A DNA stretch of 64,000 bases from Desulfovibrio legallii (GTDB lineage Bacteria; Desulfobacterota; Desulfovibrionia; Desulfovibrionales; Desulfovibrionaceae), in the NCBI RefSeq assembly GCF_004309735.1, contig NZ_SIXC01000001.1, forward strand, positions 62,723-126,722, written 5' to 3'. Position numbers and translations under genes: made by a program. Position 1 is the stretch's first letter. Each line of letters begins with the position of its first letter. Under the pieces are notes generated by a model. That model had not been told where the DNA came from. It ran no database searches and saw nothing but the letters and a program-made list of their open reading frames with translations. This document shows, in pieces, positions 1-64,000 of this stretch.

Positions 1-59
1 GTGGTGGTTTTGCCGACGCCTCCTTTCTGATTGGCCACGGCCAGGATTTTTGCGTTCAT
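1..59 (-). CDS. ParA/MinD-like ATPase, N-terminal fragment
   Basis: Only the first 19 codons lie in the window. They read from an ATG at 59 and contain the deviant Walker A motif KGGVGKTT, which is typical of ParA/Soj/MinD partition ATPases. The gene begins 9 bp after the cheR stop, so it is co-directional with cheB, the HEAT gene and cheR and is probably in the same operon. ParA-type ATPases in chemotaxis operons are known to position chemosensory arrays; that role here is inferred from context. Nothing can be said about the rest of the protein. Confidence 0.85.
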   Translation of the reverse strand, partial: MNAKILAVANQKGGVGKTT

Positions 60-68
60 GGTGCGGCG

Positions 69-1628
69 TCAGCTCAGTTTCCGGTAAACGATGGTCCCCT
101 TGTAGTGCTCTAGATGAAAGGCGCGGCTGATGTTGTGCAGCGATTCGGAATGCCCGATGAGCAGCGCGCCGTTGAGTTCCAGATTGTCGTAAAAGGCGTT
201 GATGACCTTACGTTTCATTTCGTCGTCAAAATAAATAATGACGTTGCGACAAAAGACGATTTGGGATTTCTCCACCCGGCGCAGCTGTTCTTTGTCGTTC
301 AGGTTGATCTGACCAAAGGCGACCATGCGCTGCAGCTCTGGTTTGATGCGGTAGAGCGCGCCTTCCTTGGAAAAATACGCCCCGGTTATTTCTTTGGGGG
401 TGGTACGCAGAGCGTATTCGTTATAGACCCCGCGCCGGGCCGCAGCCAGCACCGCGGAGGAGAGGTCATTGGCCGTGATTTTGATGTCCCAGGCTGCAAC
501 CTCGCCCTTGAGCACCTCGTGCAGGATGATGGCCAGGGTGTACGGCTCTTCGCCCGTGGAGCAGCCGGCGGACCAGATGCGCAGACGCTTGTGCCCTGTT
601 TTGCGCTGACGGTCGAGGATTTCGGGCAGCACGTTTTTCTGAAAGACTTCCAACTGCGGCGGATTGCGGAAGAAGCTGGTTTCGTTGGTGGTGACCACCT
701 CAAAAAGTTTGTTTAGTTCTGTGCGCCGATTGGCGTCAAAGCGCAGATAATTGTAATATTCTCCGTAACTTTTGAGGTTGAGATCCTTGATGCGGTTGGA
801 AAGCCGGTTTTCTACCAGGTATTTGCGGTTTTCAGCAATAAAAATGCCGCACTGCAGGTAGATAAAATCGCGCAGTTGCAGAAATTCTTCATCCGAAATC
901 TGCAAATCTTTGCGAAAGGGGGAGGTGGCGCGGGGCGTCCCGGGCAGTGTGCTGCCGGCTGGGCGAAAGGCAGAGCTGGGCGAAGTGGGGCTGTTCAGGG
1001 GCGAACCGGCGGGCGCAAAACCCGTGGCGGGGCGCGTTGCGCCGCCCAGAGGCGATGTGGGAGGACGAACGTCCGTGTCTGCCTTGGGAAAGCCGGTAAA
1101 GCGCTGTCCCGTACCGCCGGAAAAAGGGCTTTGCGCCGCTGCGGGCGTGCGCGGCGATGTTTGACCCAAAGGGCTGCGGGGCAATGTTTGGCCCTGGGGC
1201 GTGTGGCCGCCAGGCGACTGCCACGGCCGCTGTTGGCCCATGGCGCTTGGGGCCGCGGTCTGGCCGGCGGCGGGAAGGGGGCTGCGGCCCTGATCCGTGC
1301 CTGGCGTCGGACGGGGGGCAGGCTGCCAGGATGGTGCCCCCCCCCCGGCGGGCGTTGCAGGCGCGCCGAAGCGGTTGCTTGGGGGCATCTGGGGCGACGC
1401 AGGCGCGCCAAAACGGCTGCCGGTCGTGGACTGGGGCGCTGTGGGCGCGCCGAAGCGGCTTGTCGGGGCCGTCTGCGTCTGCGGCGTTGGAGCCGGAGCT
1501 GCTGGAACAACGGACGCCGGAAAGCGCGGTGCGGGGCTGGGGGCCGGTGTTCCCGGCGTTTCCGCACGGGGGGCGGCGTCGACTTCACCCGGCAGTTTTT
1601 TGGGAGGGAATGTGGGAGGTTGGGACAT
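69..1628 (-). CDS. cheR: CheR chemoreceptor methyltransferase with long Pro-rich N-terminus
   Basis: The enzyme transfers methyl groups from SAM to glutamates of chemoreceptors. The protein has 519 residues. Residues 1-240 are a disordered-looking Pro/Ala/Thr/Ser/Gly region, and residues 241-519 are a full CheR domain. The domain shows the N-terminal helical part, NETSFFRNP (about 315-323), the SAM-binding SAGCSTGEEPYTLA (353-366) and CRNVIIYF (460-467). The domain alone has the usual CheR length, so the N-terminal extension is an addition. In the extension the string RFGAP recurs three times with a 14-residue period (58, 72, 86). The start lies 2 bp after the HEAT gene stop, which indicates translational coupling. 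Confidence 0.93.
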   Translation of the reverse strand: MSQPPTFPPKKLPGEVDAAPRAETPGTPAPSPAPRFPASVVPAAPAPTPQTQTAPTSRFGAPTAPQSTTGSRFGAPASPQMPPSNRFGAPATPAGGGAPSWQPAPRPTPGTDQGRSPLPAAGQTAAPSAMGQQRPWQSPGGHTPQGQTLPRSPLGQTSPRTPAAAQSPFSGGTGQRFTGFPKADTDVRPPTSPLGGATRPATGFAPAGSPLNSPTSPSSAFRPAGSTLPGTPRATSPFRKDLQISDEEFLQLRDFIYLQCGIFIAENRKYLVENRLSNRIKDLNLKSYGEYYNYLRFDANRRTELNKLFEVVTTNETSFFRNPPQLEVFQKNVLPEILDRQRKTGHKRLRIWSAGCSTGEEPYTLAIILHEVLKGEVAAWDIKITANDLSSAVLAAARRGVYNEYALRTTPKEITGAYFSKEGALYRIKPELQRMVAFGQINLNDKEQLRRVEKSQIVFCRNVIIYFDDEMKRKVINAFYDNLELNGALLIGHSESLHNISRAFHLEHYKGTIVYRKLS

Positions 1629-1630
1629 AC

Positions 1631-3571
1631 CTACTCCTGCTGTTGGGCCTGTATGGCCGCCACCGCTTCCGCCGCAGCGTGCTGAATTTCCGGATCTTCG
1701 TGGTCCATCATACCCAGAAGGACGCTGAAGGCCACATTGCCGCCGATGGCGCCCAGCGCTTCAATAATCTTGAAGGCCACCATGGGGCTGGCGTCCTCCA
1801 GCATCTGGGCCAGGGTGGGCACAGCTTCCGCCGCTTTGTGCAGCCCCAGGGCTTCGATGGCCCGGATGCGTACCCATTCGTTGGCGTCCTTCAGGGCGTC
1901 CACAATATGGGGCATGACGTCCGGGGAACCGATCTGGCCCAGCAGATCCACTACGGCCAGCCGCACGTCCTTGTCTTCATCGTGCAGCCTGGGCAGCAGC
2001 TGCGGCACAAAGGTCGCGGCTTCCGTTCCCAGATTTTGGAAGGACTCCACAGCCACCTGCCGGACCCTGGGGGAGGGATCCTCCAGAGCGGCCAAAATCT
2101 GGGGCAGATTTTCCCGCACGCTGTAGCGGCCCAGAGCGTAGACGGCCATCATGCGCTGCATGGGGTCGTCGTTGCCCGCACGTTCTTTAAAGCGTTGGTT
2201 GAGGGTGGCGCTGTGCAGATTGATGCAGGCTTCCAGGGCCATTTCCTGTACATCCACATAGCGATGGTCCAGCTGATTGAAGACCACGTCCTCCACTTCC
2301 GGGCAGGCGTGCTGATTGCCGAAAAAGACCAGGGCACTTTTGAGCACTTCGGCGTCGTCGGATTCTTCCATGGCGGACATGAAAAACGGCGTGTCCGTGC
2401 AGTCGCCGGTCTGGGCGATTTCCGTCATGGCGGCGCGTTTGAGTTCCTGGCTGCCGCGCCAGAAGACCTGTTTGAGCTCTTCTACCGGCTCATGGTCATG
2501 GATGAGGCGGCAGGCGTCCATGGCCACCAGAATGCGGTTTTCGTCTTTACAGCGCAGGGCGTCGCGCAGGGCGTCGTTGTAGCCAATGGCGGCCAGCGCC
2601 GCAATGGCGGCTTCATAAAGTTCCGGCTGGCGTTCTTTGTCCAGGCTAACGGCCAGGCTGAGGACCGGGGCCGTGTTTTCCGCTTTGCCGATGCTGCGCA
2701 GGCCCTGCAGAGCGGCCATGAGGACATCTTCGTCGTTGTCGCTCAGGGCCTCGGCAAGGTAGGCGCGCAGGCGTTCCTGCGCCTTGTTTGCCAGCAGGGA
2801 AAGGGCCTTGCCGCTCAGAATCTGCACTATGGCTTTGACGATTTTGTGCCGAAGGGGCACGCTGACGTTTTCCAGCGAGCCGAACAGCAGGGGAATGGAC
2901 TTGACGTCGCCCATATCGCCCAAGGCGTCCACAATGGCCGAACTGACCAGGGGCGAAGCCTGGGGCAGCAGTTTGACGAGCCCGCTGGCGGCGGAGTGGT
3001 CGCGGATTTTGGCCAGAGCCTCCACCACGGCAAACTGTACCCATTCCTCGTCGTGCATGGCCTGCACCAGCACGCCCACGGCTTCGGGAAAAGCCAGATT
3101 GCCTAGACTCACGGCCGCCTGATAGCGCACATTGACTTCCGGATCTTTGAGCAGGGCGCGCCCCAGCAGCAGCGAGGCCTGGTGGGTGCGGCAGTAGCCC
3201 AGAATGTCGGTGATGAAGATGCGCAGGTCCGGGTCTTCATCCATAAGGTACGGCTGCATGCTTTCAATGCTGTCCACGCCGATTTCGCGCAGTATGTCCA
3301 TAGCCACATTGCGCACCGGGGCCTCGTCGCTGCGCAGCAGGGGGAGCAGAGCGCCCACCACCTGTGGCCCCCGGATTTTGCGCAGGGCGTATTCCGCGGC
3401 CTCCTGCACGCCCACACTGGGGCTTTTGATCAGCTCGCAGAGCTGGGGCACGGCCTCTTCCAAGCCCAGATCTCCGGCTTTGAAAGCCGCGTCCCGAATG
3501 GTTTCGCTGTCTGCGGAGCTGAGGGCCTCCACGATTTCCTGGGCCTGGGGGTGAGGGTTTTCCATGTTCAT
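1631..3571 (-). CDS. HEAT-repeat (PBS-lyase-like) scaffold protein
   Basis: The 646-residue protein consists almost entirely of about 31-residue alpha-helical repeats of HEAT/PBS-lyase type. Recurrent blocks read like 'A..LG.IG....VP.L...L.D....VR..A...L'. No catalytic motif or signal peptide is seen, so it is probably a cytoplasmic protein-protein interaction scaffold. It lies between cheB (24 bp upstream) and cheR (2 bp downstream) and is probably cotranscribed with them. A role in arranging the methylation enzymes or the array is inference. The start ATG at 3571 is preceded by AGGA at a suitable distance; a second ATG two codons later is possible. Confidence 0.85.
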   Translation of the reverse strand: MNMENPHPQAQEIVEALSSADSETIRDAAFKAGDLGLEEAVPQLCELIKSPSVGVQEAAEYALRKIRGPQVVGALLPLLRSDEAPVRNVAMDILREIGVDSIESMQPYLMDEDPDLRIFITDILGYCRTHQASLLLGRALLKDPEVNVRYQAAVSLGNLAFPEAVGVLVQAMHDEEWVQFAVVEALAKIRDHSAASGLVKLLPQASPLVSSAIVDALGDMGDVKSIPLLFGSLENVSVPLRHKIVKAIVQILSGKALSLLANKAQERLRAYLAEALSDNDEDVLMAALQGLRSIGKAENTAPVLSLAVSLDKERQPELYEAAIAALAAIGYNDALRDALRCKDENRILVAMDACRLIHDHEPVEELKQVFWRGSQELKRAAMTEIAQTGDCTDTPFFMSAMEESDDAEVLKSALVFFGNQHACPEVEDVVFNQLDHRYVDVQEMALEACINLHSATLNQRFKERAGNDDPMQRMMAVYALGRYSVRENLPQILAALEDPSPRVRQVAVESFQNLGTEAATFVPQLLPRLHDEDKDVRLAVVDLLGQIGSPDVMPHIVDALKDANEWVRIRAIEALGLHKAAEAVPTLAQMLEDASPMVAFKIIEALGAIGGNVAFSVLLGMMDHEDPEIQHAAAEAVAAIQAQQQE

Positions 3572-3595
3572 ACTTCTGTCCTGTGGCGGTGCGGG

Positions 3596-4681
3596 TCAGC
3601 CTTTAACGGTTGTAATGATGGCCTTGGCAATGTCGTCCGCATCCAGGATAAGGTTGGCCAGTTTGGCGTCCACCACGGCCTTGGGCATGCCGTAGACCAC
3701 ACAGGAGGCCTCATTCTGGGCGATGAGGCAGCCGCCTTTTTCTCGCAGCACCCGTGCGCCTTCGCAACCGTCCGAGCCCATGCCCGTAAGCATGACGCCC
3801 AGGGTGCGGCGGCCCATGGTCCGGCCTGCCGTTTCCATAAGCAGGTTGACCGTGGGCTTGTACAGGGCGTCGCGCGGTTCCTCGGTTACGGAAACCTCCG
3901 GCAAGGGGCCGCGCATGCGGATGCCGATATGTTTGCCGCCGGGGCAGACATAGGCGTGCCCTATTTTAAACTTGTCGCCGTCCACTGCTTCGCTCACGTC
4001 AATCTGGCAGACGTTGTCCAGCCTTTTGGCAAAGGGGCCCGTAAAGGTAGCCGGCATGTGCTGGGCCACCAGAATGCAGGCGGGCAGATCCGCCGGCAAG
4101 GAGGAAAGAATTTTTTGCACCACCGGCGGCCCTCCTGTGGAAACGCCGATGACCACCAGATCGCGCGGGCCCAGGCAGGGGGTCTGCACATAATCCGCAG
4201 GCTGCGAAGGCTGCCAGCGGGGCTGCGGCGCCGGGATGTGGTTGATGCGCCGGTATTTGAGCCGGATAATGGCTTTTCTGCGGGCCAGGGCGCGCACTTT
4301 GCGCCGCAGCTCTGCGCCAAAAACTTCGCGCTCGTTGCTCATGATCTTGGGGATGAAGTCCAGAGCTCCGTATTCCAGGGCCTTCAGGGTGCTTTCGGCG
4401 CCGCTTTCCGTAAGGGAGCTGATCATCAGCACCGGCATGGGGTTGGTCTTCATCAGCCTCTGCAAGGTTTCCAGCCCACCCAGCCGGGGCATTTCCACAT
4501 CCAGGGTCATGACGTCGGCTTCCACTTCATCGACAATTTGCAGCGCCGCCTGCCCATCGGGGGCGGTGGCCACCACCTTGATGTCCTGCTCCTGTTCCAG
4601 CAGAGAGGTGATGGCCCGGCGCATAAAGGTTGAATCATCCACCACAATAACGCGGATCATGTCGTTGTGCTCGCTTGGCAA
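3596..4681 (-). CDS. cheB: CheB chemotaxis response regulator, protein-glutamate methylesterase
   Basis: CheB removes methyl groups from chemoreceptors and is activated by phosphorylation. The 361-residue protein has an N-terminal receiver domain with the acidic pair VVDD and a predicted phospho-acceptor Asp61 (TLDVEMP). The C-terminal esterase domain has the catalytic triad Ser181 (GVSTGGP), His208 (AQHMP) and Asp304 (GMGSDG). The start is uncertain. A TTG at 4681 follows AAGGA, while an ATG at 4660 (residue 8, directly before the receiver domain) has only a weak ribosome binding site. It heads the cheB-HEAT-cheR-parA run. No cheA, cheW or receptor gene is in the window; they may lie to the left. 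Confidence 0.95.
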   Translation of the reverse strand: MPSEHNDMIRVIVVDDSTFMRRAITSLLEQEQDIKVVATAPDGQAALQIVDEVEADVMTLDVEMPRLGGLETLQRLMKTNPMPVLMISSLTESGAESTLKALEYGALDFIPKIMSNEREVFGAELRRKVRALARRKAIIRLKYRRINHIPAPQPRWQPSQPADYVQTPCLGPRDLVVIGVSTGGPPVVQKILSSLPADLPACILVAQHMPATFTGPFAKRLDNVCQIDVSEAVDGDKFKIGHAYVCPGGKHIGIRMRGPLPEVSVTEEPRDALYKPTVNLLMETAGRTMGRRTLGVMLTGMGSDGCEGARVLREKGGCLIAQNEASCVVYGMPKAVVDAKLANLILDADDIAKAIITTVKG

Positions 4682-4750
4682 GAAATTTCGTCCTTGATGG
4701 TGGTGTGCATACTACTAAAGCCTGTTCCATTTTACAAACGAAAAAATAGC

Positions 4751-4779
4751 TTGCAAAAAAGGACTGACTTGCTTATGTT
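4751..4779 (+). promoter_or_regulatory. Sigma-70 type promoter of tRNA-Pro
   Basis: TTGCAA at 4751-4756 and TATGTT at 4774-4779 are separated by exactly 17 bp. Transcription would start about 5 bases before the mature tRNA. Each box matches the consensus at four of six bases. Confidence 0.6.
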
Positions 4780-4790
4780 CCCTTTCTCGA

Positions 4791-4868
4791 CGGGATGTGG
4801 CTCAGCTTGGCTAGAGCGCAGCGTTCGGGACGCTGAGGCCGCGCGTTCAAATCGCGCCATCCCGACCA
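4791..4868 (+). tRNA. tRNA-Pro (anticodon CGG)
   Basis: The sequence folds as a cloverleaf. The acceptor stem CGGGATG pairs with CATCCCG. The anticodon stem CAGCG/CGCTG encloses the 7-base loop TTCGGGA with anticodon CGG, and the T loop is TTCAAAT. The discriminator base is A, and CCA is encoded at 4866-4868. The gene stands alone between cheB (divergent) and a lipoprotein gene, with its own promoter and terminator. Confidence 0.95.
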
Positions 4869-4876
4869 AAAAAAGC

Positions 4877-4911
4877 AAGACGCCGCAGGCACAGAACCTG
4901 CGGCGTCTTTT
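4877..4911 (+). terminator. Intrinsic terminator after tRNA-Pro
   Basis: A 13-bp stem (AAGACGCCGCAGG pairing with CCTGCGGCGTCTT) with a 7-base loop is followed by a short T run. It starts 8 bases after the tRNA 3' end. Confidence 0.9.
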
Positions 4912-4954
4912 GCATCAGGCCAGCAAGCGCTTCGGAGCGCTACACGGGTGGCTC

Positions 4955-5009
4955 TACACCAAAGACGGGGGCAAGCCGGCTCGGGTTTACACCAAAGACA
5001 GGGGCAAGC
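4955..5009 (+). repeat. Two-copy 22-bp direct repeat with 33-bp period
   Basis: The units at 4955-4976 and 4988-5009 begin TACACCAAAGAC and end GGGGCAAGC, with one mismatch. The period of 33 bp keeps a reading frame open on both strands, but no convincing gene uses it. The stretch 4912-5146 holds nothing else recognisable before the lipoprotein ribosome binding site. Confidence 0.6.
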
Positions 5010-5146
5010 GTTTTCTGCAGGCCGTTATCCTTTTTTTTGAGACAGACCCGTGATGACGCCCACAGGCCTTGGCGCCGTCCGTTGCCAGTGGGGGCGGCTT
5101 GCCGTATGCTGGGACAGGGCGGCCAGAAGGTCCGCCAGGAGGACAT

Positions 5147-5893
5147 ATGAAAAAGTTTTTGCTGTGCTGGGCGGTCCTGTGCGGCGCACTGGCGCTGGGC
5201 TGTGTCCAGGCGGAGCGGCGCGGTGTGCTGGACGGCGCATATATTTCCACCGCGCGCCCTGCCATCAGCGTGCGGGCGGCGCAGTTGCCCTTGCTGGGCA
5301 ATGGGCGCTGGCACATCCAGCTTGCCGATACAGACATGGTGGGCGGTCTGCCCGTGCGGGTCTGGCTGGCCGTGTATGGCGCGGGCGCGCCGCAAGGCCC
5401 GCTGGCCATTGTGGCCCATGCCGAAGTGCCGCAGGGCTGGTTCTGGGACGGCGCGAGTCGGCGGCCTTTCAGCGTAGACCCCGGCGTAGAGCTTTTGGGC
5501 GACGTGGGCTTCCAGGTCAGTACCGCCATTGTGCGCGGCCCGCGTGACCCCTTTGCGGCTTTTGCCGGTGCGGATGCCGACAAGAGCGGTCAGCCCACGG
5601 CCTGGCTGGTGCGTCAGTTTGCGGCGCGGGCCAATTTTGACCGCGACAAGATCGTGCTGGAATACCGCGAGCCCCTTCCGGCGGAACTGGCTGATCAGCC
5701 CACACTGGAAATTCCCGGCACGGATCTGCTGCGGGCCTTTGAGCAACGCGCCCGTGAGGCCTTTGTGGTGGGCCCCGCTCCGGCGGACGGGCAGGGCGCG
5801 CAGGCGGGCACGCTGCCGCAGGTGCGCTGGCAGTATGTGGATCAGAATTTTCTGGGCACGGTTTCGCGTCAGGAGCTTTTGCAGCCGCGCTGA
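5147..5893 (+). CDS. Predicted lipoprotein of unknown function
   Basis: The 248-residue protein starts with a lipoprotein signal peptide: Met-Lys-Lys, a hydrophobic stretch and the lipobox LALGC with the lipidated Cys at residue 19. It should be an envelope lipoprotein. The ATG at 5147 follows AGGAGG, which is much better than an in-frame ATG 78 bases upstream. The mature part is mixed beta-type sequence without recognised catalytic motifs. It vaguely resembles uncharacterised lipoproteins seen in Desulfovibrio (possibly DUF4851, not verified). It is monocistronic, with a terminator-like hairpin downstream. Confidence 0.8.
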   Translation: MKKFLLCWAVLCGALALGCVQAERRGVLDGAYISTARPAISVRAAQLPLLGNGRWHIQLADTDMVGGLPVRVWLAVYGAGAPQGPLAIVAHAEVPQGWFWDGASRRPFSVDPGVELLGDVGFQVSTAIVRGPRDPFAAFAGADADKSGQPTAWLVRQFAARANFDRDKIVLEYREPLPAELADQPTLEIPGTDLLRAFEQRAREAFVVGPAPADGQGAQAGTLPQVRWQYVDQNFLGTVSRQELLQPR

Positions 5894-5913
5894 GGATACG
5901 GGCTGTTTGGTCA

Positions 5914-5954
5914 CAGAAGCCCCGGTGGTCCGCAGAGGATTACCGGGGCTTCTG
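5914..5954 (+). terminator. Terminator-like hairpin after lipoprotein gene
   Basis: A 13-bp stem, CAGAAGCCCCGGT with ACCGGGGCTTCTG, encloses a 15-base loop 20 bases after the stop codon. Only a short, interrupted T run follows, so termination may be partial. From 5959 to 6156 no gene or clear motif was seen. Confidence 0.6.
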
Positions 5955-6156
5955 GTTTGAAAAATGCGGCGTAAATGCTCCGGCAACGGCGCAGGGCGAC
6001 AAAGCCGCAAACGCAGCCCGGCAGCAGCCACGTCAGGCGGATATAACTGCAGAAAGTTGCCCCTTGCCTCCCTGCCTGAAGAACCTGACTGTTCGGATCA
6101 GAAATAAAAATTGCGCAGAGTGCGGGGGAAAAGGGCTAAAAAACTTCCTCCTCCGC

Positions 6157-6480
6157 TGAGAATAGGTATTCTCAAAGGTTACGGCAGCCCGTTCCGGCGC
6201 TGTCTTCAGCCGCAGCTAGAGCAATTAGCGAATGAAATGAGCTAATTGCTCTGCAAGGATTTTTTTGAAAATCCTTGCCACGAAATGCGAGAAGGCAGGC
6301 TTTTGCCTGCCGTAAGCGAGCATTTCAAGTGTTAAATGCTCTAGCCGGCGTCTTGGCCCGTAACTTCCTTCGTCGTAACGGGCCAAGCTCCTGCGTCACA
6401 GCGGCTGAAGTTACGCTTGCGTCTCCGTGGCGGGCGGTTGCGTACGTAACCGCGAGGCTTTTCAAAATTGCAATGCCCTA
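6157..6480 (+). repeat. Dispersed palindromic repeat, copy A (long form, with nested insert)
   Basis: This is a member of the repeat family described in the findings. It has the TGAGAATA/TATTCTCA palindrome (6157-6174), the CGTTCCGGCGCT block, the CGGGCGGTTGCGTACG block and the CCCTA end. The outer left end is decayed. Like copy B it has the extra arm of about 70 bp, and that arm is interrupted by a 129-bp nested element (6216-6344). The right end overlaps the stop codon of the Lon-like gene (6478-6480). It fills most of the 584-bp gap between two convergent genes. Confidence 0.8.
6216..6344 (+). repeat. Nested 129-bp element with TAGAGCA inverted ends
   Basis: The left end reads CTAGAGCAATTA, and the right end, read inward on the other strand, reads CTAGAGCATTTA. 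Inside are three hairpins in a row: ATTAGC/GCTAAT, a perfect 11-bp GCAAGGATTTT stem with a 4-base loop, and GGCAGGC-TTTT-GCCTGCC flanked by GAAATGC/GCATTTC. It has no coding capacity. It interrupts the long-form arm of copy A, which is uninterrupted in copy B. Confidence 0.7.
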
Positions 6481-8901
6481 ACTCCGGCGCGGCCGACGGA
6501 AGGCGTTCTGGGCGTAGTCGCCCAGTTGCTCCAGACGGCGGTCTACCTTGTCGTAAAGGCTGTTGCGGGTAAAGCCGCCGTTTTTGAGGCGACGGCCCAC
6601 GGACAGACCTGTAAGCAGGGTGAGGGCCTCCTCTATGCTGCGCACGGTATAGATGGCAAAACGGCTCTGGTCTACGGCTGCCAACACGTCTGGGGCCAGC
6701 ATGAGGTGGTCGGCATTATCGTGGGGGATGATCACGCCCTGCGTGCCGGTGAGGCCATGCCGGGCGCAGACTTTGTAAAAGCCCTCGATCTTGCTGGTGA
6801 CGCCGCCCACGGCCAGGATTTGTCCGGTGTGGTTCACCGCGCCGGTAAAGGCCAGGTCCAGGCGCACGGGCACTTCGGCCAGCGCCGAGAGCAGGGCGGC
6901 CAGCTCTGCGCCGGAGGCGCTGTCGCCTTCAATGCCCGCATAGCTCTGGTCAAAGTAGAGCGAGGCCGAAAGCACCAGCGGCTTTTTGCGGGCGAATTGG
7001 TCCGTGAGATAGCTTTTGAGAATCATCATGGCCTTGGTGTGGATGGGGCCGCCCAATTCGGCCTCGCGTTCCAGGTCCATAATGCCCTCATGCCCCACGC
7101 CTACAGAGCAGGAAATGCGGTGCGGCAGGCCGAACTCAAAATCGCCGTGCCAAGTGACGGAAAGCCCGTTGACCTGCCCCACGGCGCTGCCCGAAGTGCG
7201 CACCTTGATCATCTCGCGGTCGTAGTCCTCCATGAAGGCTTCTTCCACCAGATTGGCCCTGTAGGTGCGGGCGGCGTAGGCTTCTTCCAGCACGGCCGCG
7301 TCCACCATGGGTGCGCCGCGCAGGCGGGCCAGCGCTGCAGCTTCAATCATGATTTCGCGCAAGAGCGGAAAGCGCAGGGAAAGCCGACGCTGATCCTCAC
7401 AGAGGTGCGAACCCAGGTCGATAAGCCAAGCCAGGGCCGTGCGGTCAAAGGGCGGCAGGTCATCCTCTGTGATCATGACGGCCACATGGATGAGGTAGGC
7501 GCGGACATTGGCGGCCGTGCGCTCCGTGACTTCGGCCATGTGGGCCTTGATGCGGAAGAGCTTGGGGAAGCGCTCGTCGTTGAGCAGCAGGGTTTCGTAA
7601 AGTTCGTCGTCGCCGATGAGCAGCACCTTGAGGGTCAGGGGCACGGGGTCCGGCACAATGCCCTTGGTGCGGATGGCCGTATCCGGATTTTCGCCCGCAT
7701 CTTCAATGCGGGCGGCATTGGCGCGCAGGGCGCGCAGCAGTCCTTCCCAGGCCGTGGGGTGCTGCAGCAGATCCTCCACATGCAGGACCAGAAAACCGCC
7801 GTTGGCCCGGTGCAGGCTGCCCGCCCGGATGAGAGTGAAATCTGTGACCAGCGCGCCCATTTCCGACTCGCGTTCCACGCAACCCAGCAGGTTCACGGCA
7901 GTGGGGTGGTCCTCCACCACCACAGGCGCACCCGTAAGGGCGCTGTTGTCCACCAACAGGTTGGCCGCATAGCGGTAAAGCACGTCGTCGGCCTGGCTGT
8001 GGTCGCCTGGGCCGGCCGCGGCCTCGCGCTGCAGAAATGCTTCGGGGTTTTTGAGCATGTCCGCGCGCAGGGCGTCGAAATAGGCCTCCAGGCCGGGAAC
8101 CTGGGCGCAGATCTTGAGAAAACGCTGGCGCAGGGGATTCAGCAAAGCATCCAGCACCTGGCCCAAGGCCTCGCGCTCCAGGTCACGTTCGCCGTCCTGC
8201 AGGGTTTCCTCGGCCCGGCTCAGCTGCCGCATAAAACCGGACATAGCCTGGACCAGAGTGTCGCCCCGGCTTTTGAGCTTGAGCCGAACCGTGCTGTCCA
8301 GGCGGTCAAACTCCTCTTCGCTCAGACGCTTGCCTTCCACCAGGGGGTAGAGGGTCAGGCCGCCGCTGTCGTCCATGTCCAGGTTAAAGCCCTTGTCCAC
8401 GGCCACAGAATTCATCTTGCGCAACAGCCCCAGGCGGGCGTTCTGGAAGGTGTCCACCAGCCGGGCGCGGCGTTTGACGTATGCGCCGGCTTCAAAACGG
8501 CGGGGCAGTTCCTGTTCGATCTGCTCCACCAGGTTTTTAAGGCTTTGCTTGAACTTTATACCCTGTCCGGCAGGGAGGGGCAGCAGGGTGGGGCGGTCCG
8601 GATCGGCAAAATTGTGCACATAGACCAGATCCGGCGGGATGGGCGCTTTGCGGGCCTGCGGCCGCAGATAGGTGAGCAGCATATGGCTGCGCCCCAGGTC
8701 CGGATCGCCGGAAACATAAACGTTGTAGCCCTGGGCCTTGATCTGCAGGGCCAGGTCCAGGGCCTGCATGGCGCGGGGCTGAAAAGGATTGCGCCGCCCG
8801 TTGCGCGGCTGCGGAATCTGGCGGCTGTCTTCCCAGGGCACGCGGGCGGGATCAAAGGTGGCGTGCAGCCGGGAGGTGGGGAGGGGAGTAATGGTGGGCA
8901 T
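6478..8901 (-). CDS. Lon-like (LonB/AAA_32 family) ATP-dependent protease
   Basis: The 807-residue protein belongs to the Lon-related S16 proteases that carry an AAA domain without the classical Lon N-domain. A P-loop-like VSGDPDLGRSH lies near residue 63, with Arg where Lys is usual, and a Walker-B-like GGFLVLHVEDLL near 368. A long helical insert follows (about 120-290). The C-terminal protease domain has the predicted dyad Ser661 (EGDSASGAE) and Lys704 (VTSKIEG). It should degrade proteins in the cytoplasm. It is the last gene of the gmhA-fmdB-hemC run, 14 bp after hemC. Its TAG stop is the first triplet of repeat copy A. Confidence 0.88.
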   Translation of the reverse strand: MPTITPLPTSRLHATFDPARVPWEDSRQIPQPRNGRRNPFQPRAMQALDLALQIKAQGYNVYVSGDPDLGRSHMLLTYLRPQARKAPIPPDLVYVHNFADPDRPTLLPLPAGQGIKFKQSLKNLVEQIEQELPRRFEAGAYVKRRARLVDTFQNARLGLLRKMNSVAVDKGFNLDMDDSGGLTLYPLVEGKRLSEEEFDRLDSTVRLKLKSRGDTLVQAMSGFMRQLSRAEETLQDGERDLEREALGQVLDALLNPLRQRFLKICAQVPGLEAYFDALRADMLKNPEAFLQREAAAGPGDHSQADDVLYRYAANLLVDNSALTGAPVVVEDHPTAVNLLGCVERESEMGALVTDFTLIRAGSLHRANGGFLVLHVEDLLQHPTAWEGLLRALRANAARIEDAGENPDTAIRTKGIVPDPVPLTLKVLLIGDDELYETLLLNDERFPKLFRIKAHMAEVTERTAANVRAYLIHVAVMITEDDLPPFDRTALAWLIDLGSHLCEDQRRLSLRFPLLREIMIEAAALARLRGAPMVDAAVLEEAYAARTYRANLVEEAFMEDYDREMIKVRTSGSAVGQVNGLSVTWHGDFEFGLPHRISCSVGVGHEGIMDLEREAELGGPIHTKAMMILKSYLTDQFARKKPLVLSASLYFDQSYAGIEGDSASGAELAALLSALAEVPVRLDLAFTGAVNHTGQILAVGGVTSKIEGFYKVCARHGLTGTQGVIIPHDNADHLMLAPDVLAAVDQSRFAIYTVRSIEEALTLLTGLSVGRRLKNGGFTRNSLYDKVDRRLEQLGDYAQNAFRRPRRS

Positions 8902-8915
8902 GCGGTTCTTGCTGA

Positions 8916-9845
8916 TTATTGCTGATAAAGTTGATCCAGAATGGCGCGGCCGCCTCTGGATAAAAGCGTTGCTGCCAGGTCCAGGCCCAGTTGGCGCGCC
9001 AGCGACGTGTGCCCGCTGACGCTTTCACGCAGGAGCGTACTGCCGTCCACCTGCGCCACCAGGCCTGTGAGGCTCACGGCCTCGTCCGAAAGCAGCCGGG
9101 CGTGCCCGGCAATGGGCACCTGGCAGCCGCCGTTGAGACCGGCCAGAAAGCCACGTTCGGCTTCCACGCAGACGCGGGTGGCGGTGTCTTCCAGCTGCGC
9201 CAGCAAAGGGAAAAGGTCTGTAGCGTCCTCGCGGCATTCAATGCCCAGCGCGCCCTGACCCACGGCAGGCAGAAAGCGTTCCGGGTCCAGAATCTGGACG
9301 TGGGGCGCGTCCAGGCCCAAGCGGCGCAAACCGGCCGTGGCCAGCATGATGGCGTCGTAACGGCCCTCGCGCAGCTTGCGCAGACGCGTGTCCACATTGC
9401 CGCGCAGGCTCTCAATGCGCAGGTCGGGCCGCAGGGCCAGCAGTTGGGCCTGACGGCGCAGGCTGCTGGTGCCTACGCAGGCCCTCTGCGGCAGGGCGGC
9501 CAAATCGGCATACCGGCAGGAGAGCAGACAATCGGCTGGTTCTTCCCGACGGGGAATGCAGCCCAGGATGAGCCCCGGGGGCAGCTCCATGGGCACGTCC
9601 TTAATGCTGTGTACGGCCAGATGCGCCCGACCGTCCAGCAAGGCCTCTTCAATTTCCTTTACAAACAGGCCCTTGCCGCCAACCTTGGCCAAGGGCACGT
9701 CCTGGATGACGTCGCCCTTGGTTTTAATGACTTCAAGTTTTACTTCAAGGTCTGGCTGCAGGGCCCGGAGCCGTGCGCTCACGTGCTTGGCCTGCCAGAG
9801 GGCCAGCTGGCTGCCGCGGGTGGCGATGACGATGGATGCGCGCAT
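8916..9845 (-). CDS. hemC: Hydroxymethylbilane synthase (porphobilinogen deaminase)
   Basis: The enzyme joins four porphobilinogens to hydroxymethylbilane in tetrapyrrole synthesis, which supplies haem, sirohaem and cobamides. The length of 309 residues is normal. It begins with [12 protein letters not shown]. The conserved [10 protein letters not shown] is near 125, and [13 protein letters not shown] is near 146. Cys241 in [10 protein letters not shown] is the attachment site of the dipyrromethane cofactor. It starts 9 bp after the fmdB-like gene and is probably cotranscribed with it. Confidence 0.97.
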
Positions 9846-9854
9846 GCCGCCCGC

Positions 9855-10091
9855 CTAGTGCCCGCAGCTTGCGCAGTTGCCGCCGGAGCACCCGGCGCAG
9901 CCGCCTCCGCTGCCGGAGGGCGGGGCGTAATCGCCGCCGTCGGCAGCGCCGCCCGCGCGGTGGGCGCAGCAGGACATGAGCTTGTGCGTGGCGTGCGAAC
10001 CGCAGTGGGGGCAGGCGGGCGGATTGTCGTCAAAGACCAGTTCTTCAAAATCGTGTCCGCACTTGGTGCAGCTGTACTCATAAATGGGCAT
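9855..10091 (-). CDS. FmdB/regulatory zinc-ribbon small protein
   Basis: The 78-residue protein starts MPIYEYSC and has a two-knuckle zinc ribbon, Cys8-x2-Cys11 and Cys27-x2-Cys30. This is the FmdB family signature. The tail (about residues 50-78) is Gly/Cys rich, with further CxxC pairs, so a second metal site is possible. The family was named after a putative regulator of formylmethanofuran dehydrogenase genes, but its function is not established. GAGGT inside the end of gmhA serves as ribosome binding site, and the gap to gmhA is 2 bp. Confidence 0.88.
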   Translation of the reverse strand: MPIYEYSCTKCGHDFEELVFDDNPPACPHCGSHATHKLMSCCAHRAGGAADGGDYAPPSGSGGGCAGCSGGNCASCGH

Positions 10092-10093
10092 GA

Positions 10094-10726
10094 TCAGACC
10101 TCGGTTGTGCTGGCCGTTCCCAGCAAGGGTTGCAGAGCGGCCACATTCTCAAACAGATAATAGTCCGTCAACTGGCAAAGTAAATGGCCGGCGGCGATGT
10201 GCGTTTCCTGAATAAGCGGGGTGCCCGCGTGGGGCACATCCAGCAGAATGTCGCACAGGGGCGCCATGGCCCCGCCGCCGTTGCCCGTAAAGCCCAGGGT
10301 GTGCAACCCTGCCTTGCGGGCCGCCTCCAGCGCTGCCAGCACGTTGGGGCTGTTGCCGGAGGTGGAAATGCCCACCAGCACGTCGCCCCTGCGGCCGAAG
10401 GCTTCCACCTGACGGGCGAAAACCCGGCTGAAGTCCAGGTCGTTGCCAATGGCGGTGAGGGCGGAGGTGTCTGTGGTCAGGGCCAGACCGGGCAGGGCTG
10501 GGCGGTCCATAAGAAAGCGGTTGACCAGCTCCGCAGCCAGGTGCTGCGCGTCCGCCGCGCTGCCGCCGTTGCCGCAGAACAGCACCTTGCCGCCGCCGGC
10601 CAGGCAGGCCGCCGTGCGCAGGGCGGCCTGGCGCAGGTCTTCTGCCCGCAAACGAAAAAATTCTTCACGCAGGCGCGCGCCGGCGGCCGCGTGCGCGGCG
10701 ATGGTTTCCAGAGCGGTGTCGTGCAT
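10094..10726 (-). CDS. gmhA: Sedoheptulose-7-phosphate isomerase
   Basis: This SIS-domain enzyme converts sedoheptulose 7-phosphate to D-glycero-D-manno-heptose 7-phosphate, the first step to ADP-heptose for lipopolysaccharide core. The 210 residues include [18 protein letters not shown] and the phosphosugar-binding [23 protein letters not shown] is a conserved metal and active-site region near the C-terminus. The ATG is preceded by a good AGAGGAAAGG. It is the first gene of a minus-strand run (gmhA, fmdB-like, hemC, lon-like) and diverges from nadK. Confidence 0.95.
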
Positions 10727-10843
10727 GGCCTTTCCTCTAGCAACAGGATGACGAAGTCACCATTCATATGTCAAAGCCCCGCCGCTGACAAGCACAGCGG
10801 GAACGGGCTTGCGGTTGGAGCGGCTATAACGTAGATTGCCTGC

Positions 10844-11716
10844 ATGAAAAAACCACCGAGTCGCAACATCCTTCTGGTCTGTAAGGCCCGCCACGCGCAG
10901 GCTTTGGCATTGGGCGAAGAAATCGGCGCCTGGTTGCGTCAGCAGGGGCACAGGGCCTCGGTTATCACGGCCGAGAAGGATTCCCCCGCCTATGCGCAAG
11001 AGGATCTGAGCTTTGTGACTGTGCTCGGCGGCGACGGCACCATGCTGGGTGTGGCGCGCAGGCTGGTGGGGCGCAAGGTGCCGGTGCTCGGCATCAATTT
11101 TGGACGGGTGGGCTTTTTGACCGACGCCCAGCCGGAGCAGTGGCAGGACAAGCTGGTGGAGTGTCTGCACGGAGACGAGCCCGTGCGCGCCTGTATGGCC
11201 CTGACCTGGTCCGTGACCCGCCAGGGGAAAGACCTGGCCCACGGCCACGGCGTCAACGATGTGGTGTTGAGCCGCGGCTCCCTGGCCCGGCTGGTGAGCA
11301 TGGAAATTGCCGTCAACGGCGTGCACATGGGGGCCCTGCGCAGCGACGGCGTAATCATCTGTACGCCCATCGGCAGCTCCGGCTACAGCGTATCCGCGGG
11401 GGGGCCTTTGCTTTATCCCTCCATGGACGCTCTGGGTCTTGTGCCTATCTGCCCTTTTTTGAATACCATTGCCCCGATGGTGTTTGATGGGAATACGTCT
11501 GTGACCATAGAAATACTGCAGGGTTCCACCGACTGTTATCTCACGGCGGACGGCCAGGAAGGCATGCTGCTGGAGCGCGGCGACGTGGTGCGGGTGGCGG
11601 GGCTGCCCGCTGCTGTGCAGTTTATGGGTGAAGGCACCTGCTTTTTTGAGCGGTTGCGTTCCCGCGGATTTGTGCTGCAGGGCGCGCCCGGCGGACTGAG
11701 CGGGGGCAGGGCATGA
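10844..11716 (+). CDS. nadK: NAD kinase
   Basis: The enzyme phosphorylates NAD to NADP. The 290 residues contain the diagnostic GGDG at 62-65 (VLGGDGTML), the NE/D-type motif GHGVNDVVLSRG, and TPIGSSGYSVSAGGPLL, the conserved second signature. The gene diverges from gmhA across 117 bp. Its TGA overlaps the ATG of the next gene by 4 bp (ATGA), so the two are translationally coupled. Confidence 0.96.
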   Translation: MKKPPSRNILLVCKARHAQALALGEEIGAWLRQQGHRASVITAEKDSPAYAQEDLSFVTVLGGDGTMLGVARRLVGRKVPVLGINFGRVGFLTDAQPEQWQDKLVECLHGDEPVRACMALTWSVTRQGKDLAHGHGVNDVVLSRGSLARLVSMEIAVNGVHMGALRSDGVIICTPIGSSGYSVSAGGPLLYPSMDALGLVPICPFLNTIAPMVFDGNTSVTIEILQGSTDCYLTADGQEGMLLERGDVVRVAGLPAAVQFMGEGTCFFERLRSRGFVLQGAPGGLSGGRA

Positions 11717-13455
11717 GCAACGGCTTCGCGGCGCCGGAGTCCGTGAGCCGCATCCGTCTTGGCCAGAATGATCGCTTTGACGCATGGCTTTACAGCATGC
11801 TCATTGACAACAACCTGGCCTTCCACATGAATCCCGACATCATCGCCAGCCCGGAACAGCTGGCCTTTATGGTGCATCTGGGGCAGGATCAGGTTTATCT
11901 GCCTTGTTCAGACGCCACCTTTGCCTTGCTCTGCGCCTCGCAAACACTGCCGGACCTGCGCCGACAGTATAACCGTTCCTGGCGCATCATCATGCGGCTG
12001 GTGCGTTCCTTTGGGCTGGACCGGCCCCGGCGGCAGCGGTTGCTGCAGTTTTGTCGCTACCGTTTCACGCAGTATGTGGCCCAGGGCACGCTTATTCCTT
12101 CGCGGCTGGTCAAACGTATGACCAATCTGGTGCTGGCGCAGGAGGGCGGACTGGACGACCCTTGGCGGGAGTGGCGGCGCGCCTCTGTCGGGCAGCAGCT
12201 GCAGCTGGCTGAGAGCCCGGCCGTCAGCAGTGCGCTGGGGGCCGTGCCTGAAGATTTTACCCCCGGCAACATGGACGAGGCTCGCGTCGCACTGGACTAC
12301 GCCGAGCTGGTGCGCCTGCTTTGCCTTTCCGCCCATTCGCGGCGCTGGCTGGAGAGCGCCCCCACCGAAGAGGAAACGCGCGCGGCCTTTGCACAAGCCA
12401 GGGCCGTTGCCGACAGCCTGCGGGGGTATTTTGCCGCTGCGGCCCGCCGACAGAACACTGTGCTTTTTTTGTGCGACGCGGAGGGCGGTCTGGCCCTGGA
12501 CCTGCTTATGGTCCGCAGCCTCATGCGCATGGGGCATCGGGTTATTTTTGCCGTCAAGGAAGGCTTCTATTTTTTTGCGCCCACAGTGGAAGACATGGTC
12601 AGCGACCCGGCCGTCCAGCCGCTGCTGCAGGGCGGCATCGTGCTGCACGACAACAACCTGGGCAAAAATGAGCTGCTGCGCCACTTGCGCGAACACCGCC
12701 TGGTGGTCATCAGCGACGGCACCCGCGAGCGGCTGAACCTTTACCGCGTCTCCGTCACTTTTTCCCGCGCCTGGAAGGAGGCGGACTGCGTGCTGGGCAA
12801 AGGCTGGCGCTGTGCGGACGTGTTGCTGGGCACGAGCCACAGTTTTACGCGCGACGTGCTCTGCTATTGGGTGGACGAGGCGGGCTTTCACCTCAGGCTG
12901 CGGCCCCACGCCCCAGGCGTGCGCAAATGCGGCGAGGCCGACATCACCAGCCATGCGGAAGGCATTATCGCCACCATGCGCGCGGCCAAGGCGCAGGGCC
13001 GCACGGTTATGTTTTACAGCTGCATTATCGGCAGTATCCCCGGCGAAACGGCCACGGCCATTGCCTTGGTGCGGGCCTTTGTGGACAGTCTGCGCGAAAA
13101 AATGGATAATATTCTAATCATCAATCCTGCGGAGCACTTTGTGGACGGCATGGACGGCGACGACCTCATGTATATGTGGGAGCAGGTGCAGCGCAGTGGT
13201 TTTATCGACGTCTGGCGTTTTCAGACTGTTGAAGACATTGAAGAGAGCTTCGCCCTGCTGGGGCGCAAGGTGCCGCCGCGCTGGTCCGGCAAGGACGCCA
13301 CCTTCTCCACGGGCTGCACCAAGGAAATGCGCATCGCCATGGAGGTGCAGGCCAGGAATCGTGAGATGCAGATCATTGGCCCCGCGCCCCACCTGTTCTT
13401 CCGCCGGGGCGAATATGGGGTGGGCAAATATTTTGACGCCAGCATCACCCGCTGA
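11713..13455 (+). CDS. ARMT1/DUF89-like protein, function unknown
   Basis: The 580-residue protein has no signal peptide. The middle part contains features of the DUF89/ARMT1-like metal-dependent phosphatase fold. LFLCDAEGGLALDLLMVRSL followed by GHRVIFAVKEG resembles the family's D-N/A-G-E...DLL...G..V region. VISDGT followed by RAWKEADCVLGKG resembles its S-G...ADLIISKG region. The N-terminal 240 residues and C-terminal 150 are not recognised. It overlaps nadK by 4 bp, so a role in metabolite repair linked to NADP(H) is a possible inference. Assignment to DUF89 rests on motif resemblance only. Confidence 0.6.
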   Translation: MSNGFAAPESVSRIRLGQNDRFDAWLYSMLIDNNLAFHMNPDIIASPEQLAFMVHLGQDQVYLPCSDATFALLCASQTLPDLRRQYNRSWRIIMRLVRSFGLDRPRRQRLLQFCRYRFTQYVAQGTLIPSRLVKRMTNLVLAQEGGLDDPWREWRRASVGQQLQLAESPAVSSALGAVPEDFTPGNMDEARVALDYAELVRLLCLSAHSRRWLESAPTEEETRAAFAQARAVADSLRGYFAAAARRQNTVLFLCDAEGGLALDLLMVRSLMRMGHRVIFAVKEGFYFFAPTVEDMVSDPAVQPLLQGGIVLHDNNLGKNELLRHLREHRLVVISDGTRERLNLYRVSVTFSRAWKEADCVLGKGWRCADVLLGTSHSFTRDVLCYWVDEAGFHLRLRPHAPGVRKCGEADITSHAEGIIATMRAAKAQGRTVMFYSCIIGSIPGETATAIALVRAFVDSLREKMDNILIINPAEHFVDGMDGDDLMYMWEQVQRSGFIDVWRFQTVEDIEESFALLGRKVPPRWSGKDATFSTGCTKEMRIAMEVQARNREMQIIGPAPHLFFRRGEYGVGKYFDASITR

Positions 13456-13534
13456 GGCTGCCGCGCAGGCCGCCGCGCGGGCGGACAAGGACGCAACCAC
13501 GGGGCGTGGCCCCGCTTGAGGAGTAAGGGTATTT

Positions 13535-14971
13535 ATGGCCGCGTATGAAGTCGTCATCGGCCTGGAAGTGCACGTGCAACTGGCCACGGCCTCCAAGCTG
13601 TTCTGTTCCTGCCCCACCACCTTTGGGCAGCCCGCCAACACCAACGTCTGCGAAGTCTGCGCCGGCATGCCTGGGGCCCTGCCCGTGCCCAACCGCCAGG
13701 CAGTGCACTACGCTGCCCTGGTGGGCCTGGCCACCAACTGCACGGTGCACCGGCGTTCCGTTTTCGCCCGGAAAAATTATTTTTATCCGGATTTGCCCGC
13801 CGGCTATCAGATTTCGCAGTTTGAGCTGCCCATTTGCGAGCAGGGTTATCTGGATATTGAGGCCGACGGCCGGGTGAGCCGCATCGGCATCACCCGCATC
13901 CACATGGAGAACGACGCGGGCAAGAACATCCACGCCCAGGGCGAAAACCTGAGCTATGTGGACTTGAACCGCGCAGGCACGCCCCTGGTGGAAATCGTTT
14001 CGGAGCCGGACATGCGTTCCGCGGCCCAGGCTGTGGCCTATCTCAAGACGCTCTACAGTATTGTCACTTATCTGGGCGTGTGCGACGGCAATATGGAAGA
14101 GGGCAGCTTTCGTTGCGACGCCAACGTTTCGCTGCGGCCCGTGGGGCAGACGGCCTTTGGCACGCGCACGGAGCTCAAGAACCTCAACTCTTTCCGCAAC
14201 GTGCAACGGGCCATTGAGTACGAGATCGCCCGCCAGCAGGACGTGCTGGACGAAGGCGGCAGCGTAGTGCAGGAAACGCGCCTCTACGACGCGGCCAAAA
14301 ACAGCACGGCCTCCATGCGCAGCAAGGAGGAAGCCCACGACTACCGTTATTTTCCGGACCCGGACATTTTGCCCGTGGAAATTGCGGCAGAAGACCTGGA
14401 AGCCTGGCGCGCCTCCCTGCCGGAGCTGCCCCAGGCCCGCGCCCGGCGTTTTGCGGCCATGACCGGCCTGGCTGAGGCGGAAGTGGAGGTGCTGGTGCAG
14501 GGGCGCGGTCTGGCGGACTTTTTCGAGGCCGCAGCACAGAAGGCCGAGCCCCGCAAAGTGGCCAACTTTATTCTCGGCCCGTTGCTGCGGGAATGCCACG
14601 CCAATGACCGCAACCCCGCAGATGCCGCAGACTGGGCCATGAAACCGGAGGCCCTGGCCCAACTGGTCACGCTGGTGGACAAGGGCGTCATCAGCGCCAA
14701 GATCGCCAACGACATCTTCGGTGATTTGTTCCGTAGCGGGGCCATGCCTGAAGCCTATGTGCGGGAAAAGGGCCTGGGCCAGATTTCGGATACGGGCGCG
14801 CTGGAAGCCGCCGTGGACACGGTGCTGGCCGAGAATCCCGACGAGGTGGCCGCCTTCAGGGGCGGCAAGACCAAGCTCATGAGTTTTTTTGTGGGGCAGG
14901 TTATGCGCGCTACCAGGGGCAAGGCCAATCCCGCCCTGGTCAATCAGCTTCTGCATCAGAAGCTGCAATAG
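13535..14971 (+). CDS. gatB: Asp/Glu-tRNA amidotransferase subunit B
   Basis: GatB is the kinase and transfer subunit of GatCAB, which converts Glu-tRNA(Gln) and Asp-tRNA(Asn) to the amidated forms. The 478 residues have the usual start [15 protein letters not shown], the zinc-type cysteines FCSCPT...[28 protein letters not shown], and a C-terminal YqeY-like tail domain. The ATG follows GAGGAG and AAGG. No gatA or gatC is in the window. The TAG stop is also the first triplet of repeat copy B. Confidence 0.97.
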
Positions 14972-15186
14972 GGCATTCTCCGTTGCAATGCCCTGGCGGT
15001 TCGTAAGCAGACGCCCGTCGTGGAGACGCAAGCGCAGCTTCAGCCGTTGCGGCGCAGGCGCTTGGCCCGTTACGACAAAGGAAGTTACAGATGAAGACAG
15101 CAGCGCTATGTATTTGTGCGGTTAAGCGCCGGAACGAGCGTGCCATTACCTCTGAGAATACCTATTTGCAAAGATAATCTGCTCCA
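14969..15186 (-). repeat. Dispersed palindromic repeat, copy B (long form)
   Basis: Read on the minus strand it runs from GGAGCAGATTATC to AATGCCCTA and matches the family consensus closely: GTTCCGGCGCTTAACCGC, AAATACATAGCGCT, and GCCAGGGCATT near the end. Between AGCGCT and GCGCTTGCG it carries an extra arm of about 70 bp (15034-15104) that copies C, D and E lack and copy A shares. The outer TAG of the GCCCTA end is the gatB stop codon. From 15187 to 15275 nothing was recognised. Confidence 0.85.
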
Positions 15187-15275
15187 GAACAACCAGGCTA
15201 CTTCAGGGTTCGCATTCCCTGTTCACGCCTGCCGTCCGCCAGGTGCAGAGAGAAGCGCTTTTTGCAGGGATGGGG

Positions 15276-15325
15276 TTATGGATGAAGGGGAACTTTTGCT
15301 CGCAAAAGTTCCCCTTCATCCATAA
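15276..15325. terminator. Long perfect hairpin, bidirectional terminator
   Basis: The left arm 15276-15298 pairs perfectly over 23 bp with the right arm 15303-15325, and the loop is CTCG. The arms end in TT on one side and AA on the other, with more A/T outside. It lies between gatB (plus) and the convergent gene ending at 15336. The inner core GGGGAACTTTTG is shared with the hairpin at 20570. Confidence 0.85.
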
Positions 15326-15335
15326 AAATATCCAG

Positions 15336-16286
15336 TTATACACTTAGATTGAGACCAGCGAGAAGGGAGAGGCCGTCCGTATCGCTGTAGTTGCCGAAGT
15401 AGGAGCTGGCGCTGTCGGATGAAGACCACCAGGCGGCCATGGATTCCACCTGAATGCGCTTGCGCAGCTCCGAAGGGGAGACCTGCAGGGCCTTGCGGGC
15501 GTCGTCCAGACCGGAGAGAGCATCGATCTGCCGGTATTTTTTGACCAGATCCGGATTGTTGTCAAAGAAGCGCTGGATTTCTTCGGTGTCGTCGCCTGCG
15601 CCGGCAATGGTGACGGTGCCGTCGTCGTTGACCTGTATGGTGAAAGTGGCGTCGGCGTCCACGCCCAGGTCGGTCATGCCGGAGTACAGGGTGGACCCCA
15701 GTGCGCTTGTATGCAGCACAGATTGCGCCGTGGCCAGGCTGGCGGCGTCCGTGGCGTCGCCCACAGACGCGGCAGTGAGCGCGCCTTTGCTGTCCACGGT
15801 CATACTTACGGCGGCGTCGGCATCCACACCAGCCGCAGTCAGGGCGGCACGCAGGCTTGTGCCCAGGTCGGGGTTGGCCGTAAGCCAGGACTGGACGTTT
15901 TTCTGGTCTGCGGCGTTGCTGCTGCTGGCGGTCAGACTGCCGTCCGCCGCCAGGGTGAAGGTGACGCCTTCTGGGTCGCTCACCCCCAGGTCCGCGAGGC
16001 CTTCCTGCACGCTGGCGTTAAATTCGCTGGTGAGCTGGTCGCGGTACTTGAGGATCTGGTTGAAGGTCACCCGGCTGTCGTCAGACAGGCCCATGGCGTC
16101 CATGGCATACTGGGTCAGCTCCACCATGCTGGAAACCTGGCTGGTGATGGAGTAGCTGCCGAGCAGGCTACTCAGGCTGCTGCCGGTGGAGCTCTGCGAA
16201 CTGGTGCTGCCCGAACTGGTAAGCTGCTGGTTTTGCCACTGGTACAGAGCGCTGGTGTAGCTGCTGCTGATGCTGGATATGCTCAT
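15336..16286 (-). CDS. Ser/Ala/Asp-rich repeat protein, function unknown
   Basis: The 316-residue protein has no signal peptide and no Cys. Its N-terminus (1-50) is Ser/Thr/Gln rich. Residues 97-254 consist of three imperfect repeats of about 53 residues with the pattern 'DLGV.....TFT...DG.LT..S...D......L..NPDL'. A Lys/Arg-containing helical part (255-290) and a Ser-rich end follow. The start and composition recall proteins exported by the flagellar or another type III apparatus, but no family is recognised. The ribosome binding site AGGAGG is ideal. A sigma-54 promoter candidate lies about 75 bp upstream, which would fit a flagellar or surface role. Confidence 0.75.
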   Translation of the reverse strand: MSISSISSSYTSALYQWQNQQLTSSGSTSSQSSTGSSLSSLLGSYSITSQVSSMVELTQYAMDAMGLSDDSRVTFNQILKYRDQLTSEFNASVQEGLADLGVSDPEGVTFTLAADGSLTASSSNAADQKNVQSWLTANPDLGTSLRAALTAAGVDADAAVSMTVDSKGALTAASVGDATDAASLATAQSVLHTSALGSTLYSGMTDLGVDADATFTIQVNDDGTVTIAGAGDDTEEIQRFFDNNPDLVKKYRQIDALSGLDDARKALQVSPSELRKRIQVESMAAWWSSSDSASSYFGNYSDTDGLSLLAGLNLSV

Positions 16287-16360
16287 GGGGCCTCCTGCAA
16301 AAAGACGCCGGCGGCGGTTTTTGCCGCTGCACGGCTGTGCTGGTCGCGTACCGGAGGTGA

Positions 16361-16376
16361 AGCATTTTTTGTGCCA
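16361..16376 (-). promoter_or_regulatory. Candidate sigma-54 promoter
   Basis: On the minus strand the sequence is TGGCAC-AAAAA-ATGCT. The consensus is TGGCAC-N5-TTGCA, and the GG and GC dinucleotides have the required spacing. The expected transcript would start near 16350 and reach the repeat-protein gene after about 60 bases. No enhancer site was looked for in detail. Confidence 0.5.
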
Positions 16377-16500
16377 GGATTTTTTTGCCGGGCAGGCGCG
16401 GCCCTGCCGGACGCGGCGGCCGCAGGGCCTGCCGTGCCGGGGCTGCGGCGTGGGGTTCGTCCTGATGGACAGGGGAACTGAAATAGGCTAGAGGACCGGC

Positions 16501-17529
16501 ATGGTAGTACGTTTGACCACGCCAGAAACCGCCGGCGCGAAATCCGGCGGGGCGGAATCGGTCGCTTTTGACGACCCTGTAGTGGCCAACCAGCTTTTTG
16601 GACCGCGCAACGCGCATCTGGAACTGCTGGCCGCGGCCAGTGGCGCGCGCATCACCAGCCGGGGGGCCAGCCTGATTGTGGATGCCCCTGACCCGCAGGT
16701 GCGCGAAACCCTCTGCAACGTCTTTGTGCAGCTGTATGATCTGCTGCGCGGCGGCGTGCCGCTGAGCCAGCAGGATATGGCCCGCGCCTACGAGATGCTG
16801 CGCGGCGACCCCGGCCTGAATCTGGGACAGATTTTTCGGGATGCGGTGTTTGTGAATACCCCGCGCAAAACCGTGACCGCGCGCAATGTGGCCCAACGCA
16901 CCTATCTGGACCTTTTGCGGCGCTACGAGCTGGTTTTCGCCGTGGGGCCGGCGGGCACGGGCAAGACCTATCTGGCCGTAGCCATGGCACTTTCCATGTT
17001 GCAGCAGCACAGGGTCAAACGCATTGTGCTCACCCGCCCGGCAGTGGAGGCCGGGGAACGCCTGGGCTTTCTGCCCGGCGATCTGGCGGAGAAAGTCAAC
17101 CCCTATCTGCGCCCTCTGTACGATGCGCTGCACGACATGATGCCCCAGCCCAAGGTAGCCTCCATGATGGAAGTGGGTTCCATAGAAGTGGCTCCGCTGG
17201 CCTTTATGCGGGGGCGCACCCTCAACGACGCCTTCATCATTCTGGATGAGGCCCAGAACACCACACAGGAACAGATGAAGATGTTTCTGACGCGCATGGG
17301 TTTTGGCTCACGCATGGTGGTGACGGGCGACACCACGCAGATCGACCTGCCCGTGCAACCCGGCGGTCAGCGTCCGCGCTCCGGACTCATCCACGCCCTG
17401 GATATTCTCACCCAGGTGCCCGGCCTGGCCGTGCACCGCTTCACCAAGGCCGACGTGGTGCGTCATCCTCTGGTGGGAGCCATTGTAACCGCCTATGATC
17501 ACGCCGAAAAAGTCGACACGCCCCGCTAG
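16501..17529 (+). CDS. PhoH-like ATPase (YbeZ type)
   Basis: The 342-residue P-loop ATPase of the PhoH family is cytoplasmic and linked to RNA metabolism. The N-terminal 100 residues hold a KH-like RNA-binding part (ARITSRGASLIVDAPD). Walker A is GPAGTGKT (149-156), and Walker B is FIILDEAQNTT. Further signatures are TRPAVEAGERLGFLPG and MVVTGDTTQIDLP. It is the first gene of the phoH-HDIG-ybeY cluster, which is widespread in bacteria. The ATG follows GAGG. Confidence 0.93.
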   Translation: MVVRLTTPETAGAKSGGAESVAFDDPVVANQLFGPRNAHLELLAAASGARITSRGASLIVDAPDPQVRETLCNVFVQLYDLLRGGVPLSQQDMARAYEMLRGDPGLNLGQIFRDAVFVNTPRKTVTARNVAQRTYLDLLRRYELVFAVGPAGTGKTYLAVAMALSMLQQHRVKRIVLTRPAVEAGERLGFLPGDLAEKVNPYLRPLYDALHDMMPQPKVASMMEVGSIEVAPLAFMRGRTLNDAFIILDEAQNTTQEQMKMFLTRMGFGSRMVVTGDTTQIDLPVQPGGQRPRSGLIHALDILTQVPGLAVHRFTKADVVRHPLVGAIVTAYDHAEKVDTPR

Positions 17530-19996
17530 CATTCTGGCGCTTTTTCGCCTGTTGCGCGCCCGGCACCGTTGCGGCTGGGGGCTGGCCGCTCTGTGGGGCA
17601 CGCTTTTGCTGCTTTCACTGCTGGCCGGGGCTAATTTTGAAGTGGTGCCCAGGGTTTATGTGGCCGGGCAGGTGGCGGACTCAGACGTCATTGCCGATCG
17701 CGACCTGCTGGTGGAGGACGCCCAGGCTACCAAGGCCCGGCGCAAGCAGGTGCTGTTGCTGCAGCCACCGGTCTATGACCTGAGCCTGGAGCCCTATACC
17801 GCCTTTCAGAACCGCATTGTGGAGATTTTGCGCACGCTCAACGCGGGCAGCGACTTCAAGGCGGCCCACAGCGGCCCCCTACCGCGTCTGGTGGAAGACC
17901 TGACCCCGGCCGTGGCCGATGAAATCCTGCCGGAACTGGCCCAGCCGGAAGTACAGACCTATCTGCTCAAAGTGCTTTTGCCCAGCATCCGTGATCATAT
18001 GGCCGAAGGTCTGGTGAGCGATATACGGCAGGCCAGGGTGGGGCGCTCCGGGGTCATTGTGCGTAACCTGGACGCCAATACGGAACTGCTGCGTCCGGAC
18101 GTGACCAATCTGCCGGACGTGCAGTCCTTTCTGGCCGAGATTTCCTCCCACATCCGGCGGGAGCCCAGTCTGAATCCGCAGTCGCGTCGGGCTATCAACA
18201 TTCTGCTTTCGGCCACCATGCCCGCTTCTTTGACCCTCAACCGCGAGGCCACGCAAAAGCGCGGCAGCGCCGTGATTTCCACAGTGGAGCCCGTCCTTTA
18301 TCAGATTCAAAAGGGCGAGCTGCTTCTGCGGCGGGGCGAACGGGTCAGCCGAGAACAGCAGATCAAACTGCAGACGCTGTACAAATCCGCCGCAGACCCC
18401 ATGCACTGGAACATTACCGCCGGGGCTTTCGCCTTTTCTCTGCTGCTTTCCATAGGGTTTTTCGTGGCCCCCAGCGGCAAGCCGGGCACGCCGCTGCGCT
18501 GCAAGGACATGCTGCTCATTTCACTCATTTTGCTGCTGTGCTGCGGCGGGGCCAAGTTTGTGTATGTGCTGGGCTCACGCCTGGACAGCGTGACTGTGCT
18601 CAATGCCCTGAACCTGGGCTATCCCGTGGCCGGGGCCGTGGGTCTGGTGGCCATGGTCTTTGCGGCCCGGCGCTACTGCACCATGGGGCTGCTGCTGTCC
18701 TTTTTTACCATGCTCATGTTTCAGGAGGATTTTTCTTATTTTCTGTACCAGTTTCTGGGCGGCATGCTGGCCACCTGGCTGGTGACCTCCGCCCAGAGCC
18801 GTCAGGACGTGGTCTGGAGTCTTGTGCCCCTGACCATTGGCCAAATCTGCATCTGGCTGGGTGCAGCCTTTCTTTCTCAGACGACCCTGCCCGAAGTGCC
18901 CATGCAACTGCTGGCCGTGTGCCTGAACAGCCTTATTTCCCTCATTCTGCTCTTTGCCGTGAGCCCCGTGCTGGAGCTGAGCTTCGGCTACAGCACGCGC
19001 TTCCGCCTTATGGAGCTCATGAGCCTGGAACAGCCGCTCATGCAGGAGTTGATGGTCACCGTGCCCGGCACCTACCACCACTCTCTGGTGGTGGCCAACA
19101 TGGTGGAGGCCGGGGCCAAAGCCATAGGGGCCAACAGCCTGCTGTGCAAGGTGGCGGCCCTTTACCATGACGTGGGCAAACTTTCCTATCCGGAATATTT
19201 TATTGAGAACCAGTTCGGCGGCCCCAACAAGCACGACAAACTGGCCCCTTCCATGAGCGCGCTTATTCTGCTCTCGCACGTCAAGAAGGGCATTGAGCTG
19301 GCCGAGCGCTATAAACTGGGGCAGGAGATTACGGATATTATTGGGCAGCACCACGGCACCCGCCTGATCCGTTATTTTTACCAGAAAGCCGTCAATCTGG
19401 GCGAAAAGCCGCGCGAATCGGACTACAATTATCCCGGCCCGCGTCCGCAAACCAAAGAAGCCGCCATCCTCATGCTGGCCGACTCGGTGGAAGCCAGCAG
19501 CCGCACACTCACCGACCCCACGCCCGCGCGCATCAAAAGCCATATCGATACCATTATCAAGGGCATTTTTTCTGAAGGACAGCTGGATGAATCGGAACTG
19601 ACTTTCAAAGATCTGCACTACCTGAGCGAAAATTTCCAACGCATTCTCACCGGGCTGTTCCACCAGCGCATTGCTTATCCTGAAGCCCGGATAGGCGGCG
19701 CGTCTAAAACGGATGGCAAAGCGGCTGAAGGCAAAGGGTCTGAGGCCCGCGCCGCAGACGGCAGGCCTGCGGAAAATCGCGCCCAGCCCCGCCCGGCCCC
19801 TGCCCGCCCCACGCCCAAGGCGGAGGGCCGTCCGACCGCGTCGCCCACGGCAGCTGCGGCAGCTTCTCCGGCAACGACGGCAGCACCTGCGGCGACGTTG
19901 TCTGCGGGGCTTTCCGCAGCCTCTGCGGCCCCGGCGGCCCAGACCGCTGCCCAGACTTCTGCCCAGACCTCCAATGCAGGCCTTTCCAAGCCATGA
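17495..19996 (+). CDS. HDIG/PgpH-like membrane c-di-AMP phosphodiesterase
   Basis: The 833-residue inner-membrane protein has a first membrane segment at about 27-46 and an extracytoplasmic 7TMR-HDED domain at about 50-300. About seven membrane segments follow (305-500), then a cytoplasmic HD domain. The HD metal ligands are visible: His528/529 (TYHHSLVV), His558-Asp559 (YHDVGKLSYPE) and His619/620. Residues 736-833 form an Ala/Pro/Thr-rich tail. In Listeria the family member PgpH hydrolyses c-di-AMP; the substrate here is inferred. The ATG at 17495 overlaps phoH by 35 bp out of frame; a later non-ATG start cannot be excluded. Confidence 0.85.
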   Translation: MITPKKSTRPASILALFRLLRARHRCGWGLAALWGTLLLLSLLAGANFEVVPRVYVAGQVADSDVIADRDLLVEDAQATKARRKQVLLLQPPVYDLSLEPYTAFQNRIVEILRTLNAGSDFKAAHSGPLPRLVEDLTPAVADEILPELAQPEVQTYLLKVLLPSIRDHMAEGLVSDIRQARVGRSGVIVRNLDANTELLRPDVTNLPDVQSFLAEISSHIRREPSLNPQSRRAINILLSATMPASLTLNREATQKRGSAVISTVEPVLYQIQKGELLLRRGERVSREQQIKLQTLYKSAADPMHWNITAGAFAFSLLLSIGFFVAPSGKPGTPLRCKDMLLISLILLLCCGGAKFVYVLGSRLDSVTVLNALNLGYPVAGAVGLVAMVFAARRYCTMGLLLSFFTMLMFQEDFSYFLYQFLGGMLATWLVTSAQSRQDVVWSLVPLTIGQICIWLGAAFLSQTTLPEVPMQLLAVCLNSLISLILLFAVSPVLELSFGYSTRFRLMELMSLEQPLMQELMVTVPGTYHHSLVVANMVEAGAKAIGANSLLCKVAALYHDVGKLSYPEYFIENQFGGPNKHDKLAPSMSALILLSHVKKGIELAERYKLGQEITDIIGQHHGTRLIRYFYQKAVNLGEKPRESDYNYPGPRPQTKEAAILMLADSVEASSRTLTDPTPARIKSHIDTIIKGIFSEGQLDESELTFKDLHYLSENFQRILTGLFHQRIAYPEARIGGASKTDGKAAEGKGSEARAADGRPAENRAQPRPAPARPTPKAEGRPTASPTAAAAASPATTAAPAATLSAGLSAASAAPAAQTAAQTSAQTSNAGLSKP

Positions 19997-20472
19997 ACGC
20001 GGCGCGCAATGCCGGGGGGCCGGCCGTGCGGGTGGTGCCGGGCACGCCCGCCCTGGCCTGGCTGCTGCCCTTGGATCAACGCGTTCTGACCCGCGTGCTG
20101 ACGGCCATGCTGCGGGCTGCGCAAGGAGACCGCCGCGCAGTGCTCCCTCCGTGCGGCGTTGACCTGCACATTCTGGACGACGCGGGCATCAGCGCGGCCA
20201 ACCGGCGCTTTCTCGGCTGCGTGGGGCCTACCAATGTGCTGTCCTTTCCCGGCGACGCCAGCTTGCCGGGCGCGTTGCTGCTTTCTCTGGACACCTTGCG
20301 GCGAGAATGTCTGCTCTACGGCCAGGAGCCCGCAGTGCACTGCCTGCGTCTGCTGGCCCACGGCATGGGGCATTTGTGCGGTTTGGACCATGGCCCGGCC
20401 ATGGACGGCCTCTGCGCCGGTTTTGTTGCGGCGGCCGACGCGGCTTTGCAGGGACAGACAAGGTCTTTTTGA
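19993..20472 (+). CDS. ybeY: Endoribonuclease YbeY, 16S rRNA 3'-end maturation
   Basis: This 159-residue zinc-dependent single-strand endoribonuclease acts in ribosome quality control and 16S rRNA 3' processing. The metal-binding motif HGMGHLCGLDH supplies His123, His127 and His133. Upstream the conserved GPTNVLSFPGD is present. It overlaps the HDIG gene by 4 bp (ATGA). The phoH-HDIG-ybeY order is conserved in many bacteria. Confidence 0.93.
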   Translation: MNAARNAGGPAVRVVPGTPALAWLLPLDQRVLTRVLTAMLRAAQGDRRAVLPPCGVDLHILDDAGISAANRRFLGCVGPTNVLSFPGDASLPGALLLSLDTLRRECLLYGQEPAVHCLRLLAHGMGHLCGLDHGPAMDGLCAGFVAAADAALQGQTRSF

Positions 20473-20569
20473 AGCGCGCCAACGGCGGGGCCGTTTGCGC
20501 AGCATATCCTATCCGTTGGGGTACGCCTTGGGCGGTCCGGCTGAAAAAAGTTTTTTGAAGGGTGGGGGC

Positions 20570-20615
20570 GTGGGGGGAAGGGAACTTTTGTTCACAAAAG
20601 TTCCCTTCCCCCCAC
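20570..20615. terminator. Long perfect hairpin, bidirectional terminator
   Basis: The 21-bp perfect stem 20570-20590/20595-20615 has loop TTCA and is followed by A/T on both sides. It separates ybeY from the convergent cca. The core GGGAACTTTTG-TTCA-CAAAAGTTCCC is nearly the same as in the hairpin at 15276. Confidence 0.85.
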
Positions 20616-20622
20616 AAAAACT

Positions 20623-21735
20623 TTACTCCTCTCCATCGCGCAGAGCGGCCAAGGCCTGGCAGTGGAGTTCGCGCAGACGGCGGGCGCTGTCCGCGCCGCG
20701 GTTGCGCCAGTGCGGGGGCAGGGTCACGGGCAGCAGGGCCTGGAGTTGGGCCTGGGCAGTGCGGCGGATGTCTGCGCCGCTGTCGGCGTCGGCTAGTTTC
20801 CAGAAGGGTTCTTCGAGCCCCGCGCGGTGCACGCGCCAGAGCAGGTCGCGGCGGGTGCCGGTGCGCAGGGAGTGAAATATGCCGGCCTTCATGTGTTCGG
20901 CGGCGGCGAGGGCGCCGGCCTTGGCGTAGACGCCGGGCAGGCGCAGGCGTTGGGCCAGTTGCAGCGCCAAGGGCACGCCGCGCTGTTCGTGGCCGTAGTG
21001 GTGGGGGAGCAGGGTGGGGTCAGTGTTGATTTTGCCCAGGTCGTGGCAGATGGCCATCCACACGGCCAAAGGATCGCCGGCCAGCTGGTCGGCCAGGCGC
21101 AGGCTGTGGCCAAAGACGCTGTTGGCGTGCCAGCGCGCAGGGCCTGCCGGGACGGCGCGGGCGGTCTGAAGCTCCGCAAACCAGGGGGTGAGGGCATTGC
21201 CCTGGGCCAGGACGCGGAAAAAACGCCCTGGAACCGGAGCGGCCAGGGCCTTGCGCAGCTCGCGGGCCACGCGCTCTGCCGGGAGGGCGGCCAGGGCAGC
21301 GGGGGCCAGAGCGCGCATCTGGGCGAAGGCTGCGGCGTCGATGCGCCAGTCGGGCCAGAGAGCGGCAAAACGGGCCAGGCGGAAAACGCGGGTAGGGTCG
21401 TCGGCAAAGGACGTGGCCGCGGCCGGGCGTAGGAGTCGGTCTTGCAAGTCTTGCACGGTCTGGGGGTGCAGGTGGATTATGCCGTCGCTGCCCAGGGCCA
21501 GGGCGTTGATGGTCAGGTCGCGGCGGCGCAGATCCGCTTCCGGGCTGCCGCCGTGCAGAGGCATGCATTCCCAGCCACGCCAGAGGCAGACGTGCACGCT
21601 GTGCCCCACCATATAGGCGTCAGGATGCGCGGCCAGAAATTCCTGTGCGCTGCCGTCAAAGGCAAAATCCAGTTCAATGGGGGTGCGGCCCAGCAGCATG
21701 TCACGCACGGCGCCGCCCACGAGGTAGAGTTGCAT
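20623..21735 (-). CDS. cca: tRNA nucleotidyltransferase (CCA-adding type) with HD domain
   Basis: The 370-residue class II nucleotidyltransferase begins YLVGGAVRDMLLGR, the canonical signature. The acidic pair that binds metal reads ELDF (Glu21, Asp23) instead of the usual DxD. RRRDLTINALAL and the DDPTRVFRLARFAA helix-turn region follow. An HD motif (ICHDLGK) in the C-terminal half suggests phosphohydrolase activity as in some long CCA enzymes. It would add or repair the tRNA 3' CCA; CC- or A-adding only is an alternative. The ATG at 21735 shares bases with the start of birA on the other strand. Confidence 0.85.
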   Translation of the reverse strand: MQLYLVGGAVRDMLLGRTPIELDFAFDGSAQEFLAAHPDAYMVGHSVHVCLWRGWECMPLHGGSPEADLRRRDLTINALALGSDGIIHLHPQTVQDLQDRLLRPAAATSFADDPTRVFRLARFAALWPDWRIDAAAFAQMRALAPAALAALPAERVARELRKALAAPVPGRFFRVLAQGNALTPWFAELQTARAVPAGPARWHANSVFGHSLRLADQLAGDPLAVWMAICHDLGKINTDPTLLPHHYGHEQRGVPLALQLAQRLRLPGVYAKAGALAAAEHMKAGIFHSLRTGTRRDLLWRVHRAGLEEPFWKLADADSGADIRRTAQAQLQALLPVTLPPHWRNRGADSARRLRELHCQALAALRDGEE

Positions 21736-22552
21736 GGACAAAGCGTACCAGAGTTCGCAGTGTGATGGAAGCCGCGGCGCGGCAGCGCTGCGGGAAGGCT
21801 GCCCCAGGGTCTGGCGTTTCGGGCAGGTGGAATCTTGCCTGGACACGGCGCGCAGGCTGGCGGAACGGGGGTGGCTCTCTCCGTGGGAAAGTGTGCAGGC
21901 CGTAGTGCAGACGGCAGGGCGGGGGCAGTTGCGTCGGCAGTGGCGTTCGCCGGCAGGCAATCTGTACGCGGTGCTGCGCTTGCCGTGCGCATCGCCTTTT
22001 GTCGGCAGCGCTGCAGGGCCGGCCATGGGGGTGCTGCTGGTCAGGGCGCTGCGGGGCATGGGCTGGCCCGTGGAACTCAAATGGCCCAATGATCTGGTGC
22101 TGGCCGATGCGGCGGGAAATCCGCGCAAGCTGGCGGGCGTGTTGCTGGAGGAGCGGGGCGGCGTGCTGCTGGCCGGGGTGGGGCTTGACGTGGTTTGGGC
22201 TCCGGATGCGGCCGAGCTGCGGGCAGGGGCGGCTCTGGAGGCCATTTGCCTTGCGGAGGCCGGCGTGGGGGGCAAAGGCGCAACCAAACATATTCCCACA
22301 GCAGAGGCTCTCTGGCAACAACTTGTAATATGCCTGTATTCGGCATATAACAACGACCACTCTTTTTTAGAGAGGTGGCGGGAAGGGCTGGACGAGGTGC
22401 TGCTTTGGCGGGGCCTCACGGTGGAGCTGCACGACGACGGCCAGGTGACGCGGGGACGTCTGGAGGGCTTGGGCGCCTCAGGCGGCGTGCTTCTGGATAC
22501 GGGGGCGCGCGTGGAAGAGTTTTTTTGCGGCAGTCTCCGGCGCGGGGGCTGA
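21734..22552 (+). CDS. birA: Biotin--protein ligase
   Basis: The ligase makes biotinyl-AMP and attaches biotin to acceptor lysines. The 272-residue protein lacks the N-terminal DNA-binding domain of bifunctional BirA. Motifs are QTAGRGQLRRQW (biotin and ATP loop), LKWPNDLVL and RKLAGVLLE, with a C-terminal SH3-like cap. It lies directly upstream of pyc, its likely substrate. The start is uncertain: the ATG at 21734 overlaps the cca start codon on the other strand and has no clear ribosome binding site. A stretch at about 22285-22375 is visibly AT-rich compared with its surroundings. Confidence 0.88.
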   Translation: MDKAYQSSQCDGSRGAAALREGCPRVWRFGQVESCLDTARRLAERGWLSPWESVQAVVQTAGRGQLRRQWRSPAGNLYAVLRLPCASPFVGSAAGPAMGVLLVRALRGMGWPVELKWPNDLVLADAAGNPRKLAGVLLEERGGVLLAGVGLDVVWAPDAAELRAGAALEAICLAEAGVGGKGATKHIPTAEALWQQLVICLYSAYNNDHSFLERWREGLDEVLLWRGLTVELHDDGQVTRGRLEGLGASGGVLLDTGARVEEFFCGSLRRGG

Positions 22553-22735
22553 AGCGGGGGCTTTTTCGTCTGTGCCCGCAGTTGTTTTTGCGGCTGCGGC
22601 GCGGGGCGGCACACGGGCAGGGTGCCCGGGCAAAACGTTGTCCGGGCCGCCCACGAAAACGGCGCGGGGCGTTGTGCCGCCGCGCCGAAGCAGACGCCAG
22701 GGCGGTGCTTTGGCGGGAAAGGGCTGAGAAAAGGC

Positions 22736-25700
22736 ATGGCCAACAAGACATTTGCGGAAGTGCAGGAATTTTTGAAAGGCAAGGTTATTCTTGTCGCCAA
22801 CCGCGGTATCCCGGCCCGGCGCATCTGCCGTTCCATCCGGGAGCGGTTTGATGCCGTGGCGGCCATGACCGCTACCGATGTGGACAAGACCGCCCCCGCG
22901 GCGGCCACGGCGCAGGAGCTGGTCTTGCTGGGCCCTGAGCCCCGGGCCTACCTGGATATTGACCGCATTATCGACAAGGCCAAACAGCGCGGCGTGGTAG
23001 GCATCCACCCCGGCTGGGGTTTTGCCTCTGAAGACACGCGCTTTCCGCAGCGCTGCAAAGAGGCCGGCATTACCTTTATCGGCGCTACCGCCGAGGCCAT
23101 GAACCTGCTGGGCAACAAGGTGCAGGCCAGGCAGGTGGCCCGCAAGCTGGGCATTCCCGTGGTGCCCGGCTCTGACGGCGCTGTGGATGTGGAAACGGCC
23201 CGCAAGATTATTGCCGAAATCGGCTTGCCCATCATGCTCAAGGCCGAAGGCGGCGGCGGCGGCCGAGGCATTTTTGCCATTCATAAGGAAGCGGAGCTGG
23301 AAGACGCCTTTTTCAAGGCTTCCACCATGGCCCAGGCTTCCTTTGGCAACCCACGGCTGTTTGTGGAAAAATTTCTGGCCGACGTGCGGCACATTGAGAT
23401 TCAGGTCATTGCCGACATGTACGGCAACGTATTCGCCTTTGACGAACGCGACTGTACCGTGCAGCGCAACCACCAGAAGCTCATTGAAATCACCCCTTCG
23501 CCCTGGTCGGGCATTACCCGCAACCTGCGGGAAAAGCTCAAGGACTACGCTCGTCGGCTGATCAAGGCCGTGGGGTATCACTCCCTGGCTACGGTGGAGT
23601 TCCTGGTTATGCCTGACGGCACGCCCTACCTCATTGAGGTGAACACCCGCCTGCAGGTGGAGCACGGCATTACCGAGTGTCGCTACGGCATTGACCTGGT
23701 GGAAGAGCAGATTGCCGTGGCCTTCGGCGCAGAGCTGCGTTACCGCGAAGAAAATCTGCGGCCCTCCTACTGTTCCATGCAGGTACGCATTAACTGTGAA
23801 AACCCGCAGGACAACTTCGCCCCCAATTCCGGGCTCATTTCGCGCTATGTTTCGCCCGGCGGCCCCGGCGTGCGGCTGGATTCCAACATCAGCGCGGGCT
23901 ACGAATTTCCGGCCAACTATGATTCGGCGGGCGCGCTGCTCATCGCCTACGCTCACGACTGGGAAAAGACCCTGGGCATCATGGACCGCGCCCTGGGGGA
24001 ATATGTCATCGGCGGCATCAAGACCACCATTCCCTTCTTCCGGCAGGTCATCAAGCATGCCCTGTTCCGTAAGGGCGGCATCAATACCAACTTCATCGCC
24101 GACCATCCGGAGCTCATGGTCTACACGGATCTGGCTCCGGAGGGCGAACGGCTTTCGCGTCTGGTGGCCGAAATCTCGGCCAAGGGCTACAACCCCTATG
24201 TGCAGCTGGGGCAGTACCGCTCGGCAGATACCCCGGTGCTTGGCCCCTTTGAGCCGGTGCTGCCGCCCATCAGCAGCGCCGTGCGGCGGCAGGCCTCGCC
24301 CTATCCTCAAGGGGACCGCACGGCCACCTTGGACTATATCCGCCATTCGGGCAACGTGCATTTTACCGACACCACGCCGCGCGACTTCACCCAGTCCAAT
24401 TCCGGCAACCGTTTTCGGTTGGCCGAGGACAGGCTTATTGGTCCGTACCTGGACAATGCGGGCTATTTTTCCATTGAAAACGGCGGCGGCGCGCATTTTC
24501 ACGTGGCCATGATGGCCAACATGACCTACCCTTTCACCGAAGCAAAGGAGTGGAACAGCTTTGCCCCCAAGACGCTCAAGCAACTGCTGGTGCGCTCCAC
24601 CAACGTGCTGGGCTACACGCCGCAGCCGCGCAACCTTATGCGCGTCACGGGCGAGATGATCTGCGACCACTACCAGGTGGTGCGCTGTTTCGATTTCCTT
24701 AACCATGTGGAAAATATGCGGCCCATTGCTGAAGTGGTCATGGACCGCAAAGAGGCCATTTTTGAGCCGGCGCTTTCCATGTCCTGGGCCAAAGGCTTTG
24801 ACGTCAAGCACTATCTGGGCGTCACTGAAGCCATCCTGGGCATGGTGGCCAATATCATGGGCAAGGACAAAAAGGCCGCCGCGCGTCAGATCATCCTGGG
24901 CCTCAAAGACATGGGCGGCGTCTGCCCACCGCGCTTTATGACGGAACTGGTGAGCGCCCTGCGCAAGGCCTGGCCGGAGCTTGTGCTGCACTACCACCGG
25001 CACTATACGGACGGGCTGTTTGTGCCGTCCTGCGGTGCGGCCGCCAAGGCCGGAGCGCACATCATCGATGTGGGGCTGGGCTCGGCGGTGCGGTCCTACG
25101 GTCAGGGCGACGTGCTTGCCACCGTGGCCTATATGGAAGACGAACTGGGCCTGACCTGCCAGCTGGACAAAAACGCCATCCGCGACGCCAACTTTGTCTG
25201 CAAGCAGATCATGCCCTATTATGACCGCTACTGTGCGCCGTACTTCCAGGGCATAGACTATGACGTCACCCGGCACGGCATGCCCGGCGGGGCCACCTCT
25301 TCTTCGCAGGAAGGGGCCATGAAGCAGGGCTACATCCATTTGTTGCCCTACATGCTCAAGTTTCTGGAGGGCACGCGGCAGATCGTGCGCTATCACGACG
25401 TGACGCCGGGCTCGCAGATCACCTGGAACACGGCCTTCCTGGCCGTGACTGGGGCCTGGAAGCGCGGCGGCGAAGATGAGGTGCGCTATCTGCTGGAGGT
25501 GCTGGGCCAGGTGACCCGCGTGCCCGAAGCGGAGCTGAGCGCAGAGATGCGCAAGGCGCGGCTCGCCATCTATAGGGACTGCAACGACGCTTTCCGCAAT
25601 CTGCTGCTGGGCAAGTTCGGGCGGTTGCCTCTGGGCTTCCCGGCCGACTGGGTCTATCAAAGCGCCTTCGGATCGGACTGGAAGAACGCCCTGGCCAACC

Positions 25701-26437
25701 GTACCGAGGCTTCGCCTCTGGATTCCCTGGCCGACGTGAACCTGGCGGCGGAGGAGAAGGCCTGTACGGATATCCTCAAACGCAAGCCCAACGCCGAAGA
25801 ATTTGTGCTTTACCTTAACCATCCGGCGGACGCGCTCAAGACCATCCAGTTCCGGGCCAAATTCGGCGACCCCAACAATCTGCCCTTGCACGTCTGGTTT
25901 GAAGGGCTCAAGGTGGGGCAGGATCTCTACTTCAACGACAGCAGCGGCAAACCGCACCACTTGCTTTTGTTGAGCATTTCCGAACCGGACAACGCCGGCC
26001 TGTCCATCTGCCGTTATGTGCTGGATTCGGAATTCATGAGCTGTGAGGTGCAGGTGCGCCAGCCCACGGGCGGCGGCGTCAAGAGTACGCTCATGGCCGA
26101 CCCGGCCAACAAGTTCCATGTGGCCGCGCCGAGCAACGGCGACCTTTGGGTCATGTATGTGCACCCCGGCGACCTGGTCAAGGCCGGGGAGGAACTGTTT
26201 AACGTCTCCATTATGAAGCAGGAGAAAGCCGTGTTGGCCCCCGTGGACGGCATCGTCAAACGGGTACTCAAAACGGCGGACTTCAAGGAAAATAAGCAAA
26301 TGGTTTCTGTGCGGGAGGGCGAACTTATTGTGGAGCTGGGGCCGGTGCCGCGCATTTGCCCCAACGAGGCCTGCGGCCAGCCCATCCCTATGGACAATAT
26401 CGCCTTTTGCCCGTATTGCGGTTCCCGCATAGGGTAG
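22736..26437 (+). CDS. pyc: Pyruvate carboxylase with C-terminal zinc ribbon
   Basis: This biotin enzyme converts pyruvate, bicarbonate and ATP to oxaloacetate. The 1233 residues include a biotin carboxylase domain (about 15-460) with KAEGGGGGRGIF and EVNTRLQVEHGITE. The carboxyltransferase domain (about 540-950) opens with FTDTTPRD and has the metal-site HYHRHYTDG and the HGMPGG motif. The biotinyl domain has Lys1161 in SIMKQEK, so the usual AMKM is altered. Residues 1208-1228 form a zinc-ribbon-like tail (Cys1208, Cys1213, Cys1225, Cys1228), which ordinary pyruvate carboxylases lack. The ATG at 22736 starts the conserved part; the in-frame ATG at 22622 would add an unlikely 38-residue extension. 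Confidence 0.9.
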   Translation: MANKTFAEVQEFLKGKVILVANRGIPARRICRSIRERFDAVAAMTATDVDKTAPAAATAQELVLLGPEPRAYLDIDRIIDKAKQRGVVGIHPGWGFASEDTRFPQRCKEAGITFIGATAEAMNLLGNKVQARQVARKLGIPVVPGSDGAVDVETARKIIAEIGLPIMLKAEGGGGGRGIFAIHKEAELEDAFFKASTMAQASFGNPRLFVEKFLADVRHIEIQVIADMYGNVFAFDERDCTVQRNHQKLIEITPSPWSGITRNLREKLKDYARRLIKAVGYHSLATVEFLVMPDGTPYLIEVNTRLQVEHGITECRYGIDLVEEQIAVAFGAELRYREENLRPSYCSMQVRINCENPQDNFAPNSGLISRYVSPGGPGVRLDSNISAGYEFPANYDSAGALLIAYAHDWEKTLGIMDRALGEYVIGGIKTTIPFFRQVIKHALFRKGGINTNFIADHPELMVYTDLAPEGERLSRLVAEISAKGYNPYVQLGQYRSADTPVLGPFEPVLPPISSAVRRQASPYPQGDRTATLDYIRHSGNVHFTDTTPRDFTQSNSGNRFRLAEDRLIGPYLDNAGYFSIENGGGAHFHVAMMANMTYPFTEAKEWNSFAPKTLKQLLVRSTNVLGYTPQPRNLMRVTGEMICDHYQVVRCFDFLNHVENMRPIAEVVMDRKEAIFEPALSMSWAKGFDVKHYLGVTEAILGMVANIMGKDKKAAARQIILGLKDMGGVCPPRFMTELVSALRKAWPELVLHYHRHYTDGLFVPSCGAAAKAGAHIIDVGLGSAVRSYGQGDVLATVAYMEDELGLTCQLDKNAIRDANFVCKQIMPYYDRYCAPYFQGIDYDVTRHGMPGGATSSSQEGAMKQGYIHLLPYMLKFLEGTRQIVRYHDVTPGSQITWNTAFLAVTGAWKRGGEDEVRYLLEVLGQVTRVPEAELSAEMRKARLAIYRDCNDAFRNLLLGKFGRLPLGFPADWVYQSAFGSDWKNALANRTEASPLDSLADVNLAAEEKACTDILKRKPNAEEFVLYLNHPADALKTIQFRAKFGDPNNLPLHVWFEGLKVGQDLYFNDSSGKPHHLLLLSISEPDNAGLSICRYVLDSEFMSCEVQVRQPTGGGVKSTLMADPANKFHVAAPSNGDLWVMYVHPGDLVKAGEELFNVSIMKQEKAVLAPVDGIVKRVLKTADFKENKQMVSVREGELIVELGPVPRICPNEACGQPIPMDNIAFCPYCGSRIG

Positions 26438-26506
26438 CGTGCGGCCGGCCCGCCTGGGTGTGGGCCGGCACGCCGCTGTGGACTGCCCCACGGCGTGCGC
26501 GCCTGG

Positions 26507-26535
26507 TGGACAGTTCGGTACTGTCACGATATAAT
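26507..26535 (+). promoter_or_regulatory. Strong sigma-70 type promoter of PEP-synthase-like gene
   Basis: TGGACA at 26507-26512 and a perfect TATAAT at 26530-26535 are 17 bp apart. The leader to the ATG at 26575 is about 33 bases and contains GGAGGAAG. The gene can thus be expressed independently of pyc. Confidence 0.8.
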
Positions 26536-26574
26536 TTCACCGGTTGATCGCTGATTCCCAACCCGGAGGAAGTC

Positions 26575-29500
26575 ATGGCCAAAAGTCCCGCCGCCAAACC
26601 CGCCCAACCCAAACCCAAGACCGCCGCGTCCGAGTCCATCCAGAAAAAACTGGTGCTCACCGGAGCGGACATCGTACAACTTGGGCCGGAAGCGGAACTG
26701 CTTGTTGGTGGTAAAAACTATAATACGGCGCTCATAAGCCAGATTGAAGGCATCCAGGCCCCCCACTTTCGTGCCGTTTCGTCCCTGGCTTTCCACCGTG
26801 TGCTGGAGGAAACCAAGGTCAACGGCCGGGTGGTGCGCAGTGTTGTGGACCGCGAATACGGCCGCATCGACTGGAATGACCCGGAAATTAACCAGGATCC
26901 GGATTTCCTGCAGAAATTTGTCCGTCAGCTGGGCAAACAAATCCACCTGGCGGCCCAGGCTGAAGGCGAGCAGTCGCACACCAAGCTGCGCACCTTCATT
27001 AATAATGTGGTGGAGGGCTTTGCCACTTCGCCCGAAGGCATTGACCAGCTGCGCAAACGTTCGGTTATGGTACAGGCCGCCATTTTGTCCGTTACCCTGC
27101 CGACCGAGGTGGACGAGGCCGTGCGCAGCGCGTATCGCGCCATCTGCAAGGAAAATGAGGACGACATGACCCCCGTGGCCGTGCGCTCCTCAGCGGCGGG
27201 CGAAGACTCCCGCAAAAAGGCCTTCGCCGGCCTGCAGGACACGTATCTGAATATGGTGGGTGAGGACAAAGTGGTGGAAGCCTACCACTGGGACTGCTCC
27301 TCGGCCTATAATCTGCGCTCCATGACCTACAGGCGCGAGGCCATCCTTGACGCTCTGGCCAAAGCCGAAGAAACGGGCGACGAATCCATCGCCACCACGG
27401 CCAAGGAAGAATGGGCCATTGAGCACACTTCTCTTTCCGTCTGCATGATGCAGATGATCAACCCCGTCATTTCCGGCACGGCCTTTTCCGCCGACACGGC
27501 CACGGGCTGCCGCGGCACGGACCGCAAGGATCTGGTCAGCATAGACGCCAGTTACGGCCTGGGCGAAGCTGTGGTGGGCGGTAAGGTCACGCCTGACAAG
27601 CTCTACGTCTTTCAGCGTGACGACGGCGGCGAAGTGGTCATCCGTCAGATGGGCTGCAAGGACATGCGCATCGTTTACGACGAGCGCGGCGGCACCAGAG
27701 AAGAGAAAGTCTCTGAGCTGGAAGCCTTGCGCTGGGCCCTCTCGCTGAGCCAGGCCGAACGCGTGGCTGAAGGCGTGCGCGCCGTGAGCAAGGCTTACGG
27801 CGGCATTATCATGGATACGGAATTCTGTATTGACGCCAAAGACCGGCTCTGGTTCGTGCAGGCCCGACCCGAAACCCGCTGGAATGAAGATCTGGAGCTG
27901 CACCCCAGCACCATCTTCATGCGGCGGCGTGAGGTGGACGCCAAAGCCGCCGCCGAAGCCGAAGTGCTGGTGGAAGGCAACGGCGCTTCACGCGGGGCGG
28001 GGCAGGGCACGGTGCGCTTTTTGCGCTCCGCTCTGGAGCTGAACAAAATTGCCAAGGGCGATGTGCTGGCTGCCGAACGCACTGATCCGGACATGGTGCC
28101 GGGCATGCGGGTGGCATCAGCCATCATGGCCGACGTGGGCGGCGACACCAGCCACGCGGCCATTACCTCGCGTGAGCTGGGCATCGCCGCCGTCATCGGC
28201 ATCCAACGCCTGGATGTGCTGCGCGCTCTGGACGGGGTAGAAGTGACCGTGGACGGCACGCGCGGCCGGGTCTTTCGCGGGCTGCTGCCCCTGCATCAGG
28301 TGGGCGGCGAAATGGACGTGGCCAAATTACCCCCCACCAAAACCAAGGTGGGGTTGGTGCTGGCCGATGTGGGGCAGGCTCTGTTCCTCTCGCGCCTGCG
28401 TAACTTCCCGCAGTTTGAAGTGGGCCTGCTGCGCGCGGAATTCATGCTGGGCAACATTGGCGTGCACCCGCAGGCCCTGGAAGCCTTTGACAAGGGCGAG
28501 CTGGAAGGCGTGGTGCGGACCAAGCTCAAGGAGCTGGAAAACCGCCTTTCCAAGGTGCTGCGCGAACAAATGGCCACGGGCCTTATTGTCTTTAACTTTA
28601 ACCTGCGCGAGTACGTGGGCGAAGTGACCGGCCTGGCCGCCGAAGTGGACGCTCTGGCCGACGCCGACAAGAGCCTCAGCGCCGAAGAAGTGCTGTTGCA
28701 GCACCGCAAGATGCGTGAGCTGGACCACAAAATCGACCAGCACATGGAGCTGGCCTCCCGCCGCATCGAAGTGCTCAAGACCTCGCCGGATCTGGCCGAT
28801 CATGTGCGCATCATCATGGGCTATGACGATGAGCTGGCCCTGCTCAACCCTGCGGACCCCGAAGCGGCTAAACGCATGGCCGAAATCGAGGCCGCCGTGG
28901 AAGCTCATGTGCACCGCATTGAAGACCTGCCCGCCGTGACTCGCCTGCGCGACAATATCCGTCACCTGCGCGAAGAAGTGGGCCTGCGCACCGGCCTCAA
29001 AAAAGAAATGGACGATGTGCGCAATCTGCCGGAAAAAATCCGCGCTCTCATCAAGTCGCGCGGCTTCCGCACGGGCAAGGAGCACTATGTGCAGACCCTG
29101 GCCCAGAATCTGGCGCTTTTTGCTATGGCCTTCTATGGCAAGCCCATTACCTACCGTACTACAGACTTCAAGAGCAACGAATACCGCAATCTGCTGGGCG
29201 GCAACCTCTTCGAGCATGTGGAAGACAACCCCATGCTGGGCTATCGCGGCGTTTCGCGCAATATTCACGATTGGGAAATAGAAGCCTTCAAACTGGCGCG
29301 CGGCGTCTACGGCGGCAACAACCTGCGCCTCATGCTGCCTTTTGTGCGTACCCTGGAAGAAGCCCGCTCCATGCGCAGCTATCTGGAACAGGTGCACAAG
29401 CTCAAGAGTGGGCAAGATGGCCTTAAAATCATCCTCATGTCCGAGCTGCCTTCCAATGCCATCCTGGCCAAGCAGTTTATTTCGGAGTTCGACGGTTTCT

Positions 29501-30150
29501 CCATCGGCTCCAACGACATGACCCAGATGGTTCTGGCCACGGACCGCGACAACGCCCGTCTGTCCCACATCTATGATGAAGAAGACCCCGCTGTGGTCTG
29601 GGCTATTCTGGTCAGCATCTTTACTGGACTGAAATATGGCAAAAAGGTGGGCTTCTGCGGGCAGGGCGTTTCCAACAGCCTTATTCTGCGTGGCCTGGTA
29701 GCCATTGCGGGCATCACGTCCGCCTCTGTGGTGCCGGATACCTACTATCAGACCGTGTTTGATATTGCCGCGGTGGAAGGCGAAAACATTCCCACCTCCC
29801 AGTTGGGCGCATGGCTCGGCCAGCAGCACCATAAGCGTCTGGCTGACCTTATGGAGCGCAACGGCTACGGACACATCCTCAAGAAATACAAGGAACCTCA
29901 GGATATTCAGGAATGGTATGAGGGCGAGCTGCAGCGCCGCCACGAGCAGTTCCGCGAACACCTGGATACGCCCAAAGAAGACTTCTACCGTGCGGATCTC
30001 CAGAGCTTCCGTTCCACCTTCCACAAGCCGGTGATATATGCCACGTGGAATTGGGACGAAACCGTGCTGGACGCCTTGCACCATTCGGGTTTTGCCGATT
30101 TTGACGAGCAGGCCAAGGCGATGGAAATCTCTCGGCAATTGAACGGCTGA
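26575..30150 (+). CDS. ppsA: PEP synthase-like (pyruvate, water dikinase family), enlarged
   Basis: The family converts pyruvate, ATP and water to PEP, AMP and phosphate. The 1191 residues compare with about 790 in E. coli PpsA. The N-terminal nucleotide-binding domain (about 30-440) has AVRSSAAGED and VQARPET. The swivelling phosphohistidine domain has His527 in GGDTSHAA. The PEP-binding barrel has GLLRAEFMLGNIGVHP, DFKSNEYRNLLGG, SIGSNDMTQMVLATDRD and the catalytic-type Cys1028 in GFCGQGVSN. An insert of roughly 180 charged, helical residues (about 655-835) interrupts the barrel. It follows pyc by 137 bp and has its own promoter. With PycA it would give a gluconeogenic route from lactate or pyruvate. 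Confidence 0.85.
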   Translation: MAKSPAAKPAQPKPKTAASESIQKKLVLTGADIVQLGPEAELLVGGKNYNTALISQIEGIQAPHFRAVSSLAFHRVLEETKVNGRVVRSVVDREYGRIDWNDPEINQDPDFLQKFVRQLGKQIHLAAQAEGEQSHTKLRTFINNVVEGFATSPEGIDQLRKRSVMVQAAILSVTLPTEVDEAVRSAYRAICKENEDDMTPVAVRSSAAGEDSRKKAFAGLQDTYLNMVGEDKVVEAYHWDCSSAYNLRSMTYRREAILDALAKAEETGDESIATTAKEEWAIEHTSLSVCMMQMINPVISGTAFSADTATGCRGTDRKDLVSIDASYGLGEAVVGGKVTPDKLYVFQRDDGGEVVIRQMGCKDMRIVYDERGGTREEKVSELEALRWALSLSQAERVAEGVRAVSKAYGGIIMDTEFCIDAKDRLWFVQARPETRWNEDLELHPSTIFMRRREVDAKAAAEAEVLVEGNGASRGAGQGTVRFLRSALELNKIAKGDVLAAERTDPDMVPGMRVASAIMADVGGDTSHAAITSRELGIAAVIGIQRLDVLRALDGVEVTVDGTRGRVFRGLLPLHQVGGEMDVAKLPPTKTKVGLVLADVGQALFLSRLRNFPQFEVGLLRAEFMLGNIGVHPQALEAFDKGELEGVVRTKLKELENRLSKVLREQMATGLIVFNFNLREYVGEVTGLAAEVDALADADKSLSAEEVLLQHRKMRELDHKIDQHMELASRRIEVLKTSPDLADHVRIIMGYDDELALLNPADPEAAKRMAEIEAAVEAHVHRIEDLPAVTRLRDNIRHLREEVGLRTGLKKEMDDVRNLPEKIRALIKSRGFRTGKEHYVQTLAQNLALFAMAFYGKPITYRTTDFKSNEYRNLLGGNLFEHVEDNPMLGYRGVSRNIHDWEIEAFKLARGVYGGNNLRLMLPFVRTLEEARSMRSYLEQVHKLKSGQDGLKIILMSELPSNAILAKQFISEFDGFSIGSNDMTQMVLATDRDNARLSHIYDEEDPAVVWAILVSIFTGLKYGKKVGFCGQGVSNSLILRGLVAIAGITSASVVPDTYYQTVFDIAAVEGENIPTSQLGAWLGQQHHKRLADLMERNGYGHILKKYKEPQDIQEWYEGELQRRHEQFREHLDTPKEDFYRADLQSFRSTFHKPVIYATWNWDETVLDALHHSGFADFDEQAKAMEISRQLNG

Positions 30151-30181
30151 TAGGTGGCTGTAACTACAGAAGACAGGCTCT

Positions 30182-30214
30182 GGAGAGAGGGTCCTTTTTA
30201 AGGGCCCTCTCTCC
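30182..30214 (+). terminator. Hairpin after PEP-synthase-like gene
   Basis: GGAGAGAGGGTCC pairs with GGGCCCTCTCTCC around a T-rich loop, with a single G-T or mismatch in the stem. No T run follows, so it may act together with the second hairpin 30 bases on. Confidence 0.55.
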
Positions 30215-30242
30215 GGCAGCTTTCCGCAAAGCAGCGTGGTAC

Positions 30243-30294
30243 GATAAAAGCCAGGCGGCATCGGGCGCTACCCCGATGCCGCCTGGCTTTTATC
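30243..30294. terminator. Bidirectional terminator between convergent genes
   Basis: A perfect 23-bp stem (30243-30265 with 30272-30294) has a 6-base loop. The arms end in AAAAG...CTTTT, so a T run exists in both directions. It serves the PEP-synthase-like gene (plus) and the HD-GYP gene (minus). Confidence 0.9.
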
Positions 30295-30309
30295 TGAAAA
30301 AACGTTGGT

Positions 30310-31368
30310 TCAGACCGTAGCAGTTTCCGGGGCGTCCACTGCGGCGTCCATATCCGTCATGGGGCCGATGCCGCCGGTGGAAAAGGCCGTGAGCAGCAGA
30401 TTGGTCATTTCCTGGTCATAGTGCTGGCTATCGGCGGCCAGCTCCTTGGCGGCGGCCAGCATTTCCTTGCCCTGGCCATAGGGACGGTCGCAGATCATGG
30501 CCGCAAAGGAATCCGCAATGGCCGTGATGCGCCCCACCCGGCTGATCTGCGCGCCCTTGAGGTGCTGCGGGTAGCCGGAGCCGTCCAGGCGTTCGTGGTG
30601 CTCAAAACAGGCCCGCACCAGCTCCTCAAAAGCTACGTCCATCTTTTGCATGAGCTTGATGCCCACCAGGGGGTGAGGCAGGATTTTTTCCCGCTCTTCC
30701 GCCTTGAGGGGACCGGTCTTGTTGAGCAGAAAGGCCGGTACCTTGAGCATGCCCACATCGTGCAACAGCAGGGCCAGGGCCATGCGGTCCAGGTCGCGGC
30801 GGCGGATTTCGCCCATGATCTGCAGCCAGAGCCAAAGCCCCACGATCATGGTGTTGATGGCGTGGCGCGGGGGCGAGTAGACGCGGAACAGTCGACGCAT
30901 GAAGGTATTGCAGCGGTGGCGGTCGTTCCACAGGTATTCCGTCACCACCATGACGTCGCGGTACAAAGGTTCAAAAACCAGCTTGACCGGCTGTTCCGCA
31001 AAGTGCCCGTAGCGCAGGAGCAGGGCGCGGATGCAGATATCCGCTATTTCCCCTTCCTTGAGGTTCTGATCCTGCAGCACCAGGTCCAGCTGCTTGACAA
31101 TATGGCGCGAGTAGATGGGGTGGTCGGACCGGGCCACAAACAGGTTGCCTTCGGCGCAAAGGGCGGCCACCTCGTCCACCTGCTCGTTGCTGAGCCGCAC
31201 GCCCTTTTTGCAATAGGGGGCCAGCACGCCGATATCCTCGCGAAAGCTGAAAAGGTCTACAGGCGGTCGGTATTTGGGAAAGCTGGAAAGGATTTCGCCG
31301 CTGATCTGATAGTATTCTTCATTGATGTTCTGCGGTATGGCGCGGCTTTCCCTGACGTTTTGGCCCAT
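30310..31368 (-). CDS. HD-GYP domain protein, probable c-di-GMP phosphodiesterase
   Basis: The 352-residue cytoplasmic protein has a C-terminal HD-GYP domain. It shows HD at 203-204 (LLHDVGMLKVPAFLLNKTG), HHERLDGSGYP at 257-267 and AIADSFAAM. The GYP signature is intact, so hydrolysis of cyclic di-GMP is expected. The N-terminal 170 residues have no recognised sensor or receiver domain. It starts 3 bp after the pyk stop, in the same direction, so it is probably cotranscribed with pyruvate kinase. That is an unexpected partner and no functional link is evident. Confidence 0.88.
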   Translation of the reverse strand: MGQNVRESRAIPQNINEEYYQISGEILSSFPKYRPPVDLFSFREDIGVLAPYCKKGVRLSNEQVDEVAALCAEGNLFVARSDHPIYSRHIVKQLDLVLQDQNLKEGEIADICIRALLLRYGHFAEQPVKLVFEPLYRDVMVVTEYLWNDRHRCNTFMRRLFRVYSPPRHAINTMIVGLWLWLQIMGEIRRRDLDRMALALLLHDVGMLKVPAFLLNKTGPLKAEEREKILPHPLVGIKLMQKMDVAFEELVRACFEHHERLDGSGYPQHLKGAQISRVGRITAIADSFAAMICDRPYGQGKEMLAAAKELAADSQHYDQEMTNLLLTAFSTGGIGPMTDMDAAVDAPETATV

Positions 31369-31371
31369 AGG

Positions 31372-32790
31372 TCATTTCCAGTATATTTTCACAAGGTTGG
31401 TGCCGCGCGGCGTAGCGGAGGAGCCCTTGACCTGCCCGGCGGTGATGACGGCGCAATCGTTGGGGGCAAAGGTGGGGCTGTTGTGGATGAAATTTTCCGC
31501 CCGGATCAGGTGGCTGGGTTCTTCTTCGGGGTTTTTCACAAACACGGGTTCCACGCCCCAGACAAAGTTAAGGGCCTTGACTGTGACTGGGTCCGGGGTC
31601 AGGGCGTAGATCGGCTGTGAAGGCCGTCGGGCCGAAACCTGCCGGGCCGAACTGCCGGAGAGACTGTGCGAAACCAGGGCTTTGGCCCCGGCCTTGTCGG
31701 CCAGGAGGCAGGCGGAATAGGCCAGAAATTCCGGTATGCCCTTGTCCGCATCCGGTTCCTCCAGCTTGCGGTTGAGCAGCAGAAGGCATTCGGCTTCGTC
31801 GGTGATGCGGCGCATGTAACGTACTGTTTCTACTGGGAAATTGCCCATGGCCGTTTCTTCCGAAAGCATGACGCAGTCCGCGCCGTCCAACACGGCATTG
31901 GCCACGTCCGTGGTTTCCGCACGGGTGGGGGCGGGGCTGTTGACCATAGAAAGCAGCATCTGCGTGGCCACAATGACCGGCTTGGAAGCCTTGTTGCAAG
32001 CGCTGATAATGCGCTTTTGCAGGGCGGGCAGGTGGGGCAGGGGGCACTCTACCCCCAGGTCGCCGCGGGCCACCATGACCACATCCGTTTCGCGCAGAAT
32101 GGCGTCCAGATTGTCCACGGCACTCTGCCGCTCCAGCTTGACCACCACAGGCACGCACTTGCCGGCGGCGGCAATAAGCTCCTTGGCCTCCCGCACGTCG
32201 TCGGCGGTCTGCACGTAGGAAACGGCCACGGCGTCCACGCCCAGTTTGAGGCCATCGGCCAAGTCTTTTTTGTCTTTTTCCGTCAGGGCGCGCACCTTGG
32301 TGGCCTTGCCGGGCAGGGCCAGCCCTTTGCGGGAGGTCACAAGCCCTGCGTTTTCCGCTTCCAGTTCCACCAGGCCGTCGGCGCGCCGTTCCCGCACCGC
32401 AAACTGCAGGCCGCCGTCGGCCAGCACCATGCGGTCGCCGGGTTCCAGACTTTCCAGAATGACGTCGTGGTCAAAAGGCAGATAGGGGGTTTCGGCTACC
32501 CGTTTGTCCGTGGGGCCCAGCAGCAGGCGCATGCCCTTGCTCACGCTGATGGTTTTTTCGGGCAGAAGGCCCAGGCGGATTTTGGGGCCGGAAAGATCCT
32601 GCATAATGGTGATGGGCCGCGCCAGCGTGCGCTCCACCGCACGGATGCGGTCAATAATGGCCACGAAGTCCGCCGCGCCGCCGTGGGAAAAATTGAGGCG
32701 GAACACGCTGACTCCGGCTTCGGCCAGAGCCAGAAGTTTTTCACTGCTGTTGGAGGCGGGGCCAATGGTGGCGACGATCTTGGTTTTCAT
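31372..32790 (-). CDS. pyk: Pyruvate kinase
   Basis: The enzyme transfers phosphate from PEP to ADP. The 472-residue protein begins TKIVATIGPASNS and has RLNFSHG, MVARGDLGVE, and the active-site region with KRIISACNKASKPVIVATQM and SPAPTRAETTDVANAVLDGAD. The ATG at 32790 begins the conserved sequence; the open frame upstream of it is not supported. A C-terminal regulatory domain is present (about 350-472). A divergent region of 327 bp separates it from mraZ. Confidence 0.95.
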   Translation of the reverse strand: MKTKIVATIGPASNSSEKLLALAEAGVSVFRLNFSHGGAADFVAIIDRIRAVERTLARPITIMQDLSGPKIRLGLLPEKTISVSKGMRLLLGPTDKRVAETPYLPFDHDVILESLEPGDRMVLADGGLQFAVRERRADGLVELEAENAGLVTSRKGLALPGKATKVRALTEKDKKDLADGLKLGVDAVAVSYVQTADDVREAKELIAAAGKCVPVVVKLERQSAVDNLDAILRETDVVMVARGDLGVECPLPHLPALQKRIISACNKASKPVIVATQMLLSMVNSPAPTRAETTDVANAVLDGADCVMLSEETAMGNFPVETVRYMRRITDEAECLLLLNRKLEEPDADKGIPEFLAYSACLLADKAGAKALVSHSLSGSSARQVSARRPSQPIYALTPDPVTVKALNFVWGVEPVFVKNPEEEPSHLIRAENFIHNSPTFAPNDCAVITAGQVKGSSATPRGTNLVKIYWK

Positions 32791-32970
32791 GGTTTGTTCC
32801 CGAACATGCCTTGCTGAAGCCGCTTGGGCGGGCCATGCCATTGCCCCATAACATCTGTGCTGGCGGAGTCCCCAAGCCTTGGGCGTGGCGTGTTCTTTAT
32901 GGTTAAACGCCACGGGACGGCATGCTGCATTCTGCCGGCTCTGTTCTGCATAAAACGTCCCGTTTACTGA

Positions 32971-32999
32971 ACTGTTGCCGCTTTTACCGCCATTGTCAA
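32971..32999 (-). promoter_or_regulatory. Possible promoter of pyk
   Basis: On the minus strand TTGACA (32999-32994) is followed after 17 bp by AACAGT (32976-32971). The -35 is perfect but the -10 matches at only three of six positions. The leader would be about 175 bases. The rest of 32791-33047 holds no recognised motif. Confidence 0.35.
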
Positions 33000-33047
33000 G
33001 GTATTTAGCCTGCCGGGGCAAGCCGTCGGTATGGTGGCAAAGCCCGC

Positions 33048-33076
33048 TTGACACCCTCGGAGCCTTGGGGCATAAG
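33048..33076 (+). promoter_or_regulatory. Sigma-70 type promoter of the dcw cluster (mraZ)
   Basis: A perfect TTGACA (33048-33053), a 17-bp spacer and CATAAG (33071-33076) lie 41 bp before the mraZ start. The -10 overlaps the first of the MraZ-type direct repeats, which suits autorepression. Confidence 0.7.
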
Positions 33077-33110
33077 TGGAAAAAAGTGGTAAAAAGTAGT
33101 AAAAAAGTGG
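33074..33110 (+). promoter_or_regulatory. Putative MraZ operator, four direct repeats
   Basis: AAGTGG occurs at 33074, 33084 and 33105, and AAGTAG at 33094, so four units are spaced 10, 10 and 11 bp, on one face of the helix. They run from the -10 box to just before the mraZ start. MraZ proteins bind upstream tandem repeats of this kind (GTGGG-type in E. coli, AAAGTG-type in Mycoplasma) to control their own operon. Confidence 0.7.
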
Positions 33111-33117
33111 TAAGACG

Positions 33118-33564
33118 GTGCACAAACTCTTCAAAAAAAGCCTTTCCCGCAGCCTGGACCCCAAGGGCCGGCTTATGCTCCCGCCGGAGTACAGGGAAGG
33201 ACTTTGCGCCGAAGGCGGCAACGGCACCTTCTGGCTCACCGCTTTTTACGGTCGTCTGGTGGCCTACCTTCCGGAGGACTGGGAAGCCGTTACCACGCAG
33301 TTGAGCAGCATCGCCCTGCCGTCGCCCCGGCTGGCCCATTTCAAAACCAAGGTCATGGGCCTTGCGCAGGAACTGACGCCCGATGCCCAGGGCCGGGTGC
33401 GCATCCCCCAGGCGCTCATGCATGAAGTGGGGCTTGAGAAAGACGTCATGCTGGTGGGGATGCTCAGCAAGTTTGAAATCTGGGATCTGGCCCGCTTCAA
33501 CGCCCTGAGTATTGAGGACGTTTCGGCCGAACTGGCCGCCAGCGGCCTGAACATCAGCCTGTAA
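33118..33564 (+). CDS. mraZ: Transcriptional regulator MraZ
   Basis: MraZ is a ring-forming DNA-binding protein with two SpoVT/AbrB-like halves that regulates the dcw cluster. The 148-residue protein shows both signature loops, DPKGR at 14-18 and DAQGR at 89-93. The start is a GTG at 33118; no upstream ATG exists and the ribosome binding site is weak. The start lies 8 bp after the last operator-like repeat. It is the first gene of the dcw cluster. Confidence 0.95.
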   Translation: MHKLFKKSLSRSLDPKGRLMLPPEYREGLCAEGGNGTFWLTAFYGRLVAYLPEDWEAVTTQLSSIALPSPRLAHFKTKVMGLAQELTPDAQGRVRIPQALMHEVGLEKDVMLVGMLSKFEIWDLARFNALSIEDVSAELAASGLNISL

Positions 33565-33632
33565 ACGCGGGCGGGGAGGGGGCCACGCTTCCCGCAGGCC
33601 CTGCAACCTCGCGTCGCTCACAGGATACGGTC

Positions 33633-34613
33633 ATGCAAGAGTCTTTGTCGTCAGAGCAAAATCCGGCCCGGCACGTGCCGGTGCTGCCGACCCAGGTGCT
33701 GGAGGCTTTGGCCCCGCGCCCCGGCGGGCGGTATCTGGATGGCACTCTGGGCCTGGGCGGCCACGCTGCCGCCGTGCTTGCGGCGGCCCCTGCCGTGGAG
33801 CTCTGCGGTCTGGACCGTGACGCGGAAGCCCTGGAACTGGCCCGGCAGCGGCTGGCGCCCTTCGGCGACAGGGCGCATTTTTTTCACTGCCAGTATAGTG
33901 AATTTGCACAGGCTTTGGACCAACTGGGTTGGGACAGGATAGACGGCGCGCTGCTGGACATCGGCGTTTCGTCCCTGCAGCTGGATGAGCCCGAGCGGGG
34001 CTTCAGCTTCCACGGCGACGGGCCGCTGGACATGCGCATGGACCCGCAGCCGGGCTTGCCTTCGGCCTGGCACTGGGTCAACCGCGAAAGTTTCGCCCGC
34101 CTCAAGGAATGCATCGCCACCCTGGGTGAAGAACCCCAGGCCGGGCGTATTGCCCGCGTCATTGTGGAGGCCCGTCAGAAAGCCAGCATCGACACTACAG
34201 CCGAACTGGCTGCCCTGGTGGAAAAAGCCTATCCCGCCGCCTGGCGGGCCAGGGCCCGGCGGCACCCGGCCACCCGCACCTTTCAGGCCTTGCGTATGGC
34301 TGTCAACGACGAGTTGGGCGAACTGCGCCGCTTTCTGGATGGCATCCTTTCCCGGCTTTCTCTGGGCGGCAGGCTGGCTGTCATCACCTTCCATTCCCTG
34401 GAAGACCGTATGGTCAAACAGGCCATGCGCCACTGGGCCGAGGGCTGCCGGTGCCCCCGGCATGTGCCCGTCTGTGTTTGTCGACATGTGCCCGAAGTGC
34501 GTCTGTTGCATAAAAAGCCTCTCCAGGCCGATGCGGAGGAGCTGGCCCGTAACCCGCGCGCCAGCAGCGCCAAGCTGCGAGCTGTGGAAAAAATCGCCGA
34601 GGCCGTGTCGTGA
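33633..34613 (+). CDS. rsmH: 16S rRNA (cytosine-1402-N4) methyltransferase
   Basis: RsmH (MraW) methylates N4 of C1402 in 16S rRNA. The 326 residues have HVPVLPTQVLEAL at the start, the SAM-binding DGTLGLGGHAAAVL, DIGVSSLQLDEPERGFSF and, near the end, ITFHSLEDRMVKQ. It follows mraZ as usual; the gap is 68 bp and AGGAT precedes the ATG. The stop overlaps the ftsL start by 4 bp. Confidence 0.97.
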   Translation: MQESLSSEQNPARHVPVLPTQVLEALAPRPGGRYLDGTLGLGGHAAAVLAAAPAVELCGLDRDAEALELARQRLAPFGDRAHFFHCQYSEFAQALDQLGWDRIDGALLDIGVSSLQLDEPERGFSFHGDGPLDMRMDPQPGLPSAWHWVNRESFARLKECIATLGEEPQAGRIARVIVEARQKASIDTTAELAALVEKAYPAAWRARARRHPATRTFQALRMAVNDELGELRRFLDGILSRLSLGGRLAVITFHSLEDRMVKQAMRHWAEGCRCPRHVPVCVCRHVPEVRLLHKKPLQADAEELARNPRASSAKLRAVEKIAEAVS

Positions 34614-34912
34614 AGCGGGCCGCAGCGGCGCGGCAAACCGGCGGCAGGGGTTGGCTGCTGGTTCTGGTGCTGGGGCTTTTATCCTGCATGATTATGGGAC
34701 TGGTGCTGGTGTGGAGCAACATCGAGCGCATGGATACCACCTATTTCATCAACATCGCGCAGAATACCCAGCGTGAGCGCGAGGCCCTGCGGGCCAAGCT
34801 GGAAGTGGAGCGCGAACGCCTGCTTTCGCCCTATGAACTGCGTCGCCGGGCCGAAGAGTTCGGCATGCACGAACCCAAGCCGGGGCAGATCCGGCGGCTG
34901 GAGCTGCGCTGA
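34610..34912 (+). CDS. ftsL: Cell division protein FtsL
   Basis: The 100-residue bitopic membrane protein has a short basic cytoplasmic N-terminus, one membrane segment (about 15-36) and a heptad-type coiled coil (about 50-75, NTQREREALRAKLEVERERL). These features and its position between rsmH and ftsI identify FtsL, although sequence identity in this family is low. It bridges FtsQ and FtsB to FtsW/FtsI at the septum. The start is a GTG overlapping the rsmH stop. Confidence 0.82.
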   Translation: MKRAAAARQTGGRGWLLVLVLGLLSCMIMGLVLVWSNIERMDTTYFINIAQNTQREREALRAKLEVERERLLSPYELRRRAEEFGMHEPKPGQIRRLELR

Positions 34913-34982
34913 GTCCCGGCCTTGTCCGGGCTAAAAGGTCTATTTTTCAGGACGCCCGCCGGGCGTCGGAGCAGGAACCGAC

Positions 34983-37106
34983 ATGTTCAAACTCAGATCC
35001 CGCAAAAACAACAGGTCAGAAGCCGACCAGCGCAAAAAGACCACTTCCCGGCCCAACCGTCACGTTACGTCCGAACGCGAACGCGCGTCCTGGGCGCGCA
35101 ACGTGGACTGGGGCCGGGCCCGCATTCGCCTGGTGGTGGGCGTCTTCTGTCTGTTGTGGGTGGGGCTGTGGAGCCGGGCCTGGTACCTGCAGATGATTGA
35201 GGGGCCGCGCCTGGCGGAACGCGCCCGTCGGCAGCATATGGCTTCCGAACTGGTCACAGGCCGGCGGGGTATGATTTATGACCGCAACGGGCAGGTGCTG
35301 GCGCGCAGTGTAGAGGCCCGTTCAGTCTATGCCCGACCGCAGGACATTGAAGACTTTCAGGCCATGGCCATCAAACTGGGGCCCATCCTGGGGCAGGATC
35401 CGCAAAAGCTCTATGCGGAGCTGTCGCAGACCAAGCGCCGCTTTGTCTGGCTGCGCCGCAAGGTGGACGACTACACCGCCGAGGCCGTACGCAAGGCCAA
35501 TATTCCCGGCATAGGCCTGAGCAAGGAATACGACCGTATCTATCCCTTCAAGCATATGGCCGGGCAGCTGCTGGGCTTTGTCGGCCTGGACGACAAGGGT
35601 CTGGAAGGTCTTGAACGCACGCTGGACGACCGCCTGGGCTGCGTGCCCACCAGGCAGATCGTGCAGCGCGACGCCATGGGCCGACGGTTTTATCTGCACG
35701 AAGAAGGGCAGAGTGAGCCCGTGGGGCAGGACGTGACCCTGACCATTGACGTGCAGATGCAGTTTATTGTGGAGGAAGCCGTGGCCCGCGCTGTGCGCGA
35801 CTTTGACGCCCGCTGGGGCGGCGCGCTGGTGGTGGACGTGCCCTCAGGCGAGATTATGGCCTGGGCCCAGTACCCCTTTTTTAACCCCAACACCTATAAG
35901 GAAGCGAGTCCGCTCATCTACCGCAACCGCCTGGCGGCGGATGCTCTGGAACCGGGCTCAACCTTCAAACCCTTTGTCATGGCCGCGGCCCTGCAGGAGC
36001 ACAAGGTCACCCCCAATACGCTCATTGACTGCGAAGGCGGCAAATGGGTGAATAAAAACTTCACCATCCGGGACACCTCTCGTCAGGGCATCCTGCCGGC
36101 CACCAAGGTGCTGCGCTATTCCTCCAATATTGGTATGGCAAAGATCGGCCTTTCCTTGGGTGCGCCAACTTTTTACAAGTATCTGCATGCATTGGGGTTT
36201 GGTCAGCACACGGGCGTGCCCGTGGCCGACAGCAGGGGCATTCTACGTCAGCCGCGAGACTGGAGTGAAGTGGACGTGCTGGCCACATCCTTTGGGCAGA
36301 GCATTTCCGTCACCGGGCTGCAGATGGCGCAGGCCTATCTGACTCTGCTCAACAACGGCGTATTCAAGCCCCTGCGTCTTACCCGCGACGACGGCGGGGT
36401 GGTGGAGGCGCACACGCGCGTCTATGCCGAAACCGCCGTGCGTCAGGTCATGCACATGATGCGCGATGTGGTGGAAGAAAAGGACGGTACGGGCAAGCGC
36501 GCCCGCGTGGACGGCCTGCTGGTGGCCGGAAAAACCGGCACGGCTCAGAAGGCCGACCACCGCTCCGGCACGTATGGCAGCAAGCGGCTGGCCTCCTTTG
36601 TGGGGTTTTTCCCGGCGGACAAGCCGCGCTACCTTATTCTGGTCATGGTGGACGAGCCCAGCCGCAACCAGTACGGCGGCGTAGTGGCTGCGCCGGTATT
36701 TAAGGAAATTGCTTCCCGCACCGTAACCTATACGGGCATGCTGGCCTCCACGTCGGCCGACGAAGCTGCCGATAAACCTAAGGCCGCCGCGGCTCAGGGC
36801 CGGGGCCGCAGCCTCAAACTTGCGGGCCTGGAGACGCCCTTCAGCCCTGCCGCGCGCAATGCCGTGCCTGCTCGGCCCGAAACGGGCATGCGTCTGCCTG
36901 GTCATCTGGCCAAGGCCGGCAGCCGCGTGCCGGACGTCATGGGCAAAACCGTGCGCAACGCCGTAGAGCTGTTTGCCCGCGCGGGCGTGGTGCCCGAACT
37001 CAAAGGCAGCGGCAGCCGTGTGGTCAAGCAGAGCCCCCTGCCGGGTACGGCCTGGCCCGAAGATGACCGTGGGGCGGAATATATCCTCTGGCTTTCAGAG
37101 CGGTAG
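34983..37106 (+). CDS. ftsI: Penicillin-binding protein 3 / FtsI transpeptidase with PASTA domain
   Basis: This septal peptidoglycan transpeptidase has 707 residues, an N-terminal membrane anchor (about 48-66), a dimerisation domain, and a transpeptidase domain with the three active-site motifs: STFK (Ser326), SSN (380-382) and KTGT (517). A linker (about 590-645) leads to a single C-terminal PASTA domain (about 649-707, VPDVMGKTVRNAVELF). PASTA on FtsI is absent from E. coli but found in other groups, including spore-type SpoVD. An intrinsic terminator follows 23 bp after the stop. Confidence 0.95.
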   Translation: MFKLRSRKNNRSEADQRKKTTSRPNRHVTSERERASWARNVDWGRARIRLVVGVFCLLWVGLWSRAWYLQMIEGPRLAERARRQHMASELVTGRRGMIYDRNGQVLARSVEARSVYARPQDIEDFQAMAIKLGPILGQDPQKLYAELSQTKRRFVWLRRKVDDYTAEAVRKANIPGIGLSKEYDRIYPFKHMAGQLLGFVGLDDKGLEGLERTLDDRLGCVPTRQIVQRDAMGRRFYLHEEGQSEPVGQDVTLTIDVQMQFIVEEAVARAVRDFDARWGGALVVDVPSGEIMAWAQYPFFNPNTYKEASPLIYRNRLAADALEPGSTFKPFVMAAALQEHKVTPNTLIDCEGGKWVNKNFTIRDTSRQGILPATKVLRYSSNIGMAKIGLSLGAPTFYKYLHALGFGQHTGVPVADSRGILRQPRDWSEVDVLATSFGQSISVTGLQMAQAYLTLLNNGVFKPLRLTRDDGGVVEAHTRVYAETAVRQVMHMMRDVVEEKDGTGKRARVDGLLVAGKTGTAQKADHRSGTYGSKRLASFVGFFPADKPRYLILVMVDEPSRNQYGGVVAAPVFKEIASRTVTYTGMLASTSADEAADKPKAAAAQGRGRSLKLAGLETPFSPAARNAVPARPETGMRLPGHLAKAGSRVPDVMGKTVRNAVELFARAGVVPELKGSGSRVVKQSPLPGTAWPEDDRGAEYILWLSER

Positions 37107-37128
37107 ATTTTGGAGTGTTGCGCGTTTT

Positions 37129-37188
37129 CCTGACGGCGCGGCAGCGCGCGGTTGTGGGTTGCCAGAGGCCGCGTCCGTCAGGTTTTTT
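37129..37188 (+). terminator. Intrinsic terminator or attenuator between ftsI and murE
   Basis: The arm 37129-37142 (CCTGACGGCGCGGC) pairs with 37168-37182 (GCCGCGTCCGTCAGG) over 14 bp with one bulged base. The loop is 25 bases, and TTTTTT follows at 37183-37188. This is a complete intrinsic terminator in the middle of the dcw cluster. Confidence 0.75.
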
Positions 37189-37224
37189 CAGGGCAATTCC
37201 GTTTTGCAGCTGCCCTGACGGATC

Positions 37225-37325
37225 TGCGCAAGCGAGGTCTGCCACGGAGGCGGGCCACGCAGTTAAGCGCCGGAGTGGCTGCGTAAAATTTTGAGAATGC
37301 GCATTCTCAAAAGTATAGTGCTGTT
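37225..37325 (-). repeat. Dispersed palindromic repeat, copy F (decayed)
   Basis: On the minus strand the 24-base perfect palindrome at 37289-37312 (TTTTGAGAATGC and its complement) is followed by ACTCCGGCGCTTAACTGCG, matching the family blocks. The outer CCCTA part is scrambled or missing. It lies between the terminator behind ftsI and the murE start. Confidence 0.6.
37291..37319 (+). promoter_or_regulatory. Putative promoter of murE within repeat copy F
   Basis: TTGAGA at 37291-37296 and TATAGT at 37314-37319, 17 bp apart, each match the sigma-70 consensus at five of six bases. The -35 box is part of the repeat palindrome. The leader to murE would be about 68 bases. Confidence 0.6.
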
Positions 37326-37393
37326 GGAGCGGGCCGCCTCCACCGCAGTTGCGGGCGCGGGATCGGCTGCGGTTACAAAGGAGAAAAACGGGT

Positions 37394-38839
37394 ATGGAAC
37401 GGGATTTTGCGGCCTTGCTGGAACAGTGCCGACGCGGCGGCGTGGAAGTGCGCGCGGATTCGCGTCAGGTCGGGCCCGGAGACGTCTTCGTGGCCGTGCC
37501 CGGCGCGAGCGAGGACGGCGCGCGTTTTATTTCCGCAGCCGTGGCGGCGGGCGCGGCTACTGTGGTCTGCCGGCCCGATGCGGCCGCTGCCGTATCCGGG
37601 GGCTGCGCTGTGGTGGCCCATCCTGACCCGCGCGAGGCCCTTTGGCGGTTGGCTCAGGCCCGCTGGCACACCGATGCGCTGGCGCTGAAGATCCTGGGCG
37701 TCACCGGCACCAATGGCAAGACCACCTGCGCCTATCTGCTGGAACGGCTGTTCAGCGAAGCCGGGCACAAAGTGGGCGTTATGGGCACCGTTAACTACCG
37801 CTGGCCCGGCCACACGGAACCAGCCCCGCTGACTACGCCCGACCCCCTGCATGTGCACGCCATGCTGGCGCAGATGGCCGCTGCCGGGGCGGACGTGGCT
37901 GTGATGGAGGCCTCCTCCCACGCCATAGAGCAGCAGCGCGTGGACGGCGTGCCTTTTGCCGGGGCCATTTTTACCAACCTGACCCAGGATCATCTGGACT
38001 ACCACAGGGACATGGAGAGCTACTTTAAGGCCAAGGCCCGGCTTTTCCTTGAATTACCCCGTGCGGACAAGGCTGTGGCCGTCAATGCTGACGACCCCTG
38101 GGGACGGCGGTTGCTGGAGCTATGTCCCGACGCGCTTTCTTTTGGCCTGCAGAAGGGCGGGCCGCAGCGGCGGCATCTGTGGGGAGAGCTGCTCTCCGCC
38201 GGCACTGACGGCTGTCATCTGCGCATGCGCCTGGGCAAGCACGCCTGGGAGCTGCATTCGCCGCTGGTGGGGGCTTTCAACGCCTCCAACCTGTTGGCCG
38301 TACAGGCCCTGGCCCTGGATATGGGGCTGGAACCGGAGACCTTTACGGCCTTGGAACATTTTACGGGCGTCTGCGGTCGGCTGGAGCGCGTGCCCAATCC
38401 CCAAGGGCTGCACGTCTTTGTGGACTATGCCCACACGCCGGATGCGCTGGTCAACGTGCTCAAGGCTCTGCGCGAGGCGGGCTTTGCGCGCATTGTCACT
38501 GTGTTCGGCTGCGGCGGCAACCGCGACCGCACCAAGCGGCCGCTTATGGGCGAGGCCGTGGCCCGCTGGTCCGACGTGGCTGTGCTGACGTCGGACAATC
38601 CGCGCTTTGAGGAGCCGGAAGCCATTCTTGCCGACGTGCTGCCCGGTCTGAAAACCGCCCGGCAAGTGCTGGTGGAGGTGGACCGGCGCACGGCCACGGC
38701 CAGGGCGCTGGACCTGCTGGGCAAGGACGACGCCTTGCTTATTGCAGGTAAAGGGCATGAGGATTATCAGATCGTCAAGGGAATAAAGCACCACTACAGT
38801 GACCAGGAAGTGGTGCGGGAGTTGCTGCATTGCGCCTGA
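37394..38839 (+). CDS. murE: UDP-MurNAc-tripeptide synthetase
   Basis: MurE adds the third amino acid to UDP-MurNAc-L-Ala-D-Glu. The 481 residues contain the ATP motif GVTGTNGKTT. The substrate signature SDNPRFEEPE has DNPR, which marks enzymes that use meso-diaminopimelate. The ATG at 37394 follows AAGGAG at 10 bases. It is the first gene after the break in the dcw cluster and overlaps murF by 10 bp. Confidence 0.96.
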   Translation: MERDFAALLEQCRRGGVEVRADSRQVGPGDVFVAVPGASEDGARFISAAVAAGAATVVCRPDAAAAVSGGCAVVAHPDPREALWRLAQARWHTDALALKILGVTGTNGKTTCAYLLERLFSEAGHKVGVMGTVNYRWPGHTEPAPLTTPDPLHVHAMLAQMAAAGADVAVMEASSHAIEQQRVDGVPFAGAIFTNLTQDHLDYHRDMESYFKAKARLFLELPRADKAVAVNADDPWGRRLLELCPDALSFGLQKGGPQRRHLWGELLSAGTDGCHLRMRLGKHAWELHSPLVGAFNASNLLAVQALALDMGLEPETFTALEHFTGVCGRLERVPNPQGLHVFVDYAHTPDALVNVLKALREAGFARIVTVFGCGGNRDRTKRPLMGEAVARWSDVAVLTSDNPRFEEPEAILADVLPGLKTARQVLVEVDRRTATARALDLLGKDDALLIAGKGHEDYQIVKGIKHHYSDQEVVRELLHCA

Positions 38840-40275
38840 GTTACGCGGAAATAGCAGTCCATCTGGGCTTGCCCGGCAGCAGGGACGACCGTCTGCTGAC
38901 CACTGCAGTGACGGACAGCCGCGAGGCCTGCCCCGGCGCACTCTTTGTCTGCGTGCCCGGCAGCCGCGTGGATGGCCACGATTTTGCCGCAGCGGCCGTG
39001 GAGCGGGGCGCAGGCGCGGTGCTGGCGCAGCGGCCTTTGCCGCCTGTGGGCGCGCCTGTGCTGCTGGTGCCGGATACGGTGACGGCCCTGGGGCGCATTG
39101 CCGCGCTGTGGCGTTCCAAAACCCGGGCCAGGGTAGTGGGCATCACGGGCACGGCGGGCAAAACCACGCTCAAGGAAGTGCTGGCGCAGGTGTTGGCCGT
39201 GCGCGGTCAGACGGCCCGCAACGCCCTGAACCACAACAACCAGATCGGCATGCCCCGCGCCATGCTGGCCACGGACGGGCAGGAAGATTTTTGGGTGCTG
39301 GAGGCGGGCATCAGCCACGCCGGCGACATGGATGCTCTGGGCTCGGTGCTGCGTCCTGATCTGGGGCTGGTTCTCAACGCGGGCGCGGGCCATACGGAGG
39401 GCCTGGGCGCAAAGGGCGTGGCCTGGCACAAGGCGCGCCTGCTGCATTATCTGGCTTCCGGAGGCTTGGGCCTTATTTGCGCCGACTATCCCGATCTGGT
39501 GCGCGAAGCCGGCGCATACGACGCGGACGTGCGTCTGTTCAGCGCCACAGGACGACGCGCGGACTTCGCGGCCGCCTATCTGGGCCCGGCGCCTCTTTCA
39601 GGCGCAGCGGTTGCGGACGGCGCGGAGAATCCGCCGCCAATCGTGGAACAGGGGCTTTTTCGGGTGCGGCTTGAAGGGGTAACGTTCACGCTGGCCGCGC
39701 CCTTTCGCGGGGCCTACGGCGCGGAAAACGTGGCTGCCGTGGCCGCAGCAGCGCACGTGCTGGGGCTGAGCATGGAGGAAATCGCCCAGGGCTTGGGGCG
39801 GGCCGTGTTGCCCGCACAACGCCTGGCCCGCCAGCGCCTGGCAGGCTGGCTGCTGCTGGACGATACCTACAACGCCAACCCCTTGTCTATGCAGCGCATG
39901 CTGGAAGCGGCCGCCGGACAGGCTGTGGGTGCGCCCCTGGTGGCGGTGTTGGGCGAAATGCTGGAACTGGGCGCACAGGCCGCGCCCTGCCATGAAGTCC
40001 TGGGGCGGCAACTGGCTGCTCTGGGCCCGGCGGCCGTGTTCTGGAAGGGAGGACAGGCAGAGGCCGTGCACGCGGGCCTGCAGCGGGGCGGTTATGGTGG
40101 CCCTTGGCTGCCCGTGGCGGACGCGGCGGATTTTGCGACAACCTGGGAAAAAACGGCGGGCCGGCTGCCCGGCGGCGTCGTATTGTTCAAGGGTTCGCGC
40201 GGCAACCGGCTGGAGCTGTTGCTGGCGGCCTTGCGGGAGCGGCTTGGGCGGTCGGAGGCCGCGCGGCCGGAATAG
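38830..40275 (+). CDS. murF: UDP-MurNAc-tripeptide--D-Ala-D-Ala ligase
   Basis: MurF adds D-Ala-D-Ala to form the pentapeptide precursor. The 481-residue protein has TAVTDSREACPGALFVCV near the start, ATP motif GITGTAGKTTLKE, ALNHNNQIGMP and DDTYNANPLSM. The apparent start is TTG at 38830, preceded by GGGAG at 8 bases and overlapping the murE end by 10 bp. No ddl gene is in the cluster. Confidence 0.95.
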   Translation: MRLSYAEIAVHLGLPGSRDDRLLTTAVTDSREACPGALFVCVPGSRVDGHDFAAAAVERGAGAVLAQRPLPPVGAPVLLVPDTVTALGRIAALWRSKTRARVVGITGTAGKTTLKEVLAQVLAVRGQTARNALNHNNQIGMPRAMLATDGQEDFWVLEAGISHAGDMDALGSVLRPDLGLVLNAGAGHTEGLGAKGVAWHKARLLHYLASGGLGLICADYPDLVREAGAYDADVRLFSATGRRADFAAAYLGPAPLSGAAVADGAENPPPIVEQGLFRVRLEGVTFTLAAPFRGAYGAENVAAVAAAAHVLGLSMEEIAQGLGRAVLPAQRLARQRLAGWLLLDDTYNANPLSMQRMLEAAAGQAVGAPLVAVLGEMLELGAQAAPCHEVLGRQLAALGPAAVFWKGGQAEAVHAGLQRGGYGGPWLPVADAADFATTWEKTAGRLPGGVVLFKGSRGNRLELLLAALRERLGRSEAARPE

Positions 40276-40306
40276 TGAGCGTAGCGGCCTCGGCAAACGT
40301 TTGCTC

Positions 40307-40327
40307 CTGAGAACGGGCGTTTCTCAG
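40307..40327. repeat. Small inverted repeat upstream of mraY
   Basis: CTGAGAA and TTCTCAG form a 7-bp stem around 7 bases. It resembles the core palindrome of the dispersed family, but no other family block flanks it convincingly. Confidence 0.4.
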
Positions 40328-40368
40328 TTCTGGCAACGCTCTGGGGCAAACCAACGGAACGGACAGGC

Positions 40369-41445
40369 ATGTTTTATAATTTTTTGGTGCCCTTTTCTGC
40401 GGACTACACCTTCCTCAACGTGTTCCGCTACATCAGTTTCCGTTCCATGGCCGCGCTCATCACGGCCCTGGTCTTCTCCATTCTGGTGGGGCCGCGCTTT
40501 ATTGCCTGGCTCCGGCGGGTCAAGTGCGGGCAGTATATCCTTGAGGATGTGGCGGCCCACGCTTCCAAAGCGGGCACGCCCACTATGGGCGGCCTGCTCA
40601 TGCTGGCGAGTCTTGCGCTCAGCCTGCTGTTCTGGGCCGATCTCTCCAACGCCTACGTCTGGCAGGCCTTCCTGGTCTTTGTGGGCTTTGGGGCCGTGGG
40701 CTTCTGGGATGATATGACCAAGCTCCGCCACCACGAAAACCGGGGCATTTCCGGCAAGGCCAAGATGGCCGGGCAACTGGTGGTGGCCTGCGCAGCCATG
40801 CTGTTGCTCTATGCCAATCCGGACTACAGCAGCAAGCTCACGGTACCGTTTTTCAAGGAAGTGACCGTGGACCTGGGCTGGATGTACCTGCCCTTCGGCA
40901 TTTTTGTCATGGTGGCCGCATCCAACGCCGTGAATCTTACGGACGGGCTGGACGGACTGGCCATCGGACCTTCCATCGTAGCCTGCCTGGTTTTCTCCAT
41001 TTTCATTTACATCACGGGCAACGCGCGCTTTTCCAGTTATCTGCTGGTGCCCTACATGCCGGGCGTGGGTGAGGTGACCGTGTTCTGCGCCGCACTGGTG
41101 GGCGCGGGGCTGGGTTTTTTATGGTTCAACGCCTATCCCGCCCAGGTTTTTATGGGCGACGTGGGCTCGCTTTCCATGGGTGGGGTGCTGGGCTATCTGG
41201 CCCTGCTCTGCAAGCAGGAACTGGTGCTGGCGGTGGTGGGCGGTTTGTTTGTGGCCGAGACTCTTTCGGTCATCCTGCAGGTGAGTTACTTTCGCTGGAC
41301 AGGCGGCAAGCGCATCTTTCGCATGGCGCCGCTGCACCACCATTTTGAACTCAAGGGCGTGCCGGAATCAAAAATCATCATCCGCTTCTGGATTACGTCC
41401 ATCCTGTTGGGGCTCATGGCTCTTTCAGTCCTGAAACTGCGCTGA
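40369..41445 (+). CDS. mraY: Phospho-MurNAc-pentapeptide transferase
   Basis: MraY transfers phospho-MurNAc-pentapeptide to undecaprenyl phosphate, giving lipid I at the inner membrane. The 358-residue protein has about ten membrane segments. It has the aspartate motifs GFWDDMTKL and [13 protein letters not shown], plus [12 protein letters not shown] and the histidine stretch [11 protein letters not shown]. The gap to murF is 93 bp and carries a small inverted repeat. Confidence 0.97.
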
Positions 41446-41456
41446 GGAGACGGCTT

Positions 41457-42761
41457 ATGGCGTTGGAAAAAGCACGGGGCAGACGCATCAATGCCGGAGA
41501 ACTGGCAGTGGTGGTGGGCGCGGGCCGGTCCGGCCTGGCGGCGGCGCGGCTGTTGCGACGCGAAGGCGCGCGCGTGCGGCTTCTGGACAGCAACCCCAAG
41601 GCCTTCGCGGGCCGGGAAGCCCTGGCCGAAGATCTGCGCGCCCTGGGCGTGGAGCTGCTCTTGGGCGAGCACAAGCCGGAGATGTTCGCTCAGGCGGCTT
41701 TTGTGGTGCCCAGCCCCGGCATGCCCGCCGTGCGCCTACAGGGACTGGTGGATACGGAGACTTCTGAAATTCTGGCCGAAATGGAACTGGCCTGGCGCTG
41801 CCTGAGCGACGAGCCCGTACTGGCCGTTACCGGCACCAGCGGCAAAACCACCACGGCTTCCCTGGCGGCGGCCATGCTGCACGAGCAAGGCTATGCGGTC
41901 TTTCTGGGCGGCAATATCGGCACGCCCCTTTCGGAATATGTGCTGGCCGGAACCAGGGCCGACGTGCTGGTGCTGGAGGTATCCAGCTTTCAGCTTCAGA
42001 CCTGCACGACGTTCTGCCCCCGGGCGGGCATCCTGCTCAACATTACGCCCAATCATCTGGACTACCATAAGGATATGGAAGAATACATTACGGCCAAGTT
42101 CCGCCTGTTCCGCTGTCAGGACGAGGGCGATCTGGCCGTGCTGGGGGCGGACCTGCGCCCCCTGGCCGAACGTTATGCGCTCAAGGCCCGCACGGTTTTT
42201 GTGGACGCCACGGAGCGCTTTCCCCACAGTCGGCTCATGGGGCGGCACAACCGCATCAACGAGGAGGCGGCCTGGCAGGCCTGCCGACTGTTCGGCGTGC
42301 GCGAAGAGAGCGCGGCCCGCGCCGTGGCCCGCTTTGCGCCGCTGCCGCACCGCCTGGAGCGGGTGCGCGAACTGCGTGGCGTGCTGTATGTCAATGATTC
42401 CAAATGCACCACGGTATCGGCCCTGCAAGTGGCGCTGGAGGCTTTTGACCGGCCTGTGCGCCTGCTTTGCGGCGGCAAGTTCAAAGGCGGCGATTTGGCG
42501 GCCCTCTCCGCGCTGGTGCGGGAAAAAGTCAAAGAAGTTGTGCTGTTCGGCGCAAGTCGTGAGCATTTTGAAAAGGCCTGGCAAGGGGTCGTGCCCCTGA
42601 GCTGGCACCCGACCCTGGAGCCGGCCGTGCGCTTTGCGAGCGCCGACGCGCAGCCGGGCGAGGTGGTGCTGCTGGCCCCGGCCACATCCAGTTATGATCT
42701 TTACCGCAACTATGAAGAGCGCGGCGACGATTTTAAACGTCTGGTGGGGTTGTTGGCATGA
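41457..42761 (+). CDS. murD: UDP-MurNAc-L-alanine--D-glutamate ligase
   Basis: MurD adds D-Glu to UDP-MurNAc-L-Ala. The 434 residues show an N-terminal Rossmann part (VVGAGRSGLAAARLL), the ATP motif VTGTSGKTTTASLAA, NITPNHLDYHKDM and VNDSKCTTVSA. The ATG follows AGGAGA, and the gap to mraY is 11 bp. Its stop overlaps the ftsW start by 4 bp. Confidence 0.96.
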   Translation: MALEKARGRRINAGELAVVVGAGRSGLAAARLLRREGARVRLLDSNPKAFAGREALAEDLRALGVELLLGEHKPEMFAQAAFVVPSPGMPAVRLQGLVDTETSEILAEMELAWRCLSDEPVLAVTGTSGKTTTASLAAAMLHEQGYAVFLGGNIGTPLSEYVLAGTRADVLVLEVSSFQLQTCTTFCPRAGILLNITPNHLDYHKDMEEYITAKFRLFRCQDEGDLAVLGADLRPLAERYALKARTVFVDATERFPHSRLMGRHNRINEEAAWQACRLFGVREESAARAVARFAPLPHRLERVRELRGVLYVNDSKCTTVSALQVALEAFDRPVRLLCGGKFKGGDLAALSALVREKVKEVVLFGASREHFEKAWQGVVPLSWHPTLEPAVRFASADAQPGEVVLLAPATSSYDLYRNYEERGDDFKRLVGLLA

Positions 42762-43939
42762 AAAACGTCTTTACGGCCAAAACCGTAAAAAAATCGGGTG
42801 AGAGCCCTCTGGCACGCGCCATGAATGGGGCGACGAACGCAGCGCCCTTTGACTGGTGGCTGTTCGCTCTCATGCTGGTTATTCTGGCCATTGGTCTGGT
42901 CATGGTACTTTCGGCCAGCGGCATTGTGGCCGAACAGGTCAACGGCGACAAATACTATTTTTTCAAGCGTCAGATCTTCTTTGCCCTGGCGGGCGGGGCG
43001 GCCCTCTGGGGCGCGGCCCTTATGCCGCGGCAGTGGCTTTACCATCTGCAGTATCCCGCACTTTTTGTGGCGTTATTGCTCCTGCTGGTGACGCTCTCGC
43101 CGCTGACCCCGGCCATCAACGGCGCCAAGCGCTGGATTCCGCTGGGGCCTGTTTCCGTGCAGCCCATGGAATTCGTCAAAATTGCTTTGGCCCTGTATCT
43201 GGCCTACTTCATGAGCTCCAAGCAGGATCTGATCAAGACCTTCAGCCGGGGCGTCATCCCGCCCTTTGCGGTCACAGGCCTGTTCTGTTTTCTGCTGCTG
43301 CTCCAGCCGGACTTCGGCAGCGCCGTGGTGTTGGCCTGCCTGCTTTTCTTTATGTGTGTGGCGGGTGGCACCCGCTTTATCTACCTGTTCTTTTCCGTAG
43401 CCCTGGCCTGCGCGGGCGCCATGGCCCTGGCCATTTCCTCCCCCTATCGGCTGCGGCGGCTGCTGGCCTTTCTCGATCCTTTTCAGGACGCCCACAATAC
43501 GGGCTACCAGTTGGTGCAGTCCTTGCTGGCCATCGGTTCCGGCAGCTTCTTCGGCGTGGGGGTGGGGGCCAGCAAGCAGAAGATGTTCTATCTGCCGGAG
43601 GCCCACAACGACTTTATCATGGCCGTGCTGGCTGAAGAACTGGGCTTTGTGGGCGTGAGCGTAGTCATGATTCTGTTCGCCCTCTTGTTCTGGCGCTGCT
43701 ACAAAATCATCATGGGCCAGCAGAATCTGCGCGACCGCTTCACCGCTTTCGGCATTACCACCATTCTGGTCATGGGCGCGGTGCTCAATCTGGCCGTGGT
43801 CATGGGCGTGGCCCCGCCCAAGGGCGTGCCCATGCCGCTCATGAGCTACGGCGGCAGTAACCTGGTGGCCACCATGCTTTGTGTGGGGCTGCTCATGAAC
43901 TTTTCAAGGACGGCGGAACCGTGGACAGCATCCTCCTGA
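42758..43939 (+). CDS. ftsW: Septal SEDS glycosyltransferase FtsW
   Basis: FtsW polymerises lipid II at the division site together with FtsI. The 393-residue protein has about ten membrane segments, with family motifs such as NGAKRWIPLG, QPMEFVKIA, LQPDFGSAVV, GTGYQLVQSL-like NTGYQLVQSLLAIGSG, EAHNDFIMAVLAEELG and PLMSYGGSNL. It overlaps murD by 4 bp and murG by 19 bp. Confidence 0.96.
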   Translation: MKNVFTAKTVKKSGESPLARAMNGATNAAPFDWWLFALMLVILAIGLVMVLSASGIVAEQVNGDKYYFFKRQIFFALAGGAALWGAALMPRQWLYHLQYPALFVALLLLLVTLSPLTPAINGAKRWIPLGPVSVQPMEFVKIALALYLAYFMSSKQDLIKTFSRGVIPPFAVTGLFCFLLLLQPDFGSAVVLACLLFFMCVAGGTRFIYLFFSVALACAGAMALAISSPYRLRRLLAFLDPFQDAHNTGYQLVQSLLAIGSGSFFGVGVGASKQKMFYLPEAHNDFIMAVLAEELGFVGVSVVMILFALLFWRCYKIIMGQQNLRDRFTAFGITTILVMGAVLNLAVVMGVAPPKGVPMPLMSYGGSNLVATMLCVGLLMNFSRTAEPWTASS

Positions 43940-44997
43940 CCACCGGCGGCACCGGCGGGCACATCTTTCCGGCTCTGGCCGTGGCGGAAGAACTGCGGCG
44001 GCGCAACCCGGACGTGCGGCTGCTCTTTGTGGGTTCGCAGTACGGCCCGGAAGAGCGTCTGGCCCGTCTGGCGGACGTGCCTTTTGCGGGTCTGCCCGTG
44101 CGCGGATTCCTGGGGCGCGGGCTGCGGGCCGTGGGCGCGGCCGGTCGCATGACGCTGGCCGTGGGCAAAGCGCTCAAGCTGGTGCGGCGGTTTGACCCCC
44201 AGGCCGTGGCAGGTTTTGGCGGCTACGCGGCCTTTGCGCCCATGCTGGCCGCGCGGCTGCTGGGCGTGCCCGGTCTGCTGCACGAACAGAACGCCGTAGC
44301 CGGCATGAGCAACCGCCTGCTGGCCCGCCTGGCGCGCAAGGTCTGCCTTTCCCTGCCCAATACGGAAGGTTTTGACCCGAAAAAATGCGTGCTCACCGGC
44401 AACCCCGTGCGGGCCGCTGTGAGCGCCGTGGGCGGACTTTCTCGCGAGCGGCGCACGCGTCGCCTGCTGGTTATGGGCGGTTCGCAGGGCGCGCACGCCC
44501 TCAACGCCTTTATGGTGGAGCACCTGGCCGCCTTTCGCGGTGGGGGGGTGGAAATCCGCCATCAGACCGGCGAGGCCGACGCGGGCTGGGTGCGCGCGGC
44601 TTATGTGGCTGCGGGCTACGCGCCGGAAAGCGTGGCGGCTTTTATTGACGACATGGCCGCAGCCTATGCCTGGGCCGATGTGGCGCTGTGCCGGGCCGGA
44701 GCCAGCACCGTGGCTGAACTCTGCGCCGCTGGTCTGCCTGCAGTGCTGGTGCCCTTTCCCCACGCCATCCACGACCACCAGACCCGCAACGCCACGGTGC
44801 TGGCCCGCTGCGGCGCGGCGGAACTGGTGCCCGAAAGCCGTATGGTGGTGCAGCACATGGACGAAACCTTGCTGCGCCTGCTGAGCATGCCCGGCGAACG
44901 CGCCCCCATGGCCGCTGCGGCTCTTGCCGCAGCCCGCCCGGACGCCGCCGCACGGGTGGCTGATATCTTGGAAACCATCGTTAAAACCCGCGCCTGA
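43921..44997 (+). CDS. murG: Lipid II synthase MurG
   Basis: MurG transfers GlcNAc from UDP-GlcNAc to lipid I, giving lipid II. The 358-residue GT-B enzyme starts with TTGGTGGHIFPALAVAEEL, the glycine-rich lipid I loop. VAGFGGYAAFAP, LLHEQNAVAGMSNRLLA, MGGSQGAHALN and CRAGASTVAELCAAGLPA follow. The start is taken as GTG at 43921, preceded by AAGGA, and lies inside the end of ftsW. An upstream in-frame ATG at 43879 would add 14 residues unlike the family. Confidence 0.95.
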   Translation: MDSILLTTGGTGGHIFPALAVAEELRRRNPDVRLLFVGSQYGPEERLARLADVPFAGLPVRGFLGRGLRAVGAAGRMTLAVGKALKLVRRFDPQAVAGFGGYAAFAPMLAARLLGVPGLLHEQNAVAGMSNRLLARLARKVCLSLPNTEGFDPKKCVLTGNPVRAAVSAVGGLSRERRTRRLLVMGGSQGAHALNAFMVEHLAAFRGGGVEIRHQTGEADAGWVRAAYVAAGYAPESVAAFIDDMAAAYAWADVALCRAGASTVAELCAAGLPAVLVPFPHAIHDHQTRNATVLARCGAAELVPESRMVVQHMDETLLRLLSMPGERAPMAAAALAAARPDAAARVADILETIVKTRA

Positions 44998-45077
44998 GCG
45001 CCGTGCAATATGCCGAACCCCGATGAGGCAGCTTTAACCGCCCAATGTATCTAGACTTTTTTTAAAGGATTTTTTAC

Positions 45078-46451
45078 ATGAACAACAAAATCAAACGCAT
45101 CCACATGGTGGGCATCGGCGGCGCGGGCATGAGCGGCATTGCGGAAGTGCTGCTTAACCAGGGGTACGCGGTCACGGGGTCGGATATGGCCGATTCTGCC
45201 GTGGTGCGCCATCTGCGGGATCTGGGCGCGCACATCGCTCTGGGCCACGCGGCGGAAAATATCGGCGATGTGCAGGTGCTGGTTAAATCCACGGCCATCA
45301 GTGAGGACAACCCGGAACTGGTGGAGGCCCGTCGGCGCAATATCGCCATTATCCCCCGTGCGGAAATGCTGGCCGAGCTCATGCGCCTGCGGCAGGGCGT
45401 GGCCATTGCCGGCACCCACGGCAAAACCACCACCACCTCGCTCACGGCCTCCATTTTCGATACCGCCGGGCTGGATCCCACGGTGATCATCGGCGGTCGG
45501 CTCAATGTTTACGGCACCAACGCCCACCTGGGCCACGGCGACTACCTTATTGCCGAGGCGGACGAATCCGACGGCTCTTTTTTGTGCCTGTTGCCCATTA
45601 TCAATGTGGTCACCAATGTGGATGAAGACCATCTGGACCACTATAAAACCCGCGAGCACCTCAACGCGGCCTTTGTGCAGTTCATGAACCAGGTGCCGTT
45701 TTACGGCCTTAATGTTGTCTGCGGCGACGATCCCGGCGTGCGGGCCCTGCTGCCCCAGGTCAAGCGCCCGGTGCTGACCTACGGTTTTGCCGAAGAAAAC
45801 GCCCTGCGCGCCGTGCCCCTGGAAAGCGGACGCACCAATCATTTTGAGGTCTGGCGCGACAACCGCAACCTGGGCGAAATCAATCTGCCCCAGCCAGGGC
45901 GGCACAACATGCTCAACGCCTTGGGCGCCATCGGCGCGGCTATGGCTGCCGACATCAGCTTTACGGACTGCACGCGCGGCCTGAACGGCTTTGGCGGCGT
46001 GGGGCGGCGTTTTGAATTCAAAGGCGAGCGGGGTGGCGTTACCGTGGTGGACGACTACGGCCACCACCCGGCGGAAATTGCGGCTACCCTGGCTACGGCC
46101 CGGCAGGTTTTTCCTGGTCGACGTCTGGTGGCGGCGTTTCAGCCTCACCGTTTTACGCGCACCCAAGCCCATTTTGGCGAATTCTGTAAAGTTTTCGATG
46201 CCGTGGATTTGCTGCTGTTGACAGAAATTTATCCCGCTTCGGAAAAACCCATCCCCGGCGTTTCGGGCCAGAGTCTGGCTCAAGGCATCCGGCAGGTTTC
46301 CACTACGCCGGTGGAGTATTTTCAGACCCTGGACGCCATGACTGTGGCTTTGCCCACGCTGCTCAGGCCCGGTGACGTCCTGCTCACGCTGGGCGCGGGC
46401 AGCATTACCCGCCTGGGCCCGGCCTGGCTGGAGGCGCAAGACCATGCGTGA
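45078..46451 (+). CDS. murC: UDP-MurNAc--L-alanine ligase
   Basis: MurC adds L-Ala to UDP-MurNAc. The 457 residues have [18 protein letters not shown], the ATP motif [33 protein letters not shown] and [10 protein letters not shown]. The ATG follows AAAGGA. It is separated from murG by 80 bp and overlaps murB by 8 bp. Confidence 0.97.
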
Positions 46452-47334
46452 AACCCCTGCCCCCTGGCTTGCCCCGCGCACTACCTTGCGCGTGGGCGGC
46501 ACGGCCCTGGCCGAAATAGTGCTGGAGCGTCTTGAGGACGTGCCCCTGCTGGGCGAGCGTCTGCGCGCTCTGGGCGGCACGCCGTTGGTGCTGGGGGCGG
46601 GCAGCAACATCTTGGCCCAGGACGGCGAACTGCCCCTGGTACTGGTGCGGCCGCAACTCACGCACGGGCCGGAAATTGTGGGTGAGGCCGGGGGTAAGGT
46701 GCTGGTGCGGGCCGGGGCGGGCGTGCCCTTGCCGCGCCTCTTGCGTTTCTGCGCCGTCCACGGCCTAAGTGGCCTGGAGGGCCTTGTGGGCATACCGGGC
46801 AGCGTGGGCGGGGCCATTGCCATGAACGCCGGGGCGCATGGCGTGGAGACGTGCGAAAAAATAATAAAAATACAAGCTGTTATCAATGGAACAGTGCGTA
46901 CAGTCAACGTACAGGGACTACAGTATGGCTATCGGCATCTGTGCATTGCAGGCAGTAACGATGATTTTATTGTCTTGGAAGGCACATTTGGCTTGACCAG
47001 AGCGGCCAGGGATGGCATCAGTAATTGCATGCGTCACAACTTTCTTAAGAAAAAGTCTAAACAACCTGTGACGGCCTGGAGTGCGGGCTGTGTGTTCAAA
47101 AATCCCGCGCCGGATATGTCCGCTGGCAAACTTTTGGAACAGGCGGGCTTTAAAGGAAAAAAACTGGGCGGCATGGCCTTTTCCAGCCTGCATGCCAACT
47201 TTCTGATCAATGAGGGCGAAGGCAGCGCCACGGCGGCCCTTTCCCTGCTGCGGGAAGCGCGGGAGGCCGTGCTGCGGCGTTGCGGCATCCTGCTGGAGCC
47301 CGAGGTCAGGATAACGCCATGCCTCTTGCCCTGA
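46444..47334 (+). CDS. murB: UDP-N-acetylenolpyruvoylglucosamine reductase
   Basis: This FAD enzyme reduces enolpyruvyl-UDP-GlcNAc to UDP-MurNAc. The 296-residue protein has [46 protein letters not shown] and the C-terminal LLEPEVR, as in short type II enzymes. The proton-donor Ser position reads Cys216 (SAGCVFKNP). Bases of about 46855-47065 (residues 138-206) are clearly more AT-rich than the rest, with lysine-rich KKKSK. The ATG at 46444 overlaps murC by 8 bp; the stop lies 16 bp inside ftsQ. Confidence 0.93.
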
Positions 47335-48203
47335 AGAAAAGTGGTCGCAAGGCCCGCAACGCCTATACCCGTGCGGCTGTTTCGGGCAAAAAAGGGCGCA
47401 GGGCGCAGCGTTCTGTCATGCCGGCCCCCTTGCGCGCTTTGGGCGCGCGTTTGCGGGGGCTGCGGGGGCTGAAGAGCCTGGCGGCCCTCACCGCCCTGTT
47501 GTTGGGGCTGGGCCTGGTGCTGGCCGGCGTATGTCTTGCTTCCCTGTGGCTGTACAACGCGGCGATTACCAGTGATTTTTTCACCACCCGCCATGTGGAC
47601 GTGACCGGCAATGTACGGCTTTCCCGGCAGATGGTGTTGCAGTATGGCGGCATACGCGAAGGGGGCAACAGCCTTTCCGTAAGCATTTCCAAAGTGGAAC
47701 GTAACCTGCGGCAGACCCCCTGGGTGGCGGAAGTATCGGTTAAACGTCTTTTGCCGGACAGGTTTGTCATAAAAATTAAAGAGCGTTTGCCCTCATTCTG
47801 GGTGCACAAGAACGGTGTACTTTACTACGCCAACGAGCGCGGTGAAATCATCGCCCCGGTGGAGAGTGAAAACTTCCTTTCCTTGCCCACCCTGCGGGTG
47901 GAGCCGGGAGCTGAGGACGATATCCCGTATCTGGAGCGGATTTTGCGGGATATGCGCAAGGGCGCGCTGCCCGTGGAGGCCGGGGCCATTGCCACGGTGA
48001 CCCTGAGTCCCGGCAGGGGAGTGGAACTCTACCTGGAGGACCGGGAACTGCGCCTCTCTCTGGCTACGGACGACTGGGACGGCAACTTGGCCCGTCTGGG
48101 CATGGCTCTGGGCGATCTGGCCCGTCGGCGGGACCTGCGCAACGTGCGCGAAGTGCGCGCCGTCAACGGGAGCGTATGGGTACTGCTCAACCAGCCGGCC
48201 TGA
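47319..48203 (+). CDS. ftsQ: Cell division protein FtsQ
   Basis: The 294-residue bitopic divisome protein has a basic cytoplasmic N-terminus of about 50 residues and one membrane segment (about 55-82). The POTRA domain contains RHVDVTGNVRLSRQMVLQYGG, PWVAEVSVKRLLPDRFVIKIKER and the FtsQ-type VYYANERGEI-like YYANERGEII. The position between murB and ftsA supports the call. It overlaps murB by 16 bp. The 131-bp gap to ftsA holds no clear promoter. Confidence 0.92.
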   Translation: MPLALKKSGRKARNAYTRAAVSGKKGRRAQRSVMPAPLRALGARLRGLRGLKSLAALTALLLGLGLVLAGVCLASLWLYNAAITSDFFTTRHVDVTGNVRLSRQMVLQYGGIREGGNSLSVSISKVERNLRQTPWVAEVSVKRLLPDRFVIKIKERLPSFWVHKNGVLYYANERGEIIAPVESENFLSLPTLRVEPGAEDDIPYLERILRDMRKGALPVEAGAIATVTLSPGRGVELYLEDRELRLSLATDDWDGNLARLGMALGDLARRRDLRNVREVRAVNGSVWVLLNQPA

Positions 48204-48334
48204 TGCGGTTTGCCGCCGCAGGGGCAGGACAGGCGATACAACAGAGGACGTACATACGTCGGCGCAGTGCGGGCCAGTTCCGCAAACCTCCGGCGCAATC
48301 CATATAGCATAGCAAGGTGTTTCAGGAGTATGGC

Positions 48335-49570
48335 ATGAACAAGTCCGAGCTCATCGTTGGCCTCGATATCGGCACGACCAAGATCTGCGCGGTGGTCGGG
48401 GAACTTACTGAGTCGGGTCTCGTCGACGTGGTGGGCATCGGCACCAGTGTTTCCACTGGGTTGCGCAAGGGCGTAGTGGTCAATATTGAGCAGACCGTTC
48501 AGTCCATCCGCAAGGCGGTGGAGGACGCGGAGCTTATGGCCGGCTGCGAAATTCATTCGGTCTATGTGGGCATTGCCGGCAGCCACATCATGGGCATCAA
48601 CAGCCATGGGGTCATTGCCGTGAAAGGCGGCGAGGTGGCGCAACGCGATGTGGAACGCGCCCTGGACGCGGCCCGCGCCGTGGCCATCCCTGCCGACCGT
48701 GAAGTTATCCACATTCTGCCGCAGGAGTACATTGTGGACAACCAGCGCGGCATTGCCGACCCCTTGGGCATGGCCGGCGTGCGCCTGGAAGTGAAAGTGC
48801 ACATTGTCACCGGGGCCGTGTCTTCCGCACAGAATATTGTACGCTCCTGCCACCGCAGTCAGCTGGAAGTTTCAGACATCGCCTTGGAATCTCTGGCCTC
48901 GGCGCAGGCCGTGCTCACCGAAGAGGAGCGCGAAATAGGCGTGGCCCTGGTGGATTTGGGGGGCGGCACCACAGACATCGCCGTCTTCGCCAACGACGCC
49001 ATAAAGCACACGGCCGTGCTGGCCTTGGGCGGGCAGAACCTCTCCAACGACATCGCCTTTGGCCTGCGTACGCCTGTGGCCTCGGCTGAAAAAATCAAGC
49101 TCAAATACGGCTGCGCCCTGGCAGACCTGGTGCGCCACGACGAGTTTATTGAAGTCCCCAGCGTGGGCGGGCGCGATCCGCGCCGCCTGTCGCGTCAGGT
49201 GCTCGCCGAAATCTGCGAACCGCGCATGGAGGAAATCCTCTATCTGGTGGACCAGACTCTGGTCCGCTCCGGCTATAAGGATATGATCGGCGCGGGCGTG
49301 GTGCTCACCGGCGGCACGGCGCTTATGGAGGGCTGCCAGGAACTGGGTGAGCAGATCTTCAATCTGCCCACGCGTATCGGCTACCCACGCAATGTGGGCG
49401 GCCTGAAGGACGTGGTTAACAGCCCCAAATTTTCTACAGCCGTAGGGCTGTTGCGCTACGGTGCGGAAAAAGAGCTTTCCGGTCAGAAAAAATTTACCAC
49501 ACGGAGCGAGAGCGGCGTTTTCGACGGCGTGCTCGTACGCATGAAAAAGTGGTTTGCGGACATTTCCTAA
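48335..49570 (+). CDS. ftsA: Cell division actin-like protein FtsA
   Basis: FtsA tethers FtsZ to the membrane. The 411 residues show the actin-fold signatures VGLDIGTTKICAVVGE, the SHS2 insert region with GVAGSHI-like GIAGSHIMGINS, VDLGGGTTDIAVF, and GVVLTGGTALMEG. The last residues (RMKKWFADIS) form an amphipathic membrane helix. The ATG at 48335 follows AGGAG at 6 bases; an in-frame GTG 18 bases upstream is less likely. ftsZ follows after 50 bp. Confidence 0.97.
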   Translation: MNKSELIVGLDIGTTKICAVVGELTESGLVDVVGIGTSVSTGLRKGVVVNIEQTVQSIRKAVEDAELMAGCEIHSVYVGIAGSHIMGINSHGVIAVKGGEVAQRDVERALDAARAVAIPADREVIHILPQEYIVDNQRGIADPLGMAGVRLEVKVHIVTGAVSSAQNIVRSCHRSQLEVSDIALESLASAQAVLTEEEREIGVALVDLGGGTTDIAVFANDAIKHTAVLALGGQNLSNDIAFGLRTPVASAEKIKLKYGCALADLVRHDEFIEVPSVGGRDPRRLSRQVLAEICEPRMEEILYLVDQTLVRSGYKDMIGAGVVLTGGTALMEGCQELGEQIFNLPTRIGYPRNVGGLKDVVNSPKFSTAVGLLRYGAEKELSGQKKFTTRSESGVFDGVLVRMKKWFADIS

Positions 49571-49620
49571 CAAACAAACCTCAAGCGGGCATTTGAGGTC
49601 TGAAATCCAGGAGAGGACAT

Positions 49621-50949
49621 ATGGCTCAATCAATCGTTGACGATATTGACACCACGCTGGCCAGCAACGCAAAAATCAAGGTCATCGGCGTGGGCGGCGG
49701 CGGCGGCAATGCTGTGCAGAACATGATCGCTTCTGGCTTGCGCGGCGTGCAGTTCGTCTGCGCTAATACGGACCTGCAGGCCCTGGCCAAAAACGGCGCT
49801 TCGGTCAAGGTGCAGCTGGGCGAAAAACTTACTAAGGGCCTGGGGGCTGGGGCCAACCCCGAAATAGGCCGCGAGGCCGCAGTGGAAAGCGTCAACGCCG
49901 TTCGTGAAGCCATCGGGGACGCGGACATGGTTTTTGTTACCGCCGGCATGGGGGGCGGCACCGGCACGGGCGCGGCCCCGGTGGTGGCCCAGGCCGCCAA
50001 GGAACTGGGCGCGCTCACCGTGGGCGTGGTCACCAAGCCCTTCAGCTTTGAAGGCGCCAAACGCAAGCGCGCGGCCGAGGCCGGCCTGGAGGAGTTCAAG
50101 CAGCATGTGGACTGCCTGATCACCATCCCCAACGACCGCCTGCTGGCCTTTGCCCCCAAAAAGGCCCCCTTCTCCGAGATGCTGCAGAAGGCCAATGACG
50201 TGCTCTATTACGCCGTTAAGGGCATTTCGGACGTCATTGTGGGCGATGGCCTCATTAACCTGGATTTTGCCGACGTGCGCACCACCATGGCCGAATCCGG
50301 ACTGGCCCTCATGGGCACGGGCATTGCCTCCGGCGAAAACCGCGCTCGCGAAGCCGCCCAGCGCGCCATTATGAGCCCCTTGCTGGAGGACGTTTCGCTG
50401 GAAAGCGCCAAAGCCGTGCTCTACAACATCACTGCGCCCACAGATATCACCGCTGATGAAATCGCCGAAATCGGCGAGATTATCGGTGAAGCCACGCCCG
50501 AAGAAGCCAATATCATTTTTGGTGTGGTCTTTGACGACAACATCGGCGACGAAATCCGCCTGACGGTCATCGCCACGGGCATCGAATCGGTGCAGGCCGT
50601 GGAAAGCGTGCAGCCCCAGGCTGCCGCGACGGTGACCAACTTCCGCAAGCCTGGTCGGGACGCCGTGGTGGCCGATTCGCGTCGCATGGGCTCTCGCGGC
50701 GCAGCGCGGAACCAGCGCGGCGGTGAGCTGGACGAACCCCTGCTGGGCGACGAGCCTGCCCGCGCCTCACGACGGGCTCAGGCCGGCCTTTGGACCAACG
50801 AAAAAGATATAGAAGGGCCGTCCTATATGCGCAAGCGTCAAGCCTTGGGGCAGTCGCTGCACAGCGCGCACAACCCTGGGCAGCAAGACTTTACCTATGA
50901 TGAAGACGACTTTGAGATTCCCACCTTTATCCGGACACAGGCGGACTAG
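49621..50949 (+). CDS. ftsZ: Cell division tubulin homologue FtsZ
   Basis: This GTPase forms the division ring. The 442 residues have the tubulin motif GGGTGTG at 111-117, followed by [13 protein letters not shown], and the NLDFADVRT synergy loop region. An Arg/Ala-rich linker (about 335-425) is longer than usual and ends in the conserved tail peptide FEIPTFIR, which binds FtsA. The ATG follows AGGAGAGG. It closes the dcw cluster. The TAG stop is the first triplet of repeat copy C. Confidence 0.98.
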
Positions 50950-51095
50950 AGCAGATTACCTTTGAGAATATGTATTCTCAAAGGTGAAAACACGCTCGTT
51001 CCGGCGCTTAACCGCGCAAATAAATTGCGCTTGCGCCTCCACGGCGGGCGGTTGCTTACGCAACCACCAGGGCATTTCAAAAGTTAAATGCCCTA
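50947..51095 (+). repeat. Dispersed palindromic repeat, copy C (149 bp, complete)
   Basis: This is a clean short-form copy. TAGAGCAGATTACC leads into the palindrome TTTGAGAATATGTATTCTCAAA with ACC/GGT outside, then CGCTCGTTCCGGCGCTTAAC, GCGCTTGCGCCTCCACGG, CGGGCGGTTGCTTACG, and AGGGCATTT-8 bases-AAATGCCCT at the right end. Its first three bases are the ftsZ stop codon. Confidence 0.85.
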
Positions 51096-51116
51096 AGTCT
51101 GCTCATGAATAAGGCC

Positions 51117-51140
51117 CGGCGGCCGCGCTGGCGGCCGCCG
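51117..51140. repeat. GC-rich perfect hairpin downstream of ftsZ
   Basis: CGGCGGCCGC and GCGGCCGCCG form a 10-bp perfect stem with loop GCTG. No T run follows, so intrinsic termination is doubtful. Between here and 51360 no gene or motif was recognised. Confidence 0.5.
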
Positions 51141-51361
51141 AGACAAAAGCCCGCGAGCCTTGGGGTGGGGTTGCGGTGGGCAGGGCCGTCTGGATTGGCG
51201 GGTTTGCGCACGGGAATGTCAGAAAAAGTCTTTTTGTTCGCTGCGTTGCACCGCTTTTGACGGTGGCTCCTTGGCCTTCAGGGATGCGGTGGGCGTTCGG
51301 CTGTGGACGCACCTTTAGCCGCAATTCTGCAGCGGTGCCAATATATACAAATTTTACCACT

Positions 51362-51421
51362 TTTCAGGGCTCGCCTCTTCGGCCCTGAAATGCCCGCCGG
51401 GAGGCCCATTGGGGGCCTCCC
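51362..51421. repeat. Two tandem hairpins in the ftsZ-hypE gap
   Basis: TTTCAGGGC/GCCCTGAAA (51362-51390) and GGGAGGCCC/GGGCCTCCC (51399-51421) lie side by side. CTTTTCAGGGC from the first recurs as a direct repeat at 51443-51453. They are untranslated and the function is unknown. Confidence 0.5.
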
Positions 51422-51424
51422 AGT

Positions 51425-51447
51425 GCGGGGCGTTACGCTCCGCTTTT
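51425..51447 (+). terminator. Intrinsic terminator in the ftsZ-hypE gap
   Basis: GCGGGGCG-TTA-CGCTCCGC (8 bp, one G-T pair) is followed by TTTT at 51444-51447. It reads in the direction of ftsZ, although 476 bp beyond its stop. It could end a longer ftsZ transcript or an unrecognised RNA. Confidence 0.55.
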
Positions 51448-51558
51448 CAGGGCAAGCGTTCCCCCTGCGGATCGCTATGTTCCTTTCTTTGAGATAGCCC
51501 ATAAAACCTGCAGGCTGGCCGCCCAAGGTGACAGGTGCGGTTCGCAGGGTAAGGGGAT

Positions 51559-52563
51559 TCAGCAGATGCGGGGCAGTTGCGCGCCTTCCAGCATGCCCAA
51601 CAGGCGGCGGCCCCCGATGCGGGTGGTCAGGGTCACCTGGGCTTTGCCTGCAGTCACCGTACCTACGCGAGCGGCCTCCAGCCCATAGGGCGAGCGGCGC
51701 ATGGCCGCCAGGGCGGTCTCGGCGCGGTCTTCCGGCAAAATGCAGATACATTTGCCTTCATTGGCCAGATAGAGCGGGTCAAGCCCCAGGAAGGAGCAGC
51801 CGCCGCGCACGCTTTCGTGAACAGGGATGCTGGCTTCATCCAGCTCGATGCCCACCTGGGATTGTTCGGCGATTTCGTTGAGCGTAGTGGCCAGGCCGCC
51901 GCGCGTAGGGTCGCGCAGCACATGCACCTGACCCGCCGCAGCAATGATGTCGGCGATCATATGATTGAGGGGGGCAGAATCTGACGCCACGTCGCTGAGA
52001 AAGGAGAGCCCTTCACGGCTGCCCATGACGGTCAGGCCGTGGTCGCCCAGCGCGCCGCTCACCAGTACGGCGTCGCCGGGACGGGCATTGTGCCCCGAAG
52101 GCGGCGGGGCGGCAAAGACCGTGCCCACTCCTGTAGTATTAATAAATATTTTGTCGCACGCGCCGCGCGGCACCACCTTGGTGTCTCCGGTGACGATGGA
52201 CACGCCCGCAGCCCTGGCCGCCGTGCCCATGTCCGCTGCTACGCGCTCCAGCACGTCCAGAGGCAGGCCTTCCTCCAGAATGAAGCCGCAGCTCAGGTAG
52301 CGGGGTCGCGCGCCCAGCATGGACACGTCGTTAACCGTGCCGTGCACGGCCAGACTGCCGATGCTGCCGCCGGGGAAGAAGAGCGGCGTCACGGTATAGG
52401 TATCGGTGCTCATGGCCAGCGGGCCGTCCAGATCCTCCAGCAGGGCGGCGTCGTCCAGCCGTTCCAGCAGGGGGTTGGCGAAATGCCGCAGAAAACACTG
52501 CGCCACCAGGCGCTGCGAGGCGCGTCCGCCGCTGCCCGCATCCAGAAGAAGACAGGTCTCCAT
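51559..52563 (-). CDS. hypE: Hydrogenase maturation carbamoyl dehydratase HypE
   Basis: HypE receives a carbamoyl group from HypF on its C-terminal Cys and dehydrates it to the cyanide ligand of the NiFe site. The 334 residues begin with LLLDAGSGGRASQRL and include DTYTVTPLFFPGGSIG, the GDTKVVPRG motif and LRDPTRGGLATTLNEIA. They end in PRIC, the functional C-terminal cysteine. Its ATG overlaps the hypD stop by one base (TAATG). No hydrogenase structural genes are in the window. Confidence 0.96.
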   Translation of the reverse strand: METCLLLDAGSGGRASQRLVAQCFLRHFANPLLERLDDAALLEDLDGPLAMSTDTYTVTPLFFPGGSIGSLAVHGTVNDVSMLGARPRYLSCGFILEEGLPLDVLERVAADMGTAARAAGVSIVTGDTKVVPRGACDKIFINTTGVGTVFAAPPPSGHNARPGDAVLVSGALGDHGLTVMGSREGLSFLSDVASDSAPLNHMIADIIAAAGQVHVLRDPTRGGLATTLNEIAEQSQVGIELDEASIPVHESVRGGCSFLGLDPLYLANEGKCICILPEDRAETALAAMRRSPYGLEAARVGTVTAGKAQVTLTTRIGGRRLLGMLEGAQLPRIC

Positions 52564-53654
52564 TATCGCTCCGAATATTTGTAGTAGGCGGCGCAACTGC
52601 CCTCGGTGGAAACCATGCAGGGGCCTACCGGGGTGGCGGGTGTACACTTTTTGCCGAAGAGGGGGCAGTCCGGCGGGGCCATGCGGCCGCGCAGTACGTC
52701 GCCGCAACGGCAGCCCGGCAGGGGGGGCACCTCCGGCAGGGTCACGTCCAGGCGGGCCATGGCGTCCAGGTCGGCAAAGTCCGGCCGCAGTTTAAGCCCG
52801 CTCTGCGGGATGCGCCCGATGCCCCGCCACAGGGCGTCCGTCGGCTCAAAAACCTGTTCCATCAAGGCGCGGGCCCGGGGATTGCCCGCGTCGTCCACCG
52901 CGCGGGGGTAAGCGTTGACCACCGCCGCTGTGCCGTCCCGCCGTTGTTCAGCCATAAGGCAGAGGGCCAGCAGGATGTCCGCCGGCTGAAACCCGCCCAC
53001 CACGCCGGGCACATGGTAGTCCCGCGCCAGAAAGGCGTAGGGCTCCAGCCCCAGGATGGTGGAAACGTGCCCCGGCAGCAAAAAGGCCTCAATGCCGCAC
53101 TGACTGTCGTCCAGCAGGGTGCGCAGGGCGGGAGGCACCAGCTTGTGCAGGGAAAGCACGCAGAAGTTCCGTATCTTGCGCTGACGCGCCGTAAGCAGAG
53201 TGGCCGCCACGGTGGGGGCTGTGGTTTCAAAGCCGATGCCCAGAAAGACCACCGTGCTCTCCGGATTGGCCGCGGCCACGTTGAGGGCGTCCAGCGGGGA
53301 GTAGACGATTTCTACCCGCGCGCCCTGGGCCTGGGCGTGCTTGAGACTTTTGCCGCCGGGGCCGGGCACGCGCAGCAGATCTCCGAAAGTGGTCAGGATG
53401 ACTCCGTCACGCCCGGCCAGGTCCAGAAAGGCGGCCACTTCCGCGTCGTGGGTAACGCAGACGGGACAGCCCGGTCCGGAAAGGTGCGTGACCGATGCGG
53501 GCAGCAGCGAACGCAGGCCGCTTTGGAAAATGGCCACCGTATGTGTGCCGCAAACCTCCATAAAGCGTAGCGTGCGGCCGTCCAGCGCCCGCGTCAGGCG
53601 TTGCAGCAGGGCGTGGCAGAGCTGCGGATCCTGAAAGGCGTTTTCCAGTTCCAT
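52563..53654 (-). CDS. hypD: Hydrogenase maturation iron-sulfur protein HypD
   Basis: HypD is the scaffold on which Fe(CN)2CO is assembled with HypC. The 363-residue protein has MEVCGTHTVAIFQSGLRSLL, LSGPGCPVCVT, GIGFETTAPT, LPGHVSTILG, and the cysteine-rich end GCRCGDVLRG...CPLFGKKCTP...GPCMVSTEGSC, which binds a 4Fe-4S cluster. The ATG at 53654 follows AAAGGG at 7 bases; an ATG 21 bases upstream lacks a ribosome binding site. Confidence 0.96.
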   Translation of the reverse strand: MELENAFQDPQLCHALLQRLTRALDGRTLRFMEVCGTHTVAIFQSGLRSLLPASVTHLSGPGCPVCVTHDAEVAAFLDLAGRDGVILTTFGDLLRVPGPGGKSLKHAQAQGARVEIVYSPLDALNVAAANPESTVVFLGIGFETTAPTVAATLLTARQRKIRNFCVLSLHKLVPPALRTLLDDSQCGIEAFLLPGHVSTILGLEPYAFLARDYHVPGVVGGFQPADILLALCLMAEQRRDGTAAVVNAYPRAVDDAGNPRARALMEQVFEPTDALWRGIGRIPQSGLKLRPDFADLDAMARLDVTLPEVPPLPGCRCGDVLRGRMAPPDCPLFGKKCTPATPVGPCMVSTEGSCAAYYKYSER

Positions 53655-53742
53655 GGCATTCCCTTTGTTCAGCATTCAAAAACTGTTGACCACTGCCGCC
53701 ACCTTCGGCCAAAGCGCACTGAGCCCATATGGTTCTTTTTAA

Positions 53743-53879
53743 GATTGCAATGCCCTGGCGGTTGCGTAAACAGCCTCCCGCCGTGGAGGCCGCAAGCGCT
53801 ATGTATTTGCGCGCTTAAGTGCCGGAACGAGCGTGCCGTAACCTGTGAGCGTGCCTATTCTCACAGGTAAGCTGCTCTC
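53743..53879 (-). repeat. Dispersed palindromic repeat, copy E
   Basis: On the minus strand it reads GAGAGCAGCTTACC, then ACCTGTGAG and CTCACAGGT as the stem, GGCACGCTCGTTCCGGC, GCGCAAATACATAGCGC, and GCCAGGGCATTGC. The outermost CCCTA end is lost. The stem differs from other copies by a paired change, T-A to G-C. It lies 44 bases beyond the argC stop, in the gap of about 270 bp before hypD; nothing else was seen there. Confidence 0.8.
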
Positions 53880-53923
53880 GTGCGCGGCGGCCCTGGCCTT
53901 TTGCCGCTGCAAATGTGCCGCGC

Positions 53924-54979
53924 TTACGGCAGTGGGGCCAGATTATTGAGCCCTGCCTCCACCGGCAGGCCGCACATGAGATTGGCGTTGGCCAGGGCCT
54001 GGCCGGAAGCGCCGCGGCAGAGGTTGTCAATGGCCGAAAGAATGATCAGCCGTCCGGTGCGCGGGTCCACCACCAGGCCCAGGTCGCAGAACATGCTGCC
54101 GCGCACATAGCGCGTTTCCGGCAGCGCCCCCTTGGGCAGGATGCGGACCCAGGGACTATGGCTCCAGGTTTCGGTATAGACTGCGCGCACGGCGTCCAGA
54201 TCCATACGCGGGTCTTTGAGCCGGGTATAGATGGTAGCGAGGATGCCCCTGTTGGTGGGCAGCAGGTGGGTATTGAAGGAAAGGCGTACGTCCTGTCCGG
54301 CCAGAAGGGAGATTTCCTGCTCGATTTCCGGCGTATGCCGGTGGGTGGGCAGGCCGTAGGCACGGAAGTTGTCCGAAACTTCGGAAAACAGCGTGGGCAC
54401 AGCGGCCTTGCGGCCCGCGCCCGTGGCTCCGGATTTGGCGTCCACCACCAGGTCGTCGCAGTGGACGAGGTTGTTTTTGACCGCAGCATAGAGCCCCAGA
54501 ATTGTGGCCGTGGGGTAGCAGCCGGGATTGGCCACCAGGCTGGTGCGGGCAATGTCCGCGCCGTAGAGTTCAGGCAGGCCGTAGACGGCCTTGTGCAGCA
54601 GGTCGGTACAGACGTGTTCGCGCTTGTACCAGGCTGCATAGGTGGCCGGGTCGCGCAGGCGGAAGTCGGCGGAAAGATCCACCACCTTTACGCCGGCGCG
54701 CAACAGGGGCTCAGCCATATCCATGGCTGTGCCGGCGGGCACGGCCAGGAAGACCACCTCGCAGAGCTCCGCCGCTTTTTGTGGGTCAAAGGTGCTGATG
54801 ACCACATCCGCGCCGGGCAGATGTTCCAGAAATGGGTAGTAGGATCCCAGACGACGGCCTGCCTCGGCCCGGGAACAGGCCATGCCCAGGCGCATGGACG
54901 GATGCCCCGCCAGCAGGCGCGCCAGCTCCATGCCCGCATACCCGGTAATGCCCACCAAACCCACGGAAATCACTTTCAT
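53924..54979 (-). CDS. argC: N-acetyl-gamma-glutamyl-phosphate reductase
   Basis: ArgC reduces N-acetylglutamyl phosphate to the semialdehyde with NADPH in arginine synthesis. The 351 residues begin VGLVGITGYAGMELARLLAGHP. The catalytic-Cys motif is NPGCYPTATILGL; other motifs are HRHTPEIEQE and the C-terminal GASGQALANANLMCGL. No other arg gene is nearby. It is preceded by a terminator of the DUF1844 gene, so it needs its own promoter within 54980-55062, where none is obvious. Confidence 0.97.
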   Translation of the reverse strand: MKVISVGLVGITGYAGMELARLLAGHPSMRLGMACSRAEAGRRLGSYYPFLEHLPGADVVISTFDPQKAAELCEVVFLAVPAGTAMDMAEPLLRAGVKVVDLSADFRLRDPATYAAWYKREHVCTDLLHKAVYGLPELYGADIARTSLVANPGCYPTATILGLYAAVKNNLVHCDDLVVDAKSGATGAGRKAAVPTLFSEVSDNFRAYGLPTHRHTPEIEQEISLLAGQDVRLSFNTHLLPTNRGILATIYTRLKDPRMDLDAVRAVYTETWSHSPWVRILPKGALPETRYVRGSMFCDLGLVVDPRTGRLIILSAIDNLCRGASGQALANANLMCGLPVEAGLNNLAPLP

Positions 54980-55062
54980 GTCATATCCCTTTGGAACGTC
55001 GGTTGCGAACGTCGGCGCGCCCTGCGGCGGCGTAACCGTGGCGAGGGCGCTTTTTCAGTACA

Positions 55063-55083
55063 AAAAATCCCCGTCGCGGGGGC
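55063..55083 (-). terminator. Intrinsic terminator after DUF1844 gene
   Basis: On the minus strand CCCCG-CGA-CGGGG is followed by a T run of six. It lies just after the stop at 55091 and separates this gene from argC. Confidence 0.75.
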
Positions 55084-55090
55084 AGGGCCG

Positions 55091-55390
55091 TCAGCGACCA
55101 CTGCAGTCCGGGCCGCAACGGATAACGAACTTCATGCGCAGTTCATAGAGCAGGCTTTCCAGCAGCTTGCTTTCCTGCTCGTCCAGACATTTTTCGGTCT
55201 TGCGTCGCAGCATTTCCAGCACGTCGATACTGTGCCGGGCCAGGGGCAGGTCTGTTTCCGTCTGTCCGGTTTCAGGATTGGGCACCTCGCCGAGCTGCAC
55301 CAGCGCCGATGAAGCCAGAGAAATGACAAAGGTGGAGAAGGTCACTTCAGGCATGGGACCGGCAGAGCAGCCACAGTTTTTTTCAGTCAT
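55091..55390 (-). CDS. DUF1844 family small protein
   Basis: The 99-residue cytoplasmic protein has the family core TFSTFVISLASSALVQLGEV, then the proline/aspartate turn and HSIDVLEMLRRKT...KLLESLLYELRMKFV. Cysteines at both ends (NCGCS, CGPDC) could bind metal, but this is not a family feature that I can confirm. The function is unknown. It is flanked by terminators on both sides and appears to be transcribed alone. Confidence 0.85.
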   Translation of the reverse strand: MTEKNCGCSAGPMPEVTFSTFVISLASSALVQLGEVPNPETGQTETDLPLARHSIDVLEMLRRKTEKCLDEQESKLLESLLYELRMKFVIRCGPDCSGR

Positions 55391-55474
55391 GACGGACTCC
55401 TGGCGCGCTGGCCGCGCGCTGTTGCCCCTGCCCTCCGCCGGGATCGGATCTGGCCGGACGGGCGACGGGTCTGA

Positions 55475-55519
55475 GAAAAAAGACGCTACTGCCGCGCCTC
55501 AAAGCCTTGCGGAAGCGTC
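55475..55519 (-). terminator. Intrinsic terminator for the aminotransferase run
   Basis: On the minus strand GACGCT...CCGC pairs with GCGG...AGCGTC with an internal mismatch, and a run of six T follows. It lies directly beyond repeat copy D, so minus-strand transcripts would include the repeat. The remaining part of 55391-55474 shows nothing. Confidence 0.65.
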
Positions 55520-55520
55520 A

Positions 55521-55669
55521 TAGAGCAGACTACTTTTGAGAATAGGTATTCTCAACGGTTATGGCCCGCGCGTTCCGGCGTTTATCCGCGCAAAGACATC
55601 GCGCTTGCGTTTCCACGGCGGGCGTCTGCTCACGCAACCGCCAGGGCATTTCAAAGGTGTAATGCCCCA
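55521..55669 (+). repeat. Dispersed palindromic repeat, copy D (149 bp)
   Basis: It runs from TAGAGCAGACTAC to AATGCCCCA and has exactly the length of copy C. It contains TTTTGAGAATAGG and TATTCTCAACGG (one arm slightly decayed), GCGCGTTCCGGCG, CATCGCGCTTGCG, CACGGCGGGCG and CGCCAGGGCATTTC. It lies between two minus-strand genes, 29 bp beyond the aminotransferase stop. Confidence 0.85.
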
Positions 55670-55698
55670 GCGGGTTTCCCCCAAGCTGCCGCCGGGGG

Positions 55699-56883
55699 TC
55701 AGCGGCATACGGGCGGCAGGGGCACGCCCGGTCCGTCCTTGAGGGCCGCGCGGTAGGCTGCCAGGGACTGTTCCAGATAGTCGCGCGCGCCGCTGAAGCC
55801 GCCTGTTTCCGCCAGGCTGCGGTTGAGGGCATAGAGCCCCGCCGCCACATCGGCCCAGTCCACCCAGCCCATGTGGCCGATGCGCACCATACGGCCCTTG
55901 TATTGGTCCTGCCCGCCGGCCATGCAGATGCCGAATTCCTCCTGCGCGCGGCGCAGCACAGCTCCGCCGTCCACGCCCGGAGGCAGCAGTACGCTGGTGA
56001 CACCCCAGGAGAAATGGCTTTTGGCAAAAAGCTCCAGCCCCATGACGCTGACGCCCGTGCGGGCCATCATGGTCAGGGCCCACTGTTTGGCGTAGAGGGC
56101 CTCCAGGCCGTTTTCCAGCAGCAGGGCCAGGCTTTCCTCCAGGGCCACCAGCAGGTTGATGGCAGGGGTGAACAGGGTTTGCCCCTGCTCCACCTTTGCT
56201 TTCTCTTTGGGCAGGTTGAAATAGAAACAGCCGGTGACGGTGGCGGCGGCCTTTTCCCAGCCGCGCGGAGAAAGAGCCAGCAGGGCCAGGCCAGGGGGCA
56301 GCAGCAGTCCTTTCTGTGAGCCCGTCACCAGGCAGTCGATGCCCCATTGATCCATGGGACAGGGGGCCAGGCCCACGGCCGAGATGCCGTCCACCAGCAG
56401 CAGGGCGGGGCTCTTACGGGTGACGGCGGCGATTTCGCGCACGGGATGGAGCACGCCCGTGGAGGTTTCGGAGTGCTGTACCAGCACGCCGACAATAGCC
56501 GGGTCTGCGGCCAAAGCGTCGGCCACGTCCTGCGGTTCCACAGCCTTGCCCCAGGGCACGCTGACCGTGACCACCTCCAGCCCGCGCGAGACGGCGATTT
56601 CACGCCAGCGCTGGCCGAACTTGCCTCCTTCCACCACCAGCACCTTTTCGCCGGGGGCAAACAGGTTGTACACGGCGGCGGTCATGGCGCCCGTGCCGGA
56701 AGAGGTCAGGGGCAGCACTGTCCCCGCAGTGCCGAAAAGGGTCCGCAAGCCTTCCTGCACACGTCCCATAATGGCCATAAATTCGCTTTTGCGGTGGTGG
56801 ATCATGTCCTTGGCCAGGGCAAGACGAACCCTTTCGGGCAGAGGCGTGGGGCCGGGGGTGAGCAGGCGAACTTTGTTCAACAT
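55699..56883 (-). CDS. Class V aminotransferase (serine/alanine--glyoxylate type)
   Basis: The 394-residue PLP enzyme resembles alanine-glyoxylate and serine-pyruvate aminotransferases. It starts LLTPGPTPLPERV, has the PLP-phosphate region TSSGTGAMTAA, DGISAVGLAPCPMD, and the PLP-binding lysine in VTGSQKGLLLPPG. The exact substrates cannot be fixed from sequence; roles in serine or glyoxylate metabolism are both possible. The ATG at 56883 follows AAGGA. The gap to the methyltransferase gene upstream is 16 bp, so it probably belongs to the same run. Confidence 0.87.
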   Translation of the reverse strand: MLNKVRLLTPGPTPLPERVRLALAKDMIHHRKSEFMAIMGRVQEGLRTLFGTAGTVLPLTSSGTGAMTAAVYNLFAPGEKVLVVEGGKFGQRWREIAVSRGLEVVTVSVPWGKAVEPQDVADALAADPAIVGVLVQHSETSTGVLHPVREIAAVTRKSPALLLVDGISAVGLAPCPMDQWGIDCLVTGSQKGLLLPPGLALLALSPRGWEKAAATVTGCFYFNLPKEKAKVEQGQTLFTPAINLLVALEESLALLLENGLEALYAKQWALTMMARTGVSVMGLELFAKSHFSWGVTSVLLPPGVDGGAVLRRAQEEFGICMAGGQDQYKGRMVRIGHMGWVDWADVAAGLYALNRSLAETGGFSGARDYLEQSLAAYRAALKDGPGVPLPPVCR

Positions 56884-56899
56884 GACGCTTCCTTGTTGT

Positions 56900-58081
56900 T
56901 TATGGGCCCACCTGGGCGATATAGCATTTAAGGTACGCCGTTTCCGGCATGGCGGCCTGAACGGGGTGGTCCGGTCCCTGACCTCCCGCAAACAGCAGCC
57001 GGGTATGCAGTTTGCTCTTGGCGGCGGCCTGCGTCAAGCAGTCGCGCAGTTCTTGCGCCTCCAGATGGTGCGAACAGGAGGAGCTGGCCAGCACGCCGCC
57101 GGGTTTGAGCAGGGATACGGCCAAAACTGCGGCCTGGCGGTAGGCGGCCAGCCCCTGCGCTCTGTCCTTGCGGCGTTTGATGAAGGCGGGCGGATCCAGA
57201 CTGATGCAGCCAAAGCGGCGGCCCGTTTCACGCAGTTCACGCAAGACTTGGAAGGCGTCGCCGCAGAGGGCCTGGGCCGCGCAGTGCGGCGCGTTGGCGG
57301 CGGCATTGGTCAGGGCGTAGTCCAGAGCAGGGCGGGCCGCGTCCACAAAGGTCACCGAAGCCGCGCCCGCGGCGGCGGCCGTTACGCCAAAGCCGCCCAC
57401 ATAGCTAAAAATATCCAATACGTCCGCGCCCTTGGCATAGCGCGCCAGCTCCCGTCGGTTGCGTCGCTGGTCATAGAACCAGCCGGTTTTCTGCCCCGTG
57501 ACGCAAGGGGCCAAGAAGCGGCAACCGTTTTCCGGCACTTCCAGCGCCTCCGGCGCCTGGCCCCAGGCGGCGACGGCGCGGTCAAGCCCCTCCAGGGCGC
57601 GGGCGGGTAGGTCATTATCCCAAAGAATGGAGGTCGGGGCGAGCAGATCGTGCAAGCAGGCTTCCAGGGCTTCCTTACGGCGCTCCATGCCGGCGGTGGT
57701 AAGCTGTACGGTGAGGTGCCCGTCAAAACGGTCCAGAACCAGGCCGGGCAAAAAATCGCCTTCACCGTGGCAGAGGCGGTACCAGGGTGCGGCGTAGAGC
57801 CGCTCGCGCAGGGCCAAAGCCGCTGTCAGGCGGGAACGCAGCAAGGCCGCATCCAGCTCGGTTTCCGGGCGACGGCTGTAAAGACGCGCGCAGATGAGCG
57901 AGGCGGGATTGACGTACACGCTGCCCAGGGGTGCGCCCCGCGCGTCGCAGAGGGTGGCCGCCTCGCCGGGTTCAAAACTGGGAAGGGGGCTTTTGCTCCC
58001 GTCCACCTCGTTGCCGAAGACCCAGAGGTGCCCGGCCCGCAGACGGCGGTCTTCATGTTTTTTCAGCCAGAGCTTGCGCAT
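56900..58081 (-). CDS. rlmI: RlmI-like 23S rRNA methyltransferase
   Basis: The 393-residue SAM-dependent methyltransferase has an N-terminal PUA domain (about 1-75, with RLRAGHLWVFGNEV). The RlmI-type middle domain has GLVLDRFDGHLTVQL, and the Rossmann domain has VLDIFSYVGGFGVTAAAAG and the catalytic-type DPPAFIKRRKD. In E. coli RlmI methylates C1962 of 23S rRNA; the same target is inferred here. It starts one base after the stop of the upstream membrane-protein gene. Confidence 0.88.
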   Translation of the reverse strand: MRKLWLKKHEDRRLRAGHLWVFGNEVDGSKSPLPSFEPGEAATLCDARGAPLGSVYVNPASLICARLYSRRPETELDAALLRSRLTAALALRERLYAAPWYRLCHGEGDFLPGLVLDRFDGHLTVQLTTAGMERRKEALEACLHDLLAPTSILWDNDLPARALEGLDRAVAAWGQAPEALEVPENGCRFLAPCVTGQKTGWFYDQRRNRRELARYAKGADVLDIFSYVGGFGVTAAAAGAASVTFVDAARPALDYALTNAAANAPHCAAQALCGDAFQVLRELRETGRRFGCISLDPPAFIKRRKDRAQGLAAYRQAAVLAVSLLKPGGVLASSSCSHHLEAQELRDCLTQAAAKSKLHTRLLFAGGQGPDHPVQAAMPETAYLKCYIAQVGP

Positions 58082-58082
58082 G

Positions 58083-59615
58083 TCATAAACCTGAGGGGCC
58101 GGCGGCGGGCTGGCCGGAAGGGGGCAGTCCGCGCAGCTGTTCTTCAATGGTGAGACGTCCGGCCGTGGCCGTGACGTCAAAAAAGGCTCCGGGATTTTCG
58201 CTGGCCAGAAGCAGGTCGTCAGCACCCAGGGGGCGTTCCGTGCGGGTGCGCACTTCCAGAGTGCCCGGCCTGGTGAAAAATGTTCGCAGGGCCTTGCCGA
58301 TGTTTCGATTTTGGGGGGTGGTCGTCAGAGATGGCGAGGCCAGGGCCGCGTTGAGTGTGGCCAAGGCTTCGTCCGATTCCGGAGCCAGCGCGCGCACCAA
58401 GAGGCTGGTCAGGCCCGCGTCCGTGAAGGTCAGGCTGAGCCCGCTGTAACGCTGCAGCAGGAGACTTGCTCCCTGGCCCGCGTCGTGGATGGTCAAGGCG
58501 CAGTTGAGGTCGCCCAGGCCCGTGGCCCGCACGGAAGCCTTTTCCCAGCTTTGGTGGAGTCCTGTTTTGCGGCTTTCGAAGCTCAGGTCCGCCACTGTGG
58601 CGGGCAGGTTCAGACCGGTGAGTAATTCCAGCGTGCCCTCAGGGAGGTCCAGGCCTTCCACCTGGCTCAGGCTGTGACGCGGTGCGGTGGAAAGCCAGCG
58701 GAAGCGCACCTGACGCACGCGGATGTTTTTGTTGCCCAGGCTCAGATCCAGGTCCGCGGCCCGCAGGCCGCCCAACAAGGGCGGATTGGCGGCCAGCATG
58801 GAGTCCGTAAGAGGGATGAGGGCCGCCAGGGCTCTGTCCATGCCGGCCCCGGTCTTGTCCGCCACGTCCATCAGCCGACGGAGCGTATCCTCATGCGGCA
58901 GATGGATGTCCCGCTGCTCCAGGCGGCCCAGACGCAGCGCCTCCCTGCCGTTGACGGCCAGGCGCAGGTCGCTCAGGTCAAATGCGCCCATACTTCCGCC
59001 CTGCCAGCGTCGCAGCTCCGCTGTATCGATGGTCATGCGAGTCAGGCCTGCGCTGCCGGGAATTTCTACCGTTATGAAACGGGCGCGGAGGTTGTCCGCC
59101 CCCATGCGGTAGAGGATATCGGCCGCATCCATGATTTGGGCAGGGGCCAGAGCTTCGGCCGCCAGGGCCGCGTCAGCCCGGAGCACATCAATGGTTTCGT
59201 GCTGCAGCACGCCGCGGGCCTGCGGGGTGCGCAGAACCACGTTGCGCAGGTCCACATTCTGGGCCACGGGCACAAGGCCTTCTTTGGGCAAGGCCAGGGG
59301 CCGCAGGGGCGTAAAGGCCAGCAATATGCGTACGGGCAGGCGCACATGGGCCTCGGCCACGGTGTAGGCCAGCGGGCCTTCCGGGCTGTGCCCGCGAAAG
59401 GTGAGGCCCCGGATGGTCAAATCGCGGGAAAAAGGGGCCAGAGTCACCTGGTCCGCCGAGGTCTCATAGGGTTGCCCCCCGGACGAAAGGCTGATGTGCT
59501 GCAGACTTTGCAGCACCTCCCGCTCCACATGGGGGCGCAGCACAAAGTTGATCCCCAGCAGCAGGGTAAGAGTCAGCGCGCCGGCGAGAGCCAGCGGCAA
59601 AAGGAATTTTTTCAT
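58083..59615 (-). CDS. Membrane-anchored periplasmic protein, function unknown
   Basis: The 510-residue protein has an N-terminal Met-Lys-Lys-Phe start and one hydrophobic segment (about 4-26) without a clear signal peptidase site, so it is probably anchored with the rest in the periplasm. The body alternates short beta-type stretches and amphipathic helices, with several 'LRA.DLDLSLGNKNIRVRQVRF'-like segments. This loosely recalls AsmA/YdgA-type envelope proteins, but no family can be claimed. It lies 24 bp after nadB and 1 bp before the rlmI-like gene in a continuous minus-strand run. Confidence 0.7.
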   Translation of the reverse strand: MKKFLLPLALAGALTLTLLLGINFVLRPHVEREVLQSLQHISLSSGGQPYETSADQVTLAPFSRDLTIRGLTFRGHSPEGPLAYTVAEAHVRLPVRILLAFTPLRPLALPKEGLVPVAQNVDLRNVVLRTPQARGVLQHETIDVLRADAALAAEALAPAQIMDAADILYRMGADNLRARFITVEIPGSAGLTRMTIDTAELRRWQGGSMGAFDLSDLRLAVNGREALRLGRLEQRDIHLPHEDTLRRLMDVADKTGAGMDRALAALIPLTDSMLAANPPLLGGLRAADLDLSLGNKNIRVRQVRFRWLSTAPRHSLSQVEGLDLPEGTLELLTGLNLPATVADLSFESRKTGLHQSWEKASVRATGLGDLNCALTIHDAGQGASLLLQRYSGLSLTFTDAGLTSLLVRALAPESDEALATLNAALASPSLTTTPQNRNIGKALRTFFTRPGTLEVRTRTERPLGADDLLLASENPGAFFDVTATAGRLTIEEQLRGLPPSGQPAAGPSGL

Positions 59616-59639
59616 GCTCCTGTCGTCCTTGTCCGCGCG

Positions 59640-61241
59640 TCAGTCCACCCTGTGGTGGCAGCCCAGACTTGTACGGTTGCGCATGGCGGCCTGGGTGATG
59701 GCGTAGGCCGTCTGCGAACCGTGGAAGAGGTCCACCAAACGTCGTGAAATATGGGTGCGTTTGTAAAAATCGTGGATATGGCGCACCTGATCGCGCATGT
59801 CTTCAAAGGCGCGGCGCAATCGGGCTTCAGTGCGCGAAATGCCCACATAGTTCCACATGGTGTTGCGGATGTTGGTCCAGTCCTGGGCCACCAGGGCCGG
59901 GTCGTCGTTGCGCTCGTTGCCTTCGTGCTGCCAGTCAGGGATGGCCCTGGCCAAAGCTGTGGGCAGGCCGCGCTCGGACGTGCAGCGCCGGGCCAGATCC
60001 TTGCCGCAGCTCATGCCCCAGACCAAGGCCTCCAGAAGGGACGTGCTGGCCAGACGGTTGGCCCCGTGTAAGCCCGTGCAGGCGCATTCGCCGACGGCGT
60101 ACAGCCCGCGCATGGAGGTGCGGCCGTTGATGTCCGTAAGCACGCCGCCGCAGAAGTAGTGGGCGGCGGGCACCACGGGGATGGGCTCTTTGCGGATGTC
60201 GATGCCGGCCTGGCGGCAGGTTTCAAATACCGTGGGAAAGCGCGTGGGCAGATCCTGCTTCACGCAGCTCACGTCCAGGAACAAGCAGGGCGCGCCGCTG
60301 TGGAGCATTTCTTCCATCATGGCCTGGGCCACTACGTCGCGAGGGGCCAGGTCCCCCCTGGGGTCGTAATTGCGCATAAAGGCGTGGCCTTTCTGATCCA
60401 GCAGGCGGGCTCCCTCGCCGCGCATGGCCTCGGTGATGAGGGAGCGGCGGTTGGTGCGTTCTTCATAGAGCGCCGTGGGGTGGAACTGCATAAATTCCAG
60501 ATTGGCCAGGGCCACACCGGCGCGGAAGGCCATGGAAACGCTCGTGCCCACGCAGCCCGGTGTGTTGGTGGAATGCAGAAAAACCTGCCCCACGCCGCCG
60601 GTAGCCAGCACGGTCCAGTCGGCCAGGATGGTTTCCGGTTCGCCGCTTTCTTCGTTGAGCACATAGGCGCCCAGGCAACGGTTGCCCACCTCGTAGCGGT
60701 ACTGCGAGGTTCTGGCCTGGTGGTGACTGGTCAGGAGGTCGATGGCCGCACGACGGTGCAGTCTGGTGATGCGCGGATGTTTGCGCACCTGGGCGGTGAG
60801 GCCGTCCATGATGGCCTTGCCGGAGTAATCGGCCCGGTGCAGGATGCGCGGGGCGGCGTGCCCCCCCTCCCGCGTAAGGTTGAAGCTGCCGTCGGGGTTG
60901 CGGTCAAATTCCACGCCCGCGCGCTCCATCAGCATGCGTTCCACGCAGCGCGGGCCCTGGCGGCAGAGGTAACGCACGGCCTTGCGATAGTTGTAGTCGT
61001 GCCCGGCCACCAGAATGTCTTTTTCCAGAGCGCGGGCGTCGTCGGGAATGGCCGTTGAGGGGGCGGCACGGTAGATGATGCCGCCCTGAGCCAGTTCGGA
61101 ATTGCCGTCGGCCAAGTCTTCGCCTGCATTGATCAGCAGAACGTCATGACCGGCGTCGGCCAGGGTAAGGGCCGCCGTGCAGCCGGCAACGCCGGAGCCG
61201 ATGATCAGCACGGGCACATGCCGCCGGGTGGGAGTGCTCAT
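59640..61241 (-). CDS. nadB: L-aspartate oxidase
   Basis: This FAD enzyme oxidises aspartate to iminoaspartate, with fumarate as likely acceptor in an anaerobe. The 533 residues have the FAD motif IGSGVAGCTAALTLADAG, GDSNSELAQGGI-like DGNSELAQGGI, MEFMQFHPTAL-like LEFMQFHPTAL, RGDLAPRDVVAQA, HYFCGGVLTDINGRTSM and GLYAVGECACTGLHGANRLAS. It follows nadA by 7 bp. The nadC-nadA-nadB order in transcription gives a complete de novo route to nicotinate mononucleotide. Confidence 0.97.
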   Translation of the reverse strand: MSTPTRRHVPVLIIGSGVAGCTAALTLADAGHDVLLINAGEDLADGNSELAQGGIIYRAAPSTAIPDDARALEKDILVAGHDYNYRKAVRYLCRQGPRCVERMLMERAGVEFDRNPDGSFNLTREGGHAAPRILHRADYSGKAIMDGLTAQVRKHPRITRLHRRAAIDLLTSHHQARTSQYRYEVGNRCLGAYVLNEESGEPETILADWTVLATGGVGQVFLHSTNTPGCVGTSVSMAFRAGVALANLEFMQFHPTALYEERTNRRSLITEAMRGEGARLLDQKGHAFMRNYDPRGDLAPRDVVAQAMMEEMLHSGAPCLFLDVSCVKQDLPTRFPTVFETCRQAGIDIRKEPIPVVPAAHYFCGGVLTDINGRTSMRGLYAVGECACTGLHGANRLASTSLLEALVWGMSCGKDLARRCTSERGLPTALARAIPDWQHEGNERNDDPALVAQDWTNIRNTMWNYVGISRTEARLRRAFEDMRDQVRHIHDFYKRTHISRRLVDLFHGSQTAYAITQAAMRNRTSLGCHHRVD

Positions 61242-61248
61242 AGCTTCC

Positions 61249-62295
61249 TCACAGTCCGCAGGCCTGGAGCATGCGGGTTAGGGAGAGGCGGGCGGGGGGA
61301 CAAAGGGCCTTCTCCACAACCAGCGGGGTGGCGGCGCCGTCCGCAATGCGCCTCAATATATCATAAAGTTTTTTTTCCGTCACCTTGGCCATGTTGCCAC
61401 AGATGGCGTGTCCCAGGGGGATTATGTCGCACTGCCCGGCGTGGCGGGCCGCCAGGCGGCGCACCAGATTGTTTTCCGTGGCAATAACCAGCGTGCTGCC
61501 GGGGTTTTCGCTGGCCACGCGGGCGGCCTCCTTGATGAGGTAGGATGTGGATCCGGCCCCGTCGCAGAGGGCCACCACCTCTTCACGGCATTCGGGGTGG
61601 GCAATGACCCGGCAGCCGGGGTGGGCGGCGCGCATATCCAGGATGTCCTGCGGCTCGAAGCGGGCGTGGATGGCGCAACAGCCCGGCCAGAGCAGCAGCT
61701 TTCTGTCCAGAGCCTGCGTATCGGGAGCGACCAGCCCTTTGGAGCCGATGCGCAGCACGTGCCGGTCCGCTGGCGCAATGCCCAGGCCCGTGGCCGTATT
61801 GTCGCCCAGATGCCTGTCCGGCAAAAAAAGTACGCTGTCGCCCTGGTCCAGCGCCCAGCGCAGCATGGTGGCGGCATTGGCTGAAGTGCACACGGCCCCG
61901 CCGTACTCGCCCACCACGGCCTTGAGGGCCAGGTCAGTATTGACGTAGGCCAGGGGCACCACCTTGCGGCCCTGGGCGGTGAGCTCTTCCAGCACCTTGC
62001 GGGCTAGGGGGGCCGGCGTCATGCGGGACATGAGGCAGTCCGCGTCCAGACTGGGCAGGTAGACGTGTTGGCCGGGCTTGGCCAGCAGGGCGGCCGATTC
62101 GCCCATGAAATAGACGCCGCAAAAGACAATGTGTTCGGCCGTCACCGAGGGCACCCGGCGGGCCAGTTCCAGAGAATCGCCGGTGATGTCGCAGTGACGC
62201 ACCACAGCGTCATTCTGGTAGTGGTGCCCCATAATACAGAGGCTTGCGCCCAGACGCTCCTTGAGGCGCGTGATGGCGGCGTGCAAATCTTCCAT
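61249..62295 (-). CDS. nadA: Quinolinate synthase
   Basis: NadA condenses iminoaspartate with dihydroxyacetone phosphate. The 348 residues begin with a GHHYQNDAVV motif and contain GDSLELAR, FCGVYFMGESA, CTSANAATML and HPECREEV. The likely 4Fe-4S ligands are Cys87 (DADCLMS), Cys207 (GCCAIH) and Cys299 (HAICGNM), with the spacing seen in Bacillus NadA. It lies between nadC and nadB. Confidence 0.97.
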   Translation of the reverse strand: MEDLHAAITRLKERLGASLCIMGHHYQNDAVVRHCDITGDSLELARRVPSVTAEHIVFCGVYFMGESAALLAKPGQHVYLPSLDADCLMSRMTPAPLARKVLEELTAQGRKVVPLAYVNTDLALKAVVGEYGGAVCTSANAATMLRWALDQGDSVLFLPDRHLGDNTATGLGIAPADRHVLRIGSKGLVAPDTQALDRKLLLWPGCCAIHARFEPQDILDMRAAHPGCRVIAHPECREEVVALCDGAGSTSYLIKEAARVASENPGSTLVIATENNLVRRLAARHAGQCDIIPLGHAICGNMAKVTEKKLYDILRRIADGAATPLVVEKALCPPARLSLTRMLQACGL

Positions 62296-62323
62296 AATAC
62301 TGTCCTTGAAAAAAACGGCCCGG

Positions 62324-63196
62324 TCAGGCCGGAAGCAGGGTCATGCTGAAGTCGGCGGCCACGGCGGAGTGGGTAAGTCTGCCCACGGAAATGAAATCGG
62401 GCCGACGCGGTTGGGTCAGGGCAATGGCGCGGATGTTTTCCAGGCGCACGCCGCCGCTCACTTCGGCTTCCACTTCAGGTGGAACCAGCGCCAGCGCCTG
62501 GGCAAGGGCCGCGCCCTCCATGTTGTCCATCATGACGCGTTCCACCCCGGCGGCCAGGGCCTCGCGCACGTGGCCCGGGGTGCGGCATTCCACCTCTATG
62601 GGCGGGCAGGGCGCGTACCGCGCGCGCAGGGCGGCCACGGCAGCGGCAATGGAACCCGCCGCGTCAATGTGGTTATCTTTGAGCATGAGCATTTGCGCCA
62701 GGTTGATGCGGTGGTTGCAGCCGCCGCCCGCTTGGACGGCGTATTTCTCCGGCCAGCGCAGGCCGGGGGTGGTTTTGCGCGTGTCCAGCAGGCGTACGCC
62801 CGTGCCTTCCAGTTCCCGTACGTAGCGGGCCGTGAGGTTGGCAATGCCCGAAAGGTGGGTGATGAAATTGAGGATGACCCGCTCGGCCTTGAGCAGGGGT
62901 TCGGCCGGAGCCGTGATGCGGGCCACTTCTGTCATGGCGGGCACGGCGCCGGCCTCCGGGGCCAGCGCTTGCCAGTGGAAGGGCGCGTCGAGAGCGCGCA
63001 GCACTTCGCCGATAACGGGCAGGCCCACCACCAGGGTGGCTTCCTTGGCCCGGATGACCGCGTGCAGTTGCGCATCGGGCGCAAACAGGGCCCGGGCGGT
63101 AAGCTCCGGGCCGTCCTCTTCCAGGGCCAGGGCAATGGCCTTTTGTAGCAGCGGCCGGCCTTCAGGGGTAAAGAAGGCGGCCCATGACGTGAACAT
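62324..63196 (-). CDS. nadC: Quinolinate phosphoribosyltransferase
   Basis: NadC converts quinolinate and PRPP to nicotinate mononucleotide with loss of CO2. The 290 residues have NFITHLSGIANLTARYV, LDTRKTTPGLRWPEKYAVQAGGG-type text (LLDTRKTTPGLR, then GGGCNHRINLAQMLMLKDNH), VECRTPGHVREAL and MMDNMEG. The ATG follows GGAGGGG at about 9 bases. It is the first gene of the nadCAB run; a weak TTGACG -35 candidate lies in the 234-bp gap before mgtE. Confidence 0.97.
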   Translation of the reverse strand: MFTSWAAFFTPEGRPLLQKAIALALEEDGPELTARALFAPDAQLHAVIRAKEATLVVGLPVIGEVLRALDAPFHWQALAPEAGAVPAMTEVARITAPAEPLLKAERVILNFITHLSGIANLTARYVRELEGTGVRLLDTRKTTPGLRWPEKYAVQAGGGCNHRINLAQMLMLKDNHIDAAGSIAAAVAALRARYAPCPPIEVECRTPGHVREALAAGVERVMMDNMEGAALAQALALVPPEVEAEVSGGVRLENIRAIALTQPRRPDFISVGRLTHSAVAADFSMTLLPA

Positions 63197-63430
63197 TGCG
63201 CTTGTCCCCTCCGCTTCCGCGTGCTAAGTGAAAAGGCGCCCGTCAACGGGCCGGAACCCCTGGACGGCGCGCCGGTTGGCATAGGGTTGCAGCAGGCCTT
63301 TGCAGGCTTGCCGGGTTTCTGACACCTACTTAGAATGCCCCGTGGCGCGCGTCAAGCTGTGTGCCTATGGGCGCAAGCGTCCGCGACGGCGTTGTTTTTT
63401 GATTCGTAACGTACCAGGGTACTGACGTGT

Positions 63431-64000
63431 ATGGCTGACCTCCGCACCGAAAAATCTACTGTTTTTTCTCCGGAAGACCGTGTTGCCCCATCTGCCCAGG
63501 GCGACGCGGGGGCGCAATCCTCTCCCGCGCCGGAGAGGACGGTCGTCGACATTCCGGCTTCTTCGCCAGCCTCTTTTCCCCAGCCGTGCGCAACCACTGT
63601 CCCTTCTTCCGATATCGCCTCAGCCCTTTCGCCCGCGCCCGCACCTGAAGCGCCGCCCATCGTCCCGGTTGTGCAGGACAATGCCGAGGCCGGCGACGCT
63701 GAAGTGGCCGACCTGGAGCGCGAAAACACCCGTGTGGACGCCGCCGCCTATACTGACGCGGAATTTGTCCACCCGGCGGACATGGCCGACCATCTGGAGA
63801 ATCTGAGCCTGGAAAAGCAGGTCAGCACCCTGCGGCGCATGCCTAAGGAGGAGGCCGCCGAGGCTCTGGCCGAGCTGGACGAAAATATGGCCGTGGACGT
63901 GCTGGAAAATCTGGACGATGACGTGGCCGCCCAGATTATCGCCGAAATGTCCCCGGACGACGCCGCCGACGTGCTGGACGAACTGGACGCCGACCGGCGC
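63431..64000 (+). CDS. mgtE: MgtE-type magnesium transporter, N-terminal part
   Basis: The gene runs off the right edge; 190 codons are present. Residues 1-110 are a Pro/Ala/Ser-rich extension with many acidic residues. From about residue 112 the MgtE N-domain begins (HPADMADHLENLSLEKQ), with its superhelical acidic repeats such as EAAEALAELDE, DVLENLDDD and DDAADVLDELDADR. In MgtE this domain senses cytoplasmic Mg2+ and gates the channel. The extension is not a usual part of MgtE. The ATG at 63431 has only a weak ribosome binding site; GTACC-AG-GGTAC lies just before it. No Mg2+ riboswitch (M-box) was recognised upstream. Confidence 0.8.
   Translation, partial: MADLRTEKSTVFSPEDRVAPSAQGDAGAQSSPAPERTVVDIPASSPASFPQPCATTVPSSDIASALSPAPAPEAPPIVPVVQDNAEAGDAEVADLERENTRVDAAAYTDAEFVHPADMADHLENLSLEKQVSTLRRMPKEEAAEALAELDENMAVDVLENLDDDVAAQIIAEMSPDDAADVLDELDADRR

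Follow-up and report, generated by a model that had tools for sequence, protein, structure and literature searches.

Copies of a repeat at gene ends

The window, which is the whole 64,000-nucleotide stretch of Desulfovibrio legallii DNA analysed here, carries six copies of a short, non-coding, high-copy repeat that we call family I, and three of its genes take their TAG stop codon from the end of a copy. Family I matches were found by nhmmer with a model built from 24 copies. The features referred to below are:

6478–8901, minus strand: gene for a Lon-like (LonB-type) protease (Pfam); stop TAG at 6480–6478, from copy A
6340–6481, plus strand: right part of copy A, a diverged long form; 39.5 bits
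6217–6343, plus strand: family II repeat inserted at a TA within copy A; 127 bp, TAGAGCA..TGCTCTA
13535–14971, plus strand: gatB (Pfam and NCBIfam); stop TAG at 14969–14971, from copy B
14968–15186, minus strand: copy B, long form with about 70 extra nt inside; 125 bits; its TAGGG end supplies the gatB stop
37188–37325, minus strand: sixth copy, degenerate; 42.5 bits
49621–50949, plus strand: ftsZ (Pfam and NCBIfam); stop TAG at 50947–50949, made of the target TA and the first G of copy C
50947–51096, plus strand: copy C; model match, 169 bits
Parts of copy C: TA 50947–50948, element proper 50949–51093, TA 51094–51095, then a host A; reconstructed target GAC-TAA
53727–53879, minus strand: copy D; the gene at 53924–54979 (minus strand) stops about 44 bp away
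55521–55670, plus strand: copy E; the gene at 55699–56883 (minus strand) stops about 29 bp away

The sequence and its open reading frames bear out the original prediction that the TAG stops of the Lon-like gene, gatB and ftsZ lie at a repeat end, and that copies D and E lie off a stop. The three coincidences stand, and the proportion given with them, three copies of five, becomes three of six with the degenerate copy, which had been missed. Beyond these six copies the model search of the window gave two weak matches, one of which is the palindrome of copy C reversed. Copy A is a composite, its family I-like left part (from about 6150 to 6216) being split from the right part by the family II repeat.

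Family I measures about 145 bp between two TAs and has the layout 5'-GAGCAG...GGGCATT(palindrome)AATGCCC-3'. The element proper begins at the G after the TA, and the TA is target; this corrects the earlier statement that the element ends begin with TAG. The two ends are unlike each other (TAGAGCAG and TAGGGCATT; the pair is also given as TAGAGCAG / TAGGGCAT), and by inspection TAGAGCA and TAGGGCA at the ends form a short imperfect inverted repeat. Several long-form copies like copy B (about 195–220 nt, with the additional 70 nt or so) are present in the same genome. Copy C had no match among phage and plasmid records. Two pattern searches were discarded: a pattern fits 32 stretches in viral contigs, which are likely to be chance matches to a short near-palindrome, and a 21-mer has five matches in genome contigs of unrelated taxa, also taken as chance in a set that may omit records near the window.

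Genome-wide coincidence of repeat ends with stop codons

We compared the genome of origin (G000, 2.675 Mb) with the closest relative in our comparison (G060); alignments longer than 1 kb between the two add up to some 206 kb, at about 86% identity. With 150 candidates scored in each genome, the model matched 141 times in G000, at least 150 times in G060 and 127 times in a third genome, G017. Used as a DNA query, copy C matched 8 of 25 genomes of the same genus (its own included) and none of 16 other genomes of the order. Identity between copies within one genome reaches at most 0.966 in G060 and 0.906 in G000, and going by the latter figure family I in G000 may have ceased to move.

Ends were counted in roughly one third of each genome (about 905 kb for G000, about 856 kb for G060), with genes called by a simple purpose-written codon-usage finder rather than a standard annotator. 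An end was usable if it belonged to a hit of at least 50 bits, was reached by the model and lay more than 150 bp from a sequence edge. The 199 distinct hits provided 265 usable ends, 174 of which have the stop of an incoming gene at between −400 and +120. At 50 of the 265 the stop and the end begin on the same base (offset 0): 8/51 left and 10/50 right ends in G000, and 13/85 left and 19/79 right ends in G060. Any other offset occurs at most five times in each genome-and-side class, and in the examined third of the two genomes the coincidence noticed in the window is far above chance. One of these other offsets, −125, was seen five times in G000; it corresponds to about one family II length, and may mean that a family II repeat separates the stop from family I there.

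The target is TA

Among ends of hits of 60 bits or more, 115 of 240 read TAG inward (68/124 left, 47/116 right). The base before the TA is variable, and where the TA is kept G follows it as a rule (68/79 left ends). TA is present on both sides of just 41 of the 110 both-ended family I copies; 38 of the remaining 69 show only TA, TG or CA, which we read as decay. The targets reconstructed from the 41 copies favour YTAR: CTAA/TTAG accounts for 14, TTAA for 9 and ATAG/CTAT for 6, and the same classes make up 6%, 5% and 12% of intergenic TAs respectively. IS5 duplicates a 4-bp YTAR, and we considered such a duplication for family I. It is rejected because the G that follows the TA at left ends contrasts with the right side, where the base is A at 63% and G at 9% of the 41 sites.

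For most of the 13 copies whose flanks were aligned with G060, the two genomes were too diverged, at about 86% identity, for the alignment to be of use. Four empty sites were recovered. In the first, a G060 copy (C2:9909-10057) sits at the stop (TTC-TAG) of a 1,644-nt gene, and the G000 orthologue, 88% identical over 190 bp, is without the element and reads ..GCC TAC AGC TTC TAG GTTTC.. with a single TAG. In the second, a copy (L151) interrupts ..TGTACC|TA|AGAGTACTATCC.., its left end now being TG, and a nearby uninterrupted stretch, 98.7% identical over 157 bp, reads ACC-TA-AGAG. The third is a copy (L166) with both ends now TG that interrupts ..CAGCT|TA|GCCCGTT..; five uninterrupted relatives, 76–83% identical, have CT-TA-GCCC. 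The fourth is a family II copy at a TAG stop in G000, where the orthologous G060 stretch without it reads TAA (84% identity across 243 bp; one base is inserted or deleted next to the TA, and the codon is read from the alignment). All four fit insertion at one TA that is later present on both sides, and the data do not distinguish a 2-bp duplication from an element that brings a TA of its own and inserts next to one in the host.

We also looked at the far side of copies at stops. Reading in the direction of the gene, a purine follows the far TA in 38 of 41 stop copies, as a TAA or TAG target would demand, and a pyrimidine in the other 3; among controls a purine is found in 113 of 144 (P 0.026); with intact TAs only, the figures are 22/25 and 48/67 (P 0.083). 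The controls are themselves purine-rich, and this test is therefore weak.

Proteins encoded upstream of the repeats are unchanged

An alternative explanation for the shared stop codons is that insertion or recombination replaced the gene end, with the element supplying a new C-terminus and stop, and the original prediction had raised this possibility. We therefore compared stop-fused genes with those homologues that had at least 70% identity and spanned half of the query or more. Such a homologue exists in the examined part of the other genome for 20 of the 50 stop-fused genes, and in 15 of these 20 family I is absent at the stop. The 15 element-free orthologues end in TAG (11), TAA (3) or TGA (1), and the single TGA compares with a share of 44% of stops overall (P 0.002). 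Two of them, both in G000, carry family II at the same stop. C-terminal length is within one residue in 13 of the 15; the other two differ by more and are what replacement would predict.

The three genes in the window behave similarly. FtsZ has the same C-terminal length in all 33 loci of relatives, with stops TAG in 26, TAA in 5 and TGA in 2; these loci come from 32 genomes (G070 twice), include G060, whose ftsZ stop likewise bears family I, and G071, which bears a repeat of another family (family III) at that stop, and leave out one truncated locus (L144). GatB agrees within one residue in 28 of 29 relatives (TAG 18, TAA 10, TGA 1), and the G060 orthologue, which is without the element, has the same last residue followed by TAG. 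For the Lon-like protein 22 of 29 relatives agree within one residue, and the stops are TGA in 20, G060 included, TAG in 5 and TAA in 4. TGA in so many relatives means that copy A would require a prior change from TGA to TAA or TAG, or some other history, and it is the poorest fit among the three. The last codon is also kept at the orthologous empty sites. Taken with the unchanged C-termini, this leads us to reject replacement of the gene end, to which we give almost no credence.

Two observations were made downstream of ftsZ. A palindromic motif, CAGGGCTCGCCTCTTCGGCCCTGAAATGCCC (window 51365–51395, plus strand), is found with three or fewer mismatches in 28 of 30 ftsZ loci, its own included, and the examined contigs of G000 and of G060 contain it once each. 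It has no Rfam match in the window, and from its sequence conservation it is a candidate conserved RNA or terminator. Synteny between G000 and G060 switches from contig C6 to C3 at about 113860–114280 of G000 C1 (window about 51140–51560), just downstream of the ftsZ element, which places a rearrangement (or assembly) breakpoint near the repeats.

Target preference and gap occupancy probably account for most stop hits

The stop codons TAA and TAG contain TA and are therefore legal targets, and because both element ends begin with G, insertion in either orientation restores TAG and leaves the protein unaffected. We compared the number of copies at stops with several null models. When all TAs in the genome are available and weighted by YTAR, 17% of copies are expected at stops and 41 of 113 (36%) are found there, a twofold excess. 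For a null in which each copy is confined to the gap that it occupies, seven copies without clear flanking genes were dropped, and among the remaining 106 there are 39 at stops, against 33.1 expected with YTAR weights taken from family I copies off stops (z 1.8) and 27.0 expected with uniform TA (z 3.7). The excess thus goes only when conditioning on the occupied gap is combined with YTAR weights. The corresponding numbers for family II are 12 of 35 observed, with 10.7 (weighted) or 7.9 (uniform) expected.

These comparisons bear on the possibility that stop codons or the 3' ends of genes are themselves what the transposition machinery seeks out, by cues such as translation termination, the end of transcription or a longer motif. 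The twofold excess and the per-gap residuals are in its favour, as is the presence of different families at the same stops (ftsZ, gatB and two others), but YTAR and gap occupancy together leave little residual, in family II as well, and there are copies at ordinary TAs between genes and within other repeats. We consider such recognition very unlikely. Preference for YTAR together with survival in gaps downstream of genes makes it unnecessary, with a weak extra preference being possible. Insertion at or into stop codons, as the original prediction had suggested, is accordingly correct as an outcome, since the empty sites hold a single TA, including that of a TAG or TAA stop, whereas targeting of stops as such is not needed.

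The gaps that family I occupies are unevenly distributed: convergent gaps hold 48 of 106 copies and make up 129 of all 763 gaps over 30 bp in the examined contigs, and for divergent gaps the figures are 5 of 106 and 130 of 763. This strong preference for convergent gaps, together with palindromes near both ends of the element, of which the right-hand one shows, at one pair, changes on both sides in 7 of 24 sequences, could indicate that the host keeps the repeats at gene ends as cassettes that provide a stop and a terminator or stabilise mRNA. Keeping clear of promoters and genes would by itself probably give the same distribution, however, and RNAalifold gives family I a covariation term of about 0, with any both-sided change in just 5 of 30 pairs. 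An Rfam scan of the window at gathering scores gave no match, and the 15 of 20 homologues that manage without family I at the stop also argue against such a role, which we regard as unlikely.

We conclude, with a probability of about 90%, that the stop hits are products of ordinary TA-targeted insertion, in which the TA of the host and the G at the element end together read TAG and the gene is unharmed. Insertion is at TA, with a preference for YTAR, and the encoded proteins are intact. In the mechanism that we propose, family I would behave as a MITE-like element that inserts at a TA within a preferred YTAR and has one TA on each side afterwards; with G at the start of both ends, insertion into TAA or TAG would rebuild TAG. 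Insertions at stops or downstream of genes would survive, those in coding sequence or promoters would probably be purged, and survival and target preference together would leave roughly every third copy on a stop. The transposase presumably acts in trans.

Other repeat families and genomes

Two further repeat families and two further genomes behave alike. Family II has no hit in the examined part of G060 and 37 in that of G000; 32 of its 35 both-ended copies have the form TA..TA, and 12 of the 35 have an end at a stop. In G017, where 32 loci of the 127 matches were looked at, family I lies at a stop in 10 of 28 both-ended copies. Family III, a 129-bp repeat with at least 27 near full-length copies in G071, sits at the ftsZ stop of that genome and has no match in G000, G060 or G017. 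Six of 12 sampled copies end a gene, the ftsZ query copy included; the query held one base beyond the right TA, and a right-end offset of 1 was therefore counted as 0.

The gatB stop of G071 bears a family II-like repeat. In this genome (loci L128 and L309) different TAGAGCA-ended repeats are thus placed exactly at the ftsZ and gatB stops, and represent independent hits on the same stops.

Search for a mobilising transposase

The searches recovered no transposase whose ends match those of the repeats. The IS630-type DDE_3 domain (PF13358) has no match in G000, G060, G017, G021 or G071, and nine in G002. The Y1 transposase domain (PF01797) has no match in G000, G060 or G017; elsewhere it has 2 in G021, in which family I is present, 13 in G071 and 4 in G002. 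The Y1 element of G071 was considered as a partner and rejected, as five aligned copies of it have other ends. By pairing left and right partial hits we recognised no autonomous copy with family I ends in the examined third. The pairs with 39–92 bp between them are long forms, a single pair spaced by 789 bp overlaps a further full copy, and those at 232–488 bp and 2–6 kb are mostly weak hits. Ten of 1227 genes have a near-copy in the same genome, none of them transposase-like by eye.

REP and BIME sequences, which are moved by RAYT (Y1) transposases, form more than 100 palindromic intergenic copies per genome with a TAG-containing end, and family I resembles them in all of these respects. It differs in having TA on both sides after insertion and in the variable base before TAG, where the RAYT system has a fixed GTAG beside the palindrome, and the genomes G000, G060 and G017 are without a Y1 gene.

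Discussion

Family I resembles the TA-ended MITEs of bacteria (RUP, Correia/NEMIS and ERIC-type), a known class that is described in a review as short, non-coding, high-copy and palindromic, with TA at both ends and target duplication (PMC2229807). The likeness is one of features, with sequence compared against phage and plasmid records and Rfam alone. In contrast to the RUP type, there is no IS630 (DDE_3) gene in G000, G060, G017 or G071, which are rich in family I or III.

The pneumococcal BOX repeats are a published precedent for stops encoded by a repeat: 36 of them supply the stop codon of the gene before them, with no strong sign that the gene was truncated, and the same study contrasts regions that tolerate insertion with upstream regulatory regions and sequences between cotranscribed genes (PMC3049150). 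BOX is modular, and that part of the study states no rule by which TA restores TAG (PMC3049150), whereas in family I the stop is the first triplet in either orientation. A Coxiella MITE located at the 3' end of a gene is described, for one protein in one strain, as extending the C-terminus (PMC5896051). Literature searches returned nothing on the repeats studied here or on the TA-plus-G rule.

One further suggestion is that the terminal G after TA at both ends of the three distinguishable families has been selected because it makes insertions at stops harmless in either orientation. We find this doubtful; if it were true, a stop codon would be a safe harbour that repairs itself, and ends of the form 'TA|G' would be an adaptation general to TA-targeting elements.

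The simple rule that a target TA and a terminal G make TAG explains a striking coincidence and corrects the idea that gene ends were replaced. It predicts that elements with ends starting with G or A can use stops, and that C or T would give read-through, which is testable across known MITE and IS630/mariner families. TA-targeting repeats can in this way pile up on the stops of genes such as ftsZ and gatB with the proteins unchanged.
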